Made by a program: the position numbers and the translations under genes. This document shows positions 1-55,242 of a stretch of 55,242 nucleotides of DNA, piece by piece (positions within the stretch are counted from its first letter, which is position 1; the number at the start of each line of letters is the position of its first letter). The notes under the pieces were generated by a model. That model had not been told where the DNA came from. It was given only the letters and a program-made list of their open reading frames with translations, and searched no databases. Source of the stretch: an uncultured Oscillospiraceae bacterium (GTDB taxonomy: Bacteria; Bacillota; Clostridia; Oscillospirales; Oscillospiraceae); assembly GCA_947626905.1 (NCBI GenBank), contig CANQUE010000007.1:1-55242 (forward strand), in the 5' to 3' direction.

Positions 1-66
1 GCTATACCTTCTTACGGGTCAACATCTCTTCGCCCAACTTCTCAAATTTAGACTTGACTTTTAATA
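1..66. other. AT-rich left edge, possible end of a mobile or foreign segment
   Basis: The first 66 bases are visibly AT-richer than the adjoining xseA. A plus-strand frame is open from base 2 and ends in two consecutive stops at 62-67, as if the C-terminus of a gene entering from outside the window; it is too short to identify. In most Firmicutes xseB follows xseA, but no XseB-like reading frame is visible here on the minus strand. Inference: the segment is the edge of an inserted or repeated element, or simply an unrelated neighbouring gene. Confidence 0.25.
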
Positions 67-1260
67 GTTAGTCTCCTCCACGGCACAGTCCAGGCTCCCC
101 CCGGACAGCCGCACCGTGATCCTGTCTCCCACAGCCGCATCCTCCGCCCGGCGGAGCGCGGCGCCGTTCTTTTCCGCGATGGCATAGCCCCGGCCCAGCA
201 CCTTCAGCGGGCTGAGGGCGTCCAGCTTGGCCGCCAGGGCCGCAAACTCCCGGTGCTTTCCGCCGGTAAGGGCCTCCCCCGCGCCGGCCAAACTGGCCCG
301 GGCGTAATCCAGCCGCATCCGTTTGGCCCCGAGATATACCTCCGGGTCCGTCAGCGCCGGCCGGCTTTTCAGCTCCTCCAGCCGCCGGGACAGCAGATCG
401 AGCTTGCCCCGGATGGCCTGCCTCAGCCGTATCCCGGCCTGGGCCACGTATGACGCCACTTCCTCCCGGTCCGGTCCGGCGATCTCGGCGGCGTTGGATG
501 GGGTGGCCGCCGGCCGGTCCGCCACATAATCGGCGATGGTCACGTCCGGCTCATGGCCCACGGCGGTGATCACCGGCAGCTCAGACGCAAAAATGGCCCG
601 GGCCACCCGCTCGTCGTTGAACGCCCACAGATCCTCCATGGACCCGCCGCCCCGGCCTGTGATGATCAGGTCCGCCACCCGGTAGCGGTTGGCGTAGCGT
701 ATGGCGCCTGCGATCTCCGCCGGCGCCTCCGCCCCCTGCACCCGCACCGGCAGCAGCAGGATCTCTGCCATGGGCCACCGCTTGCCCAGCACCCGGATGA
801 TGTCGTGGATCACCGCGCCCGCGCTGCTGGTGATCACCGCCACCCGGCGGGGAAAGCGGGGCAAAGGCTTTTTGTGGGCGGGATCGAACAGGCCCTCCGC
901 CTCCAGCTTGGCCTTGAGCTGTTCAAAGGCCACCTGCAGGTCCCCGGTCCCCTCGGGCATCAGCCCGGTGGCGATCAGCTGATAAGCCCCGTCCCGCAGA
1001 TAGACCGACACGCTTCCCGACGCCACCACGCCCATGCCGCTCTCCGGCCGGAAGCGCAGCTTGGCCGCGCTGGAGCGGAACATGACGCACCGCAGGCTGC
1101 ACTCGGCGTCCTTCAGCGTGAAATAATGATGGCCGGAGGGATAGACCTTGTAGTTGGAAAGCTCCCCCCGGACCGCCACCCGGCGCAGGATCGGGTCCGT
1201 ATCCACCAGGCCCTTCACATACTCGTTCAGGGCCGTAACGGTCAAAACGCGCTCATCCAT
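61..1260 (-). CDS. xseA: Exodeoxyribonuclease VII large subunit
   Basis: This is the large subunit of the cytoplasmic nuclease that degrades single-stranded DNA to acid-insoluble oligonucleotides, working with XseB. The 399-residue product has the N-terminal OB-fold (VRGELSNYK and HHYFTLKD, about residues 25-50), then the catalytic core with AVITSSAGAVIHDI, the GRGGGSMEDLWAFND block and VGHEPDVTIADYVADRPAATPSNAAE, followed by the helical C-terminal region. I start at the ATG at 1260; the longer open frame upstream reads across nusB and is not homologous. It overlaps nusB by 8 bases, so translation is probably coupled. The expected xseB partner is not visible in the remaining 60 bases. The last few residues (EETNY) may be altered if the edge is an insertion. 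Confidence 0.95.
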   Translation of the reverse strand: MDERVLTVTALNEYVKGLVDTDPILRRVAVRGELSNYKVYPSGHHYFTLKDAECSLRCVMFRSSAAKLRFRPESGMGVVASGSVSVYLRDGAYQLIATGLMPEGTGDLQVAFEQLKAKLEAEGLFDPAHKKPLPRFPRRVAVITSSAGAVIHDIIRVLGKRWPMAEILLLPVRVQGAEAPAEIAGAIRYANRYRVADLIITGRGGGSMEDLWAFNDERVARAIFASELPVITAVGHEPDVTIADYVADRPAATPSNAAEIAGPDREEVASYVAQAGIRLRQAIRGKLDLLSRRLEELKSRPALTDPEVYLGAKRMRLDYARASLAGAGEALTGGKHREFAALAAKLDALSPLKVLGRGYAIAEKNGAALRRAEDAAVGDRITVRLSGGSLDCAVEETNY

Positions 1261-1738
1261 CGGCCTGTTCCGTTGGGGCGGGCTCGTCCGTATGGGCCAC
1301 CTCGCCCCGGTAAAAGCCGCCCAGCACGCCGTTGATAAAGGCCACCACGTCCGGCTCCTCGTATCCCTTCGCCAGCTCCACCGCCTCGTCCATGGCGGCC
1401 GCGTCCGGCACGTCCGGCATATACAGCACCTCAAACATGGCCTGGCGCAGGATCGCGGCAGCGCTGCGGCTGATCCGCTCCGGCCGCCACCCCTTGGCGT
1501 ACGTCCCGATATATCCGTCCAGCTCCGCCCGGCGCTCCGTCACCCCGGTCACGCTGTCCAGGATGAACTGCAGATCCCGTTTTGAAGGCTTCTCCCCGTA
1601 AATGTCCCCTTCCCCGGCCAGAGAGGCATAGTGCTCCGGCTCGAAGAACGCGTCCACCGCCGCCGCGGGCTCCTGCCCCGTGCCGGCCACGGAAAAGCCC
1701 AGCTGGATGGCGATCTCTCTCGCTGCTGATCTGGTCAT
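1253..1738 (-). CDS. nusB: Transcription antitermination factor NusB
   Basis: NusB binds boxA RNA with NusE (S10) and promotes antitermination on rRNA operons. The 161-residue product starts MTRSAAREIAIQL and shows the family's all-helical layout, with a conserved C-terminal part (LRQAMFEVLYMPDVPDAAAMDEAVELAKGY, then FINGVLGGFY). The ATG at 1738 matches the family start; the upstream extension in the same frame is intergenic. It lies 70 bases after yqhY, with a small hairpin between, and overlaps xseA by 8 bases. The short acidic tail after GGFYRGEV is not conserved. The yqhY-nusB-xseA order is typical of Firmicutes. Confidence 0.93.
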   Translation of the reverse strand: MTRSAAREIAIQLGFSVAGTGQEPAAAVDAFFEPEHYASLAGEGDIYGEKPSKRDLQFILDSVTGVTERRAELDGYIGTYAKGWRPERISRSAAAILRQAMFEVLYMPDVPDAAAMDEAVELAKGYEEPDVVAFINGVLGGFYRGEVAHTDEPAPTEQADG

Positions 1739-1768
1739 AATTTCCTCCAGTGCCTGAAAATGCGACAA

Positions 1769-1788
1769 GGAGCCCCGAGAGGGGCTCC
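1769..1788 (-). terminator. Small intergenic hairpin between yqhY and nusB
   Basis: An 8-bp perfect stem (1769-1776 with 1781-1788) with a 4-base loop lies in the yqhY-nusB gap. Only TTGTCG follows it on the minus strand, so it is at best a weak terminator, or an mRNA processing or stability element. Confidence 0.35.
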
Positions 1789-1808
1789 GGTCTGCTCGCC
1801 GCGGGCGA

Positions 1809-2168
1809 TCACTTGTCAAAGGATATGCCCGTCACGTGAACGTTCACCACCGCGTTCATACCGGTGACGGATTCCACCTCGCTGCACACGGCGTCCTGGA
1901 CCCGGACGGCGGTGTCGGTGATGCTGCCGGGGGCGCGGACGTTGATGAGCACGTCGATGGTGATCTTTTCGTCGATAAAACGTATCTTCAGGCCCTTTAC
2001 GGGATTCTTCCTCCCGAAGAGCTCCGACAGCTCCGCCGTGGTGGGGCTGCCCAGGCCGGCCACGCCCTCCACCTCGGTAACGGCGGCGGCCACCATGACG
2101 GCCACCACGTCCTCGGAGATGTTGACCGTGCCCTTTTCCTCTTGCTTGGTGATGTAATTCTCAGCCAT
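1809..2168 (-). CDS. yqhY: Asp23/Gls24 family envelope stress protein (YqhY-like)
   Basis: A 119-residue Asp23/Gls24 family protein. The family signature is clear: an N-terminal GTVNISEDVVAVMVAAAVTEVEGV block, then a central strand region (KGLKIRFIDEKITIDVLINV) and a C-terminal VNVHVTGISFDK. There is no membrane segment. In B. subtilis the yqhY gene sits between the acc genes and nusB and its loss disturbs lipid synthesis; in this window accB and accC are absent and spoIIIAH is the direct upstream neighbour. GGAGG sits 9 bases before the ATG. A likely promoter is just upstream (2212-2220), so this gene, nusB and xseA can be expressed independently of sporulation. Confidence 0.92.
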   Translation of the reverse strand: MAENYITKQEEKGTVNISEDVVAVMVAAAVTEVEGVAGLGSPTTAELSELFGRKNPVKGLKIRFIDEKITIDVLINVRAPGSITDTAVRVQDAVCSEVESVTGMNAVVNVHVTGISFDK

Positions 2169-2211
2169 CGCCAGTATCCTCCAAACGATCTAACGGAGAT
2201 TCTTTGGAAGC

Positions 2212-2220
2212 ATTATAACA
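2212..2220 (-). promoter_or_regulatory. Extended -10 promoter for yqhY-nusB-xseA
   Basis: On the minus strand TGT-TATAAT forms an extended -10 element about 44 bases before the yqhY start, in the 80-base gap after spoIIIAH. The -35 at 17-base spacing (TTCCTT) is poor, as expected for an extended -10 promoter. Confidence 0.45.
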
Positions 2221-2248
2221 CAGCGCCGCGAAAAAAGGAAGAGGCAGT

Positions 2249-2803
2249 TTACTCCGTCACTTCTATAATGTTCAGCGCCTGGGCGGTGTAGTCGGTATTG
2301 GCCACCACCGCCTCGGTGATCTGGGCCACCTGGGTGTCGGTCAGGCCGTCCACCGGCGCGGGCACGGCGACGGTGACGCCGTCGTCGTTGACGAACACCA
2401 CGCAGTCGGTGAAGTCCTTTGCCAACAGCTGGTTTTCCAGCAGGCTCTCCTGCAGGTTCCAGCTGGCCATGGCGTTGATCTGACGCATGGACTCGTCGAT
2501 CACCTCCTGAGATGCCTCCTGGCCGGAGCAGGCCTGCTCCAGCAGCGCCAGCGCCTCGTCCCGGGACGTCTGACGGGTCAGGCGGGCCTCGTCAAAATAG
2601 GCCGTCACCGCCACGCTGGCGTCCCCGGCGGACGCCGCCGTATATTCCTCGTTGGCCGCCAGCATGGCCGTATCCTCCGCCTCCACCATCGCCGCGTCCG
2701 CTTTGCCCCAGCGGCTGTTATAGGACCAGTTCAGATACACCGCCGCGCCCACGAACACCAGCACGGCCGCGATGACGATATTCCGTTTCAAATTCCTCTT
2801 CAA
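2249..2803 (-). CDS. spoIIIAH: Stage III sporulation protein AH
   Basis: SpoIIIAH is the mother-cell membrane protein whose YscJ/FliF-like ring domain binds SpoIIQ across the intermembrane space, forming the feeding-tube channel. The 184-residue product has one N-terminal membrane segment (IVIAAVLVFVGAAVYL, about residues 9-24) and a C-terminal ring-building domain (about 75-184) with CVVFVNDDGVTVAVPAP near its middle. The start is TTG at 2803: it overlaps the spoIIIAG stop as TTGA and has GGAGG 8 bases upstream, while the nearby ATG is out of frame. It is the last gene of the spoIIIA operon. Confidence 0.93.
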   Translation of the reverse strand: MKRNLKRNIVIAAVLVFVGAAVYLNWSYNSRWGKADAAMVEAEDTAMLAANEEYTAASAGDASVAVTAYFDEARLTRQTSRDEALALLEQACSGQEASQEVIDESMRQINAMASWNLQESLLENQLLAKDFTDCVVFVNDDGVTVAVPAPVDGLTDTQVAQITEAVVANTDYTAQALNIIEVTE

Positions 2804-3147
2804 GGTTCATCCCTCCAGCTTTCATTCATTTTGAAGATCACGATCTTATCCGCGCCCAGTCCGGTATAGCACCGCACCGCCTCGGTGATATCCAGCCGGG
2901 CCGTGGCGCTGTCCGCGCCCTGGCAGACCACGGCGGCGCCTTTCTCTGACAGCAATACCTCCGAGCGCCCCACGCCTTCCATGCTGGAAAGCAGCGCCTG
3001 CAGCCTCGCCTCCTCCGTCATATCCCCCTCGCCGCCGTCCGCCGTCCGCCCGCCGGGCCACAGCAGCAGCGCCAGCCCCACGGCCGCCGCCGCCAGCGCA
3101 TACTTCAGCCGTCCGGCCTTCTCCAGCAGTCCGGCCCTGTCAGCCAT
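2800..3147 (-). CDS. spoIIIAG: Stage III sporulation protein AG
   Basis: This is a ring-forming component of the SpoIIIA-SpoIIQ channel in the mother-cell membrane. The 115-residue product has an N-terminal transmembrane helix (KYALAAAAVGLALLLW, about residues 14-29) and then a short domain with the SpoIIIAG pattern EEARLQALLSSMEGVGRSEVLL. It is clearly shorter than the roughly 200-230 residue B. subtilis protein, having little of the linker and beta-triangle region. I start at the ATG at 3147, which overlaps the end of spoIIIAF by 8 bases. Its stop overlaps the TTG start of spoIIIAH. Confidence 0.85.
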   Translation of the reverse strand: MADRAGLLEKAGRLKYALAAAAVGLALLLWPGGRTADGGEGDMTEEARLQALLSSMEGVGRSEVLLSEKGAAVVCQGADSATARLDITEAVRCYTGLGADKIVIFKMNESWRDEP

Positions 3148-3610
3148 CGTCCTGCCAGCTCTGCCGCTGGATGGGGATGCCCAGCTCCCCCTCGATGACC
3201 GTGGCCAGCGCTTCGTCATAAGGGGCCTCCACCGACGCGGACCAGGGGACCCATATCAGGGCCTCCTCGTCCCACCGCGCCGTCACCCGGACGGCCCCGA
3301 CGGCCTTCCCGGCTTGGGCCGCTTTGCCAGATATATATGCCTGGCAGCGTTCCTCTATGTATGTCCGATCCAGCATTTTTGCCTCCTCTTCCGCCTGGGA
3401 TACCACTTGGCGGGCCCGGGCCTCATAAGCCGCCATGCCCACCGCGACGCTCCCGATGTCCAGCTCCGCCAGCGGCGCCGCCACCGCCAGCGCGCACATC
3501 AGCCCGCAGGCCAGGCGGGTCACCTGGCGCACCCGGCCCCGGGGGCTCAGGCCCATGGCCAGGGCCGCCAGCAGCGAGGCGGCCGTCACGCCCACGATCC
3601 ACTGTTTCAA
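3140..3610 (-). CDS. spoIIIAF: Stage III sporulation protein AF
   Basis: SpoIIIAF is a two-helix membrane protein of the SpoIIIA complex. The 156-residue product has two N-terminal hydrophobic helices (KQWIVGVTAASLLAALAMGL and TRLACGLMCALAVAAPLAEL, about 2-21 and 30-50) and a soluble C-terminal domain (about 60-150) ending in a short basic and acidic tail. I place the start at TTG 3610: it overlaps the spoIIIAE stop (TTGA, 3607-3610) and has GGAGG 10 bases upstream. The much longer open frame upstream is the antisense-free third frame of spoIIIAE and is not real. Confidence 0.85.
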   Translation of the reverse strand: MKQWIVGVTAASLLAALAMGLSPRGRVRQVTRLACGLMCALAVAAPLAELDIGSVAVGMAAYEARARQVVSQAEEEAKMLDRTYIEERCQAYISGKAAQAGKAVGAVRVTARWDEEALIWVPWSASVEAPYDEALATVIEGELGIPIQRQSWQDDG

Positions 3611-4671
3611 GCTCCCAACACCTCCGCTCCCAGCACCACCGATACGAACAGCATCGCTCCCGCGCTCCCCACGAGCCCCAGCGCCATGCCGTAGGCGGTG
3701 CCGATGTTGCCCATCAGCGCCGCCAGCCGCCCCTCGGCAAAGGGTTCGGCCACGCTGGCGGCCACCTTGAAAAGCACATAGTGCAGGCCCAGCCCCAGCA
3801 GCGGTCCCACGCATACGCACACGACGGCCGCCAGGCCGAACAGCCCCACCGCCCCCCGGAGCAGCGCCGCGCCGGCCACATAGGCGTCCGCCGCGTCCGC
3901 CAGGATGGACCCCACCACCGGCAGCGCCGCGGAGATGGCGCTTTTCGTCAGACTGCCCGCCACCTTGTCGGCGCTCCCGGCGATGGCTCCGGTCAGCGTC
4001 AGCGCCAGCGTGAACACCGTAGTCAGCCCCGCCAGCAGGGTGCCGCAGATCCAGCCGATCAGCTTCACCGGCCCTCCCAAGGCCCCGGAGGGAAGGGCCG
4101 CGTTGGCGGTCCCGGCGGCGGCATAGGCGTAGATCAGCGGCAGGATCACCTGCACCCCGATCGTCATCAGCACATCCATGAACAGCGCGGACGCGGCATA
4201 TCGCGCCGCGGCCGAGGCGCCGTGTCCGGCCGCGGCCGCCGAGGCGGCCACCGTGGGCAAAAGCGCCCTGGAAAAGTCGCTCAGCTCCAGCAGCGCCTGC
4301 TCCGCCTGGGCCAAAAACGACCGCATGTCCCCGGCGCACACCGCCATGATGGCCAGCGCGCCGCCCAGCAGCACGTACCCCGGCGCTTTTCCATCCTCCG
4401 TCAGGGACGCCGCCAGAGAGCCCAGCAGCGTCACCGCCAGGGCCACGCCGGCGCTGCGGGCCGCCGAGGCCAGCGCGCCGGTCAGCTCCCGCTCCGTCCA
4501 GGACCATATCCTCTGCCACAGCCCGCCGTCCCGGACCTGGTCCACCGTCAGCTCTCCCAATATCTCCTGGGCGGACTGGGGCAGCGCCTCCTCCAGCGAG
4601 GAGGTATCCGCCGCCAGGGCCGGGGTGGCCAGCAGCAGGCAGAACAACAGGAAAAACGCGGCCGTCCTCAT
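3607..4671 (-). CDS. spoIIIAE: Stage III sporulation protein AE
   Basis: SpoIIIAE is the large polytopic membrane component of the SpoIIIA secretion-like complex in the mother-cell membrane. The 354-residue product begins with a cleavable-looking signal peptide (MRTAAFFLLFCLLLATPALA), followed by a soluble segment (SLEEALPQSAQEILGEL) and about seven hydrophobic stretches from residue 65 to the end, including the typical VILPLIYAYAAAGTAN and LTGAIAGSADKVAGSL regions. Length is close to the family norm of about 390. The start overlaps spoIIIAD by 4 bases (ATGA) and the stop overlaps spoIIIAF. Confidence 0.92.
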   Translation of the reverse strand: MRTAAFFLLFCLLLATPALAADTSSLEEALPQSAQEILGELTVDQVRDGGLWQRIWSWTERELTGALASAARSAGVALAVTLLGSLAASLTEDGKAPGYVLLGGALAIMAVCAGDMRSFLAQAEQALLELSDFSRALLPTVAASAAAAGHGASAAARYAASALFMDVLMTIGVQVILPLIYAYAAAGTANAALPSGALGGPVKLIGWICGTLLAGLTTVFTLALTLTGAIAGSADKVAGSLTKSAISAALPVVGSILADAADAYVAGAALLRGAVGLFGLAAVVCVCVGPLLGLGLHYVLFKVAASVAEPFAEGRLAALMGNIGTAYGMALGLVGSAGAMLFVSVVLGAEVLGA

Positions 4672-5054
4672 GGGATCTGCCCCACCATCTGCAGCAGCGC
4701 GCGGATCAGCGGCAGCACCGCTGCCATGGCGCAGGCCGCTCCCGCCAGTTCCACCGCCGAGGCCGAGGCGCCCTGGCCCGCGTCCTTACACAGATCCGCC
4801 GCCAGGCGGGTGACGACGCCGATGCCCACGCACTTCAGCACAGGCCCCACGATGGCGGGGCTCAATCCCGTCTGCTCCCTGGCCAGATCCACCACCTCCC
4901 GCAGCTGGCCGATGAGCTGGGCGGCCAGAGCCGCCGCCGCCAGCGTCACGGCGATGCTCAGCGTCAGGCCCAGCTCCGGGGCGTTCTTTTTCAGCAGCAT
5001 GGCGATCACCGCTCCCGCCAGGGCCAGGGCCGCCGCTTTGATGAGCAGGCTCAT
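4668..5054 (-). CDS. spoIIIAD: Stage III sporulation protein AD
   Basis: A 128-residue SpoIIIAC/AD family membrane protein. It shows hydrophobic segments at about 5-20, 29-48, 66-83 and 101-125, with the family pattern LLKKNAPELGLTLSIAVTLA and VLKCVGIGVVTRLAADLCKDAG. It resembles FliQ/SpoIIIAC-type export components. ATGA overlaps join it to spoIIIAC upstream and spoIIIAE downstream, so the genes are translationally coupled. Confidence 0.93.
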   Translation of the reverse strand: MSLLIKAAALALAGAVIAMLLKKNAPELGLTLSIAVTLAAAALAAQLIGQLREVVDLAREQTGLSPAIVGPVLKCVGIGVVTRLAADLCKDAGQGASASAVELAGAACAMAAVLPLIRALLQMVGQIP

Positions 5055-5248
5055 CCCAGTTCAAACAGCTGGCGGATCAGATCGAACAGCTCCGCGATCC
5101 GCTGCACCAGGATCACCAGCACCACCACCAGTCCGGCAATGGTGGTCATCAGCGCCTGCTCTTCCCGGCCCGACCGGGTCAGCAGCAGGTTCAGCACCGC
5201 CACCAGGATCCCCACCGCCGCTATCTTGAATATCAGGTCAACGTCCAT
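5051..5248 (-). CDS. spoIIIAC: Stage III sporulation protein AC
   Basis: A 65-residue membrane protein with two helices (LIFKIAAVGILVAVLNLLL and MTTIAGLVVVLVILVQRIAEL), the full size of SpoIIIAC. It starts MDVDLIFK; the longer open frame upstream runs through spoIIIAB in another frame and is rejected. It shares ATGA with spoIIIAD and lies 16 bases after spoIIIAB. Confidence 0.92.
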   Translation of the reverse strand: MDVDLIFKIAAVGILVAVLNLLLTRSGREEQALMTTIAGLVVVLVILVQRIAELFDLIRQLFELG

Positions 5249-5264
5249 GTCCCCATCCTTTGTT

Positions 5265-5762
5265 TCACAGCAGCAGCACAGCCACCGCCGCCGCCCCGGC
5301 GGCGGCCACTCCCACCGCCACCCGGCCCCGCTCCCGCAGCTGGCAGCGGGCCTCGTCCCGCGCCCGCTCCATAGCCTGGCAGCAGCCCTCCACCGCCCGG
5401 AGCTGTTCCTCGGCCCCATACCGGCCCAGCACCGGGCCCAGGGGCCGCATAAGATCGCCCGCCGGCCGGGGAAGCTCCTCCAGCGCATCCTGCCAGATCT
5501 GCGCCATATCCCGCTGGCCGATATGGGTCAGGCCCTCCGCCACCGCGGCGCAGAACCGCCCGGTCCGGCCCTCCGCCAGTCCGGCCAGCTTTTCAAAAAG
5601 CTCCGGCATGGGCGTGCGGAACCGGCCCAGTTCGTATTCCATCATATCCAGCATCCGGCACAGCTCCGCCAGCAGCTCCGCCCTGGCCCGCATCCGCTCC
5701 GCCACGCCCAGACCCGCCAGCAGCCCCGCCGCCGTGACCAGCGCCGCCCCCGTCAGCCGCAT
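5265..5762 (-). CDS. spoIIIAB: Stage III sporulation protein AB
   Basis: A 165-residue SpoIIIAB, a GspF-like membrane protein of the complex. It has an N-terminal helix (LTGAALVTAAGLLAGLGVAE), a helical cytoplasmic segment with the conserved LCRMLDMMEYELGRFRTPMPELFEKL, and a C-terminal membrane helix (VAVGVAAAGAAAVAVLLL). The ATG at 5762 overlaps the end of spoIIIAA by 10 bases; the longer frame reads into spoIIIAA. Confidence 0.92.
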   Translation of the reverse strand: MRLTGAALVTAAGLLAGLGVAERMRARAELLAELCRMLDMMEYELGRFRTPMPELFEKLAGLAEGRTGRFCAAVAEGLTHIGQRDMAQIWQDALEELPRPAGDLMRPLGPVLGRYGAEEQLRAVEGCCQAMERARDEARCQLRERGRVAVGVAAAGAAAVAVLLL

Positions 5763-6631
5763 TCCGGTCTCTCCACGGCATAGCGCCGGCGGCCGCCGGC
5801 CCGTTCGATCCACACCAGCCGGGAAAACACGCCCGCCCGCACTAGATCGCGGCAGGCGGCGGGCAGGGGCGTGCCTCTCTCCCCGTGGGCCGCCGCCAGC
5901 AGCTTCACGCCGCAGCCGGCCGTCCGCAGCAAGGCGTCCGTTTCCGCTCCGCCTCCGATCTCGTCCATGGCCAGCACCTGGGGATTCATGGCCCGGACCA
6001 GCATCAACGCGGCCGCGGCCTTGGGCGCGCCGGTGAGCACGTCGGCGCAGGGCCCCAGTTCAAAGGCGGGCGCGCCGTCCCACGCGCCGGCCAGCTCGCC
6101 CCGCTCGTCCGCCACCGCCACCCGGACCGCCTCCCCGGACAGACGGCGGACGATCTCCCGGAGCAGCGTGGTCTTCCCCGCCCCCGGCGGGGAAAGGATG
6201 AGCGTGGAGCGAAAGCCGCCCGCCGTGAGCTCCTGCCAGATCCCATCGGCGCAGCCGGTCACCTGCCGGGGCACCCGCAGGGCCATGGAGGACAGCTGCC
6301 GCAGGCCCTCCAGTCCCCCGGGCCCCATCACCGCCGTGCCGCACACGCCCACCCGCACGCCCCCCGGCGCCATGAGAAAGCCAAGACGCAGCTGCTCCGT
6401 GGCGGCGTGAAGGCTGGCCCCTGTGGCCGCCTCCGCCACGGCCCGCAGATCGCTCTGGGCCACCGCCGCCGTTCCCAGCGGGTATTCCCGCCCGGCCAGC
6501 AGGGCCGACGCCGGCCTTCCCAGCCGCAGCCGCAGCTCCTCGCAGCACGCCCGTCCCTCCGGGCCCAGGGCCTCCGCCGCGGCCCGGAGCCGCCCCGGCA
6601 GCAGCGCCGCCGCCGCCCGATACCCGTCCAT
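5753..6631 (-). CDS. spoIIIAA: Stage III sporulation protein AA (ATPase)
   Basis: SpoIIIAA is the secretion-type ATPase of the SpoIIIA complex, related to GspE/VirB11 proteins. The 292-residue product has Walker A in LILSPPGAGKTTLLREI (about residues 142-158), a Walker B-like VLAMDEIGG (about 215-223), and the preceding GGVRVGVCGTAV segment of the family. It is the first gene of the operon. GGTGAGG sits directly before the ATG, and a sigma-E-like promoter lies about 25-50 bases upstream. It has no membrane segment and should act at the inner face of the mother-cell membrane. Confidence 0.94.
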   Translation of the reverse strand: MDGYRAAAALLPGRLRAAAEALGPEGRACCEELRLRLGRPASALLAGREYPLGTAAVAQSDLRAVAEAATGASLHAATEQLRLGFLMAPGGVRVGVCGTAVMGPGGLEGLRQLSSMALRVPRQVTGCADGIWQELTAGGFRSTLILSPPGAGKTTLLREIVRRLSGEAVRVAVADERGELAGAWDGAPAFELGPCADVLTGAPKAAAALMLVRAMNPQVLAMDEIGGGAETDALLRTAGCGVKLLAAAHGERGTPLPAACRDLVRAGVFSRLVWIERAGGRRRYAVERPECG

Positions 6632-6652
6632 ACCCTCACCTCACAGGACAAG

Positions 6653-6680
6653 TCTATTTGTCCCCGCCGGCATATATGAC
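6653..6680 (-). promoter_or_regulatory. Possible sigma-E promoter of the spoIIIA operon
   Basis: On the minus strand GTCATATA (6680-6673) resembles the sigma-E -35 and CAAATAGA (6660-6653) partly resembles its CATACAnT -10, separated by 12 bases. The spacing is slightly short and the -10 match is partial. The position and the known sigma-E control of spoIIIA support it. A 6-bp hairpin (6646-6663) overlaps the start of the leader. Confidence 0.35.
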
Positions 6681-6714
6681 AGGCAATGTTTAACACTCTG
6701 TTCACATGGGACGG

Positions 6715-6743
6715 TTGACTTTGGCGTCCAGATTTGTTAACAT
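6715..6743 (+). promoter_or_regulatory. Possible sigma-A promoter for the ABC exporter operon
   Basis: TTGACT (6715-6720) and TAACAT (6738-6743) are 17 bases apart, about 60 bases before the first exporter gene. The -10 match is moderate. This gap also holds the divergent spoIIIA promoter. Confidence 0.35.
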
Positions 6744-6802
6744 GATTCAGTTACATTAAATGATTTATGTATTCTCGATCGGAAAGGAGCGCCTCCCCTC
6801 TC

Positions 6803-8548
6803 ATGCGACAGATCCTGACAGGCTATTGGGGAAAGTACAAAAATTCCCTGATCCTGACGCCCATTTTCGTGCTGCTGGAAACAGTGGTCACCCTGGCCCT
6901 GCCCACGCTGATGAGCAACATCGTGGACGTGGGCGTGGCCGGCGGCGACCGGCGGTATATCATCCTCTGCGGCCTGGCCATGGCGGCGCTGGCGGTGATG
7001 AGCGCCGTGTCCGGCTTCATCAGCACCTGGAACGCCTCCCGGGCCGCCAACGGCTTCGGCTCCAACCTGCGCCAGGCCATGTTCCGCCATATCCAGGAAT
7101 TCTCCTTCGCGGACATCGACCGGTTCTCCACCGCCAGCCTCATCACCCGCACCACCAGCGACGTGCGCCAGCTGCAGATGGCCGTACAGATGATGCTGCG
7201 CACCTTCATCCAGGCGCCGTTCCAGCTCCTGGTGGCCATGACCATCGTGATCACCTACTCCTGGCGTCTGGCGCTGATCTTCCTGATCGCCATACCGGTG
7301 CTGTTTTTCGGCGCGGTGACGGTGATGACCCTGGTGGATAAGCTGTTTTTGCTGGTGCAGCAGAAGCTGGACGCCATGAACGCGGACATCCAGGAGAACC
7401 TGATCGCCATCCGGGTGGTGAAGGCCTTCGTCCGCCAGCGCTATGAGCGGGAGAAATTCAAAAAGGCCAACGACGAGCTGACCCGGGCCAACCTTCGGGC
7501 CGTGGGCGTGATCATCGCCATGAGCCCCCTGTCCACCGTCATCCTGAACGTAGTGACCCTGTGCATCTACTGGTTCGGCGGGAAGATGGTGGCCACCGGC
7601 CAGCTGGAGCGGGGCCAGCTGCTGGCGGTGGTCAGCTACCTGACCCAGATCCTGATGAGCGTGATGATGTTCACCATGGTGCTCATGCAGTACACCCGCG
7701 CCCGGGCCTGCGGCAAGCGCATCGCCGAGGTGCTGGAAGCGACGCCGGACATCCAGGACAGGCCGGACGCCCTGCCCCGGACGGTGGAGCCGCACCACGG
7801 ATCGGTGGAATTCCGGAACGTATCCTTCCGCTACTCCCGCACCGGCAACGGGGAGGACGTGCTGAAGAACATCTCCTTCTCCGTCCGCCCCGGCCAGACC
7901 GTGGCCATCGTGGGTGGCACCGGCGCGGGCAAATCCAGCTTGGTGAACCTGATCCCCCGGTTCTATGACGTGTCCGCCGGGGCCGTATTGGTGGACGGCG
8001 TGGATGTGCGGGACTACCGCATCCAGGATCTGCGGGACGCCGTCGGCATGGTGCTGCAAAAGAACGTGCTCTTCACCGGCACCATCCGGGAAAACATCGC
8101 CTGGGGCGATGAGAACGCCTCCGACGAGGCGATCATCGCCGCGCTGAAAAGCGCCCAAGCCTGGGACTTTGTTTCCCAGATGCCCGATGGATTGGACACC
8201 GTGCTCCAGCAGGGCGGCACCAACGTTTCCGGCGGCCAGAAGCAGCGGCTCTGCATCGCCCGGGCCATGCTGAAAAAGCCCGCCATACTCATCCTGGACG
8301 ACAGCACCAGCGCCGTGGACTCCGACACCGAGGGCCGCATCCGGGACAGCTTTTCCCGGGAGCTGGCGGACACCACGGTGTTCATCATCGCCCAGCGGAT
8401 CTCCTCCGTGGTGAACGCGGACATGATCGTGGTGCTGGACGAGGGATCGGTCGAGTCGGTGGGCACCCACCAGGAGCTGATGGCGTCCAGCCCCATCTAT
8501 CGGGAGATCTATACATCGCAGGTGGAGGAGGCGCTGTCAGATGGCTGA
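6803..8548 (+). CDS. Heterodimeric ABC exporter subunit with degenerate catalytic site (BmrC/TM287-like)
   Basis: A 581-residue half-transporter with an N-terminal six-helix exporter domain (about 15-310) and a C-terminal nucleotide-binding domain (about 335-575). Walker A is GGTGAGKSS (about 370-378) and the signature is the canonical SGGQ (about 476). Walker B is ILILDDST, with Asp in place of the catalytic Glu, and the switch histidine is Gln (IIAQRISS). These are the marks of the degenerate partner in heterodimeric multidrug exporters such as TM287/288, BmrCD and LmrCD. I start at ATG 6803 after AAGGAG; an ATG at 6767 would add 12 residues. It overlaps the partner gene by 8 bases. Substrate unknown. 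Confidence 0.88.
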   Translation: MRQILTGYWGKYKNSLILTPIFVLLETVVTLALPTLMSNIVDVGVAGGDRRYIILCGLAMAALAVMSAVSGFISTWNASRAANGFGSNLRQAMFRHIQEFSFADIDRFSTASLITRTTSDVRQLQMAVQMMLRTFIQAPFQLLVAMTIVITYSWRLALIFLIAIPVLFFGAVTVMTLVDKLFLLVQQKLDAMNADIQENLIAIRVVKAFVRQRYEREKFKKANDELTRANLRAVGVIIAMSPLSTVILNVVTLCIYWFGGKMVATGQLERGQLLAVVSYLTQILMSVMMFTMVLMQYTRARACGKRIAEVLEATPDIQDRPDALPRTVEPHHGSVEFRNVSFRYSRTGNGEDVLKNISFSVRPGQTVAIVGGTGAGKSSLVNLIPRFYDVSAGAVLVDGVDVRDYRIQDLRDAVGMVLQKNVLFTGTIRENIAWGDENASDEAIIAALKSAQAWDFVSQMPDGLDTVLQQGGTNVSGGQKQRLCIARAMLKKPAILILDDSTSAVDSDTEGRIRDSFSRELADTTVFIIAQRISSVVNADMIVVLDEGSVESVGTHQELMASSPIYREIYTSQVEEALSDG

Positions 8549-10529
8549 TAAGAGCAAGAGCATATGGGCCCAGCTGAAGGCCCGCATCGCCGTGGACAGC
8601 GTGGACACCAACGACGAGCGCATCTATAAAAACGTCCACGGCGGCCCCGGCGGCGGCCGGGATTACCGCAGACCCAAGGACGCCAAGGGCACCCTGATAC
8701 GGGTGCTTGGCTACGCCGGAAAGAACAAGGGCCTGTTCGTGCTGGTGCTGGTGACGATGCTGATATCCACCGGCTGTTCCCTGGCGGCCAGCTACTACCT
8801 CAAGCCCTTGATCGACGATTACATCGTGCCGCTGATCACCCAGCCCGAGAAGGACTTTTCCGCCCTGGCCCGGCAGCTGATGATCCTGGCGGGGATCTAT
8901 CTCGCCAGCGCCCTGGCCACCTATCTCACGTCCCGCACCTGTATGACCCTGGCCCAGTGGGCCACCAACGCCCTGCGCCGGGATCTGTTCTCCGCGCTGC
9001 AGGATATGCCCATCACCTACTTCGACCAGCACCCCCACGGGGAGCTGATGAGCCGTTTTTCCAACGACGCGGACAACGTGCAGATGTGCCTGGAGCAGGG
9101 CATCGTGCAGTTCCTCAGCGGCATCATCACGTTTGTAGGCACCGTGGCGCTGATGATCCGGCTGAGCGGCAAGCTGTTCCTCATCACCATCGTCACCATC
9201 GGCCTGTCCTTCGCCCTGGTGAAGGGGATCGGCCGGTACTCCCGCATCCTCTTCAAAAAGCAGCAGTCCTCTCTGGGCGAGCTGAACGGCTATATCGAGG
9301 AGATGCTGGACGGGCTGAAGGTGGTGAAGGCCTTCAACTATGAAACCCGGGCCAAGGCCGGATTCAACGAGAGGAACGACGAATACCGGGAAAACGCCAT
9401 ATACGCCAACTTCCTGGGCAACATCATCTTCCCCACCATGAACGCCATCATGAACATATGCTATGCCGTGACGGCCGTGCTGGGCGGGTTCATGACCCTG
9501 ACCGGGCAGTTCACCATCGGCTCGCTGGGGCTGTATCTGACCTATATCCGCCAGGTGACCATGCCCATCAACATGATGTCGAACCAGGCCATCAACCTGT
9601 TCTCCGCCATCGCCGGCGCGGAGCGGATCTTCGCGGTCATCGACCACGAGCCGGAGCCGGACGACGGCACCGTTTCCCTTGTCACCGTCAACCGCGCCCC
9701 GGACGGCACCCTCACCGAAACCGGCCACGGAGAGCGCACCGGGCTCTGGGCCTGGAAGATCCCCCAGCCGGACGGCTCCTTCCAATTCCGGGAGGTCATG
9801 GGCAATGTGCGTCTGGAGGACGTGCACTTCTCCTATGTGCCGGACAAACCGGTGCTGAAGGGGGTCACCGTCTGGGCCAAGCCGGGACAGAAGATCGCCT
9901 TCGTGGGCTCCACCGGCGCGGGCAAGACCACCATCACCAACCTGATCAACCGCTTTTATGAGATCGACAGCGGCCGCATCCTCTTCGACGGCATCGACGT
10001 GAAGGACATCAAAAAGGCCGGCCTGCGCCGGAGCATGGGCATCGTGCTGCAGGATACGGAGCTGTTCACCGGCACCGTGATGGAGAACATCCGCTACGGC
10101 AAGCTGGACGCCACGGACGAGGAATGCATCGCCGCCGCCCGGGCCGCCAACGCCCACGGGTTCATCTCCCGCCTGCCGGACGGCTATAACACCATGATCA
10201 CCGGCAACGGCCAGAACCTGTCCCAGGGCCAGCGGCAGCTGCTGGCCATCGCCCGCACCGCCGTGGCAAAGCACCCGGTGATGATCCTGGACGAGGCCAC
10301 CAGCTCCATCGACACCCGCACGGAGAAGCTCATCGACCGGGGCATGGACGCGCTGATGGAGGGCCGGACGGTGTTCGTCATCGCCCACCGCCTCTCCACC
10401 GTGCGCAACGCCCAGGCCATCGTGGTCATCGAGCACGGCCAGATCGTGGAGCGGGGCAGCCACGAGGAGCTGCTGGAACAAAAGGGCCGGTACTACATGC
10501 TCTATACCGGCCAGAGCGAGCTGGACTGA
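8541..10529 (+). CDS. Heterodimeric ABC exporter subunit with canonical catalytic site (BmrD/TM288-like)
   Basis: A 662-residue half-transporter and partner of the preceding gene. It has a roughly 70-residue N-terminal extension rich in Gly, Arg and Asp, an exporter membrane domain (about 65-365), and a nucleotide-binding domain with Walker A GSTGAGKTT (about 456), canonical Walker B MILDEATSS (Glu about 584) and switch HRLSTV. Its signature is LSQGQ rather than LSGGQ, which complements the degenerate site of the partner. A Gly/Asp-rich insert (about 375-415) between membrane and ATPase domains is longer than usual. Its stop is one base before the next gene, so the operon continues. Confidence 0.9.
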   Translation: MADKSKSIWAQLKARIAVDSVDTNDERIYKNVHGGPGGGRDYRRPKDAKGTLIRVLGYAGKNKGLFVLVLVTMLISTGCSLAASYYLKPLIDDYIVPLITQPEKDFSALARQLMILAGIYLASALATYLTSRTCMTLAQWATNALRRDLFSALQDMPITYFDQHPHGELMSRFSNDADNVQMCLEQGIVQFLSGIITFVGTVALMIRLSGKLFLITIVTIGLSFALVKGIGRYSRILFKKQQSSLGELNGYIEEMLDGLKVVKAFNYETRAKAGFNERNDEYRENAIYANFLGNIIFPTMNAIMNICYAVTAVLGGFMTLTGQFTIGSLGLYLTYIRQVTMPINMMSNQAINLFSAIAGAERIFAVIDHEPEPDDGTVSLVTVNRAPDGTLTETGHGERTGLWAWKIPQPDGSFQFREVMGNVRLEDVHFSYVPDKPVLKGVTVWAKPGQKIAFVGSTGAGKTTITNLINRFYEIDSGRILFDGIDVKDIKKAGLRRSMGIVLQDTELFTGTVMENIRYGKLDATDEECIAAARAANAHGFISRLPDGYNTMITGNGQNLSQGQRQLLAIARTAVAKHPVMILDEATSSIDTRTEKLIDRGMDALMEGRTVFVIAHRLSTVRNAQAIVVIEHGQIVERGSHEELLEQKGRYYMLYTGQSELD

Positions 10530-10530
10530 T

Positions 10531-11124
10531 ATGATGGACTTTTTTAAGGACAACGCCTCCCCCGCCCCGGACAGCTGGGAACGGCTGGAACGGGACTGCG
10601 CCGGGTGCATGAACTGCGCCCTGGGCCGGACCCGGCAGAATCTTGTGTTCGGCGTGGGCGACCGCGGCGCGGACGTGATGTTCATCGGCGAGGGCCCCGG
10701 CGAGCAGGAGGACCTGCAGGGAGAGCCCTTTGTGGGGCCCGCGGGAAAGCTGCTGGACACCATGCTCCAGATCATCGACCTGGACCGGACCCAGGTGTAC
10801 ATCGCCAACATCGTCAAGTGCCGTCCGCCCCGGAATCGGGACCCTCTGCCCGACGAGCAGGCCGCCTGCATCGGCTGGCTGGAGCGGCAGATCGCCCTGG
10901 TGGAGCCGAAGATCCTGGTCTTTCTGGGCCGCATCGCCGCCCAGGTGTTCATCAAGCCCGATTTCCGCATCTCCCGGGAGCACGGCCAGTGGTTTGACGT
11001 GTCGGGCCGGCGGGCCATGGCCATATACCACCCCTCCGCCCTGCTCCGGGACCCCTCCAAGCGGCCGGAAACATTCGTAGACCTGAAAACTCTGCGTCAG
11101 GAGATCGACCGTCTGTATGATTGA
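10531..11124 (+). CDS. Family 4 uracil-DNA glycosylase (Fe-S type)
   Basis: A 197-residue uracil-DNA glycosylase of the UDGa/family 4 type, which removes uracil from deaminated DNA. The catalytic motif A is seen as GEGPGEQED (about 51-59), followed by GEPFVGPAGKLLD, the NIVKCRPPRNRDP block with a conserved Cys, and the C-terminal motif YHPSALLR. Cysteines at CAGCMNC, CRPP and ACIGWL fit the 4Fe-4S ligands. The gene begins 1 base after the exporter subunit stop; two adjacent ATGs (10531 and 10534) are possible starts. It overlaps the next gene by 8 bases. DNA repair inside an exporter operon is unusual. Confidence 0.92.
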   Translation: MMDFFKDNASPAPDSWERLERDCAGCMNCALGRTRQNLVFGVGDRGADVMFIGEGPGEQEDLQGEPFVGPAGKLLDTMLQIIDLDRTQVYIANIVKCRPPRNRDPLPDEQAACIGWLERQIALVEPKILVFLGRIAAQVFIKPDFRISREHGQWFDVSGRRAMAIYHPSALLRDPSKRPETFVDLKTLRQEIDRLYD

Positions 11125-12016
11125 CTTACATCCCGTGACCCTGGCCGACAAGGCCTGGATCGATCCCATCGTGATGGCGGAAAACTCCCCCAGCGCGGAT
11201 TACAACTTTGGCAATATCTTTCTCTGGGACGACACCTACCGCCAGCAGGTGTGCCGGATACAGGACCGGATGGCGGTGCTTTTGCGCTATGAGCACCGGC
11301 CCTTTTTCGCCTGGCCCGCCGGCAGCGGCCCCGTCCGGCCGGTGCTGGACGTGCTGCGCGCCTACGCCGAAGAGCAGGGTTTCCCCTTTGTGCTCCGGGG
11401 CGTGACGGCGGATCACCTGCCCCTGATCCGGGAGATATGGGGCGACGGATGCATGGTCACGCCGGAGCGGGACCTGTGGGATTACCTCTACTCCGCCGAG
11501 AAGCTGGACACCCTCCCCGGCAAGCACCTGCACGGCAAGCGCAACCACATCCACCGCTTCGAGCAGGAAAACGACTGGCGCTTCGTCCCCCTGAAACCGG
11601 ACCTGTTTCCCGCCTGCCGCCAGCTTCTGGAAAACTGGATGGCGTCCTGCGGCGAGGAGGAAAAGGACGGCATTTTTGACGAGCACCGGGCCATCGACCG
11701 GGCTTTCCAATACTACGACGAACTGGGCCTGGAGGGAGGCGCGCTGCTGGTTTCCGGCCAGGTCGTGGCCTTCTCCCTGGGCGAGATGGCCTGCGCCGAC
11801 ACCTTTGACGTACACTTTGAAAAGGCGGACGCCTCCATCAACGGCGCGTTCACCATGATAAACCGGGAGCTGGTGCGCCACCTCCGGGCGCTGCACCCGG
11901 AGATACTGTGGATCAACCGGGAGGACGACACCGGCCGGCCCAGCCTGCGCCAGTCCAAGCTGACGTACCATCCCGATCGGATGGTGGAAAAATACATGGT
12001 GGAGTTGAACCGATGA
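11117..12016 (+). CDS. DUF2156 protein (phosphatidylglycerol lysyltransferase-like GNAT fold)
   Basis: A 299-residue soluble DUF2156 protein. The family shares the tandem-GNAT fold of the catalytic domain of MprF, which transfers amino acids from aminoacyl-tRNA to lipids, but free-standing members have no established substrate. Visible family features are the N-terminal ADYNFGNIFLWDD, the central LPGKHLHGKRNHIHRFEQEN and the C-terminal INREDDTGRPSLRQSKLTYHP. No membrane segment is present, so the flippase half of MprF is missing. It overlaps the glycosylase gene by 8 bases and the GNAT gene by 4 (ATGA). Confidence 0.82.
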   Translation: MIDLHPVTLADKAWIDPIVMAENSPSADYNFGNIFLWDDTYRQQVCRIQDRMAVLLRYEHRPFFAWPAGSGPVRPVLDVLRAYAEEQGFPFVLRGVTADHLPLIREIWGDGCMVTPERDLWDYLYSAEKLDTLPGKHLHGKRNHIHRFEQENDWRFVPLKPDLFPACRQLLENWMASCGEEEKDGIFDEHRAIDRAFQYYDELGLEGGALLVSGQVVAFSLGEMACADTFDVHFEKADASINGAFTMINRELVRHLRALHPEILWINREDDTGRPSLRQSKLTYHPDRMVEKYMVELNR

Positions 12017-12867
12017 GCGATTGGGAACTGCGGCCCTGGCGGGAAAGCGACCTGGCCGCGCTGCGCGCCCTGTGGGCCAACGCCTTTGGGGACGACGAAG
12101 AGTATATCCGCACCTTCCACAACCTGTTTCTCCGGCCCGGGTCCTGCATCGTGGCCCAGGCGGACGGACAGGCCGTTTCAGCCATGTACATTTTGGAGGG
12201 ACCGCTGCTGTTCCCTCCCAACGGCACCGCCCTTTCCACCGCCTACACCTACGCGCTGGCCACCGATCCGGCCTATCGGGGCCGGGGCATCGGCACGGCG
12301 GTATACCGGGCTTGCGTGGCCGCCTCGCTGGAACGGCAGGACGCGGCCTGTGTCCTGCCCGAGAACGAGTCTTTGTACCGCTTTTACGCCGACGCCTCCG
12401 GCGCGAAACCGGCCAGCTATATCCGCCAGGGCGCCGTTTCGCCGGAGGCGCTGGCCGGCCTGCGCCACGGCAAGGCGGCTCCCATCACCCCCGGCGAATA
12501 CTTCCTGCGGCGCAAGTCCCTGCTGCGGGGCATGCCCTACACCGTCATGTCCGGGTCCTTCCTGTCCATGGAATCTTACACCATGAAGCGGTTCGGCGGC
12601 GGGTTCTTCTCCGTGGAAGGGGACATCGCCGCCGTAGAGATGGACAAAGACCAGTGTTTTGTGAAAGAGCTCCTGGCCCCCGGCGGCGACTGGATGGAGG
12701 TGCTGGCCGCTGTGGCGGAGCTCTTCCCCGCCCGGCGCTATCTGGTCCGCACCCCGGTGTTCCTGCCCGGGCCCGAGCAGATCCGGCCCTATATCCTGGC
12801 CACCTGCCGCGCCGGAGAGCAGCTTCCCGCCCGGACCCACCTGTGGTGGGGCTTTGCCTTCGACTGA
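12013..12867 (+). CDS. GNAT family N-acetyltransferase with a second GNAT-like half
   Basis: A 284-residue acetyltransferase. The N-terminal GNAT domain (about 1-140) has the acetyl-CoA site as YALATDPAYRGRGIGTAVYRA, matching the R/QxxGxG/A motif. Residues about 165-280 form a second, degenerate half, giving an overall plan like a short Eis-type protein without the sterol-carrier domain. The start at 12013 shares ATGA with the DUF2156 gene; the longer frame is out of register with the upstream gene. It ends the exporter operon. Substrate cannot be read from the sequence; small-molecule or peptide amine acetylation is plausible. Confidence 0.8.
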   Translation: MSDWELRPWRESDLAALRALWANAFGDDEEYIRTFHNLFLRPGSCIVAQADGQAVSAMYILEGPLLFPPNGTALSTAYTYALATDPAYRGRGIGTAVYRACVAASLERQDAACVLPENESLYRFYADASGAKPASYIRQGAVSPEALAGLRHGKAAPITPGEYFLRRKSLLRGMPYTVMSGSFLSMESYTMKRFGGGFFSVEGDIAAVEMDKDQCFVKELLAPGGDWMEVLAAVAELFPARRYLVRTPVFLPGPEQIRPYILATCRAGEQLPARTHLWWGFAFD

Positions 12868-12939
12868 CCTTTTCCGGCCGATTATGGTAAACTTTTTTCG
12901 TTTTTCCCAAAACTTCATACTTTCGTAACAACCTTACTC

Positions 12940-12974
12940 TTTCTTTTGTAACATCCGGCCGGTATACTGATAAT
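12940..12974 (+). promoter_or_regulatory. Possible promoter of the GTPase-NYN gene
   Basis: TATACT (12963-12968) and, overlapping it, GATAAT (12969-12974) are candidate -10 hexamers; TTTGTA (12945-12950) is an 18-base-spaced -35 for the second. The matches are moderate. This leaves an untranslated leader of roughly 100 bases that contains the terminator hairpin at 13025. Confidence 0.3.
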
Positions 12975-13024
12975 CGCAAGAGTCAGTTTCATCTTTTTCA
13001 TTTTGTCCTCATTCCATAGGGAGT

Positions 13025-13065
13025 CGCCGGAACATGGTCGCAATGTTCCGGCGATTTTCCTTTTT
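13025..13065 (+). terminator. Leader terminator / candidate attenuator before the GTPase-NYN gene
   Basis: A perfect 11-bp GC-rich stem (13025-13035 with 13043-13053) and 7-base loop is followed by ATTTTCC and six T residues, a good intrinsic terminator. It lies about 160 bases after the previous gene and only 18 bases before the start codon of the next, downstream of a candidate promoter. That layout fits transcription attenuation, as used by several ribosome-protection and ABC-F genes, though simple termination of the upstream operon is not excluded. Confidence 0.55.
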
Positions 13066-13082
13066 TGCGGGAGTTATTCTAT

Positions 13083-15629
13083 ATGAAGGATTTGACCATC
13101 GGCATCCTGGCCCATGTGGACGCGGGCAAGACCACTCTGTCCGAGGCCATGCTGTACCTGACGGGAAAGATCAAAAAGCTGGGCCGGGTGGATCACCGGG
13201 ACACCTTCCTGGACACCCACGACCTGGAGCGGGCCCGGGGCATCACCATCTTTTCCAAGCAGGCCATCCTCCCCGTCGGAGATAAGACCGTGACTTTGCT
13301 GGACACCCCCGGCCACGTGGATTTCTCGCCGGAGGCGGAGAGGGTATTGCAGGTGCTGGATTACGCCATCCTTGTCATCAGCGGCACCGACGGCGTTCAG
13401 GCCCACACGGAGACCCTGTGGTCCCTTCTGGAGCGGTACCGGGTGCCCGTGTTCCTGTTCGTGACGAAAATGGACGTGGCCGGGACGGACCGGATCGCCC
13501 TGGCGGCGGACATCCGCGCCCGCCTGGGCGAGGGGTGCGTGGACTTTTCCCAGAGCGGCGCCGCCCGGGACGAGGCGGTGGCGCTGCTGGACGAGGCGGT
13601 GCTGGACAGCTATACCGCCGCCGGGGCCGTGACCCGGGAGGACATGGTCCGGCTCATCGGGGAGCGGAAGCTGTTCCCCTGTTTTTTCGGCTCCGGGCTG
13701 AAGCTGGAGGGCGTGGAGGAATTTTTGGACGGCCTGGACCGGTACACCCGGCTCCCCGCCTGGCCTCTCCCCTTCGCCGCCCGGGTATACAAGATCGGCC
13801 GGGACGGCCAGGGCAACCGCCTGACCTATCTGAAGCTCACCGGCGGGAGCCTGTCCGTGCGGCAGCCGGTCCGCTATCTGCCTCTGGGCGCCGGGGAGGC
13901 GGTGGAGGAAAAGATCAGCCAGATCCGCCTCTACTCCGGGCTGCGATACGACGCCGTCCCCGCCCTGGAGGCGGGACAGGTGTGCGCCGTGACCGGCCTG
14001 TCCCAGACCTGGCCCGGCCAGGGCCTGGGGGCGGAGCCGGAGGGGAGCGCCCCCTGGCTTACCCCCGCCATGGGCTACCGGATCGTCCTGCCGAAGGGGT
14101 GCGACCCCCAGGTGATGCTCCCCAAGCTGAAGACCCTGGAAGAGGAAGAGCCCCAGCTGCACATCCTGTGGCAGGAGCAGCTGGGCGAGATCCACGTACA
14201 GCTCATGGGCGCGGTACAGATCGAGATCCTGAAAAGCCTGATCCGGGACCGGTTCGACGTGGATGTGGACATCGACGCGGGCCGGGTCCTGTATCGGGAG
14301 ACCATCGAAAACACCGTGGAGGGCGTGGGCCACTTTGAACCGCTGCGCCACTACGCGGAGGTGCATCTGCTGCTCCAGCCCGGCGAGCCGGGCAGCGGCG
14401 TCACGGTGGACACCGCCTGCCCGGAGGACGTACTGGACCGCAACTGGCAGCGGCTGATCCTCACCCATCTGGAGGAAAAACAGCATCTGGGCGTGCTCAC
14501 CGGCTCCCCCATCACCGACGTGAAGATCACCCTTCTCTCCGGCCGGGCCCACCTGAAGCACACCGAGGGCGGCGATTTCCGCCAGGCCACCTACCGGGCC
14601 GTGCGCCAGGGGCTCATGCAGGCCAAAAGCGTGCTCTTGGAGCCCTATTATGCCTTCCGGCTGGAGGTCCCCGCCGCCCAGATCGGCCGGGCCATCACCG
14701 ACATCCGGGCCATGGGCGGCCGGCACGAGAGCCCCGTTTCCCAGGGGGACATGATGGTCCTGACCGGCTCCGCTCCCGTGGCCGCCATGGCCGAGTACGC
14801 CTCCCAGGTGGCCGCGTATACCGGCGGACGGGGCCGCTTTTCCTGCCATGTGGACGGCTGCCGGCCCTGCCACGATGCCCAGGCCGTCATCGAAGCCGCC
14901 GGTTATGACCCGGAGGCCGACACCGCCAACACCCCGGACAGCGTCTTCTGCGCCCATGGGGCAGGCTTCAACGTGAAGTGGGACAAGGTCAAGGACTATA
15001 TGCACCTGGCCAGCTGCCTGGGCCCCTCCGCCCCGGAAGAGGCCCAGAGCGGGGTGCAGACGCAGAATCTGGATATCGACGAGAAGGAGCTGGAGGCCAT
15101 CATGGTCCGGGAGTTCGGCCCCATCCGCCGCCGGCAGTACTCCGCGCCCCAGGTCAACAGCGCCATCGGCGTGGAGATGTACGCCCGAAAACGGCCGGAG
15201 CACATCATCGTGGACGGCTACAACGTGATCTTCGCCTGGGAAAAGCTGAAAACCCTGGCGGGGCAGAGCCTGGACCTGGCCCGAAACCGCCTGCTGGATA
15301 TGCTGGCCAACTACCAGGGCTATACCAAGAGCGATCTGGTGGTGGTGTTCGACGCCTACAAGGTCCCCGGCGGCACAGGCGCCCGGGAGACCCAGGGAAA
15401 GCTGCGCGTCGCCTATACCCGGGAGGGCGAAACCGCCGACATGTACATCGAGCGGCTGGTGGGCGAGATCGGGAAAAACGAGACCGTTCGGGTGGTCACC
15501 TCCGACCGGCTGGTCCAGCTGGGCGCCTTCCGGGCCGGGGTGCTGCGCACCTCCTCGGGGGAATTCCAGGCCGAGGTGGATTGGGTCCTGGAGCAGATCG
15601 CCGACGTGGTGAAGCGGTCGCAATTCTAA
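13083..15629 (+). CDS. TetM/EF-G-like translational GTPase fused to a C-terminal YacP/Rae1-type NYN domain
   Basis: An 848-residue two-part protein. Residues 1-660 are a ribosome-protection-type GTPase: G1 AHVDAGKTT (10-18), RGITI switch I, G3 DTPGHVDF (74-81), G4 TKMD (128-131), then EF-G-like domains II-V. The domain IV tip that in TetM carries the SPV motif reads LKHTEGGDF (491-499), so tetracycline release is doubtful. After a linker with FGPIRRRQY comes an NYN/PIN domain (about 706-848) with IIVDGYNVIF, VVFDAYKV, ADMYIERL and VTSDRLVQ, matching YacP/Rae1, the A-site mRNA endonuclease. Start ATG 13083 has GGGAG 10 bases upstream; 14 bases separate it from ylmH. Inference: a factor that enters stalled A sites and cleaves mRNA. 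Confidence 0.88.
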   Translation: MKDLTIGILAHVDAGKTTLSEAMLYLTGKIKKLGRVDHRDTFLDTHDLERARGITIFSKQAILPVGDKTVTLLDTPGHVDFSPEAERVLQVLDYAILVISGTDGVQAHTETLWSLLERYRVPVFLFVTKMDVAGTDRIALAADIRARLGEGCVDFSQSGAARDEAVALLDEAVLDSYTAAGAVTREDMVRLIGERKLFPCFFGSGLKLEGVEEFLDGLDRYTRLPAWPLPFAARVYKIGRDGQGNRLTYLKLTGGSLSVRQPVRYLPLGAGEAVEEKISQIRLYSGLRYDAVPALEAGQVCAVTGLSQTWPGQGLGAEPEGSAPWLTPAMGYRIVLPKGCDPQVMLPKLKTLEEEEPQLHILWQEQLGEIHVQLMGAVQIEILKSLIRDRFDVDVDIDAGRVLYRETIENTVEGVGHFEPLRHYAEVHLLLQPGEPGSGVTVDTACPEDVLDRNWQRLILTHLEEKQHLGVLTGSPITDVKITLLSGRAHLKHTEGGDFRQATYRAVRQGLMQAKSVLLEPYYAFRLEVPAAQIGRAITDIRAMGGRHESPVSQGDMMVLTGSAPVAAMAEYASQVAAYTGGRGRFSCHVDGCRPCHDAQAVIEAAGYDPEADTANTPDSVFCAHGAGFNVKWDKVKDYMHLASCLGPSAPEEAQSGVQTQNLDIDEKELEAIMVREFGPIRRRQYSAPQVNSAIGVEMYARKRPEHIIVDGYNVIFAWEKLKTLAGQSLDLARNRLLDMLANYQGYTKSDLVVVFDAYKVPGGTGARETQGKLRVAYTREGETADMYIERLVGEIGKNETVRVVTSDRLVQLGAFRAGVLRTSSGEFQAEVDWVLEQIADVVKRSQF

Positions 15630-15643
15630 CGGAAAACGGATAT

Positions 15644-16390
15644 ATGGAAAAGGATCTGGAAAAGCGCATAGAAGAGCTGGCGGACCGGTGCGAGGCGAAC
15701 AGCACCGTCACATCCACCGGCTTTCTCACCATGGCCGAGCAGGCCGAGGTGTCCGCCTGGGCAAAGCGCCGGCCGGAGGTAAAGCTGCACCTGGACGGAG
15801 GCGGTCCCGCCTGCGAGCGAAAATGCGCCTTCTTTCTCCCCTTTTACCTGGACGAGGCCAACTTCGATACCGCCGAATACATCCGCGCGCTGAAGGTGAC
15901 CGCCTATTTCGGCCAGCCTACCCACCGGGACTATATGGGCGCGGCCCTGGGCCTGGGCGTCCGCCGGGAGTGGATCGGGGATTTTCAGGTCCAGGGGGAC
16001 ACGGCCTTCATCTTCTGTCTGCCCACGGTGGAAAAACTGCTTCTGGACGAGCTCACCCAAGTGGGCCGGTGCACGGTGAAGACCGTTTCCCTCCCCCTGG
16101 CCGACGTGCCCGCGCCGGAGCGGAAGGTCAAAAAAATGACTTTTACTGTCAAGAGCCTGCGGCTGGACGCGGTGGCGGGCAACCTGTTCGGCCTGTCCCG
16201 CACCGCGGCGGCGGAGCTGATCCGCGCCGGGGCGGTGAGTCTGAACTACGTCCCGTGCCTGCGGCTGGACGCGCCCATTTCGGAAGGCGACGTGCTCTCC
16301 ATCCGAGGCAGAGGCAAAGGCGCGGTCACTGCCATCGGCGGCCAGTCCCGCAAGGACCGGACGTTTTTGGAAGCGGAGCTATATTTGTGA
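15644..16390 (+). CDS. ylmH: YlmH-family S4-domain RNA-binding protein
   Basis: A 248-residue YlmH homologue with an N-terminal helical region, a central ACERKCAFFLPFYLD and FGQPTHRDYMGAALGLGVRREWIGDF (family hallmark), and a C-terminal S4 RNA-binding domain (about 170-235, LRLDAVAGNLFGLSRTAAAELI and the INxKxV-like NYVPCL strand). YlmH usually lies in the ylm-divIVA cell-division cluster; here it is directly behind the GTPase-NYN gene. In B. subtilis YlmH has been linked to ribosome-associated quality control on obstructed 50S subunits. The start ATG 15644 has only a weak GGAAAACGG before it, consistent with coupled translation. Confidence 0.88.
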   Translation: MEKDLEKRIEELADRCEANSTVTSTGFLTMAEQAEVSAWAKRRPEVKLHLDGGGPACERKCAFFLPFYLDEANFDTAEYIRALKVTAYFGQPTHRDYMGAALGLGVRREWIGDFQVQGDTAFIFCLPTVEKLLLDELTQVGRCTVKTVSLPLADVPAPERKVKKMTFTVKSLRLDAVAGNLFGLSRTAAAELIRAGAVSLNYVPCLRLDAPISEGDVLSIRGRGKGAVTAIGGQSRKDRTFLEAELYL

Positions 16391-16444
16391 TCGAAAGGCA
16401 AAACGATATACTGTAAGTAAATTCGCCAGAAAGGCCAAAAGACG

Positions 16445-16470
16445 ACGCCGGGAAGTTTTCTTCCCGGCGT
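16445..16470 (+). terminator. Hairpin after ylmH
   Basis: A perfect 11-bp stem (16445-16455 with 16460-16470) with a TTTT loop is followed by ATGATTTTG. The T-run is short, so termination may be partial. It ends the GTPase-ylmH unit just before spoVAD. Confidence 0.5.
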
Positions 16471-16497
16471 ATGATTTTGCCCATGCCGCACACAATA
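16469..16497 (+). promoter_or_regulatory. Possible sigma-G promoter of spoVAD
   Basis: GTATG (16469-16473) fits the sigma-G -35 and CACAATA (16491-16497) fits its CATnnTA -10 with one mismatch, at 17-base spacing. The predicted transcript would begin at or very near the spoVAD ATG, which has no visible ribosome-binding site. Confidence 0.3.
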
Positions 16498-16502
16498 GCA
16501 CC

Positions 16503-17522
16503 ATGGAAACGAAACGATTGGGAAAACAGACTGTCCACCTGACCATGCAGCCCGGCGTGGCCGCGGCGGCATGCGTGGGCGGGAAAAAGGAGGGCGAAGG
16601 CCCTCTGAGAAAATACTTTGACTATCTGAGCGAGGACTCCCGCTTCGGGGCCAAGAGCTGGGAGAAGGCAGAGAGCGCCATGCTGAAAATGTGCTGGTCC
16701 ATCGCCTGCGACAAGGCCAAGACCTCACCCAGCGACGTGGAATATGTCTTCTCCGGCGACCTTCTGAACCAGTGCGCCGGCTCGGCATACGCTATGCGGG
16801 AGTGCGGCGTGCCCTATTTCGGGCTGTACGGCGCCTGTTCCACCATGGCGGAGGGCCTCTCCCTCGCCGCCATGATGATCGACGGGGGCTTCTGCAACAT
16901 CGCGGCGGCCGCCACCAGCAGCCATTTCTGCTCCGCCGAGCGGCAGTACCGCTACCCGCTGCAGTACGGCAGCCAGCGCCCGCCCACGGCCCAGTGGACC
17001 GTCACCGGCGCCGGCGCGCTCATCCTGAGAGCCGACGGCCCGGCCCCCTATGTGACCCACATCACCACCGGCGTCATCACAGACGCGGGCGTGACGGACA
17101 TGACCAACATGGGCGCGGCCATGGCTCCCGCCGCCTATGAAACGCTCAAGGCCCATTTCGAGGACACCGGCCGGGGCCCGGATTATTACGACGCCATCGT
17201 CACCGGGGACCTGGGGGTGGTGGGCTCCCACATCCTGGCGGACCTGTTTTTGCGGGACGGCGTGGACCTGGGGGTCCGATATATGGACTGCGGGCGGCTC
17301 ATCTACGCCATCAACAGCCAGGACGCCCATTCCGGGGGCTCCGGATGCGGCTGCTCGGCGGCGGTGCTGTGCGGCCACCTGCTGCACGGGATGCTGGAGC
17401 ACAACTGGAACAAGCTCCTCTTCGCCGCCACGGGGGCCATGATGAGCCCCACCACCAACCAGCAGGGCGAGAGCATCCCTGCCATCTGCCACGCGGTGGC
17501 ACTGGAAAACACACGATGTTAA
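16503..17522 (+). CDS. spoVAD: Stage V sporulation protein AD
   Basis: SpoVAD is the thiolase-fold protein of the SpoVA channel; in Bacillus it binds dipicolinic acid during its uptake into the forespore. The 339-residue product is full length, with the family start KRLGKQTVHL, the GKKEGEGPLRKYFD and FGAKSWEKAESAML blocks, the YGACSTMAEGLSLAA region at the thiolase cysteine position, and HSGGSGCGCSAAVLCGHLL near the C-terminus. The ATG at 16503 fits family length but has no clear Shine-Dalgarno. It is followed 15 bases later by spoVAE. The usual upstream spoVAC is missing. Confidence 0.94.
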   Translation: METKRLGKQTVHLTMQPGVAAAACVGGKKEGEGPLRKYFDYLSEDSRFGAKSWEKAESAMLKMCWSIACDKAKTSPSDVEYVFSGDLLNQCAGSAYAMRECGVPYFGLYGACSTMAEGLSLAAMMIDGGFCNIAAAATSSHFCSAERQYRYPLQYGSQRPPTAQWTVTGAGALILRADGPAPYVTHITTGVITDAGVTDMTNMGAAMAPAAYETLKAHFEDTGRGPDYYDAIVTGDLGVVGSHILADLFLRDGVDLGVRYMDCGRLIYAINSQDAHSGGSGCGCSAAVLCGHLLHGMLEHNWNKLLFAATGAMMSPTTNQQGESIPAICHAVALENTRC

Positions 17523-17537
17523 AGGCAGGGCGCAGAC

Positions 17538-17909
17538 ATGAACGAAACTGTGATGACATTTTTGAAGACGTTTCTGGTGGGCGGGGCGCTGTGCCTTGCC
17601 GGCCAGCTGCTCATCGACCTGACCAGGCTGACCCCGGCCCGCATCCTGACCGGATACGTGGTGGCGGGCGTGATCCTGGGGGCGGTGGGCCTCTATGAGC
17701 CGCTGGCCAAGTGGGCCGGCGCCGGCGCCACGGTGCCCTTGACCGGGTTCGGGAACCTGCTGGCCCGGGGCGTGAGAGAGGCTGTGGCCCAGCGGGGCGT
17801 GATCGGCGCCTTCACCGGGGGCTTCACCGCTGCGGCGGGGGGCGTGTGCGCCGCCATCTTCTTCGGCCTCATCGTGGCCTGCCTGTGCAAAAGCAAGGAA
17901 AAATACTGA
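17538..17909 (+). CDS. spoVAE: Stage V sporulation protein AE (SpoVAEb type)
   Basis: A 123-residue membrane protein of the SpoVA dipicolinate channel. It has hydrophobic segments at about 7-27, 39-56, and 85-116, with the family's FLVGGALCLAGQLLIDLT and RGVREAVAQRGVIGAFTGGF. GGCAGGG lies 7 bases before the ATG. It forms a two-gene unit with spoVAD. Known SpoVA channels also need SpoVAC, which must be encoded elsewhere if the channel works here. Confidence 0.92.
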   Translation: MNETVMTFLKTFLVGGALCLAGQLLIDLTRLTPARILTGYVVAGVILGAVGLYEPLAKWAGAGATVPLTGFGNLLARGVREAVAQRGVIGAFTGGFTAAAGGVCAAIFFGLIVACLCKSKEKY

Positions 17910-17937
17910 CCGCCCGGCCTCTTTTCCGCCGCGCCTA

Positions 17938-17965
17938 TTGACATATAGGCCCGGTGTGCTATCAT
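17938..17965 (+). promoter_or_regulatory. Sigma-A promoter of the MFS gene
   Basis: A consensus TTGACA (17938-17943) and TATCAT (17960-17965) are separated by 16 bases, with a TG dinucleotide giving an extended -10. The start codon lies about 23 bases past the expected transcription start. Confidence 0.7.
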
Positions 17966-17994
17966 GTGCCTGTCAACAGAAAGCGGGTGGCACG

Positions 17995-19239
17995 ATGGAG
18001 CGCAAGCGGAAAAAGATATCCCGGGCCATGGGATTCATACTGCTGTTCGGCGTGGTGAGCCTGTTCTCCGATATGACTCACGAGGGCGCGTCCAGCATTC
18101 GGGGGGCCTATCTGGCCCTTCTGGGGGCTTCCGCGGGGACCATCGGGTTCGTCTCCGGCCTGGGAGAGATGATCGGCTATTCCATGCGCTATGTGTTCGG
18201 CCGCCTCACCGACAGGACCGGCCGGTACTGGACCATGACCATCGCCGGCTACGTGCTGGACGTGGCGGCCGTGCCCGCCCTGGCCCTGGTGGGGGAACAC
18301 GGGTGGCTGGCCGCCTGCGGGCTTCTGGTGATCCAGCGGATGGGTAAGGCGATCAAAAAGCCCGCCAAGGATACCATCATGTCCTTTGCCGCCTCCCAGG
18401 AGGGGGCGGGCAAGAGCTTCGGCATCCAGGAGGTGCTGGACCAGATCGGCGCGTTTTTTGGGCCGGTGCTGCTGTACGGGGTGATGCTTCTGAAAACAGA
18501 GGGCACCCAGACCCAGATCTATGCCGCCTGCTTCGCCGTTCTGGCCATCCCCGGCGCGATCACGCTGGCGCTGCTGCTCGTCACCCGCAGCCGCTTTCCC
18601 GATCCGGAGCGGTTCGAGCCGGAGCCGAAAGAATTTGTGCCCTTCCGGATGGAGCGGCGCTTCATCCTCTACATAGCCGGCATCAGTTTGTTCGCCTTCG
18701 GATTCGTCGATTACTCTCTGATCGCGATGCACGTTTCCCGGACCTACGCCTCCCTGGCCGGCGGGCTGGCGGAAACCGGCTCCATCGTCACCACCGGCAC
18801 CCTTCCCCTGCTGTACGCCGGCGCCATGCTGGTGGACGCGGTGGCGGCGCTTTTCTTCGGCTTCCTCTATGACCGCCGGGGCGTGGGCGCCCTCATCTGG
18901 TCCACCGTGCTCTCCGCCCCCTTCGCGGTGCTGGTATTCTGCTGCCGCTCCGAGGCGGCTCTGCTGGCGGGAGTTGCCCTGTGGGGCGTGGGCATGGGCG
19001 CGCAGGAGTCCATTTTGAAAGCCGCCGTCACCACCATGGTACCCAAGGCCAGCCGCGCCACCGGGTACGGGGTATTCGAGTGCGCCTTCGGCGTATTCTG
19101 GTTCTTGGGCAGCTGGCTGATGGGCATCCTGTATGACGCGAGCCTGCCCGCCATGGCGGCCGTGTCGGTGGCCGCCCAGCTGGCCGCCATCCCCCTGTAC
19201 GCCGCCTCCGCCCGCAAAAAACGGGCGCATCCCGGCTGA
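17995..19239 (+). CDS. MFS transporter
   Basis: A 414-residue major facilitator superfamily protein with about twelve hydrophobic segments. The N-terminal GFILLFGVVSLFSDMTHEGA and the loop FGRLTDRTGRYWTMT (MFS motif A, between helices 2 and 3) are clear; the matching loop in the second half is FGFLYDRRGVGALIW. The subgroup resembles MFS proteins annotated as multidrug or sugar-phosphate-like carriers, but no substrate can be assigned. Start ATG 17995 follows GGGTGG; the longer frame would begin upstream of the predicted transcript. It is monocistronic, with its own promoter and terminator. Confidence 0.85.
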   Translation: MERKRKKISRAMGFILLFGVVSLFSDMTHEGASSIRGAYLALLGASAGTIGFVSGLGEMIGYSMRYVFGRLTDRTGRYWTMTIAGYVLDVAAVPALALVGEHGWLAACGLLVIQRMGKAIKKPAKDTIMSFAASQEGAGKSFGIQEVLDQIGAFFGPVLLYGVMLLKTEGTQTQIYAACFAVLAIPGAITLALLLVTRSRFPDPERFEPEPKEFVPFRMERRFILYIAGISLFAFGFVDYSLIAMHVSRTYASLAGGLAETGSIVTTGTLPLLYAGAMLVDAVAALFFGFLYDRRGVGALIWSTVLSAPFAVLVFCCRSEAALLAGVALWGVGMGAQESILKAAVTTMVPKASRATGYGVFECAFGVFWFLGSWLMGILYDASLPAMAAVSVAAQLAAIPLYAASARKKRAHPG

Positions 19240-19262
19240 CCTGCCGGATCGTTCGCAAAACG

Positions 19263-19293
19263 CCCGGCGCCGCCCAAGACGGGCGGCGCCGGG
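19263..19293. terminator. Bidirectional terminator between MFS and DUF3842 genes
   Basis: A perfect 13-bp GC stem (19263-19275 with 19281-19293) lies between convergent genes. On the plus strand it is followed by CCATTTCTTT; on the minus strand by CGTTTTG. Confidence 0.7.
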
Positions 19294-19315
19294 CCATTTC
19301 TTTATGGGATCGCTC

Positions 19316-19744
19316 TCATTCCTCCATGAGGGCCAAAGCCTTTTCCGCCGCCTGGCGGAGATATTCCTCCAGGCGCAGCTCCTCCGTTCCCGCCACGAAC
19401 ACCCCGCAGGTGGAGGTGGGGATCAGGATCTTTGCCGCCGGCGAGCCGGATACCGCCTCCGCCATGGCGGGCGACACCTCGCCCATGATCCCGTTGGCCA
19501 GGATCACCCCGATGGGGCCCAGGATGATATCCGCCCGGGCGGCATTGAAGATCACCGCGTTCTCCCCGGTGGCCCCCTGGCCCGCGCCGGCCTTCAGCAT
19601 GGCGGCCGTGGCGTTCACATTGGTCCCCACCGCCAAAAGCTCCCACCCCTCGGGCAGGGCCTTCGCCAGCAGCTTCGTCAGCTGCGCGCCGATGCCGCCG
19701 CCCTGGCTGTCCAACACCAACACATATCTTTTCCCGTTTCCCAT
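19316..19744 (-). CDS. DUF3842 family protein
   Basis: A 142-residue protein of the DUF3842 family, widespread in Clostridia and uncharacterised. It begins with a Rossmann-like VLVLDSQGGGIGAQLTKLL, then AVGTNVNATAAMLKAGA, a conserved ADIILGPIGVILANGIMGEVSPAMAEA and ILIPTSTC. No membrane segment. It lies 14 bases downstream of the aldo/keto reductase and ends the phosphorylase operon. Function unknown. Confidence 0.82.
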   Translation of the reverse strand: MGNGKRYVLVLDSQGGGIGAQLTKLLAKALPEGWELLAVGTNVNATAAMLKAGAGQGATGENAVIFNAARADIILGPIGVILANGIMGEVSPAMAEAVSGSPAAKILIPTSTCGVFVAGTEELRLEEYLRQAAEKALALMEE

Positions 19745-19758
19745 GGGCGGTCCCTCCC

Positions 19759-20886
19759 CTATTTCTTTTCAAACTCCGCCGCGGCCCCGGCCAGCAGCTG
19801 CCGCACCGGCAGATGCTGGGGGCAGGCGTCCTCACACTGGCCGCAGCCCACGCAGGACGACGCCTTCCCGCCGGTCATGGTGTACACGTTGTTATAGTAA
19901 TAGGCGGCGCTCCAATCCTTGTGCTGGCGCCAGGCGTTCACGCAGGAGAAGATGTCCGGGATGGGGATGGACATGGGGCAGCCCGCCGTGCAGTACCGGC
20001 ACCCGGTGCAGCCGATGAGCCCCACGGCCCGGAACGCCTCCCGCACCCGGCCGATGGCCGCCAGCTCTTCCGCCGTCAGAGGCTTCGGCTCCGCCATGAA
20101 GGCGGCGTTCTCCGCCAGCATGGCCTCGTCGTTCATGCCCGACAGGACCATCATCACGCCCTCAAAGCCCGCGGCGTACCGAAGGGCCAGCTCCGCCGGG
20201 CCGCACCCGGCCGATCGGGCCGCCTCCAGCGCCTTTTCCGGCAGCTTCACCAGGCTCCCTCCCTTGGCCGGCTCCATGACGATGACCGGCTTGCCGTACC
20301 GGCGGCACACCTCATAGCAGGCCAGGCTCTGGATGGCCGGGTCCTCGCTGTCCATATAGTTGAACTGCAGCTGCACCACCTCCACGGCGGGCTGCTCGTT
20401 CAAGATCCGCTCCAGGAACGGGGCAGTGTCGTGGAAAGAGATGCCCACATGGCGCGTCTTCCCCTCCGCTTTCAGCTGGGCGGCGATCTCATAAGCGCCG
20501 CAGGCGCAAAACTTGTCATAGGTCTTCGAGCTCTGGGCGTGCATCAGATAGAAGTCGAAATGATCTGTCCCGCAGGCGGCGAGCTGGCTTTCAAACAGGG
20601 GCAGGATATCCTCCCGCTTTTCAAAAAAAGCGGTGGAGAGCTTGTCCGTCAGTACGAAGCTGTCCCGGGGATAGCGCCGGACCAACGCGCTGCGCAGCGC
20701 CGTTTCGCTCTGGCCGTCCAGATAGCCGTGGGCCGTGTCGAAATAATTGAACCCGGCCTGCATGAACTGGTCCACGAGCTTTTCTACCAGCGGCCCGTCC
20801 ACGTCCTCGCCCGCCTTGGGCAGGCGCATACATCCCAGACCCAGACGGCCCCGGATGTTTTCAAAATAGGGATTTTTCTCTGTCAT
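19759..20886 (-). CDS. Aldo/keto reductase with C-terminal 4Fe-4S ferredoxin domain
   Basis: A 375-residue redox protein. The N-terminal aldo/keto reductase barrel (about 10-285) shows NYFDTAHGYLDGQSE (Asp and Tyr of the catalytic tetrad), LTDKL (Lys) and FYLMHAQ (His). The C-terminal 75 residues carry ferredoxin-type clusters: CTGCRYCTAGCP and CVGCGQCEDACP, enough for two 4Fe-4S centres. This Fe-S-fused group is common in anaerobes and is thought to couple carbonyl reduction to ferredoxin or flavin partners; the substrate is unknown. It lies 10 bases after the nucleoside phosphorylase, which releases sugar phosphates, but a pathway link is only a guess. Confidence 0.88.
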   Translation of the reverse strand: MTEKNPYFENIRGRLGLGCMRLPKAGEDVDGPLVEKLVDQFMQAGFNYFDTAHGYLDGQSETALRSALVRRYPRDSFVLTDKLSTAFFEKREDILPLFESQLAACGTDHFDFYLMHAQSSKTYDKFCACGAYEIAAQLKAEGKTRHVGISFHDTAPFLERILNEQPAVEVVQLQFNYMDSEDPAIQSLACYEVCRRYGKPVIVMEPAKGGSLVKLPEKALEAARSAGCGPAELALRYAAGFEGVMMVLSGMNDEAMLAENAAFMAEPKPLTAEELAAIGRVREAFRAVGLIGCTGCRYCTAGCPMSIPIPDIFSCVNAWRQHKDWSAAYYYNNVYTMTGGKASSCVGCGQCEDACPQHLPVRQLLAGAAAEFEKK

Positions 20887-20896
20887 GGCCTGTTCT

Positions 20897-22201
20897 TTAC
20901 CTCACCACGCCCTTGATAAAGGGCGCTCTGGTCACCCGCTCCGGGCCGATCTCATAACAGGCCAAAAGCCGCTGGGCCGCCCGGCGGGCGTCCTCCTCCG
21001 TGCGGGCGTGGATCGTACCCAGGCTCTCCCCGGGGGCCACCTGGTCGCCCACCTTTTTGGCGATCACCACGCCCACGGACAGGTCGATGGTGTCCTCCTT
21101 GAACGCGCGGCCGCCGCCCAGGCCCATGCTCACCAGGCCCACACCCTCGGCGTGGATGCGCTTCACCCATCCGCCCTCCGGAGCCGGGACAGGGAGCGTC
21201 ACCGGGGCCTGGGGCAGCAGAGAGGGGTCGTACACCGCCGCGGCGTCGCCCCCCTGGGCTCTGACGAAGGCGGCGAATCTCTCCAGCGCCGCGCCGCTGG
21301 CCACGGCATTTTCCAGCATCGTCCGGGCCTGGGCGTCGTTTTCCGCCGCGCCGCCGCCGGTCAGGATCTGGCTGCCCAGGGTAAGGCACAGCTCCATCAG
21401 ATCGCCCTTGTACTCGCCCCGCAGCGCGGCCAGCGCCTCTTTCACCTCCAGCGCGTTTCCCACAGCGCTGCCCAGAGGCTCATCCATATCCGTGACCACG
21501 GCCACCACTTTCTTTCCCGCCCGGCGGCCCACCTCCGTGAGGGCTTTGGCCAGGCCGAAGGCGTCCTCCTCCGTCTGCATGAACGCCCCGGAGCCGCACT
21601 TCACATCCAGCACGATCACATCCGCCCCGGCGGCCAGCTTTTTGCACAGGATACTGCTGACGATCAGGGGCATGGAGGCCACGGTGGCCGTCACGTCCCG
21701 CAGGGCATAGAGCTTTTTGTCCGCGGGGCACAGCTCCGCCGTCTGCCCGGCGATGGCGAAGCCCACCCGGTCCACCTTCCGGAGGAAGGCGTCCTCCGCC
21801 ATGGAGGTGGAGAAGCCGGGAAAGCTCTCCAGCTTGTCGATGGTGCCGCCGGTATGGCCCAGGCCCCGGCCGGACAGCTTTGCCATTTTCACGCCGCAGG
21901 CCGCCACCATGGGGCACAGCACCAGACTGGTCTTGTCTCCCACGCCGCCGGTGGAGTGTTTGTCGGCCTTCACCCCGGAAATGGAGGACAGGTCGATCTT
22001 GTCCCCGGAATCCAGCATGGCCATGGTCAGCTCATAGGTCTCCTCCATGTCCATCCCCTGGAAATAGATCGCCATGGCCATGGCGCTCATCTGATAATCG
22101 GGGATGTCCCCTTTGGTGTACCCTTCGATCATCCAGCGGATCTCCTCCCGGGAGAGAGCGCCTCCGTCCCGTTTTTTCTGGATCAGGTCCGTCATTCCCA
22201 T
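20897..22201 (-). CDS. pdp: Pyrimidine-nucleoside phosphorylase
   Basis: A 434-residue enzyme that splits uridine or thymidine with phosphate into base and (deoxy)ribose-1-phosphate. The family signature SGRGLGHTGGTIDKLE (about 107-122) is intact, as are KHSTGGVGDKTSL (phosphate-binding, about 80-92) and VLDVKCGSGAF (about 187). The C-terminal domain has VGVVIAKKVGDQVAPGE. Length is normal for Pdp/DeoA. AGGAGG lies 8 bases before the first ATG, which I prefer over the ATG two codons later. First gene of a three-gene unit. Confidence 0.94.
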   Translation of the reverse strand: MGMTDLIQKKRDGGALSREEIRWMIEGYTKGDIPDYQMSAMAMAIYFQGMDMEETYELTMAMLDSGDKIDLSSISGVKADKHSTGGVGDKTSLVLCPMVAACGVKMAKLSGRGLGHTGGTIDKLESFPGFSTSMAEDAFLRKVDRVGFAIAGQTAELCPADKKLYALRDVTATVASMPLIVSSILCKKLAAGADVIVLDVKCGSGAFMQTEEDAFGLAKALTEVGRRAGKKVVAVVTDMDEPLGSAVGNALEVKEALAALRGEYKGDLMELCLTLGSQILTGGGAAENDAQARTMLENAVASGAALERFAAFVRAQGGDAAAVYDPSLLPQAPVTLPVPAPEGGWVKRIHAEGVGLVSMGLGGGRAFKEDTIDLSVGVVIAKKVGDQVAPGESLGTIHARTEEDARRAAQRLLACYEIGPERVTRAPFIKGVVR

Positions 22202-22262
22202 ATCGGTCGCCTCCTGGAGCGGCTTTTGCCGCCGTTTTTCTGGGGTATACGCTGTTTTTCTC

Positions 22263-22271
22263 AGTATAACA
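22263..22271 (-). promoter_or_regulatory. Extended -10 promoter for pdp
   Basis: On the minus strand TGT-TATACT forms an extended -10 about 62 bases before the pdp start. No good -35 is seen at 16-18 bases. Confidence 0.4.
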
Positions 22272-22291
22272 TACTTTTTACCCTCTGGCTA

Positions 22292-22654
22292 TCAGAAAAA
22301 GTACGGTTTTCCTCCCATCCAGAGCACATGACGCCGGACCTGGCTCTCCCCGGCCGGCACAGGCTCTGGCTTTGACGGCGCCCGCTCCCGGTCCAGCGGC
22401 CGGTCGGCGGCATACTCCATCCGCTGGGGAAAGCGGAGCATCTCCATGGGCGTGAAGCGCCGCTCCAGGCGGAGCATCCCCCCGCCGGCCGGCTCCGGCA
22501 CGCCCAGATATCCCGCCTTTTCTCCGTACACGCTCAGCCGCACCACCCGGCCTATATCCCGCAGCTGGGCGGTGATGGCCGTCATGGTCCCCTGGCGCTC
22601 CACCCGCAGCGATCCCTCTCGTTTTCCATCGATGTACACCGGCAATTCCATCAT
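22292..22654 (-). CDS. Hypothetical protein after mazF
   Basis: A 120-residue soluble protein that I do not recognise. The N-terminal half looks like a small beta-rich domain (LPVYIDGKREGSLRVERQG, then IGRVVRLSVYGEKAGYLGV) and the C-terminal half is rich in Arg, Glu and Pro with a final HVLWMGGKPYFF. There is no membrane segment. It is 48 bases downstream of mazF on the same strand, and a strong hairpin in the gap covers its GGGGGT ribosome site. It does not look like an AbrB-type or ribbon-helix-helix antitoxin. The coding call rests on length, start signal and position. Confidence 0.6.
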   Translation of the reverse strand: MMELPVYIDGKREGSLRVERQGTMTAITAQLRDIGRVVRLSVYGEKAGYLGVPEPAGGGMLRLERRFTPMEMLRFPQRMEYAADRPLDRERAPSKPEPVPAGESQVRRHVLWMGGKPYFF

Positions 22655-22658
22655 AACA

Positions 22659-22697
22659 AGACCCCCGTTCCTATACCGAAGTATATGAACGGGGATC
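22659..22697 (-). promoter_or_regulatory. Strong UUCG-capped hairpin between mazF and the next gene
   Basis: On the minus-strand RNA a long stem (arms 22690s-22681 and 22676-22660s, with a central 1-base mismatch) is capped by a C(UUCG)G tetraloop. The 3' arm contains the GGGGG that would be the ribosome-binding site of the downstream gene. It is followed by UCUUGUU, a poor terminator tail. It may insulate mazF or hide the downstream start. Confidence 0.5.
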
Positions 22698-22702
22698 AGA
22701 TC

Positions 22703-23065
22703 TTACGACAGAGATTGGCCGAGGCCGAAGCTGACGGCGATGGCGTCGTCCACCTTGGTCATGGTGGCGCCGCTGAGTTTTCCCATCCGCTCTCTCAGGC
22801 GGGATTTGTCCAGGGTCCGGATCTGCTCCAGCAGGATCACGCTGTCCCTGGTGAGGCCGCTGTCCGGGGCGTGGATCTCGATGTGGGTAGGCAGCCTCGC
22901 CTTGCCCACCTGGGACGTGATGGCCGCCGCGATCACCGTGGGGCTGTGGCGGTTGCCCGTGTCGTTCTGGATGATGAGCACCGGCCGCAGGCCCCCCTGC
23001 TCCGAGCCCACCACAGGGCTCAGATCGGCATAATAGATATCTCCGCGTCGAACCGGATTTGTCAT
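22703..23065 (-). CDS. mazF: MazF/NdoA family endoribonuclease toxin
   Basis: A 120-residue PemK/MazF toxin very like B. subtilis NdoA (EndoA): [30 protein letters not shown] (catalytic Arg), AAITSQ (catalytic Thr) and [18 protein letters not shown] are all present, so it should be an active mRNA interferase. Known Firmicutes homologues cut UACAU. In B. subtilis and many clostridia the antitoxin gene sits between alr and this gene; here only 88 bases separate them and no antitoxin frame fits. A promoter and hairpin lie in that gap, so the gene can be transcribed separately from alr. Confidence 0.93.
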
Positions 23066-23094
23066 GTGAGCACCTTCCGTGAAAGAGTCGCCCG

Positions 23095-23144
23095 GTACAT
23101 TCTATGTACGGACATACTATAATTCTCCCACGAAAGGCGGAAAT
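23095..23144 (-). promoter_or_regulatory. mazF promoter and UACAU-bearing leader hairpin
   Basis: On the minus strand TATAGT (23116-23121) is a -10 with a weak TTTCCG -35 16 bases upstream. The expected transcription start falls at about 23109, where a perfect 6-bp dyad with 3-base loop begins (23095-23109: GTACAT-AGA-ATGTAC in sense direction). The RNA copy contains UACAU, the site cut by NdoA-type MazF. It could be an autoregulatory cleavage site, an operator, or a 5' stabilising hairpin. Confidence 0.45.
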
Positions 23145-23153
23145 TATACCGGC

Positions 23154-24278
23154 TTATCCCTCCACATACACCCGGGGCACCCGGGGGCTGACAGCGCATA
23201 GCAGCTCATAGTGGATGGTGCCGCACAGGTCGGCCACCTCGCCGGCGTTGACGGTCAGGCCGAAGATCTCCGCCACATCTCCGCTCTTCACGTCCATCCC
23301 CGTCACATCCGCCATGCACATATCCATACAGATGCGGCCCACCTGGCGCACCCGTGCGCCGTGGATGACCGGGGTCAGCTTGTTGGACAGCGTCCTGTGC
23401 AGGCCGTCGGCATAGCCGATGGGCAGCACGGCGATGGAGCTGGGCTCCGTCACGGTAAAGGTCCGGCCGTAGCTGATGGTATCTCCCGGCTCGTGCCGCT
23501 CCACACAGGCCACCCGGGTCTTCAGCCGCATGGCCGGGATCAGATCCAGGTCCCCCCTGTCCGGGCCGGGGTACATGCCGTACAGGGCGACTCCCGGCCG
23601 GACCATGTCCATATAGGAACCGGGGAAGGCGATCATGGCCCCGGAGTTGGTGCAGTGGTGTATGGCAAATTTCCGGCCGGACAGAGCCTCCACCGCTTCA
23701 AAGCCCTTTTTGAACCGCTCCATCTGCTCCAGAGTGAAACCGCGCACATCCTCGTCCCCGTCGGAAACGCAGAAGTGGGTGAACACCCCCTCCGGCGCCA
23801 GCCGGGGCAGGGCCACGGCCGCCGCCGCGTCCTGCAGGCTGTCCTGTCCATAGGCCCGGAACCCCGTGCGGCCCATGCCGGTCTCCAGCTTAAGATGGAC
23901 GGTAAGGGGTCGGTCCGTCCCCGCCAGCGCCCGGTCCAGCGCCTGGGCCATGGCCAGGCTCCCCACCGCCTGGGTGATATGGTTTTCCGCCAGCACCGGG
24001 GCGTACTCCGGCGGAGTATAGCCCAGGATCAGGATGGGCAGCGCGATGCCCGCCTGGCGAAGCTGGAGCGCCTCGTCCAGACAGGCCACCGCCAGATAGT
24101 CGCATCCCACGTCCTGCAGCAGCCGGGATACCGGCACCGCCCCATGACCGTAAGCATTGGCCTTGACGACCCCCAGAAAGCGGGTCCCCGGAGCCAGTTT
24201 CTCCCGCATGGCCCGGTAATTGTGTTCGATGGCCCCCAAACTGATCTCCGCCCAAGTCCTCTTCATCCGATCGTCCAT
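23154..24278 (-). CDS. alr: Alanine racemase
   Basis: A 374-residue fold-III PLP enzyme that makes D-alanine for peptidoglycan. The PLP lysine is in VVKANAYGHG (about residue 40), the catalytic Tyr in TISYGRTF, and the PLP-phosphate contacts in RPGVALYGMYPG. MGRTGF and VGRICMDM are also typical. ATG 24278 follows AAAGGAG; a second ATG 4 codons in is possible. It lies 29 bases after the YdcC-like gene and 88 bases before mazF, the usual Firmicutes order. Confidence 0.96.
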   Translation of the reverse strand: MDDRMKRTWAEISLGAIEHNYRAMREKLAPGTRFLGVVKANAYGHGAVPVSRLLQDVGCDYLAVACLDEALQLRQAGIALPILILGYTPPEYAPVLAENHITQAVGSLAMAQALDRALAGTDRPLTVHLKLETGMGRTGFRAYGQDSLQDAAAAVALPRLAPEGVFTHFCVSDGDEDVRGFTLEQMERFKKGFEAVEALSGRKFAIHHCTNSGAMIAFPGSYMDMVRPGVALYGMYPGPDRGDLDLIPAMRLKTRVACVERHEPGDTISYGRTFTVTEPSSIAVLPIGYADGLHRTLSNKLTPVIHGARVRQVGRICMDMCMADVTGMDVKSGDVAEIFGLTVNAGEVADLCGTIHYELLCAVSPRVPRVYVEG

Positions 24279-24307
24279 CGTATCTCTCTCCTTTGTACGT
24301 TATACTT

Positions 24308-24868
24308 TTATGCGATCTGCCAGTCCGTTATATGGCAGGTGATCAGCGTGCGGCCCTCCTGGGCGATCTCCGCCGCCAGGGGCGTCAGGGTCTGGCTGTC
24401 CACCCACAGGGTCAGCACCCCGCTCTGTCCCACGAACAGTCTTGCCGCCAGGGTATCCTCTTCCCACCAGAGCAGCTCCACATACGCGCTGGCTATGGCG
24501 TCCAGCATCACCGGCATGGCGCTCATCGGCGTCGTGCCCTCCTGATCCAGCGGCCCCACGCCCAGCACGGCCCCGTCATAGCGCAGCTCCGTCTGTCCCT
24601 GGCCAGCGGACGCCCGGATGCCGGCAATCAGCTCCGGCGCCAGGATCTCCACCTGGGTCTGCCGGCCGTCGTAGGCCACGGCCAAGGTGTACTGCTCCTC
24701 GGTATCGCCCCGCTCGGCCGTCATCTCCGCCTGGAAGCTTATGCTCTCCGCCCGGGTCACGGCGCCGCGAAGCGCTTCAAAACTCTCCTCCAGCTCTTTC
24801 TCCCGCTCCCCGCATCCCGGCAGGAGCAGAAGGGCTATCATCAGTGCGGAAACGATCGTTTTCCGCAT
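24308..24868 (-). CDS. YdcC/LolA-like sporulation-associated lipoprotein
   Basis: A 186-residue lipoprotein: signal peptide MRKTIVSALMIALLLLPGC with the lipobox cysteine at about 19, then a soluble domain (about 40-186) with alternating beta strands such as VAYDGRQTQVEILAPEL and LTLWVDSQTLTPLAAEI. The gene before alr in B. subtilis (ydcC) encodes a LolA-like lipoprotein, and position and fold pattern fit that family, although similarity is loose. It is exported and anchored outside the cytoplasmic membrane. Role unknown. Confidence 0.75.
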   Translation of the reverse strand: MRKTIVSALMIALLLLPGCGEREKELEESFEALRGAVTRAESISFQAEMTAERGDTEEQYTLAVAYDGRQTQVEILAPELIAGIRASAGQGQTELRYDGAVLGVGPLDQEGTTPMSAMPVMLDAIASAYVELLWWEEDTLAARLFVGQSGVLTLWVDSQTLTPLAAEIAQEGRTLITCHITDWQIA

Positions 24869-24908
24869 GGTTTGCTCTCCTTGCTGGTCCGCGGCGGCGC
24901 CTCAGGCA

Positions 24909-24936
24909 TTGACAAAAGCCGCGGACGGATTATATT
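24909..24936 (+). promoter_or_regulatory. Promoter of the zinc-finger lipoprotein gene
   Basis: TTGACA (24909-24914) and TATATT (24931-24936) are separated by 16 bases, in an AT-rich block (24909-24975) that stands out from the surrounding GC-rich DNA. TATTAT two bases later is an alternative -10. The start codon is about 55 bases downstream. Confidence 0.6.
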
Positions 24937-24997
24937 ATTTATTTAATTATTTATTTATATATTTTGTGAAATAACATTTCACCGAAAGGAGCTCGTC

Positions 24998-25849
24998 ATG
25001 AAAAAGCGCATCCTATCGGTCCTCGTTTTTTGTCTTCTGCTGACGATGACCGCCTGCGGCGGCGGAAAGGACAGCGCCCTGGAGCCGGAAACTGCTCCGG
25101 AGAGCGCCCCGGCCGGCACAGGCTCCGGCACGGCCGAAAACGCCGCGGAGTCCCTTGTGGACGCCCTGCGGGGCGGCGACAGCAGCGCCGATACCGCCGA
25201 CGGCGCTCTTCCCGATCCGGGCGGGCTTCTGGGCGCCTCCGCCGTGCAGCTGGCGGACCAGACCGTGGACGGCGCGGTCTTCCATGTCTATGAGTACGCT
25301 TTCGACGCCCAAAACGGCATCAGCTCCACCCAGCGCTCCTTTTATGAGTCCAAGCTGGAGGACAGCGGCTTTACCATGGAAACGCTGGAGCCGGACGACG
25401 ATCTGAACTACTATTTCATCCACGGCGAGAACGGCACCGCCACTCTCACCGTGACCCGGCCCAGCGCCGCCGGCAAGGCCGTATGGACGCTGTACGTCCC
25501 GGAAACCATCCCCTTCAGCCCCAGCCAGTCCGGCGGCAGCAGCTTCCAGAACGACAGCTATGTTTCCGGCGGCGTCACCGGCGGCAGCTTCCAAAATGAC
25601 AGCTACGTCCCCGGCGGCGTCACCGGCGGCAGCTTTCAAAACGGCAGCTACACAGCAGGCGCCAAAGAGCCGAAGGTGGTGGATGGCCTCATCATCTGCA
25701 CCGATTGCGACGGCAGCGGGATCTGCCCCTACTGCCACGGCATAGGGCAGGTGAAGTATGATATGAAAAACTACGAGACCTGCGTGGTCTGTGACGGGAG
25801 CGGCGATTGCGACCTGTGCGACGGTACCGGCAATTGGGGCCCCGCCTGA
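24998..25849 (+). CDS. Lipoprotein with tandem repeats and a DnaJ-type zinc finger
   Basis: A 283-residue predicted lipoprotein: MKKRILSVLVFCLLLTMTAC gives a lipobox cysteine at 20. Residues 21-75 are low-complexity Ala/Glu/Gly/Asp, 78-170 form a folded domain (FHVYEYAFDAQNGI, YESKLEDSGFTMETLEPDDD), 178-218 hold three copies of a GGSFQNDSYVPGGVT-like repeat, and the C-terminus has four CxxC-type pairs with GxG (CTDCDGSG, CPYCHGIG, CVVCDGSG, CDLCDGTG) like the DnaJ central zinc finger. AAAGGAG precedes the ATG. A DnaJ-like cysteine cluster outside the membrane is unusual. The gene stands alone between minus-strand genes. Function unknown. Confidence 0.85.
   Translation: MKKRILSVLVFCLLLTMTACGGGKDSALEPETAPESAPAGTGSGTAENAAESLVDALRGGDSSADTADGALPDPGGLLGASAVQLADQTVDGAVFHVYEYAFDAQNGISSTQRSFYESKLEDSGFTMETLEPDDDLNYYFIHGENGTATLTVTRPSAAGKAVWTLYVPETIPFSPSQSGGSSFQNDSYVSGGVTGGSFQNDSYVPGGVTGGSFQNGSYTAGAKEPKVVDGLIICTDCDGSGICPYCHGIGQVKYDMKNYETCVVCDGSGDCDLCDGTGNWGPA
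25532..25650 (+). repeat. 45-bp tandem repeat, about 2.7 copies
   Basis: Three imperfect copies of a 15-codon unit encode GGSFQNDSYVPGGVT and variants. Copies differ mainly at third positions, so the array is not a very recent duplication. Confidence 0.75.
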
Positions 25850-25871
25850 CGACCCATCCCCGCACATCCCG

Positions 25872-25896
25872 GACCGCTCGAAAGAGCGGTCTTTTT
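25872..25896 (+). terminator. Terminator of the lipoprotein gene
   Basis: An 8-bp stem (25872-25879 with 25884-25891) with a GAAA loop followed by five T residues. It abuts the stop codon of the convergent nnrDE gene. Confidence 0.8.
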
Positions 25897-27412
25897 ATCG
25901 GGTGATCTCCATCTCCGCCGCGGGAAGCCAGTCGATGATATCCCCGGCTCTCAGGGCGTACTGGCCCACCTGCCCGGCGGCGATATCCCCCGCCCTGGCA
26001 TGGAGCCAGCAGGCCGTCACCACCGCCCGCCGGGACTTCAGCTGTCCCAGCAGCGCCCCGATGACGCCGGCCAGCACATCCCCCGTGCCGCCGGAGGCCA
26101 TGCCCGGGTTCCCGGCGTCGATTATGTACGCCTTGCCGTCCGGGAAGGCGCAGACGGTCCGGTGGCCCTTCAGCACCACGGCGCAGTCATAGGTCCGGGA
26201 GAAGCTGAGCGCGTCCAGCAGCCGGTCCTCCACCGGGCGGCCCAGCAGCCGCATGAATTCCCCCTCATGGGGCGTGAGCACCACCGGCGCGGAGCATTGG
26301 TCCAGCAGCGACAGGTCCCGGCCCACCGCCCACAGGGCGTCCGCATCCAATACCACCGGGCCCCTGGCCCGGCGCAGCACCTCCGCCGTCACCGCCTCCG
26401 TGTCCCGGTCCCGGCCCAGGCCCGGCCCCAGCACCGTCACATCACAGGCGCCCAGCCGTTCCCGGATCACGTCCAGCGCCTTGCGGCTGATCCGGCCCCG
26501 GTCGTTGCACCGCAGGGGAAAGGCCATCGCCTCGCAGGTCTTGGCCGCCTCTATCTCATATATATCCGCCGGGACGCCCAGATAGACCAGCCCCGCCCCG
26601 GCCCGCACCGCCGCCGCCGCGCACAGCGCCGCCGCGCCGGTATAACCCACGCTGCCCGCCAGGACCAGCAGCTTTCCGTGATCGCCCTTGTGGGTGAGCC
26701 TTTTCCGCCGGGGCAGCGCCAGATCCTCCCCGTGGATGGCATAAATGCCGCTGCCGGCCTGCGCCAGCAGATCCGCCGGGATGCCGATATCCGCCACCTG
26801 GAGCCGGCCGGTCAGCACGCACCCCGGCTCCACGAAATGGCCCGGCTTGGCCATGGAGAAGGTGACGGTCACATCCGCCCGGACCGCGCCGCCCAGCACC
26901 GCCCCCGTGTCGGCGCGGACGCCGCTGGGTATATCGGCCGCCGCCACCGGCCGCCTCGCCCCGTTGATGAGCTCCACAGCCGCCAGAGCGTCCCCGGCCA
27001 GCGGACGGGAAAGGCCCACGCCGAACAGCGCGTCGATCACCACCCCCGCCTGCTTCACCCAGGCGAAGATCTCCTCTTCTCCGGGAGCAAAATCCTCCAG
27101 CGCGCCGCCGGCGGAGAGGAGCCTTTCCTCCATGGCCCGGGCGTCGCCGGTCATTTTTTCCCGCCGTCCAACCAAAAAGGCCCGCACCGCGAAGCCCCTG
27201 CCCAGCAGGAGCCTGGCCGCGGCTACGCCGTCGCCCCCGTTGTTGCCGGGGCCGCAGAACACCGCCGCGCTCCTGTTCTCTCCGGCCAGGGCCTCCGCCG
27301 CATCCGCCAGCGCCACGGCGGCGGTTTCCATCAGATCTGTGGACCCGATCCCCCGCTCTTCGATGGCGGTCCTGTCCGCCCAGGCCATTTTTTCGCTGTT
27401 GGAAAGCTCCAT
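25895..27412 (-). CDS. nnrD: Bifunctional NAD(P)H-hydrate epimerase / ADP-dependent dehydratase
   Basis: A 505-residue metabolite-repair enzyme that restores damaged NAD(P)H hydrates. The N-terminal epimerase (YjeF_N, about 1-205) has VFCGPGNNGGDGVAAARLL and IDALFGVGLSRPL; the C-terminal dehydratase (YjeF_C, about 220-500) has KGDHGKLLVLAGSVGYTGAA, VLGPGLGRDRDT, VLTPHEGEFMRLLG and GMASGGTGDVLAGVIGALL. I start at the ATG at 27412 (MELSNSEKM), 8 bases after AGGAAGGG; upstream ATGs at 27418 and 27463 are less likely, and the latter lies upstream of the predicted transcript start. It stands at the head of the ydcC-alr-mazF neighbourhood. Confidence 0.93.
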   Translation of the reverse strand: MELSNSEKMAWADRTAIEERGIGSTDLMETAAVALADAAEALAGENRSAAVFCGPGNNGGDGVAAARLLLGRGFAVRAFLVGRREKMTGDARAMEERLLSAGGALEDFAPGEEEIFAWVKQAGVVIDALFGVGLSRPLAGDALAAVELINGARRPVAAADIPSGVRADTGAVLGGAVRADVTVTFSMAKPGHFVEPGCVLTGRLQVADIGIPADLLAQAGSGIYAIHGEDLALPRRKRLTHKGDHGKLLVLAGSVGYTGAAALCAAAAVRAGAGLVYLGVPADIYEIEAAKTCEAMAFPLRCNDRGRISRKALDVIRERLGACDVTVLGPGLGRDRDTEAVTAEVLRRARGPVVLDADALWAVGRDLSLLDQCSAPVVLTPHEGEFMRLLGRPVEDRLLDALSFSRTYDCAVVLKGHRTVCAFPDGKAYIIDAGNPGMASGGTGDVLAGVIGALLGQLKSRRAVVTACWLHARAGDIAAGQVGQYALRAGDIIDWLPAAEMEITR

Positions 27413-27434
27413 GGTCATCACCCTTCCTGCGTAC

Positions 27435-27463
27435 ATTATACGGTAAAAGCCCGTCAATTTCAA
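27435..27463 (-). promoter_or_regulatory. Sigma-A promoter of nnrDE
   Basis: On the minus strand TTGAAA (27463-27458) and TATAAT (27440-27435) are separated by 17 bases. The predicted start at about 27428 supports the ATG at 27412. Confidence 0.7.
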
Positions 27464-27469
27464 TTATAG

Positions 27470-27498
27470 TTGCTAAATATGGAATATTGTGTTATAAA
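27470..27498 (+). promoter_or_regulatory. Sigma-A promoter of pheST
   Basis: TTGCTA (27470-27475) and TATAAA (27493-27498) are separated by 17 bases. It is back to back with the nnrDE promoter. The leader to the pheS ATG is only about 50 bases, so there is no room for a T-box. Confidence 0.6.
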
Positions 27499-27556
27499 AT
27501 AAGTTTAGCGTTGATTTTTCTTTTCGATCATCACATAAGCAAGGAGCAGGACATCT

Positions 27557-28582
27557 ATGGAACAAAAACTGCGGCAGCTGCGGGAGCAGTCCCTGCAGGC
27601 CATCCGTGAGGCGGACACCCTGGAGGCGCTGGAAGCCGTGCGGGTGAAGTATCTGGGCAAGAAGGGCGAGCTCACCGCCGTGCTCAAGCAGATGGGCGGT
27701 CTCTCCGCGGAGGAGCGGCCCCGGATGGGTCAATTGGCCAACTCTATCCGGGAGGAACTGACCGAAACGCTGGACAGCGCCAAAAACGCTCTGGCGGAGA
27801 AGGCTCTGGAGGCCAGGCTGGCCGCCGAGCGGGAGGACGTGACCATCCCCGGGACCCCGGTGTCCATCGGACGGCCCCACCCGCTGAACAAGGTCATCGA
27901 CGAGTTTTCCGAGATCGCCATCGGCATGGGCTTCACCATCGCCGAGGGCCCCGAAGTGGAGCTTTCCAGCTACAACTTCGATAAGCTGAACACCGCCGAG
28001 GGCCACCCCGCCCGGGACCGGCAGGACACCTTTTATTTCGACGATGACGACCAGGTCCTGCTGCGCACCCAGACCAGTCCCGTACAGATCCATGTGATGG
28101 AGACCCAGCCCCTTCCCATCCGCATCATCGCCCCGGGCCGCGTCTACCGCAAGGACGAGGTGGACGCCACCCACAGCCCCATGTTCCACCAGATCGAAGG
28201 GCTTGTGGTGGACGAGGGCATCACCTTCGGCGATCTGAAGGGCACGCTGAACGAGCTGGTGCACCGGCTGTACGGCAGCGATCTGAAGACCCGGTTCCGC
28301 CCCCATCACTTCCCCTTCACCGAGCCCAGCTGCGAGATGGACGTGGAGTGCTTCAAGTGCCACGGCGCCGGCTGCCCGGTGTGCAAGGGCGAGGGCTGGG
28401 TAGAGCTGCTGGGCGGCGGCATGGTCCACCCCAAGGTGCTGGCCGGCTGCGGCATCGATACGGACAAATACTCCGGCTTCGCCTTTGGCTTTGGCTCCGA
28501 CCGGCTGGCCATGTTCCGCTTCAACATCAGCGATCTGCGGCTGCTGTTTGAAAACGACGTCCGGTTCCTGGAGCAGTTCTGA
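27557..28582 (+). CDS. pheS: Phenylalanine-tRNA ligase alpha subunit
   Basis: The 341-residue catalytic alpha subunit of the alpha2beta2 enzyme that charges tRNA-Phe. It has the N-terminal coiled-coil arm (about 1-85, YLGKKGELTAVLKQM), then class II motif 1 (HPLNKVIDEFSEIAIGMGF), motif 2 (LPIRIIAPGRVYRKDEVDATHSPMFHQIEG) and motif 3 (GFGSDRLAMFRFNISDLR). Between motifs 2 and 3 it carries a CFKCHGAGCPVC zinc-ribbon insert seen in other Firmicutes. AAGGAG lies 10 bases before the ATG. pheT follows 15 bases later. Confidence 0.97.
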   Translation: MEQKLRQLREQSLQAIREADTLEALEAVRVKYLGKKGELTAVLKQMGGLSAEERPRMGQLANSIREELTETLDSAKNALAEKALEARLAAEREDVTIPGTPVSIGRPHPLNKVIDEFSEIAIGMGFTIAEGPEVELSSYNFDKLNTAEGHPARDRQDTFYFDDDDQVLLRTQTSPVQIHVMETQPLPIRIIAPGRVYRKDEVDATHSPMFHQIEGLVVDEGITFGDLKGTLNELVHRLYGSDLKTRFRPHHFPFTEPSCEMDVECFKCHGAGCPVCKGEGWVELLGGGMVHPKVLAGCGIDTDKYSGFAFGFGSDRLAMFRFNISDLRLLFENDVRFLEQF

Positions 28583-28597
28583 TAGGGGGTAACGACA

Positions 28598-30976
28598 ATG
28601 GATCTTTCCAGAGAATGGCTGAACGACTATACAAAGATCACCATTTCCGACAAGGAATTCTGCGACGGCATGACCATGTCCGGGTCCAAGGTGGAGGGCG
28701 TATCCGTCACCGGCGCGGGCATTGAAAACGTGGTGGCCGGCCGTGTGACCGCCATGGAGCGGCACCCCAACTCCGACCACATGTTCATCTGCCAGGTGGA
28801 CGCAGGCCAGGACCGGCCGCTCACCATCGTCACCGGCGCGCAGAACGTATCTGTGGGCGACATGGTGCCCGTGGCCCTGGACGGGGCGAAGCTGCCCGGC
28901 GGCGTGGAGATAAAGACCTCCAAGCTCCGGGGCGTACAGAGCGAGGGCATGCTCTGCTCCCTGGGCGAGCTGGGCCTGGACACCCACGACTACCCCTATG
29001 CCATCGAAAACGGCATCTTCATCATGGACGAGCCCTGCCAGCCCGGCGACGACATCCTCCGGGTCCTGGGCCTGGGCGACAGCGTGGTGGAGTTCGAGAT
29101 CACCAACAACCGCCCCGACTGCCTGAGCGTCATCGGGCTGGCCCGGGAGGCCGCCGCCACCTTCGGCACGGACTTTTCCGTCCGCGAGCCGGCGGTAAAG
29201 GGCGCTGGGGACGACATCCGCAAGTATCTGACCGTGCAGATCGACGAGCCCGCCCTCTGCCCCCGGTATACCGCCCGGATGGTGAAGAACATCCGCATCG
29301 AGCCCTCCCCCGCCTGGCTGCGCCGGCGGCTGCGCGCCAGCGGCATCCGCCCCATCAACAACATCGTGGACATCACCAACTACGTGATGCAGGAATACGG
29401 CCAGCCCATGCACGCGTTCGACTACAGCTGCGTTGGCGGGGAAAAGATCGTGGTCCGCCGGGCCGCTCCCGGGGAGGAGCTGGAGACTCTGGACGGTAAC
29501 GCCCGGAAGCTCACTCCCAATATGCTCATCATCGCCGACGCGGAAAAGCCCATCGGCGTGGCGGGCGTCATGGGCGGCGGCAACTCTGAGATCGTGGACA
29601 GCACCAAGACCATCGTGTTCGAGTCCGCCAACTTCAACGGCACCTCCATCCGCAAGACCGCCATCGCCCTGGGCATGCGCACCGATGCCTCCGGCAAGTT
29701 CGAGAAGGGCCTGGACCCGGAGGGGACCATCCCCGCCGTGCAGCGGGCCTGCGAGCTGGTGGAGCTGCTGGGCTGCGGCGACGTGATCGATGGGATGATC
29801 GACGTGGTGGCCACCCCGCCCGTCAAGCGGACGGTAAAGCTGGAGCCGGAGAAGGTCAACGCCCTGCTGGGCACGGACATCAGCCGGGACTATATGGTAA
29901 AGGTGCTGGAGAAGCTGGGCTTCTCTGTGGAAGGGGACGTCATCCATGTTCCCTCCTGGCGCAGCGACATCGAGCATTACTCCGACATCGCCGAAGAGGT
30001 GGCCCGGTTCTACGGCTACGACGTGATCCAGTCCACCATGATCCGGGGCAAGACCGCCCAGGGCGGCTGGAACGAGAAGCAGAAGCTCACCAATCGCCTC
30101 AACGCCCTGTGCCAGGCGATGGGCTTCAACGAGATCCTCACCTATTCCTTCGGCAGCAAGAGCGCCTGGGACAAGATCCGCCTGCCGGCCGACTCCCCCC
30201 TGCGCCAGGCGCTGGTCATCCAAAACCCCCTGGGCGAGGACCGGAGCGTCATGCGCACCACGCCCATGCCCTCCATGCTGGAGGTGATGAGCACCAACGC
30301 CGCCCGGCGCAATCCCTCGGTCCGGCTGTATGAGCGGGCCAAGGTGTTCCATCCCCGGACGGACAACCCCCTGGCGGACGAGCGGATGTGGCTGGTACTG
30401 GGTGAATACGGCGGCGGCGCCGGGTTCTTCCAGCTCAAAGGCTGCGTTGAGGCCATTTTGAAGGATATGCGGGTGCAGGACGCCGCTTTCACCGCCGAAA
30501 CGGCGGAGGGCGCCTTCCACCCGGGCCGCTGCGCCCGGATCAGCGCCGGCGGCGAGTGCATCGGCCTGCTGGGCCAGATCCATCCCGCCGTCTGCGACGC
30601 ATACGGTCTGGACCACAACAGCTTTTACGCCCAGCTCAGCATGGAGGCCATGGCCGCCCATCAGGGCCCGGAGCGGACCTTCACCGCCCTGCCCCGCTTC
30701 CCTGCGGTCAGCCGGGACATCGCCCTGGTCTGCGCCGCGGATATCCCTGTGGCCTCGCTGGTGGCCACCATCCAGGCCGCCGGAAAGCCCTATCTGGAAA
30801 AAGCGGAGCTGTTCGACGTGTATACCGGCGATCCCATCCCCGCCGGCAGCAAGAGCGTGGCCTTCTCCCTGACGCTCCGGGCGGCGGACCAGACCCTCAC
30901 CGAGGAGCACACCGCCGAGACCATGTCCGCCATCCTTGCGGCCCTGGCGGCGGAACACGGCGCCGCGATCCGGTGA
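28598..30976 (+). CDS. pheT: Phenylalanine-tRNA ligase beta subunit
   Basis: The 792-residue beta subunit. It shows the EMAP/OB-type tRNA-binding domain (about 40-150, VTAMERHPNSDHMFICQVDAG), the B3/4 editing domain (about 205-390, RPINNIVDITNYVMQEYGQPMHAFD, ending GMRTDASGKFEKGLDP), B5 (about 400-475), the inactive catalytic-like domain and the C-terminal anticodon-binding FDX-ACB domain (about 700-792, FPAVSRDIALVC). Full length for the family. AGGGGGT precedes the ATG. Confidence 0.97.
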   Translation: MDLSREWLNDYTKITISDKEFCDGMTMSGSKVEGVSVTGAGIENVVAGRVTAMERHPNSDHMFICQVDAGQDRPLTIVTGAQNVSVGDMVPVALDGAKLPGGVEIKTSKLRGVQSEGMLCSLGELGLDTHDYPYAIENGIFIMDEPCQPGDDILRVLGLGDSVVEFEITNNRPDCLSVIGLAREAAATFGTDFSVREPAVKGAGDDIRKYLTVQIDEPALCPRYTARMVKNIRIEPSPAWLRRRLRASGIRPINNIVDITNYVMQEYGQPMHAFDYSCVGGEKIVVRRAAPGEELETLDGNARKLTPNMLIIADAEKPIGVAGVMGGGNSEIVDSTKTIVFESANFNGTSIRKTAIALGMRTDASGKFEKGLDPEGTIPAVQRACELVELLGCGDVIDGMIDVVATPPVKRTVKLEPEKVNALLGTDISRDYMVKVLEKLGFSVEGDVIHVPSWRSDIEHYSDIAEEVARFYGYDVIQSTMIRGKTAQGGWNEKQKLTNRLNALCQAMGFNEILTYSFGSKSAWDKIRLPADSPLRQALVIQNPLGEDRSVMRTTPMPSMLEVMSTNAARRNPSVRLYERAKVFHPRTDNPLADERMWLVLGEYGGGAGFFQLKGCVEAILKDMRVQDAAFTAETAEGAFHPGRCARISAGGECIGLLGQIHPAVCDAYGLDHNSFYAQLSMEAMAAHQGPERTFTALPRFPAVSRDIALVCAADIPVASLVATIQAAGKPYLEKAELFDVYTGDPIPAGSKSVAFSLTLRAADQTLTEEHTAETMSAILAALAAEHGAAIR

Positions 30977-30998
30977 CGCGTAATTATTCTTAATACTT

Positions 30999-31033
30999 TT
31001 GTAACATCTTTCAAAATGAAAGTATGCTATACT
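30999..31033 (+). promoter_or_regulatory. Promoter region and dyad before ireB
   Basis: TTGTAA (30999-31004) pairs at 18 bases with TATGCT (31023-31028); TATACT (31028-31033) is an alternative -10. Between them is a 6-3-6 dyad, CTTTCA-AAA-TGAAAG (31008-31022), that could be an operator. Confidence 0.4.
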
Positions 31034-31075
31034 AATGACAGCGATCGTCCATGTGATACAAAGGAGGGATAAGCC

Positions 31076-31318
31076 ATGGAAGAATCCACCCGTAAGTTCA
31101 AGGTCCTGGACCACAGTGCCGAGATCCGGGAGATCATGTCCAGCGTATACAGCTCTCTTCTGGTGAAGGGCTACAACCCCATCAACCAGATCGTAGGCTA
31201 TATCCTCTCTGAGGACCCCACCTATATCACCAACTACAACAACGCCCGGGCGCTGATCTGCCGTCTGGACCGGGACGATCTGCTGCAGGAGCTGGTCAGC
31301 TTCTATCTGCAAAAATAA
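31076..31318 (+). CDS. ireB: IreB family regulatory phosphoprotein (UPF0297)
   Basis: An 80-residue UPF0297 protein with the family's KFKVLDHSAEIREIMSSVYSSLLVKGYNPINQIVGY and YITNYNNARALICRLDRDDLLQELV, full length. In Enterococcus, IreB is a substrate of the Ser/Thr kinase IreK and restrains cephalosporin resistance. A near-perfect AAGGAGG lies 8 bases before the ATG. In most Firmicutes it is in an alaS-yrzL-ruvX-yrzB cluster; here it is alone, with its own promoter and strong terminator, behind pheT. Confidence 0.93.
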   Translation: MEESTRKFKVLDHSAEIREIMSSVYSSLLVKGYNPINQIVGYILSEDPTYITNYNNARALICRLDRDDLLQELVSFYLQK

Positions 31319-31329
31319 ACGCTTCCCAT

Positions 31330-31371
31330 AAAACGATCCCGGCGCCGTATACGCGGCGCCGGGATCGTTTT
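31330..31371. terminator. Strong bidirectional terminator
   Basis: An 18-bp perfect stem (31330-31347 with 31354-31371), A-run on one arm and T-run on the other, sits between convergent ireB and the aminotransferase gene and should stop transcription from both. Confidence 0.85.
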
Positions 31372-31377
31372 ATCTTC

Positions 31378-32511
31378 TCATTTTTTGAAAAACCGTTCCA
31401 TCCGGTCCAGGCCCTCTTTCAGCTCCTCGTCCGAATAGCAGTAGCTCATGCGTACATAGCCCTCGGTGCCGAAGTATACGCCCGGGATCAGGCCCACCCC
31501 CGCTTCCGCCAGGAGCTTTTTACAAAAGCTCTTGGAATCCAGGCCAAACTGGCCGATGGGGATGAACATATAAAAGGCCCCTTCCGGCTCCTGGACCGGC
31601 AGGCCCATGGCGGTGAGCCGTCCGAACACATAGTCCCTGCGCCGTTTGAACAGCGCCCGCACCGGGGACACGTCCGTGTCCAGCGCCTTTACGCAGGCGG
31701 GCTGCAAAAAGGACGGCGCGGAGGTGACGCAATACTGATGGAACACCTGCAGCCTCTCCCGCAGCGGCGCGTCCGCCATCAGGTATCCCAGCCGCCACCC
31801 GGTCATGGCGTAGGGCTTTGAAAAGCTCTGCACCACGATGATCCGATCCCGCATGTCCTGGTGATCGGCAAAGGCGTGATATTCTCCGGAATACACCAGC
31901 TCCCGGTACACGTCGTCGCAGATGACGAAAACGGGCAGCTCCTTCAGCACGTCGTGGACCGCGTCCAGCGTCTTTTTCGTATAGATACAGCCGGTGGGGT
32001 TATTGGGGCTGGTGAGGATGATGGCCTTGGTCCTGGCGGTGATGGCCGCCCGAAGCGCTTCCGGGTCGATCTGGAAGCGGTTGTTCTCCGTGGGCAGAGC
32101 CACCGGCGTGCCCCGGTTCAGCCGCACCAGGGATTCGTAAAGGCCAAAGGCGGGCGTGGGGATGATCACCTCGTCCCCCGGATTCAGCACGGTGGCCAGA
32201 GATACGAACAGCGCCTCCGTGGCCCCATCGGTGAGCAGGATCTCGTCGGGGGAATAGCACAGGCCATGGGCCCGCTTTTCGTAGTCAGAGATGGCCTGCA
32301 GCGTGTAGGGATAGCCGTTGCCGGGAGGATAGTGGGTGTCGTTGGCGTCCAGCGCCTCCTTCACCGCCTGTTTGATGGGCTCCGGGGTGTTCAGGTCGGG
32401 CTCGCCCAGCGTAAAGCCGATGGCCCCGGGGGTAGACCGGACCAGATAGGTGAATTCCCGGATGCCGGAAAGCTGCTCCGCCTTCGCGGCGGTGTTGATC
32501 GTCAATTCCAT
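31378..32511 (-). CDS. Class I/II pyridoxal-phosphate aminotransferase
   Basis: A 377-residue fold-I aminotransferase of the AspC/PatA group. The PLP lysine is in SFSKPYAMTGWRLGY; LTDGATEALFVSLA, SPNNPTGCIYTKK, and ICDDVYRELVY supply the other cofactor contacts, and the C-terminal YVRMSYCYSDEELKEGLDRM has the substrate-carboxylate Arg. The substrate (aspartate, aromatic or branched) cannot be fixed from motifs. AAAGGAG precedes the ATG. It begins 16 bases after the binding-protein gene ends, so the two may share a transcript. Confidence 0.9.
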   Translation of the reverse strand: MELTINTAAKAEQLSGIREFTYLVRSTPGAIGFTLGEPDLNTPEPIKQAVKEALDANDTHYPPGNGYPYTLQAISDYEKRAHGLCYSPDEILLTDGATEALFVSLATVLNPGDEVIIPTPAFGLYESLVRLNRGTPVALPTENNRFQIDPEALRAAITARTKAIILTSPNNPTGCIYTKKTLDAVHDVLKELPVFVICDDVYRELVYSGEYHAFADHQDMRDRIIVVQSFSKPYAMTGWRLGYLMADAPLRERLQVFHQYCVTSAPSFLQPACVKALDTDVSPVRALFKRRRDYVFGRLTAMGLPVQEPEGAFYMFIPIGQFGLDSKSFCKKLLAEAGVGLIPGVYFGTEGYVRMSYCYSDEELKEGLDRMERFFKK

Positions 32512-32527
32512 ATCCCGCGCTCCTTTG

Positions 32528-34162
32528 TCATTCTTCTGCCGCCGTCACAGGTTCAACGCTCATGTAAAGCTCCGCGCTGCCGATGCCGAACAGGCCCCCC
32601 GAACTGGCCAGGACCTGATCGTACCCGGTCCAGCGGTCATTCCGGATCGCCTGAATGTCGCTGTAATAACCCAGGATCAGATAGGGGCAGTCGTCATAGA
32701 CGATCTGCTGCAGCTGCCCGGCCAGGACGTTGATCCGCTCCGGGTCGTCCGTCTGGCAAAGCTGTTGATAGGTCTGGGTGTAGCTCTCGCTGTCCCAGCC
32801 GGTAAGGCTCTTGGACGAGGGGCAAAAGCGCCGGGCGCTGGTGGCCGCGTTGACGCTGTTGTGCCAGCTGAGCATACACATGTCCCAATCGTCCTTTGGC
32901 CCGCAGACCTCTTCGATGCTGCCCTCCGTGGATTTCCAGGAGATCTTTATCCCCAGCGTCTGCATATCCTCGCTAAGGACGCTGGCCGCCGTGGAGGACC
33001 AGTCGTCCTCCGCGCTGGTATACAGCCGCAGCACCAGTTCCTCCTCGTTGCCGATGAACTCCAGGTTCCCGTCGTTGTCCATGTCGGCATATCCCAGGGA
33101 GTTGAGCGCGCCCAGGGCGGCGGAGGGGTTGTAGTCCCGGGGATTGGGCACCTGATAGAAATAATCCGCCCCCGGGCTGGCCCAGGTAGTACCGACCATG
33201 CTGGACTGGCCGGAGGACATATTCAGCATCCGCGCCCGGTCGGTACAGTATTCCACCGCCTGTCTTGCGCCGGTCTGCTGGAACAGATCGCTGCGGGTAT
33301 TGAACGCCAGCGCCCAGACCTGGCTGCTGGGCAGATAGGCCTGGATGAGCTGCACGCCGGGCACGCCCTCCAGGGTGGTGAGCTGCACATCCGTCATCCC
33401 CACGGCCGCGTCCGCCTCGCCGGAGGATATGGCCCTGGCGGCCCCGGACTCGGTGGTGTAATAGGTGAACTGCACCTGGCCGATCTTGGCCCGGCCGCCG
33501 AAATAATCCTCTCTCGTGAGGAAGTTCCAGCGCTCCTCCTGGGGGGCGTTGGGTTCCTGGCTCAGGACGAACGGCCCGGTGCCGATCATCTCCGCATTGT
33601 CGAATTCTCCCAGATCGTCCTCATACCCGCGCCACACCTTTTCCGGCAGGATGGGCACGGAGCACAGCAGCATATCCCCCTTGATCCGCTCCGTGGTGAT
33701 CACCACCGTGCGATCGTCCGGGCAGGTGACGCCGGTAATGCCGTCCATGCAGTCGCCGTACAGATGGGACGAGCCCATGTTCTCATATGTAAAGCGCACG
33801 TCCTTCGACGTGAGCGGCGTGCCGTCGGAAAAAGTCACGCCCTGCCGAAGCCGGACGGTCCAGGTGAGCCGGTCGCTGGACAGGCTCCAGTCCTCCGCCA
33901 GGCACCCGGACGGGTCCCCCGCCGCGTCCAGCCGCCACAGAGGATCATAGGCCAGCAGGAAGAATTCCTCCGCCGTCTGATTCGTGGCAACAAAGGGGTT
34001 CAGGCTGTCCGGCCCTTCCGTCAGCGCCACGCGAAAGCTCGCGCCGCCGTCCGCCGACGGGCCCTTGCCGCTCCCGCCGCAGCCGGTCAGCAGCAGCAGC
34101 GCCGCGCACAACAGCGCCGGTACCGCCCTCCGCGCCCGGGATATAATCGACCGTCCCCTCAA
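32528..34162 (-). CDS. Family 5 solute-binding lipoprotein (peptide/nickel type)
   Basis: A 544-residue extracytoplasmic binding protein of the OppA/DppA family. The signal peptide (RAVPALLCAALLLLTGC) carries a lipobox cysteine at about 29. The mature part has the family N-terminal FRVALTEGPDSLNPFVATN and YDPLWRLDAAG, SLSSDRLTWTVRLRQGVTFSDGTPLTSKDV, and a C-terminal SLGYADMDNDGNLEF region. I choose TTG 34162 as start because AGGGGAGG is 8 bases upstream and it gives a normal signal peptide; an in-frame ATG at 34216 would put a basic extension in front. No permease or ATPase genes are adjacent, so its transporter lies elsewhere. Confidence 0.88.
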   Translation of the reverse strand: MRGRSIISRARRAVPALLCAALLLLTGCGGSGKGPSADGGASFRVALTEGPDSLNPFVATNQTAEEFFLLAYDPLWRLDAAGDPSGCLAEDWSLSSDRLTWTVRLRQGVTFSDGTPLTSKDVRFTYENMGSSHLYGDCMDGITGVTCPDDRTVVITTERIKGDMLLCSVPILPEKVWRGYEDDLGEFDNAEMIGTGPFVLSQEPNAPQEERWNFLTREDYFGGRAKIGQVQFTYYTTESGAARAISSGEADAAVGMTDVQLTTLEGVPGVQLIQAYLPSSQVWALAFNTRSDLFQQTGARQAVEYCTDRARMLNMSSGQSSMVGTTWASPGADYFYQVPNPRDYNPSAALGALNSLGYADMDNDGNLEFIGNEEELVLRLYTSAEDDWSSTAASVLSEDMQTLGIKISWKSTEGSIEEVCGPKDDWDMCMLSWHNSVNAATSARRFCPSSKSLTGWDSESYTQTYQQLCQTDDPERINVLAGQLQQIVYDDCPYLILGYYSDIQAIRNDRWTGYDQVLASSGGLFGIGSAELYMSVEPVTAAEE

Positions 34163-34197
34163 ATGGCAACGCCTCCCCTTCCGATAAGTCCTGCAAA

Positions 34198-34222
34198 GGG
34201 GCCGTGGTAAACCCACGGCCCC
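34198..34222 (-). terminator. Hairpin after the surface-protein gene
   Basis: A 10-bp perfect stem (34198-34207 with 34213-34222) lies 23 bases past the surface-protein stop; on the minus strand it is followed by TTTGC, a short T-run. It separates this gene from the binding-protein gene. Confidence 0.5.
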
Positions 34223-34244
34223 GGTAAAGATGCGCTGGTCCCGG

Positions 34245-36305
34245 TCAGTTTTTCTTCTTCTTCATGACCACCACCACGACCACGGCAGCCACTGCGCAGA
34301 CGACCAGGATGATGGCATAGAGAGTGAAGTTGTTGGTATTGCCGGTGGCAGGCGCGCCGTTGGGATTGTGGGTCGGCGCGGGCGTTGCCGTGGGCGCAGG
34401 GGTAGCGGTAGGCTCAACGGTGGGCTCGGGAGTGGCAACAGGCGCGTCGCCCTCCAGGGTCACGGCGAACACCACCGGATCGCCGGATGTGAAACTCACG
34501 CGGAAGGTGTGGCCGCCCTTATCCCAGGGCTGCCAGCGGCTGCCGCCGTTGACCATAGCGGGCAGCATGATCAGCTTGTTCCCTTCCACCTTATAATCCT
34601 TGTCCAGGGTGGCCTCACGCCAGTCATCTTCGCCGAACTTGATCTCCAGCTTATTGGGCGTGCGGTCGACGAAATCATGGGTGAACTCCACCGTCCGGTC
34701 CCAGGTCTCGGTGAATTCGGCCTCCGCTCCGGCAGCGCCGGGCTCCACCGTGATGGGAAGGGCCACATCCTTGTAGCCAGAGCCGTCCTCATCGTTCTCA
34801 AAGGAGAAGGTGATGGTATAGTCGGCCGGCTCCAAAGCGTCCAGATAATCCTTGATGATGACGGCGGTCTTGTCGTCGTCGATGGTAAAGTAGCCCTCGC
34901 CGGGGGTCAGGACGGCCCCGGCGGACTGCTCCGTGCCGATGCTGACGGTCTTGATCTTGGCGTCGGTGAAGGACACCATCATCGTATCGTTGCCGCCGAT
35001 CTGCCACACGTCGATGGTCTCCCCCTCCACGAAGCCGGGGTCCTTATCGGTGACAGGGACGTTGACAGGCTCTTCGGGGGCCACGTCCTTATACTGGGCC
35101 ACTGCCTCCACATCGCCCTCCACGGTGAACTCCGTCTTGGCGTCATGGATCTCATCGTTGATGAGCCAGCCGGCAAATTCCTTGCCGGAGGGGGCTTCAA
35201 AACCGAACTCGCTGAGGATGATCAGGTTCTTGTCGGATTCCACCGCGTTCTGCACCGCTTCGCCGGCGCCCTCGCCGGGCGCGTAGGTGATGGTGTAGGT
35301 CACCACAGGAGGCTCCTCCTCTTCCGGTTCAGGCTCCGGGGTCTCAGCGGGAGGCGCCTGATCCTCCGGCACGACGGGGCCCACGCCGGGATCTTCCGTC
35401 ATCGGCTCATCGTTCCCGCCCATGCCGGACATATCCGGGCCCACGCCGGGCTCGTCGACCGAAGGCTGGACCGGTCCCATGCCGGGGCCGCCCACAGCCA
35501 GAGAGGACAGGGGGATGGTATCCACGCTCAGCTTGTCGTCTTCGTTGTAGTTGATAACGGAGATGGCCTTCTCGCCCTCTTCGCTGTCCCGCAGGTCGGC
35601 CACCGCCGTGGTGCCGCTCAGCTCCAGATCCTCCGGCACGTTGACCGTCAGGAACAGCTCCACACCGGCTTCCTCCACCGCCTTCGCGGCCTCGGGCGCG
35701 CCGATGGCGATGAAGTGGCCCTGCACGTCGGCCAGCGCCGCGCGGATATCGTCGGCGGTCAGGCTGCCGTCCACGCCCACCAGCGTCACGATCTGCTCCA
35801 CGCCATTGGCGAGGGTGACGTTATAGGTGATGGTCTGGCCCACATACAGCGGCGTATAGGAGGACTCTTCTTCCTCCTCCACGGACGCCGGGTCGGCCTC
35901 GTCCACAGGCTCTTCCACAGGGCCGGTGATAGAGCCGGTCACAGGGCCGGTGGCCACGGCCACATCCTGCGCCTCGTCCGCCGTTTCAGCCGCCAGATCC
36001 TCTTCTCCCAGCACCTGGTCCTCTTCCACCGCCGCCGACTCCTCTTCCGCAGGGGCCGGGCCCATGAACACCACGTCATACCCGGCATGATCCGTCTCGG
36101 ATTCGCCGCCGGCTACGTCGATGACATAGGTGTGCTCATACCCGCTCTTGAGCAGAGCGATGTAATCCTCTTCCAAATGGTCCCCATTCACCGCCAGAAT
36201 GGAGATGGGATCGTTGGCCTCCGCCGCATTGGCCGCCACACCCAGGCTGGCGAACATGCACAGCAGGATGCCAAACACGACCAGCGTGATCCATGCTTTC
36301 CTCAT
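34245..36305 (-). CDS. Cell-wall-anchored surface protein with Listeria-Bacteroides repeat
   Basis: A 686-residue secreted, very acidic protein. It has a signal peptide (about 1-28, LVVFGILLCMFASLGVAANA), an Asp/Glu/Pro-rich region (80-150), a folded segment (about 155-260), a Pro/Gly/Glu spacer, a Flg_new/InlB-B-like repeat (about 338-410, TITYAPGEGAGEAV to FAGWLINDE), a further beta domain, and a Pro/Thr stalk (PTVEPTATPAPTATPAPT). The end is a sorting signal: PATGN, a hydrophobic helix (LYAIILVVCAVAAVVVVVV) and MKKKKN. The xPxTG variant implies a sortase, not present in this window. GGAGG precedes the ATG. Confidence 0.88.
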   Translation of the reverse strand: MRKAWITLVVFGILLCMFASLGVAANAAEANDPISILAVNGDHLEEDYIALLKSGYEHTYVIDVAGGESETDHAGYDVVFMGPAPAEEESAAVEEDQVLGEEDLAAETADEAQDVAVATGPVTGSITGPVEEPVDEADPASVEEEEESSYTPLYVGQTITYNVTLANGVEQIVTLVGVDGSLTADDIRAALADVQGHFIAIGAPEAAKAVEEAGVELFLTVNVPEDLELSGTTAVADLRDSEEGEKAISVINYNEDDKLSVDTIPLSSLAVGGPGMGPVQPSVDEPGVGPDMSGMGGNDEPMTEDPGVGPVVPEDQAPPAETPEPEPEEEEPPVVTYTITYAPGEGAGEAVQNAVESDKNLIILSEFGFEAPSGKEFAGWLINDEIHDAKTEFTVEGDVEAVAQYKDVAPEEPVNVPVTDKDPGFVEGETIDVWQIGGNDTMMVSFTDAKIKTVSIGTEQSAGAVLTPGEGYFTIDDDKTAVIIKDYLDALEPADYTITFSFENDEDGSGYKDVALPITVEPGAAGAEAEFTETWDRTVEFTHDFVDRTPNKLEIKFGEDDWREATLDKDYKVEGNKLIMLPAMVNGGSRWQPWDKGGHTFRVSFTSGDPVVFAVTLEGDAPVATPEPTVEPTATPAPTATPAPTHNPNGAPATGNTNNFTLYAIILVVCAVAAVVVVVVMKKKKN

Positions 36306-36455
36306 AAGACCGTACCTCCAGAATACAAGAGTCGCTCGTAATCTTTTTGTTAATGTTTTGTTATCTACAGCCCGATACGGTTACAATTTTATCATCTATC
36401 CCGCTGCTTGTCAACGAGTTGTTTCAGAATTTTTCCCTTTTTAACGGAATATGCT

Positions 36456-37868
36456 TCACGCTGTTTCTGTTTTTTCTCTCCCCGCGCCGGACAAGGTGTT
36501 GACCCAATAGCGTTTTTTGACGAGCACCAGCCCGACCGCGTCTTTGACGAGCACGGTGGCGCCCGCCAGGGTATACGCCGCCACGATCCCCAGCGCCGTC
36601 CCATGGATCAATATCCACGCCACCGGAACGTGCACCGCCCAGGTGAAGCAGGAGTCGAACAAAAACGTCACCATCGTCTTTCCTCCGGAGCGCATGGTAA
36701 AGTAACATCCGTTGGAAAGCGCGTTGAACGGCAGCAGCGCCGCCATGGCGCATATGATGCCTCCAGCCAGGGCGCGCACATCGCCGGTGGTGTTGTAAAA
36801 CCGGGGAAACAGCCCGCTCAGCGCCATCATCCCCAGGGCGATGGCCAGCGCCACGGCCACTTCCAGCACCAGCATTTTCCGGTCTGTGTCCACCGCCTGC
36901 TCTGTCTGTCCGGCGCCCAGGGCCTGGCCCACGATGATGCCGATGGTGCTGCCCATGCTGAAGGCCACCGTGGTGAACAGATCGGACAGCACGAAGGCTA
37001 TATTCATGGCTGCCATGACGGAGATGCCCCGGGTGGAATAGATCTGCGTAAGGGTGGCCTCGCCCATGCACCAGAGGGTCTCGTTCAGGATCAGCGGGAT
37101 GCTCCGCCGTGTCATATTCCCCAGCAGGGCCCTGCCCATAGGCGCGCCCTGCCACATCCGGCGGGTGAACAGCACCTCGTTTTTGTGCCGGTGGCTCCAC
37201 AGGATATTGACGCCCGCCTCCGCGAAGCGGGAGATCACCGTGGCCAGGGCCGCGCCCCGCACGCCCATGGCGGGGGCTCCCAGCCTGCCGAAGATCAGCA
37301 CCCAGTTCAGGGCCAGATTCACGCCCACCGCCGCCCAGGAGGCGATCATGGGCACCGCGGCCCTGTCCGCCTCCCGGAGCGTGGTGGCGTACGCCTGGCT
37401 CAGGGCGAAGGGCAGCATCCCCCACAGCATGATGCCCAAATATCCCATGGCGCTGTCCATCACCAGGGCCGTCTGCTCCGGCGTTCCGGTGACGTAAAGG
37501 CCCGCCAGCCTTTCGCCGAACAGGGCGAACACGCCCATGCACACCAGGCAGATGGCCGTCCCGCTGATCAGCTTATAGCGGAAAGCCGCCTTGAAGGACC
37601 TCTCGTCCCCCGCGCCCCAGAATTGAGCGCAGAAGATGCCCGGCCCGGCCACCGTGCCGAACATGACCAGGTTGAAAATGAAAAACAGCTGGCCTATCAC
37701 GGCCACGCCGCTCATGGAGGCTGTGCCGGTCTGCCCCACCATTACATTGTCCAGCAGATTGACAAAATTCGTCACCACATTCTGGAGCATCATCGGCAGC
37801 GCCACCGACAGCGCGCGCCGGTAAAAGCGCCTGTCCCCTATAAATTTATGTATGCCGGTAGAATGCAT
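36456..37868 (-). CDS. MATE family efflux transporter
   Basis: A 470-residue multidrug and toxic compound extrusion protein with about twelve membrane helices. The family N-terminal LSVALPMMLQNVVTNFVNLLDNVMVGQTGT and the repeat-half equivalent IPLILNETLWCMGEATLTQIYST are clear. Such pumps use Na+ or H+ to expel cationic drugs; the substrate is unknown. GGAAGGCGGAG precedes the ATG. It stands alone, convergent on nothing, with the surface-protein gene 150 bases downstream in the same orientation. Confidence 0.92.
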   Translation of the reverse strand: MHSTGIHKFIGDRRFYRRALSVALPMMLQNVVTNFVNLLDNVMVGQTGTASMSGVAVIGQLFFIFNLVMFGTVAGPGIFCAQFWGAGDERSFKAAFRYKLISGTAICLVCMGVFALFGERLAGLYVTGTPEQTALVMDSAMGYLGIMLWGMLPFALSQAYATTLREADRAAVPMIASWAAVGVNLALNWVLIFGRLGAPAMGVRGAALATVISRFAEAGVNILWSHRHKNEVLFTRRMWQGAPMGRALLGNMTRRSIPLILNETLWCMGEATLTQIYSTRGISVMAAMNIAFVLSDLFTTVAFSMGSTIGIIVGQALGAGQTEQAVDTDRKMLVLEVAVALAIALGMMALSGLFPRFYNTTGDVRALAGGIICAMAALLPFNALSNGCYFTMRSGGKTMVTFLFDSCFTWAVHVPVAWILIHGTALGIVAAYTLAGATVLVKDAVGLVLVKKRYWVNTLSGAGREKTETA

Positions 37869-38044
37869 GGTCTCCGCCTTCCAAACATAGTGCCAGCCAT
37901 TATATCCAATGGCCTCGCCGTTGTCAACCGAAGCCGTGGCATACCGGACGATCTGTGTTTTCTTTTTTGGACAGATGTGATATACTATACAGGCCCAAAA
38001 CCGCTGTCGGGCGAAGGCCCGTCACCGAAAGAGAGGTCAGCTTT

Positions 38045-39790
38045 ATGCGCGCCATCCTATCTCTTATCCTTGCCGCCATCATGGCCATTTCCGCCGGCGT
38101 ACGGTCCGCCGCCCCCGCTTTGGCCGAAGGTCCCGGGCAGGAGAACTCCCTTGTCGGCATCAACTGGGAAGATCTGGAATATGAGCACATCGACCCGGAG
38201 CCGTTTTATGGGCAGACGGACCAACTCGCCGCCCTGGCCGAGCAGGACGACTCTGAGGCTGTGATCGCCCTTTTTGATTCCCTGTATGCCCAGCTAAATC
38301 ATATGCTCACCATGGGCGTCATGGCCTCTGTCAAATACTCCGCTGCGGTGACAGACGAGTATTGGGCAGAGGAAAACCTGTACAGCGACGAGCTGTACAC
38401 CGAGGCATCGGACGCACTTTGCACGGCGGCCCATGCCGTGACCGAGGGACCCTGCGCCGAGGCCTTCGCCCAGCATGTGGGCGAGATCTCCGCCGACTAT
38501 TACGCCGGATATGTTCCCATGACCGACCGGGAGAGCGAGCTGTTTGTCCGGGAGGATGAGCTGGTCGATCAGTACTATGAGGCCATGGCCGGCAATTTCA
38601 CATACGAATATGACGGAAAGACCTGGGACATGGATATGCTGAACGGCATTGCCGGCCAGTTCCTGGCCCAGCGCGATTATAACGGTTATCTTGAGGTCTA
38701 TAACGGCCTGCAGAAGGCCATGAATGACGCGGCCGGCTCCATCTTCACCCAGCTGGTGGCCGTCCGGGCCGAGATCGCCCAGATCGAGGGCTATGACAGC
38801 TATGCCGACCTCGCCTATGAACAGGTCTATGGCCGGGATTACACCTGCCAGGACGCCCAGGTCTTTTGCGACGCGGTGAAGGCCCTCGGCCCCGAATATT
38901 ACGAGAGCCTGTATTTCAGCGACCTTTGGGACGGCTATGACGCCGCCGAACCGGTGATGGACTCGGAGCAGCTCCTGGCCGTTCTCAAAGAATACGCCCC
39001 AAAGATCGACAGTATGCTCCTGGAGCCGCTGGATTATATGATCGACCACGGGATGTACGACATCGGCGTCGGCGATGACCGGATGGCGGTCGATTATACC
39101 ATCTCGCTCCCGGAGCTGCAGTGCCCCTTCCTCTTTATCGACCAGACCGGCACCTGCTTCGATCTGGGGACCGTGTGCCACGAATTCGGTCACTTCACCA
39201 ACGATTATTACAACCCCACCCCCGATTTCATTACCACCACGGATTGCTTTGACCTGCTGGAGATCCATTCCACCGGCCTTGAGATGCTGTTCACCAACTT
39301 TTACGACGATATCTATACCGAAGGCGCCGACACGGCCCGGTTCGTGACCCTGGACAAGATCATGACCTCGGTGTTCGACGGATGCATCCACGACGAGTTC
39401 CAGCGCCGGGTCTACGCCCAGCCGGATATGACGCTGGAGGAAATAAACCAGCTCTATACCGACATATGCGCCGAGTACGGCGTGCCGGAGTACTTCCCTG
39501 TGGACTATACCTGGGTGCAGGTTTCCCATGATTTTGAGCAGCCCATGTACTATATCAGCTATGCCGCTTCCGCCCTGGCCGCCATCCAGATCTGGGATAT
39601 GGCCCGGGAGGACCTCCAGGCCGGCGTGGACGTCTGGAAGGCAGTGTTGGCGACCGGCGGCCACAATGTGGGCTATATGACCGTCCTGCCCCAGTGCGGG
39701 CTGCGGCTGTTCACCGAGGAGGGCGCCGTGGAGGAGATCTGCCGCCCCCTCTTGGATGAGATGGCCCGGATGGACGCGGAGGACGCGTGA
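38045..39790 (+). CDS. Secreted M3 family metallopeptidase (oligoendopeptidase F-like)
   Basis: A 581-residue peptidase. HEFGH (379-383) supplies two zinc ligands and the catalytic Glu, and E406 in LLEIHSTGLEM is the third ligand at the expected distance for M3. Unlike cytosolic PepF, it has a signal peptide (MRAILSLILAAIMAISAGV, then APALAEG), so it should act outside the membrane on short peptides. The N-terminal helical lobe and the C-terminal YISYAASALAAIQIW block are typical. GAGAGG lies before ATG 38045; the longer frame upstream is not conserved. It has its own terminators. Confidence 0.92.
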   Translation: MRAILSLILAAIMAISAGVRSAAPALAEGPGQENSLVGINWEDLEYEHIDPEPFYGQTDQLAALAEQDDSEAVIALFDSLYAQLNHMLTMGVMASVKYSAAVTDEYWAEENLYSDELYTEASDALCTAAHAVTEGPCAEAFAQHVGEISADYYAGYVPMTDRESELFVREDELVDQYYEAMAGNFTYEYDGKTWDMDMLNGIAGQFLAQRDYNGYLEVYNGLQKAMNDAAGSIFTQLVAVRAEIAQIEGYDSYADLAYEQVYGRDYTCQDAQVFCDAVKALGPEYYESLYFSDLWDGYDAAEPVMDSEQLLAVLKEYAPKIDSMLLEPLDYMIDHGMYDIGVGDDRMAVDYTISLPELQCPFLFIDQTGTCFDLGTVCHEFGHFTNDYYNPTPDFITTTDCFDLLEIHSTGLEMLFTNFYDDIYTEGADTARFVTLDKIMTSVFDGCIHDEFQRRVYAQPDMTLEEINQLYTDICAEYGVPEYFPVDYTWVQVSHDFEQPMYYISYAASALAAIQIWDMAREDLQAGVDVWKAVLATGGHNVGYMTVLPQCGLRLFTEEGAVEEICRPLLDEMARMDAEDA

Positions 39791-39798
39791 TAACGAGC

Positions 39799-39826
39799 GC
39801 CCCCGCCGGAGCTTTCCGGCGGGGGC
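39799..39826 (+). terminator. First terminator after the M3 peptidase gene
   Basis: A perfect 12-bp GC stem (39799-39810 with 39815-39826) followed by GGCCCCGTTTCC; strong stem, weak T-run. Confidence 0.55.
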
Positions 39827-39860
39827 GGCCCCGTTTCCGCAGACCGGCGCTTATGACAAA

Positions 39861-39889
39861 CGGCAGGCTGAAAACAGCCTGCCGCTTTT
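39861..39889. terminator. Bidirectional terminator between M3 peptidase and tsf
   Basis: A 10-bp stem (39861-39870 with 39875-39884) with an AAAA loop is followed by CTTTTT on the plus strand and by TTTGTC on the minus strand, 26 bases past the tsf stop. Confidence 0.75.
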
Positions 39890-39910
39890 TCTATGGGATC
39901 TTCCGGCCTT

Positions 39911-40827
39911 TTAGCCGATCATCTTGGCCACTTCGGCGGCCAGGTCGTCCTGACGCTTCTCGATGCCCTCGCCCTTCTCAAAGCGCAGATAGCTCTTCAC
40001 GGCGATGGGGGCGCCCACTTCCTTGGCCACGGCGGCCACATGGGCGGCCACGTCCTCGCCCTCGCCCTTCACATAGGCCTGCTGGAGCAAGCAGATCTCT
40101 TTATAATACTTCTCGATGCCGCCCATGACGATCTTCTCGATGATCTGCTGGGGCTTCTTGGCGTTTTTGGGGTCCTGCATGGCCTGGGCCAGACGGACTT
40201 CCTTCTCGTGGGCGATGAACGCGTCGTCCACCAGGGACTTATCCAGGTACTGGGGACGCATGGCGCAGATCTGCATCGCCACGTCCTTGCCCAGCTCAAC
40301 CACCGCGTCGGCGGTGCTGTCGGTGTCCAGGGTCACCAGCACGCCCACCTTGCCGTTCATGTGCACATAGGGCACGTTCAGGCCCTCGGCGATCCGGGCG
40401 AAGCGGCGGATCTGCATATTCTCACGCAGGGACAGGAACACCTCGTTCTTGGCGTCGGCCACGGTCATTTTTCCGTCCACCCAAGGGCAGGCGGCCAGGG
40501 CCTCCACGTCCGCGGGGTCGTTCTCGGCGATGACCTTGGCCAGGTCCTTCACGAAGCCGGTGAACAGCTCGTTGCTGGCGACGAAGTCGCTCTCGCAGTT
40601 GACTTCCACCACCACGCCCACACCGTCGATGACGGTGGCGTACGCCATGCCCTCGGCGGCCACGCGGCTGGCCTTCTTGCCAGCGCTGGCCAGGCCCTTT
40701 TCACGCAGATAATCGACGGCCTTGTCCATATCGCCGTCGCAGGCCACCAGGGCCTTCTTGCAGTCCATCAGTCCCGCGCCGGTGCTCTGGCGCAGGTCGT
40801 TGACCATTTTCGCGGTAACAGCAGCCA

Positions 40828-40828
<1 letters not shown>
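39911..40828 (-). CDS. tsf: Translation elongation factor Ts
   Basis: A 305-residue guanine-nucleotide exchange factor for EF-Tu. The N-terminal module (VNDLRQSTGAGLMDCKKALVACDGDMDKAVDYLREKG) and the core VVVEVNCESDFVASNELF (EF-Ts signature) are intact. Full length for the family. It follows rpsB with a one-base overlap of stop and start regions, the usual rpsB-tsf pair. Confidence 0.97.
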
Positions 40829-41577
<749 letters not shown>

Positions 41578-41687
41578 TACGTTTTTTCCTCCTTATTTTT
41601 TCAGTTTTTACCCTCCGGACGTTTCATCCTTGCGGCCACCCTTCCGGGACAGGGCCGTGCGTCGGCGTCCGTGCGTAATAGGCAAGC
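41578..41687 (-). ncRNA. Structured leader of rpsB-tsf, candidate S2 autoregulatory element
   Basis: From the predicted start at about 41687 the untranslated leader is about 110 bases. GGACG (41670-41666) can pair with CGTCC (41621-41617), enclosing a hairpin in which GGCC pairs with GGCC and CCC-GGAA-GGG forms a GNRA-capped tip. An A-rich single-stranded segment and the ribosome site follow. The layout is that of a ribosomal-protein leader, but I cannot match it to a named family. Confidence 0.35.
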
Positions 41688-41693
41688 TGGAAT

Positions 41694-41722
41694 ATTATAT
41701 CAGAGCAATGCCTCTATTTCAA
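41694..41722 (-). promoter_or_regulatory. Promoter of rpsB-tsf
   Basis: On the minus strand TTGAAA (41722-41717) and a consensus TATAAT (41699-41694) are 17 bases apart. Confidence 0.75.
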
Positions 41723-41734
41723 GTACTTTTTCGC

Positions 41735-42013
41735 CTAAAACCAGGGCTTTTTAGGCCGTTTTTCCCGCCGGACGCCGTGGTCCGACTCCACCAGGATGAT
41801 GTCCTCTCCCACCCGGCTGATGCACTCCCAGGGCAGTATATAGTCGTCCTCCCGGCCCAGGAAGCCAAAATACCGGGCCTTCCCCGGCACGATCAGCGCC
41901 GTGATCCGCCCCTCCGGGGACTGAAACTGGGCGTCGCACACGTACCCCAGGCGGCAGCCCGTGCGCACGTTGATGACCTCTTTGTAACGAAATTCAGAAA
42001 ACCGGCTCAACAT
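41735..42013 (-). CDS. YlmC/YmxH family PRC-barrel sporulation protein
   Basis: A 92-residue PRC-barrel protein: LSRFSEFRYKEVINVRTGCRLGYVCDAQF, then ITALIVPGKARYFGFLGREDDYILPWECISRVGEDIILV, full length for YlmC/YmxH. Such proteins are widespread in spore formers; the precise role is unknown, and PRC barrels usually mediate RNA or protein contacts. It overlaps the rpsB promoter region at its 3' end, so readthrough could add to rpsB expression. Confidence 0.9.
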   Translation of the reverse strand: MLSRFSEFRYKEVINVRTGCRLGYVCDAQFQSPEGRITALIVPGKARYFGFLGREDDYILPWECISRVGEDIILVESDHGVRREKRPKKPWF

Positions 42014-42099
42014 ATCCGCATCCCTCCCGTAGAAGGTATGCGAGAGGTGTCGAAACTATGCGGCACAAATGGTTTTTATCGAAATTCAATAAATTTTTA

Positions 42100-42128
42100 T
42101 TGACATTCGGTAATGCCCGCGCTATACT
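42100..42128 (+). promoter_or_regulatory. Promoter of the DUF2975-XRE-DUF4173 operon
   Basis: Consensus TTGACA (42100-42105) and TATACT (42123-42128) with 17-base spacing, about 17 bases before the ribosome site. Confidence 0.75.
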
Positions 42129-42152
42129 GTGGGCAAATCGGAGGTGATTTTC

Positions 42153-42671
42153 ATGAAACAGAAAGAGCTTTCCATCCTCCTGCGGGCCGTGGTGGTCCTG
42201 TGCGGACTTGTGTGGCTGGTGTTCGCCAACTGGTTCGGCCGGATGCTGGGCCTGGCCATCGTGGACGGCGCCTATGTGCTGGCCTATCCCCTGCTGCTGT
42301 GCCTGATGCTCCTGCCGCCGCTGCTGGTGTTCTGGGACGCCTGGAACATCTTCACCCAGATCGGGAAAAACAACAGCTTCTGCATGGAAAACGCCCGGCG
42401 GCTCCGGCGCATCAGCTTCTGCGCCCTGACCGACACGGTGCTGGACGTGGTCATGCTGGTCTACGGGCTGATCTACAGGTTCCACATCTCCGCCGCCTAT
42501 GCCCCCTCGGACAGCTTCTTCAGCCGGCTGGACGGCGACGTGTTCGGAGCCGTGATCCGGTGCCTGTTCGTGGCCTGCGTCGGCGTGGCCATCACCGTGG
42601 CCGCGGCGGCCCTGAGCCACCTGACGTTGAAGGCCGCCGCGCTCCAGGACGAGAACGACCTGACCATCTGA
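42153..42671 (+). CDS. DUF2975 membrane protein
   Basis: A 172-residue membrane protein with four hydrophobic segments (about 9-27, 42-66, 92-112 and 130-155). DUF2975 genes are regularly paired with a small XRE regulator of the YozG type, as here, where the regulator follows 10 bases later. GGAGGTG lies 6 bases before ATG 42153. Function unknown; a membrane sensor or modulator for its partner regulator is the usual guess. Confidence 0.82.
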   Translation: MKQKELSILLRAVVVLCGLVWLVFANWFGRMLGLAIVDGAYVLAYPLLLCLMLLPPLLVFWDAWNIFTQIGKNNSFCMENARRLRRISFCALTDTVLDVVMLVYGLIYRFHISAAYAPSDSFFSRLDGDVFGAVIRCLFVACVGVAITVAAAALSHLTLKAAALQDENDLTI

Positions 42672-42681
42672 GGGCAGTATT

Positions 42682-42897
42682 ATGATTTATGTAAACCTTG
42701 ATGTGATGCTTGCCAAGCGGCATATGAGCCTGACCCAGCTGTCGGAGAAGATCGGCCTCACCATCGCCAACCTGTCGGTCCTCAAGACCGGAAAGGCCAA
42801 GGCCGTGCGGTTTTCCACCCTGGACGCCATCTGCCGGGCGCTGGACTGCCAGCCGGGGGATATCCTGGAATTTCGGGAGGACGAGAACGATGGATGA
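42682..42897 (+). CDS. Small XRE-family regulator (Cro/CI type, YozG-like)
   Basis: A 71-residue helix-turn-helix protein: LTQLSEKIGLTIANLSVLKTGKAKAVRFSTLDAICRALDCQPGDIL covers the whole five-helix domain with nothing else added. It sits between DUF2975 and DUF4173 genes and overlaps the latter by 8 bases. Likely autoregulator of the operon; no clear dyad overlaps the promoter at 42100-42128. Confidence 0.9.
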   Translation: MIYVNLDVMLAKRHMSLTQLSEKIGLTIANLSVLKTGKAKAVRFSTLDAICRALDCQPGDILEFREDENDG

Positions 42898-44380
42898 GAA
42901 CAAGTCTGATATGATGGAAACCGCCGGGGCATCCTCCCCCGCCGAGGCCGCCCCTGTTCCCCAGATGCCCCTGACCTGGCGGGACGGGGCCATCCCCCTG
43001 CTGGCTCTGGCCATGGCGGCGTTCTATTTTTCCTGCTTCAGTCTGGATAACCTGCACTTTCCCCACCTGGGGGTGCTGGCCATCGTGTGCCTGCACTTCG
43101 GGGCGGTGCTGGTCGTGCTGGGCCGGAAGGCGCATATCAGCGCCGGGAGCCTGTTCTGCACGGCGGCGGCCCTGGCGGTGGCCGGAAGCTGCGCGCTGTA
43201 TGCGTCGGACATCTTTCTGATGATGAACTGCTTCGTCATCCTGTTCGTCGCCGCCATGGCCACCTTCGCCCTGTCCGGCCACATCCGCTGCGGCCAGGCC
43301 CGGTCCGTCCCCGGCACGGTGATGCTGGCCGTGCTGGCCCTGTTCACCCGGATCGACCGGCCCTTCCGGTCGCTGCGGCGCCTGGGCCGGGACCGGAGCG
43401 GGCAGGGCCGGTACCTCTTGGCGCTGCTGGCGGCCGTGCCGGTGGTGGCCCTGGTCCTGTGGCTGCTGTCCAGCGCGGATGCGGTGTTCGGCAGCTTCTT
43501 CACAGGGCTGGACCCCGGCGATCTGCCGGAGCTCCTCTGGCGGGCGGCACGTACGGTGGTGTTGGCGCTGTGCATCGCCTCCGCCCTCTGGTTCATCCGG
43601 GAGGACGCGCCGGCCATGTCCCCGCCGCATGAGGCCAAGCCGCGCCGGGCGGCCCTGTTCCTGCCGGTGACGGTGCTGCTGGATATCGTTTACATGATCT
43701 TTTGCTATATCCAGATCAAATATCTTTTCGGCGGCGCAGAGGAAGCCTCCATGGCCGGCGGATGGGCGGAATATGCCCGGTCGGGCTTTTTCCAGCTGGT
43801 GGCGGTGGCGGCCATCAATCTGGGGCTGTGCCTGGCGGGCACGGACGAAGCCCGCTTCACCTCCCGGGGCGGGAAGCTGCTGCGGGCGGGCTTCGCGCTG
43901 CTGCTGGCGCTGACCGCCGTGATCCTTCTCTCCGCTTTCTGGCGGATGCGGCTGTATATCCTGGCCTTTGGCATGAGCGTGCTGCGGCTGCTGACGCTGT
44001 GGGCCATGGCGGTGGCCGCGGTGGGCCTGCTGGCGGCGGGCTGGAAGCTGATCCGCCCCGGCTTCGGATTTTTCCGGGTGGCTGGCGGTTTCGCTCTGGG
44101 GCTCTGGTGTTTTCTGTGCCTGGCCAACCCCTGCGGCATGATCGCCCGGTACAACGTGGACGGCTATGTTTCCGGCGCCCTCTCCCAGCTGGACACAGAC
44201 TATCTGCGGCGGCTGGGGTGCGACGTCCTCCCCGCTCTGCCGCCCCTGCAAACGGCGGGGCCGGAGGGCCAGGCCGCCTTTGACCAGCTCATCCGACAGC
44301 TCTCCCGCCCGGACCGTTCAGAGTACACCTGGGCCCAACAGAGCCTGAGCGGATACCGGGCCCGGCGGGACGGTCCATAA
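42890..44380 (+). CDS. DUF4173/DUF4153 polytopic membrane protein
   Basis: A 496-residue membrane protein with about eleven hydrophobic segments from residue 31 to 425 and a soluble C-terminal tail (about 430-496). The family motif GGWAEYARSGFFQLVAVAAINL (about 285-306) is clear. Members are often beside XRE or sensor genes and have no assigned transport or enzymatic role. It overlaps the XRE gene by 8 bases and ends the operon. Confidence 0.82.
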   Translation: MDENKSDMMETAGASSPAEAAPVPQMPLTWRDGAIPLLALAMAAFYFSCFSLDNLHFPHLGVLAIVCLHFGAVLVVLGRKAHISAGSLFCTAAALAVAGSCALYASDIFLMMNCFVILFVAAMATFALSGHIRCGQARSVPGTVMLAVLALFTRIDRPFRSLRRLGRDRSGQGRYLLALLAAVPVVALVLWLLSSADAVFGSFFTGLDPGDLPELLWRAARTVVLALCIASALWFIREDAPAMSPPHEAKPRRAALFLPVTVLLDIVYMIFCYIQIKYLFGGAEEASMAGGWAEYARSGFFQLVAVAAINLGLCLAGTDEARFTSRGGKLLRAGFALLLALTAVILLSAFWRMRLYILAFGMSVLRLLTLWAMAVAAVGLLAAGWKLIRPGFGFFRVAGGFALGLWCFLCLANPCGMIARYNVDGYVSGALSQLDTDYLRRLGCDVLPALPPLQTAGPEGQAAFDQLIRQLSRPDRSEYTWAQQSLSGYRARRDGP

Positions 44381-44416
44381 GCGCCGGCCTCTCGTACAGG
44401 CCCGCTCATAAAAGCA

Positions 44417-44446
44417 CAGCCTCCCGGCTCAACAGCCGGGAGGCTG
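44417..44446. terminator. Terminator between DUF4173 and dipeptidase genes
   Basis: A perfect 13-bp stem (44417-44429 with 44434-44446) lies between convergent genes. On the minus strand it is followed by TGTGCTTTTAT; the plus-strand tail is poor. Confidence 0.6.
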
Positions 44447-44466
44447 GTATCATTCTGGGGCTATGG

Positions 44467-45879
44467 TCATTCCGCCGGGGCGCACAGCTCCGCCGCCGCC
44501 TGGGCAAAGATCTTCGCCGCGGTGATCAGTTCCGCCACCGGGATGCTCTCGTTGGCCCCGTGCATATTCACCTCCGTGCCCGGCATGACCACGCCGAACG
44601 CCACGCCGCCGGGCACATCGTGCACATAGGTGCCGCCGCCCATGGAGTAGCAGCCCCCGGGCCGTCCGGTATGGGCCTCATAGCAGCGGTTTAGCGTCTG
44701 GATGAACGTCCCCTCCGCCGGCGTGTGATGGGGCGGGATCATCTCTCCCTGGGCCTCATATCCCAGGGCGGTCAGCTTTTCGTCCGCCACAGCCTTGCAG
44801 TTGGCCTCGTTGGCGCAGACCGGCACCCGGCAGTCGCACAGTCCCTCCAGGCCCGTCGGGGTGAACCGGATCATGGTAAACGAACACGTCAGCTTCCCCG
44901 TCACCTCGTCCTCCTGGGCGATGCCCAGGGCCTTGCCGTAATAATCCCCGTGGGGCAGCAGCGCCGCCAGCTCCCGCAGGGCCCCGGTGCTGGCGCACTC
45001 CCCCAGGGGCAGGGCGCTCAGGACCCGGATCAGCGCCGTATTGGCGTTGACGCCGCCCTCCGGCATGGCCGCGTGGCAGCCCTTGGCGATGAGGGTCAGC
45101 TTCACACCGGCCTGCGTCTGCTCCGCCTGCACCGTCGCGCCCAGCTCCGCCGCCAGGGGCGTGGCGGCCGCCAGCAGGTCGTCTTTCTCCATTCCCGCGA
45201 TCACCGCGCACGCCTGGCCCGGCACCACGTTCACCCGGAATCCCCCGTCCAGGGACGCCACCCGGGGCAGAGCCGTTTCCGGCGCCCAGGTCTTGGTGAA
45301 CCGCAGGCGGTAAAAGCCCTTTTCCGCGTTGCAGACGGGGAACTCCGAGTCGGGGGTAAAGGTATGGGGCGCGGGCTTCTCCCTCTGGTAGTACCAGGCC
45401 ACGTCGCTGGAGCCGTTTTCTTCGTCGGTCCCCAGGATGAGGCGGCAGCGCCCGCCCAGGGGATAGCCCAGCTCCTTCACGCAGCGCATGGCGTACAGCG
45501 CCGCCACGGCGCCTCCCTTATCGTCCGCCACGCCCCGGCCATAGATCCGCCCGTCGGGCTTCACCACCGGCGCGAAGGGGTCCGTGTCCCAGCCGTCCCC
45601 AGGGCCCACCACATCCAGATGGGCCAGCATATCCAGCTCCGGCCGGTCCGGGCCCATGTCCGCGGTCATCACCCGGTCCCCCCAGTTTTTCACCTCAAAG
45701 CCATATCCAGCGCACAGCGCCATAGCCGTTTCCAGAGCCTTCTTCGGCCCGGGCCCATAGGGAGCGCCCTCCTCCGCCGGGCCGGAAACGCTCTTGACGC
45801 GGCACAGTGTTTTCAGATCCTCCAAAAGCTCGTCCTTATGGTCGTCTATCCATTGGGCGATGCGGATATCCTTTTCCAT
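44467..45879 (-). CDS. M20 family dipeptidase (PepV/Sapep-like)
   Basis: A 470-residue zinc dipeptidase. Metal and catalytic positions are seen in LDMLAHLDVVGPGDGW (His, Asp), YGRGVADDKGGAVAALYAM (bridging Asp), LILGTDEENGSSD (catalytic Glu and ligand Glu) and the C-terminal EVNMHGANESIPV (His). The lid domain (about 180-375) is present. The substrate range is probably broad dipeptides; PepV-type enzymes often include beta-Ala dipeptides. ATG 45879 follows AAAGGAG; the upstream extension is rejected. Divergent from the LOG gene. Confidence 0.92.
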   Translation of the reverse strand: MEKDIRIAQWIDDHKDELLEDLKTLCRVKSVSGPAEEGAPYGPGPKKALETAMALCAGYGFEVKNWGDRVMTADMGPDRPELDMLAHLDVVGPGDGWDTDPFAPVVKPDGRIYGRGVADDKGGAVAALYAMRCVKELGYPLGGRCRLILGTDEENGSSDVAWYYQREKPAPHTFTPDSEFPVCNAEKGFYRLRFTKTWAPETALPRVASLDGGFRVNVVPGQACAVIAGMEKDDLLAAATPLAAELGATVQAEQTQAGVKLTLIAKGCHAAMPEGGVNANTALIRVLSALPLGECASTGALRELAALLPHGDYYGKALGIAQEDEVTGKLTCSFTMIRFTPTGLEGLCDCRVPVCANEANCKAVADEKLTALGYEAQGEMIPPHHTPAEGTFIQTLNRCYEAHTGRPGGCYSMGGGTYVHDVPGGVAFGVVMPGTEVNMHGANESIPVAELITAAKIFAQAAAELCAPAE

Positions 45880-45941
45880 ACAGTCTCCTTTCCGCCCGGG
45901 CGGCGGGTCATATGCCCGGTTTTTCTTCATTGTATCAGCAT

Positions 45942-45970
45942 TTGCAAAGAAATGCTACCTCTGTTATAAT
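45942..45970 (+). promoter_or_regulatory. Promoter of the LOG-family gene
   Basis: TTGCAA (45942-45947) and consensus TATAAT (45965-45970) are 17 bases apart, about 90 bases before the start codon. Confidence 0.75.
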
Positions 45971-46063
45971 TATTTTATCCCGCCGGGGCGTTTCGCCGCA
46001 AACAGGGGCGCGAGGGATCTCCCCGCCCCGGCGCTATTCCATCAGCCAGCGGAAGGAGCGGCC

Positions 46064-46612
46064 ATGAATATCTGTCTGTTCGGCTCGGCCCGGGACACGG
46101 TGCCACAGATCTATATCGCCCAAACGGAGCTTTTGGGCCAGGCCATGGCCCGGCGGGGCCACCGGATGGTCTTCGGCGGCGGCGCCAGCGGCATGATGGG
46201 CGCGGCGGCCCGGGGCATGCACGCCTTTGGCGGCCAGATCGTCACCGTGGCCCCGGATTTTTTCCAAAAGCCGGGCGTCCTTATCCCCTATGCCGCCGAG
46301 GAGATCATTACCGCCACCATGGCGGAGCGCAAATCGGTCATGACGGCCCGCTCCGACGCCTTCATCGCCGCCCCCGGCGGGGTGGGAACGCTGGACGAGC
46401 TTTTTGAGGCGATCACGCTCCGATCCCTGGACCTGCATCCAGGTCCGCTGGCCCTGTTCAATGTGGCGGGGTTTTATGACGGGCTGCTGGTCTTTCTGGA
46501 CAAGGCTGCCCGGGAGGACTTTTTCCTGCCCGGCCTGCTGGACGCGGTGGGCGTATTCGACGAGCCGGAAGCGCTCCTGGACTGGCTGGAGGCCGCCGCG
46601 CAAAAAACATAA
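46064..46612 (+). CDS. LOG family (Lonely Guy) nucleotide 5'-monophosphate phosphoribohydrolase-like protein
   Basis: A 182-residue Rossmann-like protein of the TIGR00730/LOG family. The two diagnostic motifs are present: GGGASGMMGAAARG (about 38-51, the GGGxxGLMG type) and PGGVGTLDELFE (about 105-116, the PGGxGTxxE motif). Family members release base from nucleoside monophosphates and, in some organisms, make cytokinins. AAGGAG lies before ATG 46064; longer upstream frames cross the promoter. Monocistronic. Confidence 0.92.
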   Translation: MNICLFGSARDTVPQIYIAQTELLGQAMARRGHRMVFGGGASGMMGAAARGMHAFGGQIVTVAPDFFQKPGVLIPYAAEEIITATMAERKSVMTARSDAFIAAPGGVGTLDELFEAITLRSLDLHPGPLALFNVAGFYDGLLVFLDKAAREDFFLPGLLDAVGVFDEPEALLDWLEAAAQKT

Positions 46613-46625
46613 CGTCCCGACAAAA

Positions 46626-46656
46626 ACGCCCGCGGGAAGCGCTTTTCCGCGGGCGT
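46626..46656. terminator. Terminator between LOG and SLH genes
   Basis: A 10-bp perfect stem (46626-46635 with 46647-46656) extended by weaker inner pairs, with A residues before and TATTCT after. Convergent genes on both sides, so likely used in both directions. Confidence 0.65.
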
Positions 46657-46677
46657 TATTCTATGGTTCGTTCGGGC

Positions 46678-48915
46678 TCATTCCTCCGGGCCGCCCGCCG
46701 GCTCTTCGGGCAGCGACGGCTGCACCGGTTCTGCCGGCGTCGAGGGCTGCACCGGCTCCAGCGGCGTCGTGGGCGTCACCGGTTCGTCCGAAGGACCGGG
46801 CGCATCCGACGGGCCAGGCGCATCCGACGGGCCGGGTCCATCCGACGGGCCGGGCTCGTCCGACGGGCCGGGCTCGTCCGACGGGCCAGGCGCATCCGAG
46901 GGGCCAGGCGCATCCGACGGGCCGGGCGTATCCGACGGGCCGGGCTCGTCCGACGGGCCGGGCGTCGCATCCACCGGCGGCGAGGGCGACGTATCCACCG
47001 GCGGCCCGGACAGCTGGATGAAGGTGGAGTATACCACGCCCTCATAGGCGGCCGTGACCGTATAGCCGCTGATGTTGCCGCTCTCATCGATCATTTCCGC
47101 CCAGGTCGTCTCCAGCGGGATATTCTCCCCGTCTACCACGATAAAGGCGGACGCGCCATATTCGCTGGGCCAGATAATGACCGGCTCTTCGCCAAACTGC
47201 TCCTCGTTGTCCATAGGCGGCGCGATGTATGTATCCCCAGGGAAGATATAGGTGACCCCGGCGTGGCCCCTTTGCACCTTGAACATATCCATGCCGGGGC
47301 GGCGGGCGGTCCGGCCGTGGGCGCCGGTGCGGAAAGCCCAGTCCAGCTCCACGTCATAGATATACTCCACCCCGTCCTCGTCGATCATGACCCAGGCATG
47401 CAGGGAGTTGTTGGAGAACACGCCGCCGCAGACGGGATAGGCCTGGTAGCCCAGCCGCCGGGCCGCGTACAAAAACGCTCCCGCCCAATAGAAGCAAGAA
47501 CCGTGCTTCGTCTCATACATGACCCGGGCGCACTCCAGGCCCCAGCTGGTGCTGCCGCGCATCCAGCCGGTGGTCCGGACCATATAGTCGAACCCGCCGG
47601 TCTTGGAGATCCAGTCGAACACCGCCCGGAGGCTTTCTTCGTTCAGCAGGTTCTCCGTTTTGCCCTGGATGATATCCGCCAGCTCACGGTCCAGATAGGT
47701 ATCCACGCTCTCGTCGCCGGAGGTATAGCGGCCATTCTCCCCAAAGTGGAGATACCCCAGATCATAGTCGGACACAAAAGGCCCGTCCTCTTTTTCCACA
47801 TAGAACATGGACCCGTCCAGCTCCTGCAGGCCGGGTTCGTTGCGCTGGACAAAGTAGCCGTCCTCGGGCACGAAATACACTCCGTCGCTCTCCAGGCCGT
47901 CCTGGACCGTATGGAAGCCCTTCTGGAAATAGTCCAGCCGCTTATCCGCGTTCACATGGACCATGTCCTCGCCGATGACCAGAAAGCCCGGCTCCGCGTC
48001 CTCCACCTCGCCCATGATATAGGCCATCAGCTCGTTGGAATAGGACACGTCCACGATATCATAGTAAGCCCAATAGCTCTTGGGCACGTCCACATAGGGG
48101 GAAGTTTCACAGATCAGATCGATGGCGGTCCGGTTAGGCGTGCGGCCGCAGGCCCGGTTCACCATGGTCACCGCTTCCGCCCTCGTCACAGGCCGGTCGG
48201 GATAAAACCCGCCGTCCCCATAGCCGGCGATCCAGCCCTCGGTGGTAGCCGCCGCCACGGCCCCCAGGGACCAGTGCTCCGCCGTCACGTCCGAAAAGGC
48301 GGTCGCCTGGATCTCCTCCAGACCCGCCGCCCGGCACAGCACCGCCAGAAGCTCGCTGCGGGTGATGGACGCGTCGGGCCGGAAGGTGCCGTCCTCATAG
48401 CCCCCCATGATCCCCAGGCCGGACAGCGTCTGCACGGCGGCGCTGTACGGGCTGTCCGCCGGCACATCGGAGAACGTCCCCGCCGTCCGGGGCGTGGTCA
48501 GACCGCCGCCCAGCAGCGAGCAGACGATCTGGGCCGTCTGGCCCCGTGTCACCGGCTCCTCCGGCCGGAACAGCCGGTTGGCGCCGGTCATATAGCGCAC
48601 GTGGCTGCTGAGCAGTTCCATCTGCCTGCGGATATAAAAGTCCGTATCCGACCAGATGGTCACATTGGCCGGGTCCACCGCGGCGCCGGTCCCATCCCGC
48701 CAGTCCCCCTCGGGAACGTTCAGGGCATGTCCGCCGTCTTCCACCGGCTCCTGGCTGAGGATGCGCCCGCCCTCGTCATAGAACGTGACGGTGTGATAGG
48801 CGCTGTGATCCCCGCCGTCCGTCTGCTGTTCGGCGGTGTTCCGCCGGACGCAGGCCGCCAGCACGGCCAGAAGGACGCAGGCGAAGATCAATATCACAGA
48901 AGTGCGACGCTTCAT
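46678..48915 (-). CDS. SLH-domain lipoprotein with transglutaminase-like domain and PGPSD tail
   Basis: A 745-residue exported protein. MKRRTSVILIFACVLLAVLAAC gives a lipobox cysteine at 22. Residues about 95-255 hold three S-layer homology repeats (FRPEEPVTRGQTAQIV, FRPDASITRSELLAVL, FYPDRPVTRAEAVTMV with FSDV segments), which bind secondary cell-wall polymer. A transglutaminase-like core follows, with Cys in GSCFYWAGAFLY (about 472), His in LHAWVMIDEDG (about 506) and Asp in YDVELDW (about 521), so it may be catalytic. The C-terminus has ten GPSDxP repeats and a Pro/Glu-rich end. Both a lipid anchor and SLH repeats on one protein are unusual. Confidence 0.88.
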   Translation of the reverse strand: MKRRTSVILIFACVLLAVLAACVRRNTAEQQTDGGDHSAYHTVTFYDEGGRILSQEPVEDGGHALNVPEGDWRDGTGAAVDPANVTIWSDTDFYIRRQMELLSSHVRYMTGANRLFRPEEPVTRGQTAQIVCSLLGGGLTTPRTAGTFSDVPADSPYSAAVQTLSGLGIMGGYEDGTFRPDASITRSELLAVLCRAAGLEEIQATAFSDVTAEHWSLGAVAAATTEGWIAGYGDGGFYPDRPVTRAEAVTMVNRACGRTPNRTAIDLICETSPYVDVPKSYWAYYDIVDVSYSNELMAYIMGEVEDAEPGFLVIGEDMVHVNADKRLDYFQKGFHTVQDGLESDGVYFVPEDGYFVQRNEPGLQELDGSMFYVEKEDGPFVSDYDLGYLHFGENGRYTSGDESVDTYLDRELADIIQGKTENLLNEESLRAVFDWISKTGGFDYMVRTTGWMRGSTSWGLECARVMYETKHGSCFYWAGAFLYAARRLGYQAYPVCGGVFSNNSLHAWVMIDEDGVEYIYDVELDWAFRTGAHGRTARRPGMDMFKVQRGHAGVTYIFPGDTYIAPPMDNEEQFGEEPVIIWPSEYGASAFIVVDGENIPLETTWAEMIDESGNISGYTVTAAYEGVVYSTFIQLSGPPVDTSPSPPVDATPGPSDEPGPSDTPGPSDAPGPSDAPGPSDEPGPSDEPGPSDGPGPSDAPGPSDAPGPSDEPVTPTTPLEPVQPSTPAEPVQPSLPEEPAGGPEE
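46780..46959 (-). repeat. 18-bp tandem repeat, ten copies
   Basis: Ten direct copies of an 18-base unit encode GPSD(E/T/A/G)P. Units differ mainly at the fifth codon. The array is in frame, so copy-number change would lengthen or shorten the surface stalk without breaking the gene. Confidence 0.9.
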
Positions 48916-48976
48916 AGAGCTTCTTTCCTTCTCATCTCATATCCCCCGGGGACAGAGTTCTTTACAGTTAGCAGAC

Positions 48977-48985
48977 AGTATATCA
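48977..48985 (-). promoter_or_regulatory. Extended -10 promoter of the SLH gene
   Basis: On the minus strand TGA-TATACT forms an extended -10 about 62 bases before the start codon; the -35 (TGGCAT at 17 bases) is weak. The surrounding 286-base gap (48916-49201) is AT-rich and holds no convincing gene; an 89-codon minus-strand frame there lacks a start signal and family likeness. Confidence 0.4.
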
Positions 48986-49076
48986 TATCTCCCGGAAATA
49001 TGCCATAGTCACAATATACAATCTCCCCCGACTGAAAGAATATATTGCAGTTTTTCTTTTCATCGCAATAAAAATG

Positions 49077-49139
49077 TGCTACAATATCTTTTGCACGGCA
49101 AATGCCGCGGCCCTTACGGGAAGGTATTATACCCTTCCT
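49077..49139 (+). promoter_or_regulatory. Promoter and leader hairpin of the metal-GTPase operon
   Basis: TGC-TACAAT (49077-49085) is a possible extended -10, giving a leader of about 110 bases. Within it GGAAGG pairs with CCTTCC around 49119-49138, and the loop GGTATTATACC (49123-49133) is itself nearly palindromic. It could be an operator or a structured leader. It does not match a Zur box or any riboswitch I know. Confidence 0.3.
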
Positions 49140-49201
49140 CCCGGCGGAAGTTGTTAACAGTTTATTATATTCCATTTTCAATATCAGAAAGGCGAACGTC
49201 T

Positions 49202-50335
49202 ATGACAAGGATCGACATCTTTTCCGGCTTTTTGGGCGCCGGGAAGACCACACTCATCAAAAAGCTGATCTCCGACGGCTATGCCGGGGAAAAGCTGGTG
49301 CTCATCGAAAACGAATTCGGCGAGATCGGCATCGACGGCGGCTTTTTAAAGGACGCCGGCATCGTCGTCAACGAGATCGAATCCGGCTGCATCTGCTGCA
49401 GTCTGACCGGTGATTTCCGCCAGGCCCTGCAGATGGTGGCGAAGCAATACCACCCCGACCGCATCCTCATCGAGCCCTCCGGGGTCGGGAAGCTGTCGGA
49501 GATCGTGGCCGCCGTCCAGGAGGCGGGCGAGCAGTTCGTCCTCGGCGGTCTCACCACCGTGGTGGACGCGGGCAAGGCCCGGCTGTATATGAAAAACTTC
49601 GGCGAGTTCTTCAACAATCAGGTCCAGTCCGCCAACTGCATCGTCCTCAGCCGAACCGGGAACCTTCCGGCGGAGAAAGTCGCCCAGGCGGAGGCCCTTC
49701 TGCGGGAGAAGAATCCGGACGCGGTGATCATTTCCACCGACTGGAGCCAGCTCACCGGGGCCCAGATCCTGGACGCCATCGACAGGAAGAACGCCATCGG
49801 CGCGGAGCTGGCGGCCCTGCTGGAGGAGCACTACCGGGAGGAAGAAGAGGAGTGCGACGACCCGGACTGCGAATGCCATCACCATCATCACCACGGCGAT
49901 GAGGACGAGGATGCGCACGAGCACCATCACCATCACCACGAGGATGAAGACGAGGACCACGAGCACCATCACCATGGTGACGGGGATGAGGAGGACCACT
50001 GCGGCTGCGGCCATGAGCATCACCATCACCACCATCATCATCACCACGGCCACGACGCGGACGAGGTGTTCCAGAGCTGGGGCGCGGAAACCAGCAAAAA
50101 ATACACCGCCGACCAGATTGGGGCCATTCTGGACCAGCTGGAGAAGCAGTCCGTTTACGGCCTGGTGGTCCGGGCCAAGGGCTATGTGGCCGCCCCGGAC
50201 GGGACATGGGTACATTTTGACTATACCCCCGGCGAGAAGGACGTGCGCTCCGGCCCGGCCAATGTGGCCGGACGGGTATGCGTCATTGGCTCCCAGCTCA
50301 ACGAGGACGCCGTAAAGGAGCTGTTCGGACTGTGA
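49202..50335 (+). CDS. COG0523 (CobW/ZNG1-type) G3E GTPase with a histidine-rich metal-binding tract
   Basis: A 377-residue metal-chaperone GTPase. Walker A is GFLGAGKTT (9-17), the metal-binding CxCC motif is GCICCS (C63, C65, C66), and the G3-like EPSG follows at 91-94. The usual guanine-specificity NKxD/SKTD is SRTG (150-153), lacking Asp. Residues about 218-287 are an insert with 31 histidines plus Asp/Glu and four cysteines, clearly a metal store or sensor. The CobW C-terminal domain (about 310-377) closes the protein. COG0523 members deliver zinc, cobalt or other metals to client enzymes. It shares GTGA with the next gene. Confidence 0.92.
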   Translation: MTRIDIFSGFLGAGKTTLIKKLISDGYAGEKLVLIENEFGEIGIDGGFLKDAGIVVNEIESGCICCSLTGDFRQALQMVAKQYHPDRILIEPSGVGKLSEIVAAVQEAGEQFVLGGLTTVVDAGKARLYMKNFGEFFNNQVQSANCIVLSRTGNLPAEKVAQAEALLREKNPDAVIISTDWSQLTGAQILDAIDRKNAIGAELAALLEEHYREEEEECDDPDCECHHHHHHGDEDEDAHEHHHHHHEDEDEDHEHHHHGDGDEEDHCGCGHEHHHHHHHHHHGHDADEVFQSWGAETSKKYTADQIGAILDQLEKQSVYGLVVRAKGYVAAPDGTWVHFDYTPGEKDVRSGPANVAGRVCVIGSQLNEDAVKELFGL

Positions 50336-51276
50336 AGCAGATCCCCGTCTATCTTTTCACCGGCTTTCTGGAGGCCGGAAAGACCCGTTTCATCCAGGAA
50401 ACGCTGGAGGACCCCCGCTTCAATCAAGGCGAGCGGACGCTGCTGCTGCTGTGCGAGGAGGGAGAGGAAGAATATGTCCCCGACAATTTTTCCGGCAAAA
50501 ACGTGTTTATCCATCCCATCGAGTCCGAGGAAGATCTGCAGGGGCCCTACCTGGAGGCGCTGCTGAAGAAGACCCGGGCCGAGCGGGTGCTGGTGGAGTA
50601 CAACGGCATGTGGATGCTGGACAGCCTCTATCAGAACCTGCCGGAGGGCTGGGTGGTGGCCCAGGAGTTCTTGTTCTGCGAAGCGGGCACCTTCGTCAAT
50701 TACAACGCCAACATGCGCCAGCTGGTGTATGACAAGCTGAAAAGCTGCGAGCTGGTGGTATTCAACCGCTGCCCCGCCTCTCTGGACCGGATGGAGATGC
50801 ACAAGATCGTCCGGGCCGCCAACCGCCGGTGCGACATCGCCTATGAGGCCCCGGACGGCAGCGTGGCTTACGATGAGATCGAAGATCCCCTGCCCTTCGA
50901 TCTGAACGCCCCGGTGGTGGATATCCAGGACGGGGACTATGCCCTGTTTTACGCGGACCTGTCGGAAAACATGGAAAAGTACGACGGGAAGACCGTGCGC
51001 TACAAGGGCATGGTGGCGAAAAGCCCCCGCCTGGCGGCGGACAACTTCGTCTTTGGCCGCCAGCTGATGACCTGCTGCGCCAACGACATCCAATTCACCG
51101 GCCTGATCTGCCGCTGGCCCGACGCCGCCTCCCTCTCCAAGGGCCAGTGGGTCACCGTCACCGCCAAGGTAGATCTGAAATGGCACAAGGGCTACGGCAG
51201 GCGCGGCCCGGTGCTGACGGCGGAGCGGATCGAAGCCGCCCAGCCCCCGGCCCAGCCGGTGGCCTCCTTCTACTGA
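50332..51276 (+). CDS. P-loop (G3E-like) protein fused to a DUF1980/TIGR03943-like C-terminal domain
   Basis: A 314-residue protein starting at GTG 50332, which overlaps the stop of the preceding GTPase. The N-terminus has a CobW-like P-loop (FTGFLEAGKTRF, 9-20) but no CxCC and a diverged VEYNGMW in place of EPSG. The C-terminal third (about 215-300) has KYDGKTVRYKGMVAKS, RQLMTCCANDIQFTGL and WVTVTAKVD, the pattern of the C-terminal domain of YcgQ/TIGR03943 proteins, which in B. subtilis are zinc-regulated with a permease. No permease is adjacent here. Likely a metal-handling partner of the His-rich GTPase. Confidence 0.78.
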   Translation: MKQIPVYLFTGFLEAGKTRFIQETLEDPRFNQGERTLLLLCEEGEEEYVPDNFSGKNVFIHPIESEEDLQGPYLEALLKKTRAERVLVEYNGMWMLDSLYQNLPEGWVVAQEFLFCEAGTFVNYNANMRQLVYDKLKSCELVVFNRCPASLDRMEMHKIVRAANRRCDIAYEAPDGSVAYDEIEDPLPFDLNAPVVDIQDGDYALFYADLSENMEKYDGKTVRYKGMVAKSPRLAADNFVFGRQLMTCCANDIQFTGLICRWPDAASLSKGQWVTVTAKVDLKWHKGYGRRGPVLTAERIEAAQPPAQPVASFY

Positions 51277-51286
51277 GCGAGAGACC

Positions 51287-51322
51287 AAGAGCGTCCCCGT
51301 CCATTCGGACGGGGACGCTCTT
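51287..51322. terminator. Bidirectional terminator after the metal-GTPase operon
   Basis: A perfect 16-bp stem (51287-51302 with 51307-51322) ending in TTTCTG lies between convergent genes. Confidence 0.8.
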
Positions 51323-51342
51323 TCTGTTGCGCGAAACGCCCC

Positions 51343-52446
51343 TCAGGGGCCGGCCTTTTCCCGGCGGGCCAGGTCGTCCCGCAGCGCCTGATACAGCGCC
51401 GCCGCCAGCGGCACGCCCAGCAGCATCCCCAGCACGCCGAACATGGCGCCGCCCACGGTCACCGCCGCCAGCACGAAGATGCCCGGCAGGCCGATGGAGG
51501 AGCCCACCACCCTGGGATAGATCAGGTTGCCCTCCAGCTGCTGCAGCACCACGATGTACACCAAAAACCACAGGGCCTTCTCCGCAGATACGGACAGGAT
51601 CATGAACGCGCCCACGCCCGCGCCGATATAGGCCCCCGCCACGGGGATCAGGGCCGTCACCCCCACCAGCGCGCCGATCATAGCGGCGTAGGGGAAGCCC
51701 AGCAGGCTCATGCCCGCCATGCACAGCACGCCCAGGATCACCGCCTCGGTGCACTGGCCCACCACGTAGCTGTGGAAACTGCGGTTGAGCACCCCCAGGG
51801 CATAGCGCACCCGGCCGCGCCATTTCTCCGGCAGATAGCCGTCCATCAGCCGGTCGCACTGCCGGCGCAGGGTGTCCTTGCCCAGCAGGATATACACCGC
51901 GAAGATCAGCGCGAACAGCGCCGTCACCGTGCCGGAGAAAATGGAGCCGACGGCGTTGATCGCCCCGGTGAAGCCGCCCAGCAGGATCTTTCTGACGCTG
52001 CTCACCAGCGCCTTCCAATCGATGGCGGCCAGGCGCTGTTCGATATCCGCCGGGATGAGCTTTTTGATGGCCTCGTTGCCCAGCAGCTCGTTCATCGCCG
52101 CCGGCGCCTGACGGATCAGGGCGTTGATGCAGGAGAGAAACTCTGGCACCACCATCTGCACCACTAGGACCAGCACCAGCACCACCGTCAGCAGCGCCGC
52201 CAGCATGCACACCGGCCGGCGGGAAGCCGAGGCGGCCTTCGCCTTGCTCTTGGGAAACCAGTGGCGCTCATAAAAGGTCATCAGGATGTTGATCAGATAG
52301 GCGATGGCCGCGCCCAGCACCAGAGGCACACACGCCCCCAGAAACAGGCCCAGCAGGCCCGACACGGTCTTCCAGTAGTAGATCGCCAGATACAGCAAAA
52401 AAGCCGCGATGCCCGCCCGCCGGCAGGTCTTCCAGTCCAGTTTCAT
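51343..52446 (-). CDS. AI-2E family transporter (UPF0118)
   Basis: A 367-residue membrane protein of the AI-2E/UPF0118 family with hydrophobic segments at about 14-60, 80-102, 155-185, and 215-350. FHSYVVGQCTEAVILGVLCMAGMSLLGFPYA and LIPVAGAYIGAGVGAFM are the conserved central blocks, with GNLIYPRVVGSSIGL and VPLAAALYQALRDDL after them. Family members have been reported to export AI-2 or to act as Na+/H+ antiporters; the role here cannot be decided. It is 14 bases downstream of the S24 repressor gene and may be co-transcribed with it. Confidence 0.9.
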   Translation of the reverse strand: MKLDWKTCRRAGIAAFLLYLAIYYWKTVSGLLGLFLGACVPLVLGAAIAYLINILMTFYERHWFPKSKAKAASASRRPVCMLAALLTVVLVLVLVVQMVVPEFLSCINALIRQAPAAMNELLGNEAIKKLIPADIEQRLAAIDWKALVSSVRKILLGGFTGAINAVGSIFSGTVTALFALIFAVYILLGKDTLRRQCDRLMDGYLPEKWRGRVRYALGVLNRSFHSYVVGQCTEAVILGVLCMAGMSLLGFPYAAMIGALVGVTALIPVAGAYIGAGVGAFMILSVSAEKALWFLVYIVVLQQLEGNLIYPRVVGSSIGLPGIFVLAAVTVGGAMFGVLGMLLGVPLAAALYQALRDDLARREKAGP

Positions 52447-52460
52447 ATCTCCTTCGCTCC

Positions 52461-53135
52461 TTACAGTACTCTTCCGAACACCCGCAGCTGAGCCGGGTCG
52501 GTCACCGGGATATCCTCATAGGCGGGATTCAGGCTGTGCAGATACACGCCCTCCGGCCGATCCCGCAGGATCTTGATATAGCCGCTTCCCTGCCAATAAA
52601 ACACCCCCGCCTCTCCGTCCGCCACCGTGGGCGAAGAGCGCACATATACCACCTGCCCGTCCCGGTACCGGGGCTCCATGCTGTCCCCCGCCACCCGCAC
52701 GGCAAAATCCGCCTTGTCCGGGGCCCCTTCGGCGTCCATCCACCGGAAATCCCCGTCGTCCAAAAACTGACCGGGGCCGGCGCTGGCCGCCAGCGTATAC
52801 AGCCGTATAGCCCGGCCCTTTTCCGGGCGGGGATCATACAGGCCGCTCCGACGCAGCAGATCGGCATACTCCGCCAGCTTCCGCCTTCCAGCGTAGTTCA
52901 GTCCCCGGGTCAGCCCCTGCTGCATAAACTCTCCCGACACGTCCGCCACCTCCAGCGCCTGACACAACGCCAGAAACTGGCGGGCCGACGGCTGGGTGGC
53001 GCCATTCTCCCATTTGGAGAGGGCCTTATCGGAGATCGGTTCCCCCTGCTCTGTCAGCCTTCGGGCCAGCTCCCGCTGGGACAGTCCCATTTCCGTGCGC
53101 AGCGCCGCCAGTTTTCCCCCGATATCGTCCACCAT
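52461..53135 (-). CDS. XRE-family repressor with S24 self-cleaving domain (HdiR/LexA-like)
   Basis: A 224-residue DNA-damage-type repressor. The N-terminal XRE helix-turn-helix (about 8-65, LSQRELARRLTEQGEPISDKALSKWENGATQPSARQ) is followed by a linker and an S24 peptidase domain (about 112-224). The cleavage pair is probably A119-G120 (ASAGPG), the nucleophile S152 (GDSMEPRYRDGQVVYV) and the general base K188 (GYIKIL), so RecA-stimulated self-cleavage is plausible. The layout matches HdiR of Lactococcus. It is divergent from a Y-family polymerase gene, with two matching dyads between, so it most likely represses both. Confidence 0.92.
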   Translation of the reverse strand: MVDDIGGKLAALRTEMGLSQRELARRLTEQGEPISDKALSKWENGATQPSARQFLALCQALEVADVSGEFMQQGLTRGLNYAGRRKLAEYADLLRRSGLYDPRPEKGRAIRLYTLAASAGPGQFLDDGDFRWMDAEGAPDKADFAVRVAGDSMEPRYRDGQVVYVRSSPTVADGEAGVFYWQGSGYIKILRDRPEGVYLHSLNPAYEDIPVTDPAQLRVFGRVL

Positions 53136-53158
53136 GACGCCTCACCCCCTATGGCCGC

Positions 53159-53187
53159 AGTATACACTATGGCGAGAGAAAAAACAA
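53159..53187 (-). promoter_or_regulatory. Promoter of the S24 repressor gene
   Basis: On the minus strand TTGTTT (53187-53182) and TATACT (53164-53159) are 17 bases apart. A GCGAGA half-site (53172-53177) like those in the operators lies in the spacer. TATAAT at 53203-53198 is an alternative -10 but lacks a good -35. Confidence 0.6.
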
Positions 53188-53192
53188 TATAT

Positions 53193-53209
53193 TTCTCATT
53201 ATAGGCGAA
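53193..53209. promoter_or_regulatory. Operator O1 of the repressor/polymerase switch
   Basis: TTCTC-N7-GCGAA, a 17-bp dyad with one mismatch (TTCTC versus TTCGC). It lies just upstream of the repressor promoter -35. Confidence 0.5.
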
Positions 53210-53218
53210 AATTTACTA

Positions 53219-53247
53219 TTTACTTCTCCAAATAAGCGAATTATAAT
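53219..53247 (+). promoter_or_regulatory. Promoter of dinB with operator O2 in its spacer
   Basis: TTTACT (53219-53224) and consensus TATAAT (53242-53247) are 17 bases apart. The second TTCTC-N7-GCGAA dyad (53224-53240) fills the spacer exactly, so a bound repressor would block polymerase. The two dyad centres are 31 bases apart, about three helical turns. The -10 ends 6 bases before the dinB ATG. Confidence 0.6.
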
Positions 53248-53253
53248 AGACGC

Positions 53254-54474
53254 ATGGAGAGAGTGATCTTACATTCGGATATCAACGCCTGCTATGTGAG
53301 CGTGGAGCTGCTGGACAGGCCGGACCTGCGGGGCCTGCCGGTGGCGGTGGGCGGGGACGTGCAGGCCCGCCACGGCATCATTCTCGCCAAAAGCGACGAG
53401 GCCAAGCGCTGCGGCGTAAAGACCGGCATGGTCCTGTGGCAGGCCCGGCAGCTGTGCCCGGAGCTGGTGGTCCTCCGGCCCCACTACGAGAAATACGAGG
53501 CCGCTTCCCGGGCCGCCAGGGCCATATACGCCCAGTTCACCGACCGGCAGGAACCCTTTGGCCTGGACGAGAGCTGGCTGGACATCACCGGCTGCTACGC
53601 CCATAAGGACGGCTATCTGGCCGCCCAGGAGATCCGCCGGCGGATGAAATCGGAGCTGGGTCTGACGGTGAGCGTGGGCGTCAGCTGGAACAAGCCCTTT
53701 GCCAAGCTGGGCTCCGACTACCGCAAGCCGGACGCGGTGACGGTCTTTGACCGGTCCAACTTCCGCCAGACGATCTGGCCGCTTCCTGTGAACACGCTGC
53801 TGTTCGCCGGTCCGGCCACCACCCGGGTCCTGGGCGCCATGGGCATACGCACCATCGGCCAGCTGGCCCAGGCGGACCCGGAGTGTCTGCGCCTGCGGAT
53901 GGGCAAGAGCGGGATCACCCTGTACCGCTACGCCAACGGCTGGGACGACAGCCCTGTCCGCCGGTTCGACCGCCCGCCCCCCGTGAAGAGCATCGGCAAC
54001 TCCACCACGCCGCCCCGGGATCTGACCTGTGAAGAGGACGCCCGCCGGGTGATGCTGGCCCTGGCGGAAGAGGTGGCAGGCCGGCTCCGGGCGGGGCGGT
54101 ACATGACCTCCCTGGTGGAGGTGGCCGTCCGGGACGCCGAAACGCTGGGCTGGAGCAGCCGGCAGGCCGCCCTGTCCCGGCCTACGGACATCACCCGGGA
54201 GCTGTATCAACGGGCCATGGCCCTGTTCGACCAGCTCCACGCCTGGCCCAGAGCGCTGCGGGGACTGGGACTGCGGCTGGGAGCTCTCTCCCCCGCCGAA
54301 AGCCCGGAGCAGATGGATCTCTTCACCGACTATCGCCGCCGGGACGGCCAGCGGCGCATCGACGCGGCGGTGGACGCCATACGGGAAAAATACGGGGATC
54401 GGGCCATTCGCTATATGGGATCGGCAAAGGCGGAAGAAATGCCCCGGGAAAAATGCTCCTTCGCGGACCGCTGA
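53254..54474 (+). CDS. dinB: Y-family translesion DNA polymerase (DinB/UmuC type)
   Basis: A 406-residue error-prone polymerase. Catalytic acids are D9 (LHSDINACYVSVE) and D105-E106 (FGLDESWLDITG); SVGVSWNKPFAKLGSDYRKPD and the helix-hairpin-helix LGAMGIRTIGQLAQ follow, then the little-finger domain (about 235-345). QMDLF near residue 352 is a beta-clamp binding motif. No ribosome site is seen and the predicted transcript starts at or next to the ATG, so it may be leaderless; GTG at 53263, 3 codons in, is an alternative. Regulated with the divergent S24 repressor. Confidence 0.93.
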   Translation: MERVILHSDINACYVSVELLDRPDLRGLPVAVGGDVQARHGIILAKSDEAKRCGVKTGMVLWQARQLCPELVVLRPHYEKYEAASRAARAIYAQFTDRQEPFGLDESWLDITGCYAHKDGYLAAQEIRRRMKSELGLTVSVGVSWNKPFAKLGSDYRKPDAVTVFDRSNFRQTIWPLPVNTLLFAGPATTRVLGAMGIRTIGQLAQADPECLRLRMGKSGITLYRYANGWDDSPVRRFDRPPPVKSIGNSTTPPRDLTCEEDARRVMLALAEEVAGRLRAGRYMTSLVEVAVRDAETLGWSSRQAALSRPTDITRELYQRAMALFDQLHAWPRALRGLGLRLGALSPAESPEQMDLFTDYRRRDGQRRIDAAVDAIREKYGDRAIRYMGSAKAEEMPREKCSFADR

Positions 54475-54484
54475 TCCATAGTCG

Positions 54485-54520
54485 CCAGAAAGCCGTGCGG
54501 ATCACCGCACGGCTTTCTGG
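54485..54520. terminator. Bidirectional terminator after dinB
   Basis: A perfect 16-bp stem (54485-54500 with 54505-54520) with an ATCA loop, AAA on the left arm and TTTCT on the right, between convergent genes. Confidence 0.75.
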
Positions 54521-54557
54521 TCGTTCTGCACCGGATACCAGAGGGTCTTCCGGCCCT

Positions 54558-54740
54558 TTACTGCCTCAGCTTTTCAAAGTCCTCCACATAGACGGACACC
54601 TCGCCGCACGCAGGGCATACGGCCGCCTTGGGATAGACCGCCTTTCCCTTCAGCCCCTTGCGGCGGATGACGTTGCCGCCGGCGCCGGTGAACACAAAAT
54701 CCTCTTCCATCTCCGCGCCGCATCTGACACACTTACGCAT
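54558..54740 (-). CDS. Small zinc-ribbon protein
   Basis: A 60-residue protein with two CxxC knuckles, CVRCGAEM (about 4-7) and CPACGEV (about 42-45), the spacing of a zinc ribbon, with a central GGNVIRRKGLKGKAVYPKAAV. Such stand-alone ribbons occur widely in Clostridia without a known role. It lies 28 bases after the small membrane protein gene, in the same orientation. Confidence 0.75.
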   Translation of the reverse strand: MRKCVRCGAEMEEDFVFTGAGGNVIRRKGLKGKAVYPKAAVCPACGEVSVYVEDFEKLRQ

Positions 54741-54768
54741 ATCTTCCCCCCTGGCGATATCCGCCGGT

Positions 54769-54960
54769 TTACTGCTTCTTGCCCTTGTTCTTCACGCTCT
54801 GGGCCAAGCCGATAACGCCGACCGCGTTCAGGCAGGCCAGCACGCTGACCAGGACCTTGATCCATCCCTCCAGGTTCTCGGCCAGCACATTGCATACGGA
54901 AAACACGCCGATGCTGGCAACGATCCCTACGACCATATAGACCTTATCCCACGTACTCAT
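54769..54960 (-). CDS. Small two-helix membrane protein
   Basis: A 63-residue protein with two hydrophobic segments (VYMVVGIVASIGVFSVCNVL and IKVLVSVLACLNAVGVIGLA) joined by a short acidic turn, and a basic tail SVKNKGKKQ. Not recognised. It is upstream of the zinc-ribbon gene and probably on one transcript with it. A purine-rich GGGAGAGCGAG precedes the ATG. Confidence 0.65.
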   Translation of the reverse strand: MSTWDKVYMVVGIVASIGVFSVCNVLAENLEGWIKVLVSVLACLNAVGVIGLAQSVKNKGKKQ

Positions 54961-55179
54961 GATCTCGCTCTCCCTTCAAAACACGTTGATTTTCGGCCGC
55001 CAAAGGCGGTCACCGGCCCCTTTATAACAGAGCCGGCGGGGAAAATCAACCCCTCCTGCACGAACGTCCATCCTCTGGGTATAAATGGGAAAATATTCCG
55101 CCCTCCCGCGGAGCGCTTTGGAAGTACAGAACATAAAAACGCCTCTCAGCCAAGGCTGAGAGGCGCCAGTCTGTCAAAG

Positions 55180-55203
55180 AACTCCCCAAACAGGGGAGTT
55201 TTT
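55180..55203 (+). terminator. Hairpin with T-run at the right edge
   Basis: An 8-bp perfect stem (55180-55187 with 55193-55200) followed by TTT and GG, directly before the last promoter-like element. Confidence 0.55.
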
Positions 55204-55223
55204 GGTATAATGGAGGAAAGAGT

Positions 55224-55242
55224 ATGTGTGTGGGGTGTAAAG
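55224..55242 (+). CDS. Start of an unidentified gene cut by the window edge
   Basis: ATG 55224 with GGAGG 7 bases upstream opens a frame reading MCVGCK before the sequence ends. TATAAT lies only 12 bases before the ATG. Six residues are too few to identify; a transposase is a guess from the leader layout. Confidence 0.3.

Follow-up and report, generated by a model that had tools for sequence, protein, structure and literature searches.

A translational GTPase and a Rae1-like nuclease in one frame

The window, by which we mean the whole 55,242-nucleotide stretch of DNA analyzed here, carries a gut-bacterial gene in which a translational GTPase runs through a linker into a nuclease domain resembling Rae1 (YacP) of B. 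subtilis (Table 1). Pfam places GTP_EFTU at residues 4-222 (E 1.1e-46), EFG_IV at 400-515, and EFG_C at 517-598. The profile search of the C-terminal part that a preliminary description of this DNA had called for returned NYN_YacP (PF05991) at residues 708-845 (E 3.1e-42), with 144.8 bits against a cut-off of 24.6. Although EFG_III (23.9 bits) and EF-G_D2 (13.3 bits) fall below the Pfam cut-offs of 27, domains II and III are present in the alignment of the AlphaFold2 model to EF-G (the VIA-align structural rows take in residues 1-635 of the fusion protein). With its G domain, its EF-G domain order, and its G1 (AHVDAGKT), G3 (DTPGH), and G4 (TKMD) motifs, the protein belongs to the EF-G/EF2 family; Thr replaces the usual Asn in G4, as Thr does in 9 of 77 sequences drawn from the best 80 of at least 589 relatives. 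The preliminary description had reported an intact EF-G/TetM-like GTPase with these three motifs continuing in frame into an NYN domain, and Pfam and the single 848-codon frame confirm it. The VDGYN (710-714), FDAYKV (756-761), and TSDRLV (806-811) motifs of the nuclease part are likewise all there as described.

Table 1 Positions of the fusion gene, its parts, and its leader hairpin in the window.
Feature	Position	Strand	Remarks
GC-rich hairpin followed by a T run	13018..13066		directly 5' of the fusion gene's ribosome-binding site
Fusion gene, 848 aa	13083..15629	+	ATG 13083 to TAA 15627-15629, single open frame; ortholog L076 has the same frame
Complete EF-G/TetM-type translational GTPase, residues 1-635	13083..14987	+	
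Domain IV loop, residues 416-428, GHFEPLRHYAEVH	14328..14366	+	pattern GHxEPLRHYAEVH; decoding-center position expected by EF-G homology
Domain IV tip, residues 490-500	14550..14582	+	HLKHTEGGDFR
C-terminal insert, residues 596-623	14868..14951	+	invariant C596 and C623
Flexible linker, residues 636-706	14988..15200	+	low pLDDT (AlphaFold2 model); dN/dS 0.53
Short helix within linker, residues 667-678	15081..15116	+	conserved pattern E669, I673, R676; helix in AlphaFold2 model
NYN_YacP (Rae1-like) nuclease domain, residues 707-848	15201..15626	+	without standalone Rae1's C-terminal arm
Putative catalytic acids D711, D757, D786, D808	15213..15506	+	conserved; aligned with standalone Rae1 and YacP

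The fusion is not an artifact of this contig. A scan of genome contigs with the GTPase half yielded at least 589 relatives, the best 80 of which were named and retained. GTPase and NYN domain share one frame in 76 of these 80; among the other four, L115 and L136 stop at a contig end, L138 has its NYN part in another frame, and L127 has no visible NYN part. The possibility that an assembly error or frameshift had joined two genes, a concern raised in the preliminary description, is thereby ruled out. Its other concern, loss of the NYN acidic residues across homologs, fares no better: D711, D757, D786, and D808 are kept in all 77 aligned sequences (from the best 80, with 4 of the named loci omitted) and in all 40 sequences found via the NYN domain. 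The closest relative among the best 80 is the ortholog L076, with identical architecture and 81% identity; between the two proteins dN/dS is 0.20 in the GTPase, 0.53 in the linker, and 0.25 in the NYN domain, and so below 1 on either side of the junction. The AlphaFold2 model has a mean pLDDT of 85.5 and a pTM of 0.67, with values below 50 confined to residues 649-665 and 680-702, both in the linker. The linker helix pattern is conserved in the 77 sequences from the best 80 relatives (E669 in 73, I673 in 74, R676 in 63). One relative, L069 in the one-contig genome G221, is split by a single in-frame TAG into pieces of 288 and 618 residues, which could reflect a pseudogene, a sequencing error, or read-through; it was omitted from the set of 40 sequences found via the NYN domain and from the FastTree tree of GTPases.

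The surroundings of the gene point to no partner. The commonest neighbor cluster occurs in 10 of 124 loci when all frames of at least 110 aa outside the fusion stretch are counted, so that no operon partner was found, and the absence of a PADLOC match led us to reject a defense system. The hairpin and T run preceding the window gene (fold z -4.68 for 12975-13066) have a counterpart in L076, where the corresponding hairpin, read by eye, follows the stop of the upstream gene. Such a site lies within 250 nt in 25 of 113 leaders, versus 1.2% of base-shuffled ones, and it may be an attenuator or the terminator of the preceding gene.

Relationship of the GTPase to TetM and to an NYN-less sister

The best NCBIfam model for the fusion GTPase is NF012153 (tetracycline resistance ribosomal protection protein), but at 379.4 bits the protein scores far under the curated cut-off of 775. 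Three Tet rows, L184, L186, and L187, reach 810, 853, and 881 bits on the same model, and three related GTPases without a nuclease (L156, L157, and L162) score 393, 450, and 414. Domain IV separates the fusion proteins from the TetM/TetO ribosome-protection proteins (PDB 3j9y), which have a different tip. The tip of the fusion proteins reads HxKHTxGGDFR, with HTxGGDF in 116 of 116, and H490 aligns in an ungapped block with residue 573 of T. thermophilus EF-G; two TetM rows identified by NCBIfam (L186 and L187) read YYSPVSTPADFR at the domain IV tip. None of the 116 fused proteins has the SPVS-type domain IV loop of TetM. Atkinson et al (2015; PMC4342817) describe tip loops as dislodging tetracycline.

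Two further features mark the subfamily. In the 416-428 loop, H417, E419, L421, H423, Y424, and E426 are invariant in 77 of 77 sequences from the best 80 of at least 589 relatives, and H428 is present in 73, part of this motif having served as the search basis for those relatives; the same six residues are also invariant in the 40 sequences found via the NYN domain. C596 and C623, which bound the C-terminal insert, are present in all 77 sequences; no such insert was seen in the TetM and EF-G rows compared, to which the fusion moreover adds an NYN domain. Judged by these alignments, the fusion GTPase is a distinct EF-G-shaped subfamily with its own domain IV tip rather than TetM's.

The 416-428 motif, the other domain IV motifs, and the Cys insert are shared by an NYN-less sister GTPase encoded by frames of 645-729 aa (L156-L171 and L176), with relatives on Ligilactobacillus salivarius plasmids. 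Fused and sister rows fall in one clade (61 of 61, FastTree support 0.999; L190-L195 omitted), whose neighbors are TetM and a mixed set of mid-tier rows that includes L184, which passes the Tet cut-off. The fused rows form one clade with an SH-aLRT of 98 in IQ-TREE versus 0.61 in FastTree, and the sister rows with 67 versus 0.41. In the FastTree of NYN domains, L041 and L172 group with standalone rows and the standalone L021 lies among the fused, and an AU test does not reject a single fused clade (p 0.767). Within the class sample described below, the sister occurs in 16 genomes, of which 10 have a standalone Rae1, 6 have no NYN_YacP match of any kind, and none has the fusion. Given those 6 genomes, the GTPase has, or had, a role that does not involve the nuclease. 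By sequence the fusion looks like the sister GTPase and Rae1 in one chain, though the sister also lives without Rae1.

The preliminary description had also foreseen that annotation pipelines would call such genes tetracycline resistance, and this is true for some relatives. A search of 72,556 plasmid records gave 62 matches at E 1e-30; coverage of the query is 80% or more in 9 of them, and 2 of the 9 extend into the NYN domain. These two are named 'translation factor GTPase family protein' and 'TetM/TetW/TetO/TetS family ...'. With so few matches we set aside the idea of a mobile resistance gene. GTPases on L. salivarius plasmids of 141-530 kb (H3-H30) are 47-50% identical over residues 1-641 to 1-692 and carry a tetracycline-resistance name in all but one of 28 cases.

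The nuclease domain and the fate of standalone Rae1

Rae1 is described as cutting within the ribosomal A site (PMC12320835, PMC6613710), and few other endonucleases are known to cleave ribosome-bound mRNA (PMC12320835). The identification of the window domain as a Rae1-type nuclease, made in the preliminary description, is borne out: the domain's sequence matches B. subtilis YacP as crystallized in 5mq8/5mq9 (E 5e-23). Counted along that alignment, the four conserved acids correspond to YacP residues 7, 53, 81, and 104, so that the NYN domain and each of these four acids are common to the fusion and Rae1/YacP. In B. fragilis, an NYN nuclease is reported to have three conserved aspartates, one of which was tested and is required for cleavage (PMC11346440).

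Unlike the fusion, Rae1/YacP is a small free protein (160-217 aa among the relatives here) with no GTPase and with a C-terminal arm of fixed length. The distance from TSD to the C-terminal end is 67-71 residues in 23 of 23 standalone proteins; in fused proteins, measured from the last TSD-like match, it ranges from 25 to 90, and it is 43 in the window protein. We defined the arm by an LEKxRR-type pattern taken from 21 of the 23 standalone rows, where it lies in the last 30 residues; it occurs in the last 40 residues of 6 of 116 fused proteins, and the window protein has no C-terminal arm with such an ending. By this measure most fused nucleases are without Rae1's arm. The match of the window domain to YacP stops at chain residue 137, and YacP residue 166 therefore has no aligned counterpart in the window; in B. 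subtilis, Rae1 R166P is reported as a loss-of-function suppressor (PMC6613710). From where the match ends, residue 166 would be situated in the C-terminal arm.

We surveyed a sample of 291 genomes from the window's class, its own included. NYN_YacP matches in 189 of them, and by frame length the match is fused in 99, standalone in 84, partial in 5, and no more than weak in 1. All 99 fused frames also match the GTPase profile, as do the 5 genomes with partial frames, and G224, scored as standalone with a fusion-grade GTPase, has a fusion that contig ends divide into L191 and L192. The corrected tally is 105 fusion-type and 83 standalone genomes, and none of the 291 has both a fusion and a standalone Rae1 above the cut-off. 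If the two were independent, 30 overlaps would be expected versus the 0 observed, a contrast that relatedness among the genomes inflates. The switch between the two forms occurs inside genus g36 and inside family f25. The 11 genomes of the genus divide into 7 fused and 4 standalone, 0 with both (a further, sub-cut-off match occurs in three); 16 of the family's 22 genomes matched, 5 with a standalone gene and 11 with a fused or partly fused frame. No genome of the family has intact genes of both kinds, and one, G525, has the fusion plus a rae1 relic.

NYN_YacP is present in 50 of 81 genomes sampled from the family to which the window belongs, with frames of at least 848 aa in 47 of the 50 and of 160, 266, and 602 aa in the remaining three. 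The other 31 of the 81 have no match, which means that the function can be dispensed with. In a phylum-wide sample, the GTPase profile finds 10 of 149 genomes at 1e-150, and each of the 10 has a frame of fused length. Three genomes (G136, G201, and G242) have a sub-cut-off NYN_YacP match (~21 bits, profile positions 3-49) in a frame of 163-165 residues beside the fusion, perhaps another small NYN/PIN-like protein. One genome, G133, has two complete fusion genes, with frames of 894 and 890 aa.

The standalone gene usually lies between rlmB and sigH, unlike the fusion gene. At 23 standalone loci, which make up the standalone part of the 30 top-scoring NYN matches and were not drawn at random from the 84, an RlmB-like frame lies upstream in 15 and a SigH-like frame downstream in 22 (labels checked by NCBIfam on L007). 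We examined this slot in 46 fusion genomes (16 + 30), 42 from the 99 and 4 from the scans of g36 and f25; the 30 were hand-picked, most of them because their lineage was likely to have sigH adjacent. We found rlmB in 46 of 46, with sigH adjoining in 24. No intact rae1 lies downstream of rlmB in any of the 46, and 5 retain a decayed rae1 in the slot, with E-values of 8e-13 (L198), 9e-11 (L240), 2e-5 (L231), 6e-5 (L233), and 2e-4 (L237). Two of the five are strong; L237 is weak in each aligned piece. The same search found nothing in control sequences (0 of 46 antisense, 0 of 920 shuffled slots, and 0 of 46 stretches upstream of rlmB). In the window's genome rlmB is on another contig (C58), and the fusion gene is not between rlmB and sigH. 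Replacement of standalone Rae1 by the fusion in these Clostridia is thus well supported by the sequence comparisons.

A GTPase that may carry a nuclease to the ribosome

The architecture is not new: Atkinson et al (2015; PMC4342817) reported NYN-bearing 'Tet' proteins from ten clostridial species and suggested antibiotic resistance via RNase activity. The window fusion, with the same architecture and taxa, is a member of that group. In section 9 and associated passages of that paper the account takes up two sentences, which contain no comparison to standalone Rae1 and do not deal with relics, loops, or the arm. Our literature search found no other account of the fusion, covering the Rae1 papers incompletely; Condon 2018, 'Distribution of ... 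Rae1', may mention it. What is new here, as far as the literature was searched, is the evidence that Rae1 was replaced, together with the rae1 relics, the missing arm, and the sister GTPase.

We lean, with some reserve, toward reading the fusion protein as an endoribonuclease directed to the ribosome, one that takes the place of standalone Rae1/YacP in many Clostridia, with the GTPase delivering mRNA cutting to stalled ribosomes. The sequence basis is the architecture, its conservation, the exclusion of standalone Rae1, the decay of rae1, the loss of the arm, and the absence of the TetM loop; ribosome binding, cleavage, the substrate, the order bind-hydrolyze-withdraw-cut, and the role of the arm are what we infer. 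By analogy with Rae1 and EF-G, such a protein may recognize paused ribosomes and cut their mRNA.

EF-G and TetM insert domain IV into the decoding center. Domain IV and the nuclease, both expected in the A site, would want the same place, and because they would compete for it, simultaneous action of the two halves is doubtful. We propose instead, as the simplest order, that the EF-G-shaped GTPase would bring the protein to the factor-binding site of ribosomes with a tRNA-free A site, where domain IV would probe or clear the A site with its own tip. GTP would then be hydrolyzed and domain IV withdrawn, after which the NYN domain, on its flexible tether of ~70 residues, could enter and cut mRNA in or beside the A site. 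The GTPase would assume the ribosome-binding task of the lost Rae1 arm, and the loss of the arm fits such a hand-over. It is a tentative, rather doubtful extension that the tethered Rae1 domain is allowed into the vacated site by GTP hydrolysis and the withdrawal of domain IV, giving a large part of the Clostridia a GTP-clocked 'clear, time, cut' factor in a single protein; if true, this would couple the translational GTPase cycle to mRNA cleavage.

Resistance to tetracycline or another A-site antibiotic through a protein of the ribosome-protection type, with the RNase domain as a new mode of resistance as Atkinson et al (2015) proposed, is by the sequence evidence a less likely reading, and we regard it as improbable. 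In its favor, the GTPase and the TetM group are related, NF012153 being the best model for the GTPase; the fused and sister clade neighbors TetM and mid-tier rows, and pipelines give some relatives a Tet name. Yet the protein scores less than half the curated cut-off that genuine Tet rows exceed, the SPVS tip is missing from all 116 fused proteins, 2 of the 9 plasmid matches with at least 80% coverage reach the NYN domain, and a resistance gene would not be expected to exclude standalone Rae1 as the fusion does across the class sample. If the protein were instead a ribosome-rescue or drug-clearing GTPase, its nuclease might target rRNA or tRNA rather than mRNA. An EF-G-like position on the ribosome is expected on that account too, the sister persists in 6 of 16 genomes with no NYN_YacP match, and a part for NYN domains in maturing rRNA and tRNA has been proposed (cited in Atkinson et al, 2015; PMC4342817). 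We nonetheless think such a target quite unlikely, since published work describes the nearest characterized relative, Rae1, as cutting mRNA in the A site and the fusion replaces exactly that gene.

It is also conceivable that the link is passive, the halves acting like their free relatives on different ribosomes or at different times with GTP hydrolysis uncoupled from cleavage. The long linker, predicted to be disordered, and the expected competition of domain IV and NYN for one site would suit this arrangement; the conserved pattern of the linker helix and the loss of Rae1's arm suggest, however, a nuclease adapted to its carrier, and we consider a passive link unlikely.

On the delivery reading that we prefer, a natural fusion in Rae1's place points to one possible answer to how Rae1 selects its ribosomes, namely that a dedicated GTPase escorts it, and some genes named for tetracycline resistance may be mRNA-decay factors. 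We would also predict that in other Clostridia free Rae1 may have the NYN-less sister GTPase as a partner; the association of the two in 10 of 16 genomes is not significant (p 0.19).

Genome G243 has both an NYN-less GTPase (L170) and the standalone Rae1 L021, whose NYN domain lies among the fused in the weak FastTree and which may have arisen when a fusion came apart again. Two fecal contigs also carry near full-length fusion relatives and are labeled Bacteriophage sp. (H31, MT835563, 54% identity; H32, MT835514, 48% identity); these relatives are either phage cargo or bacterial contamination.
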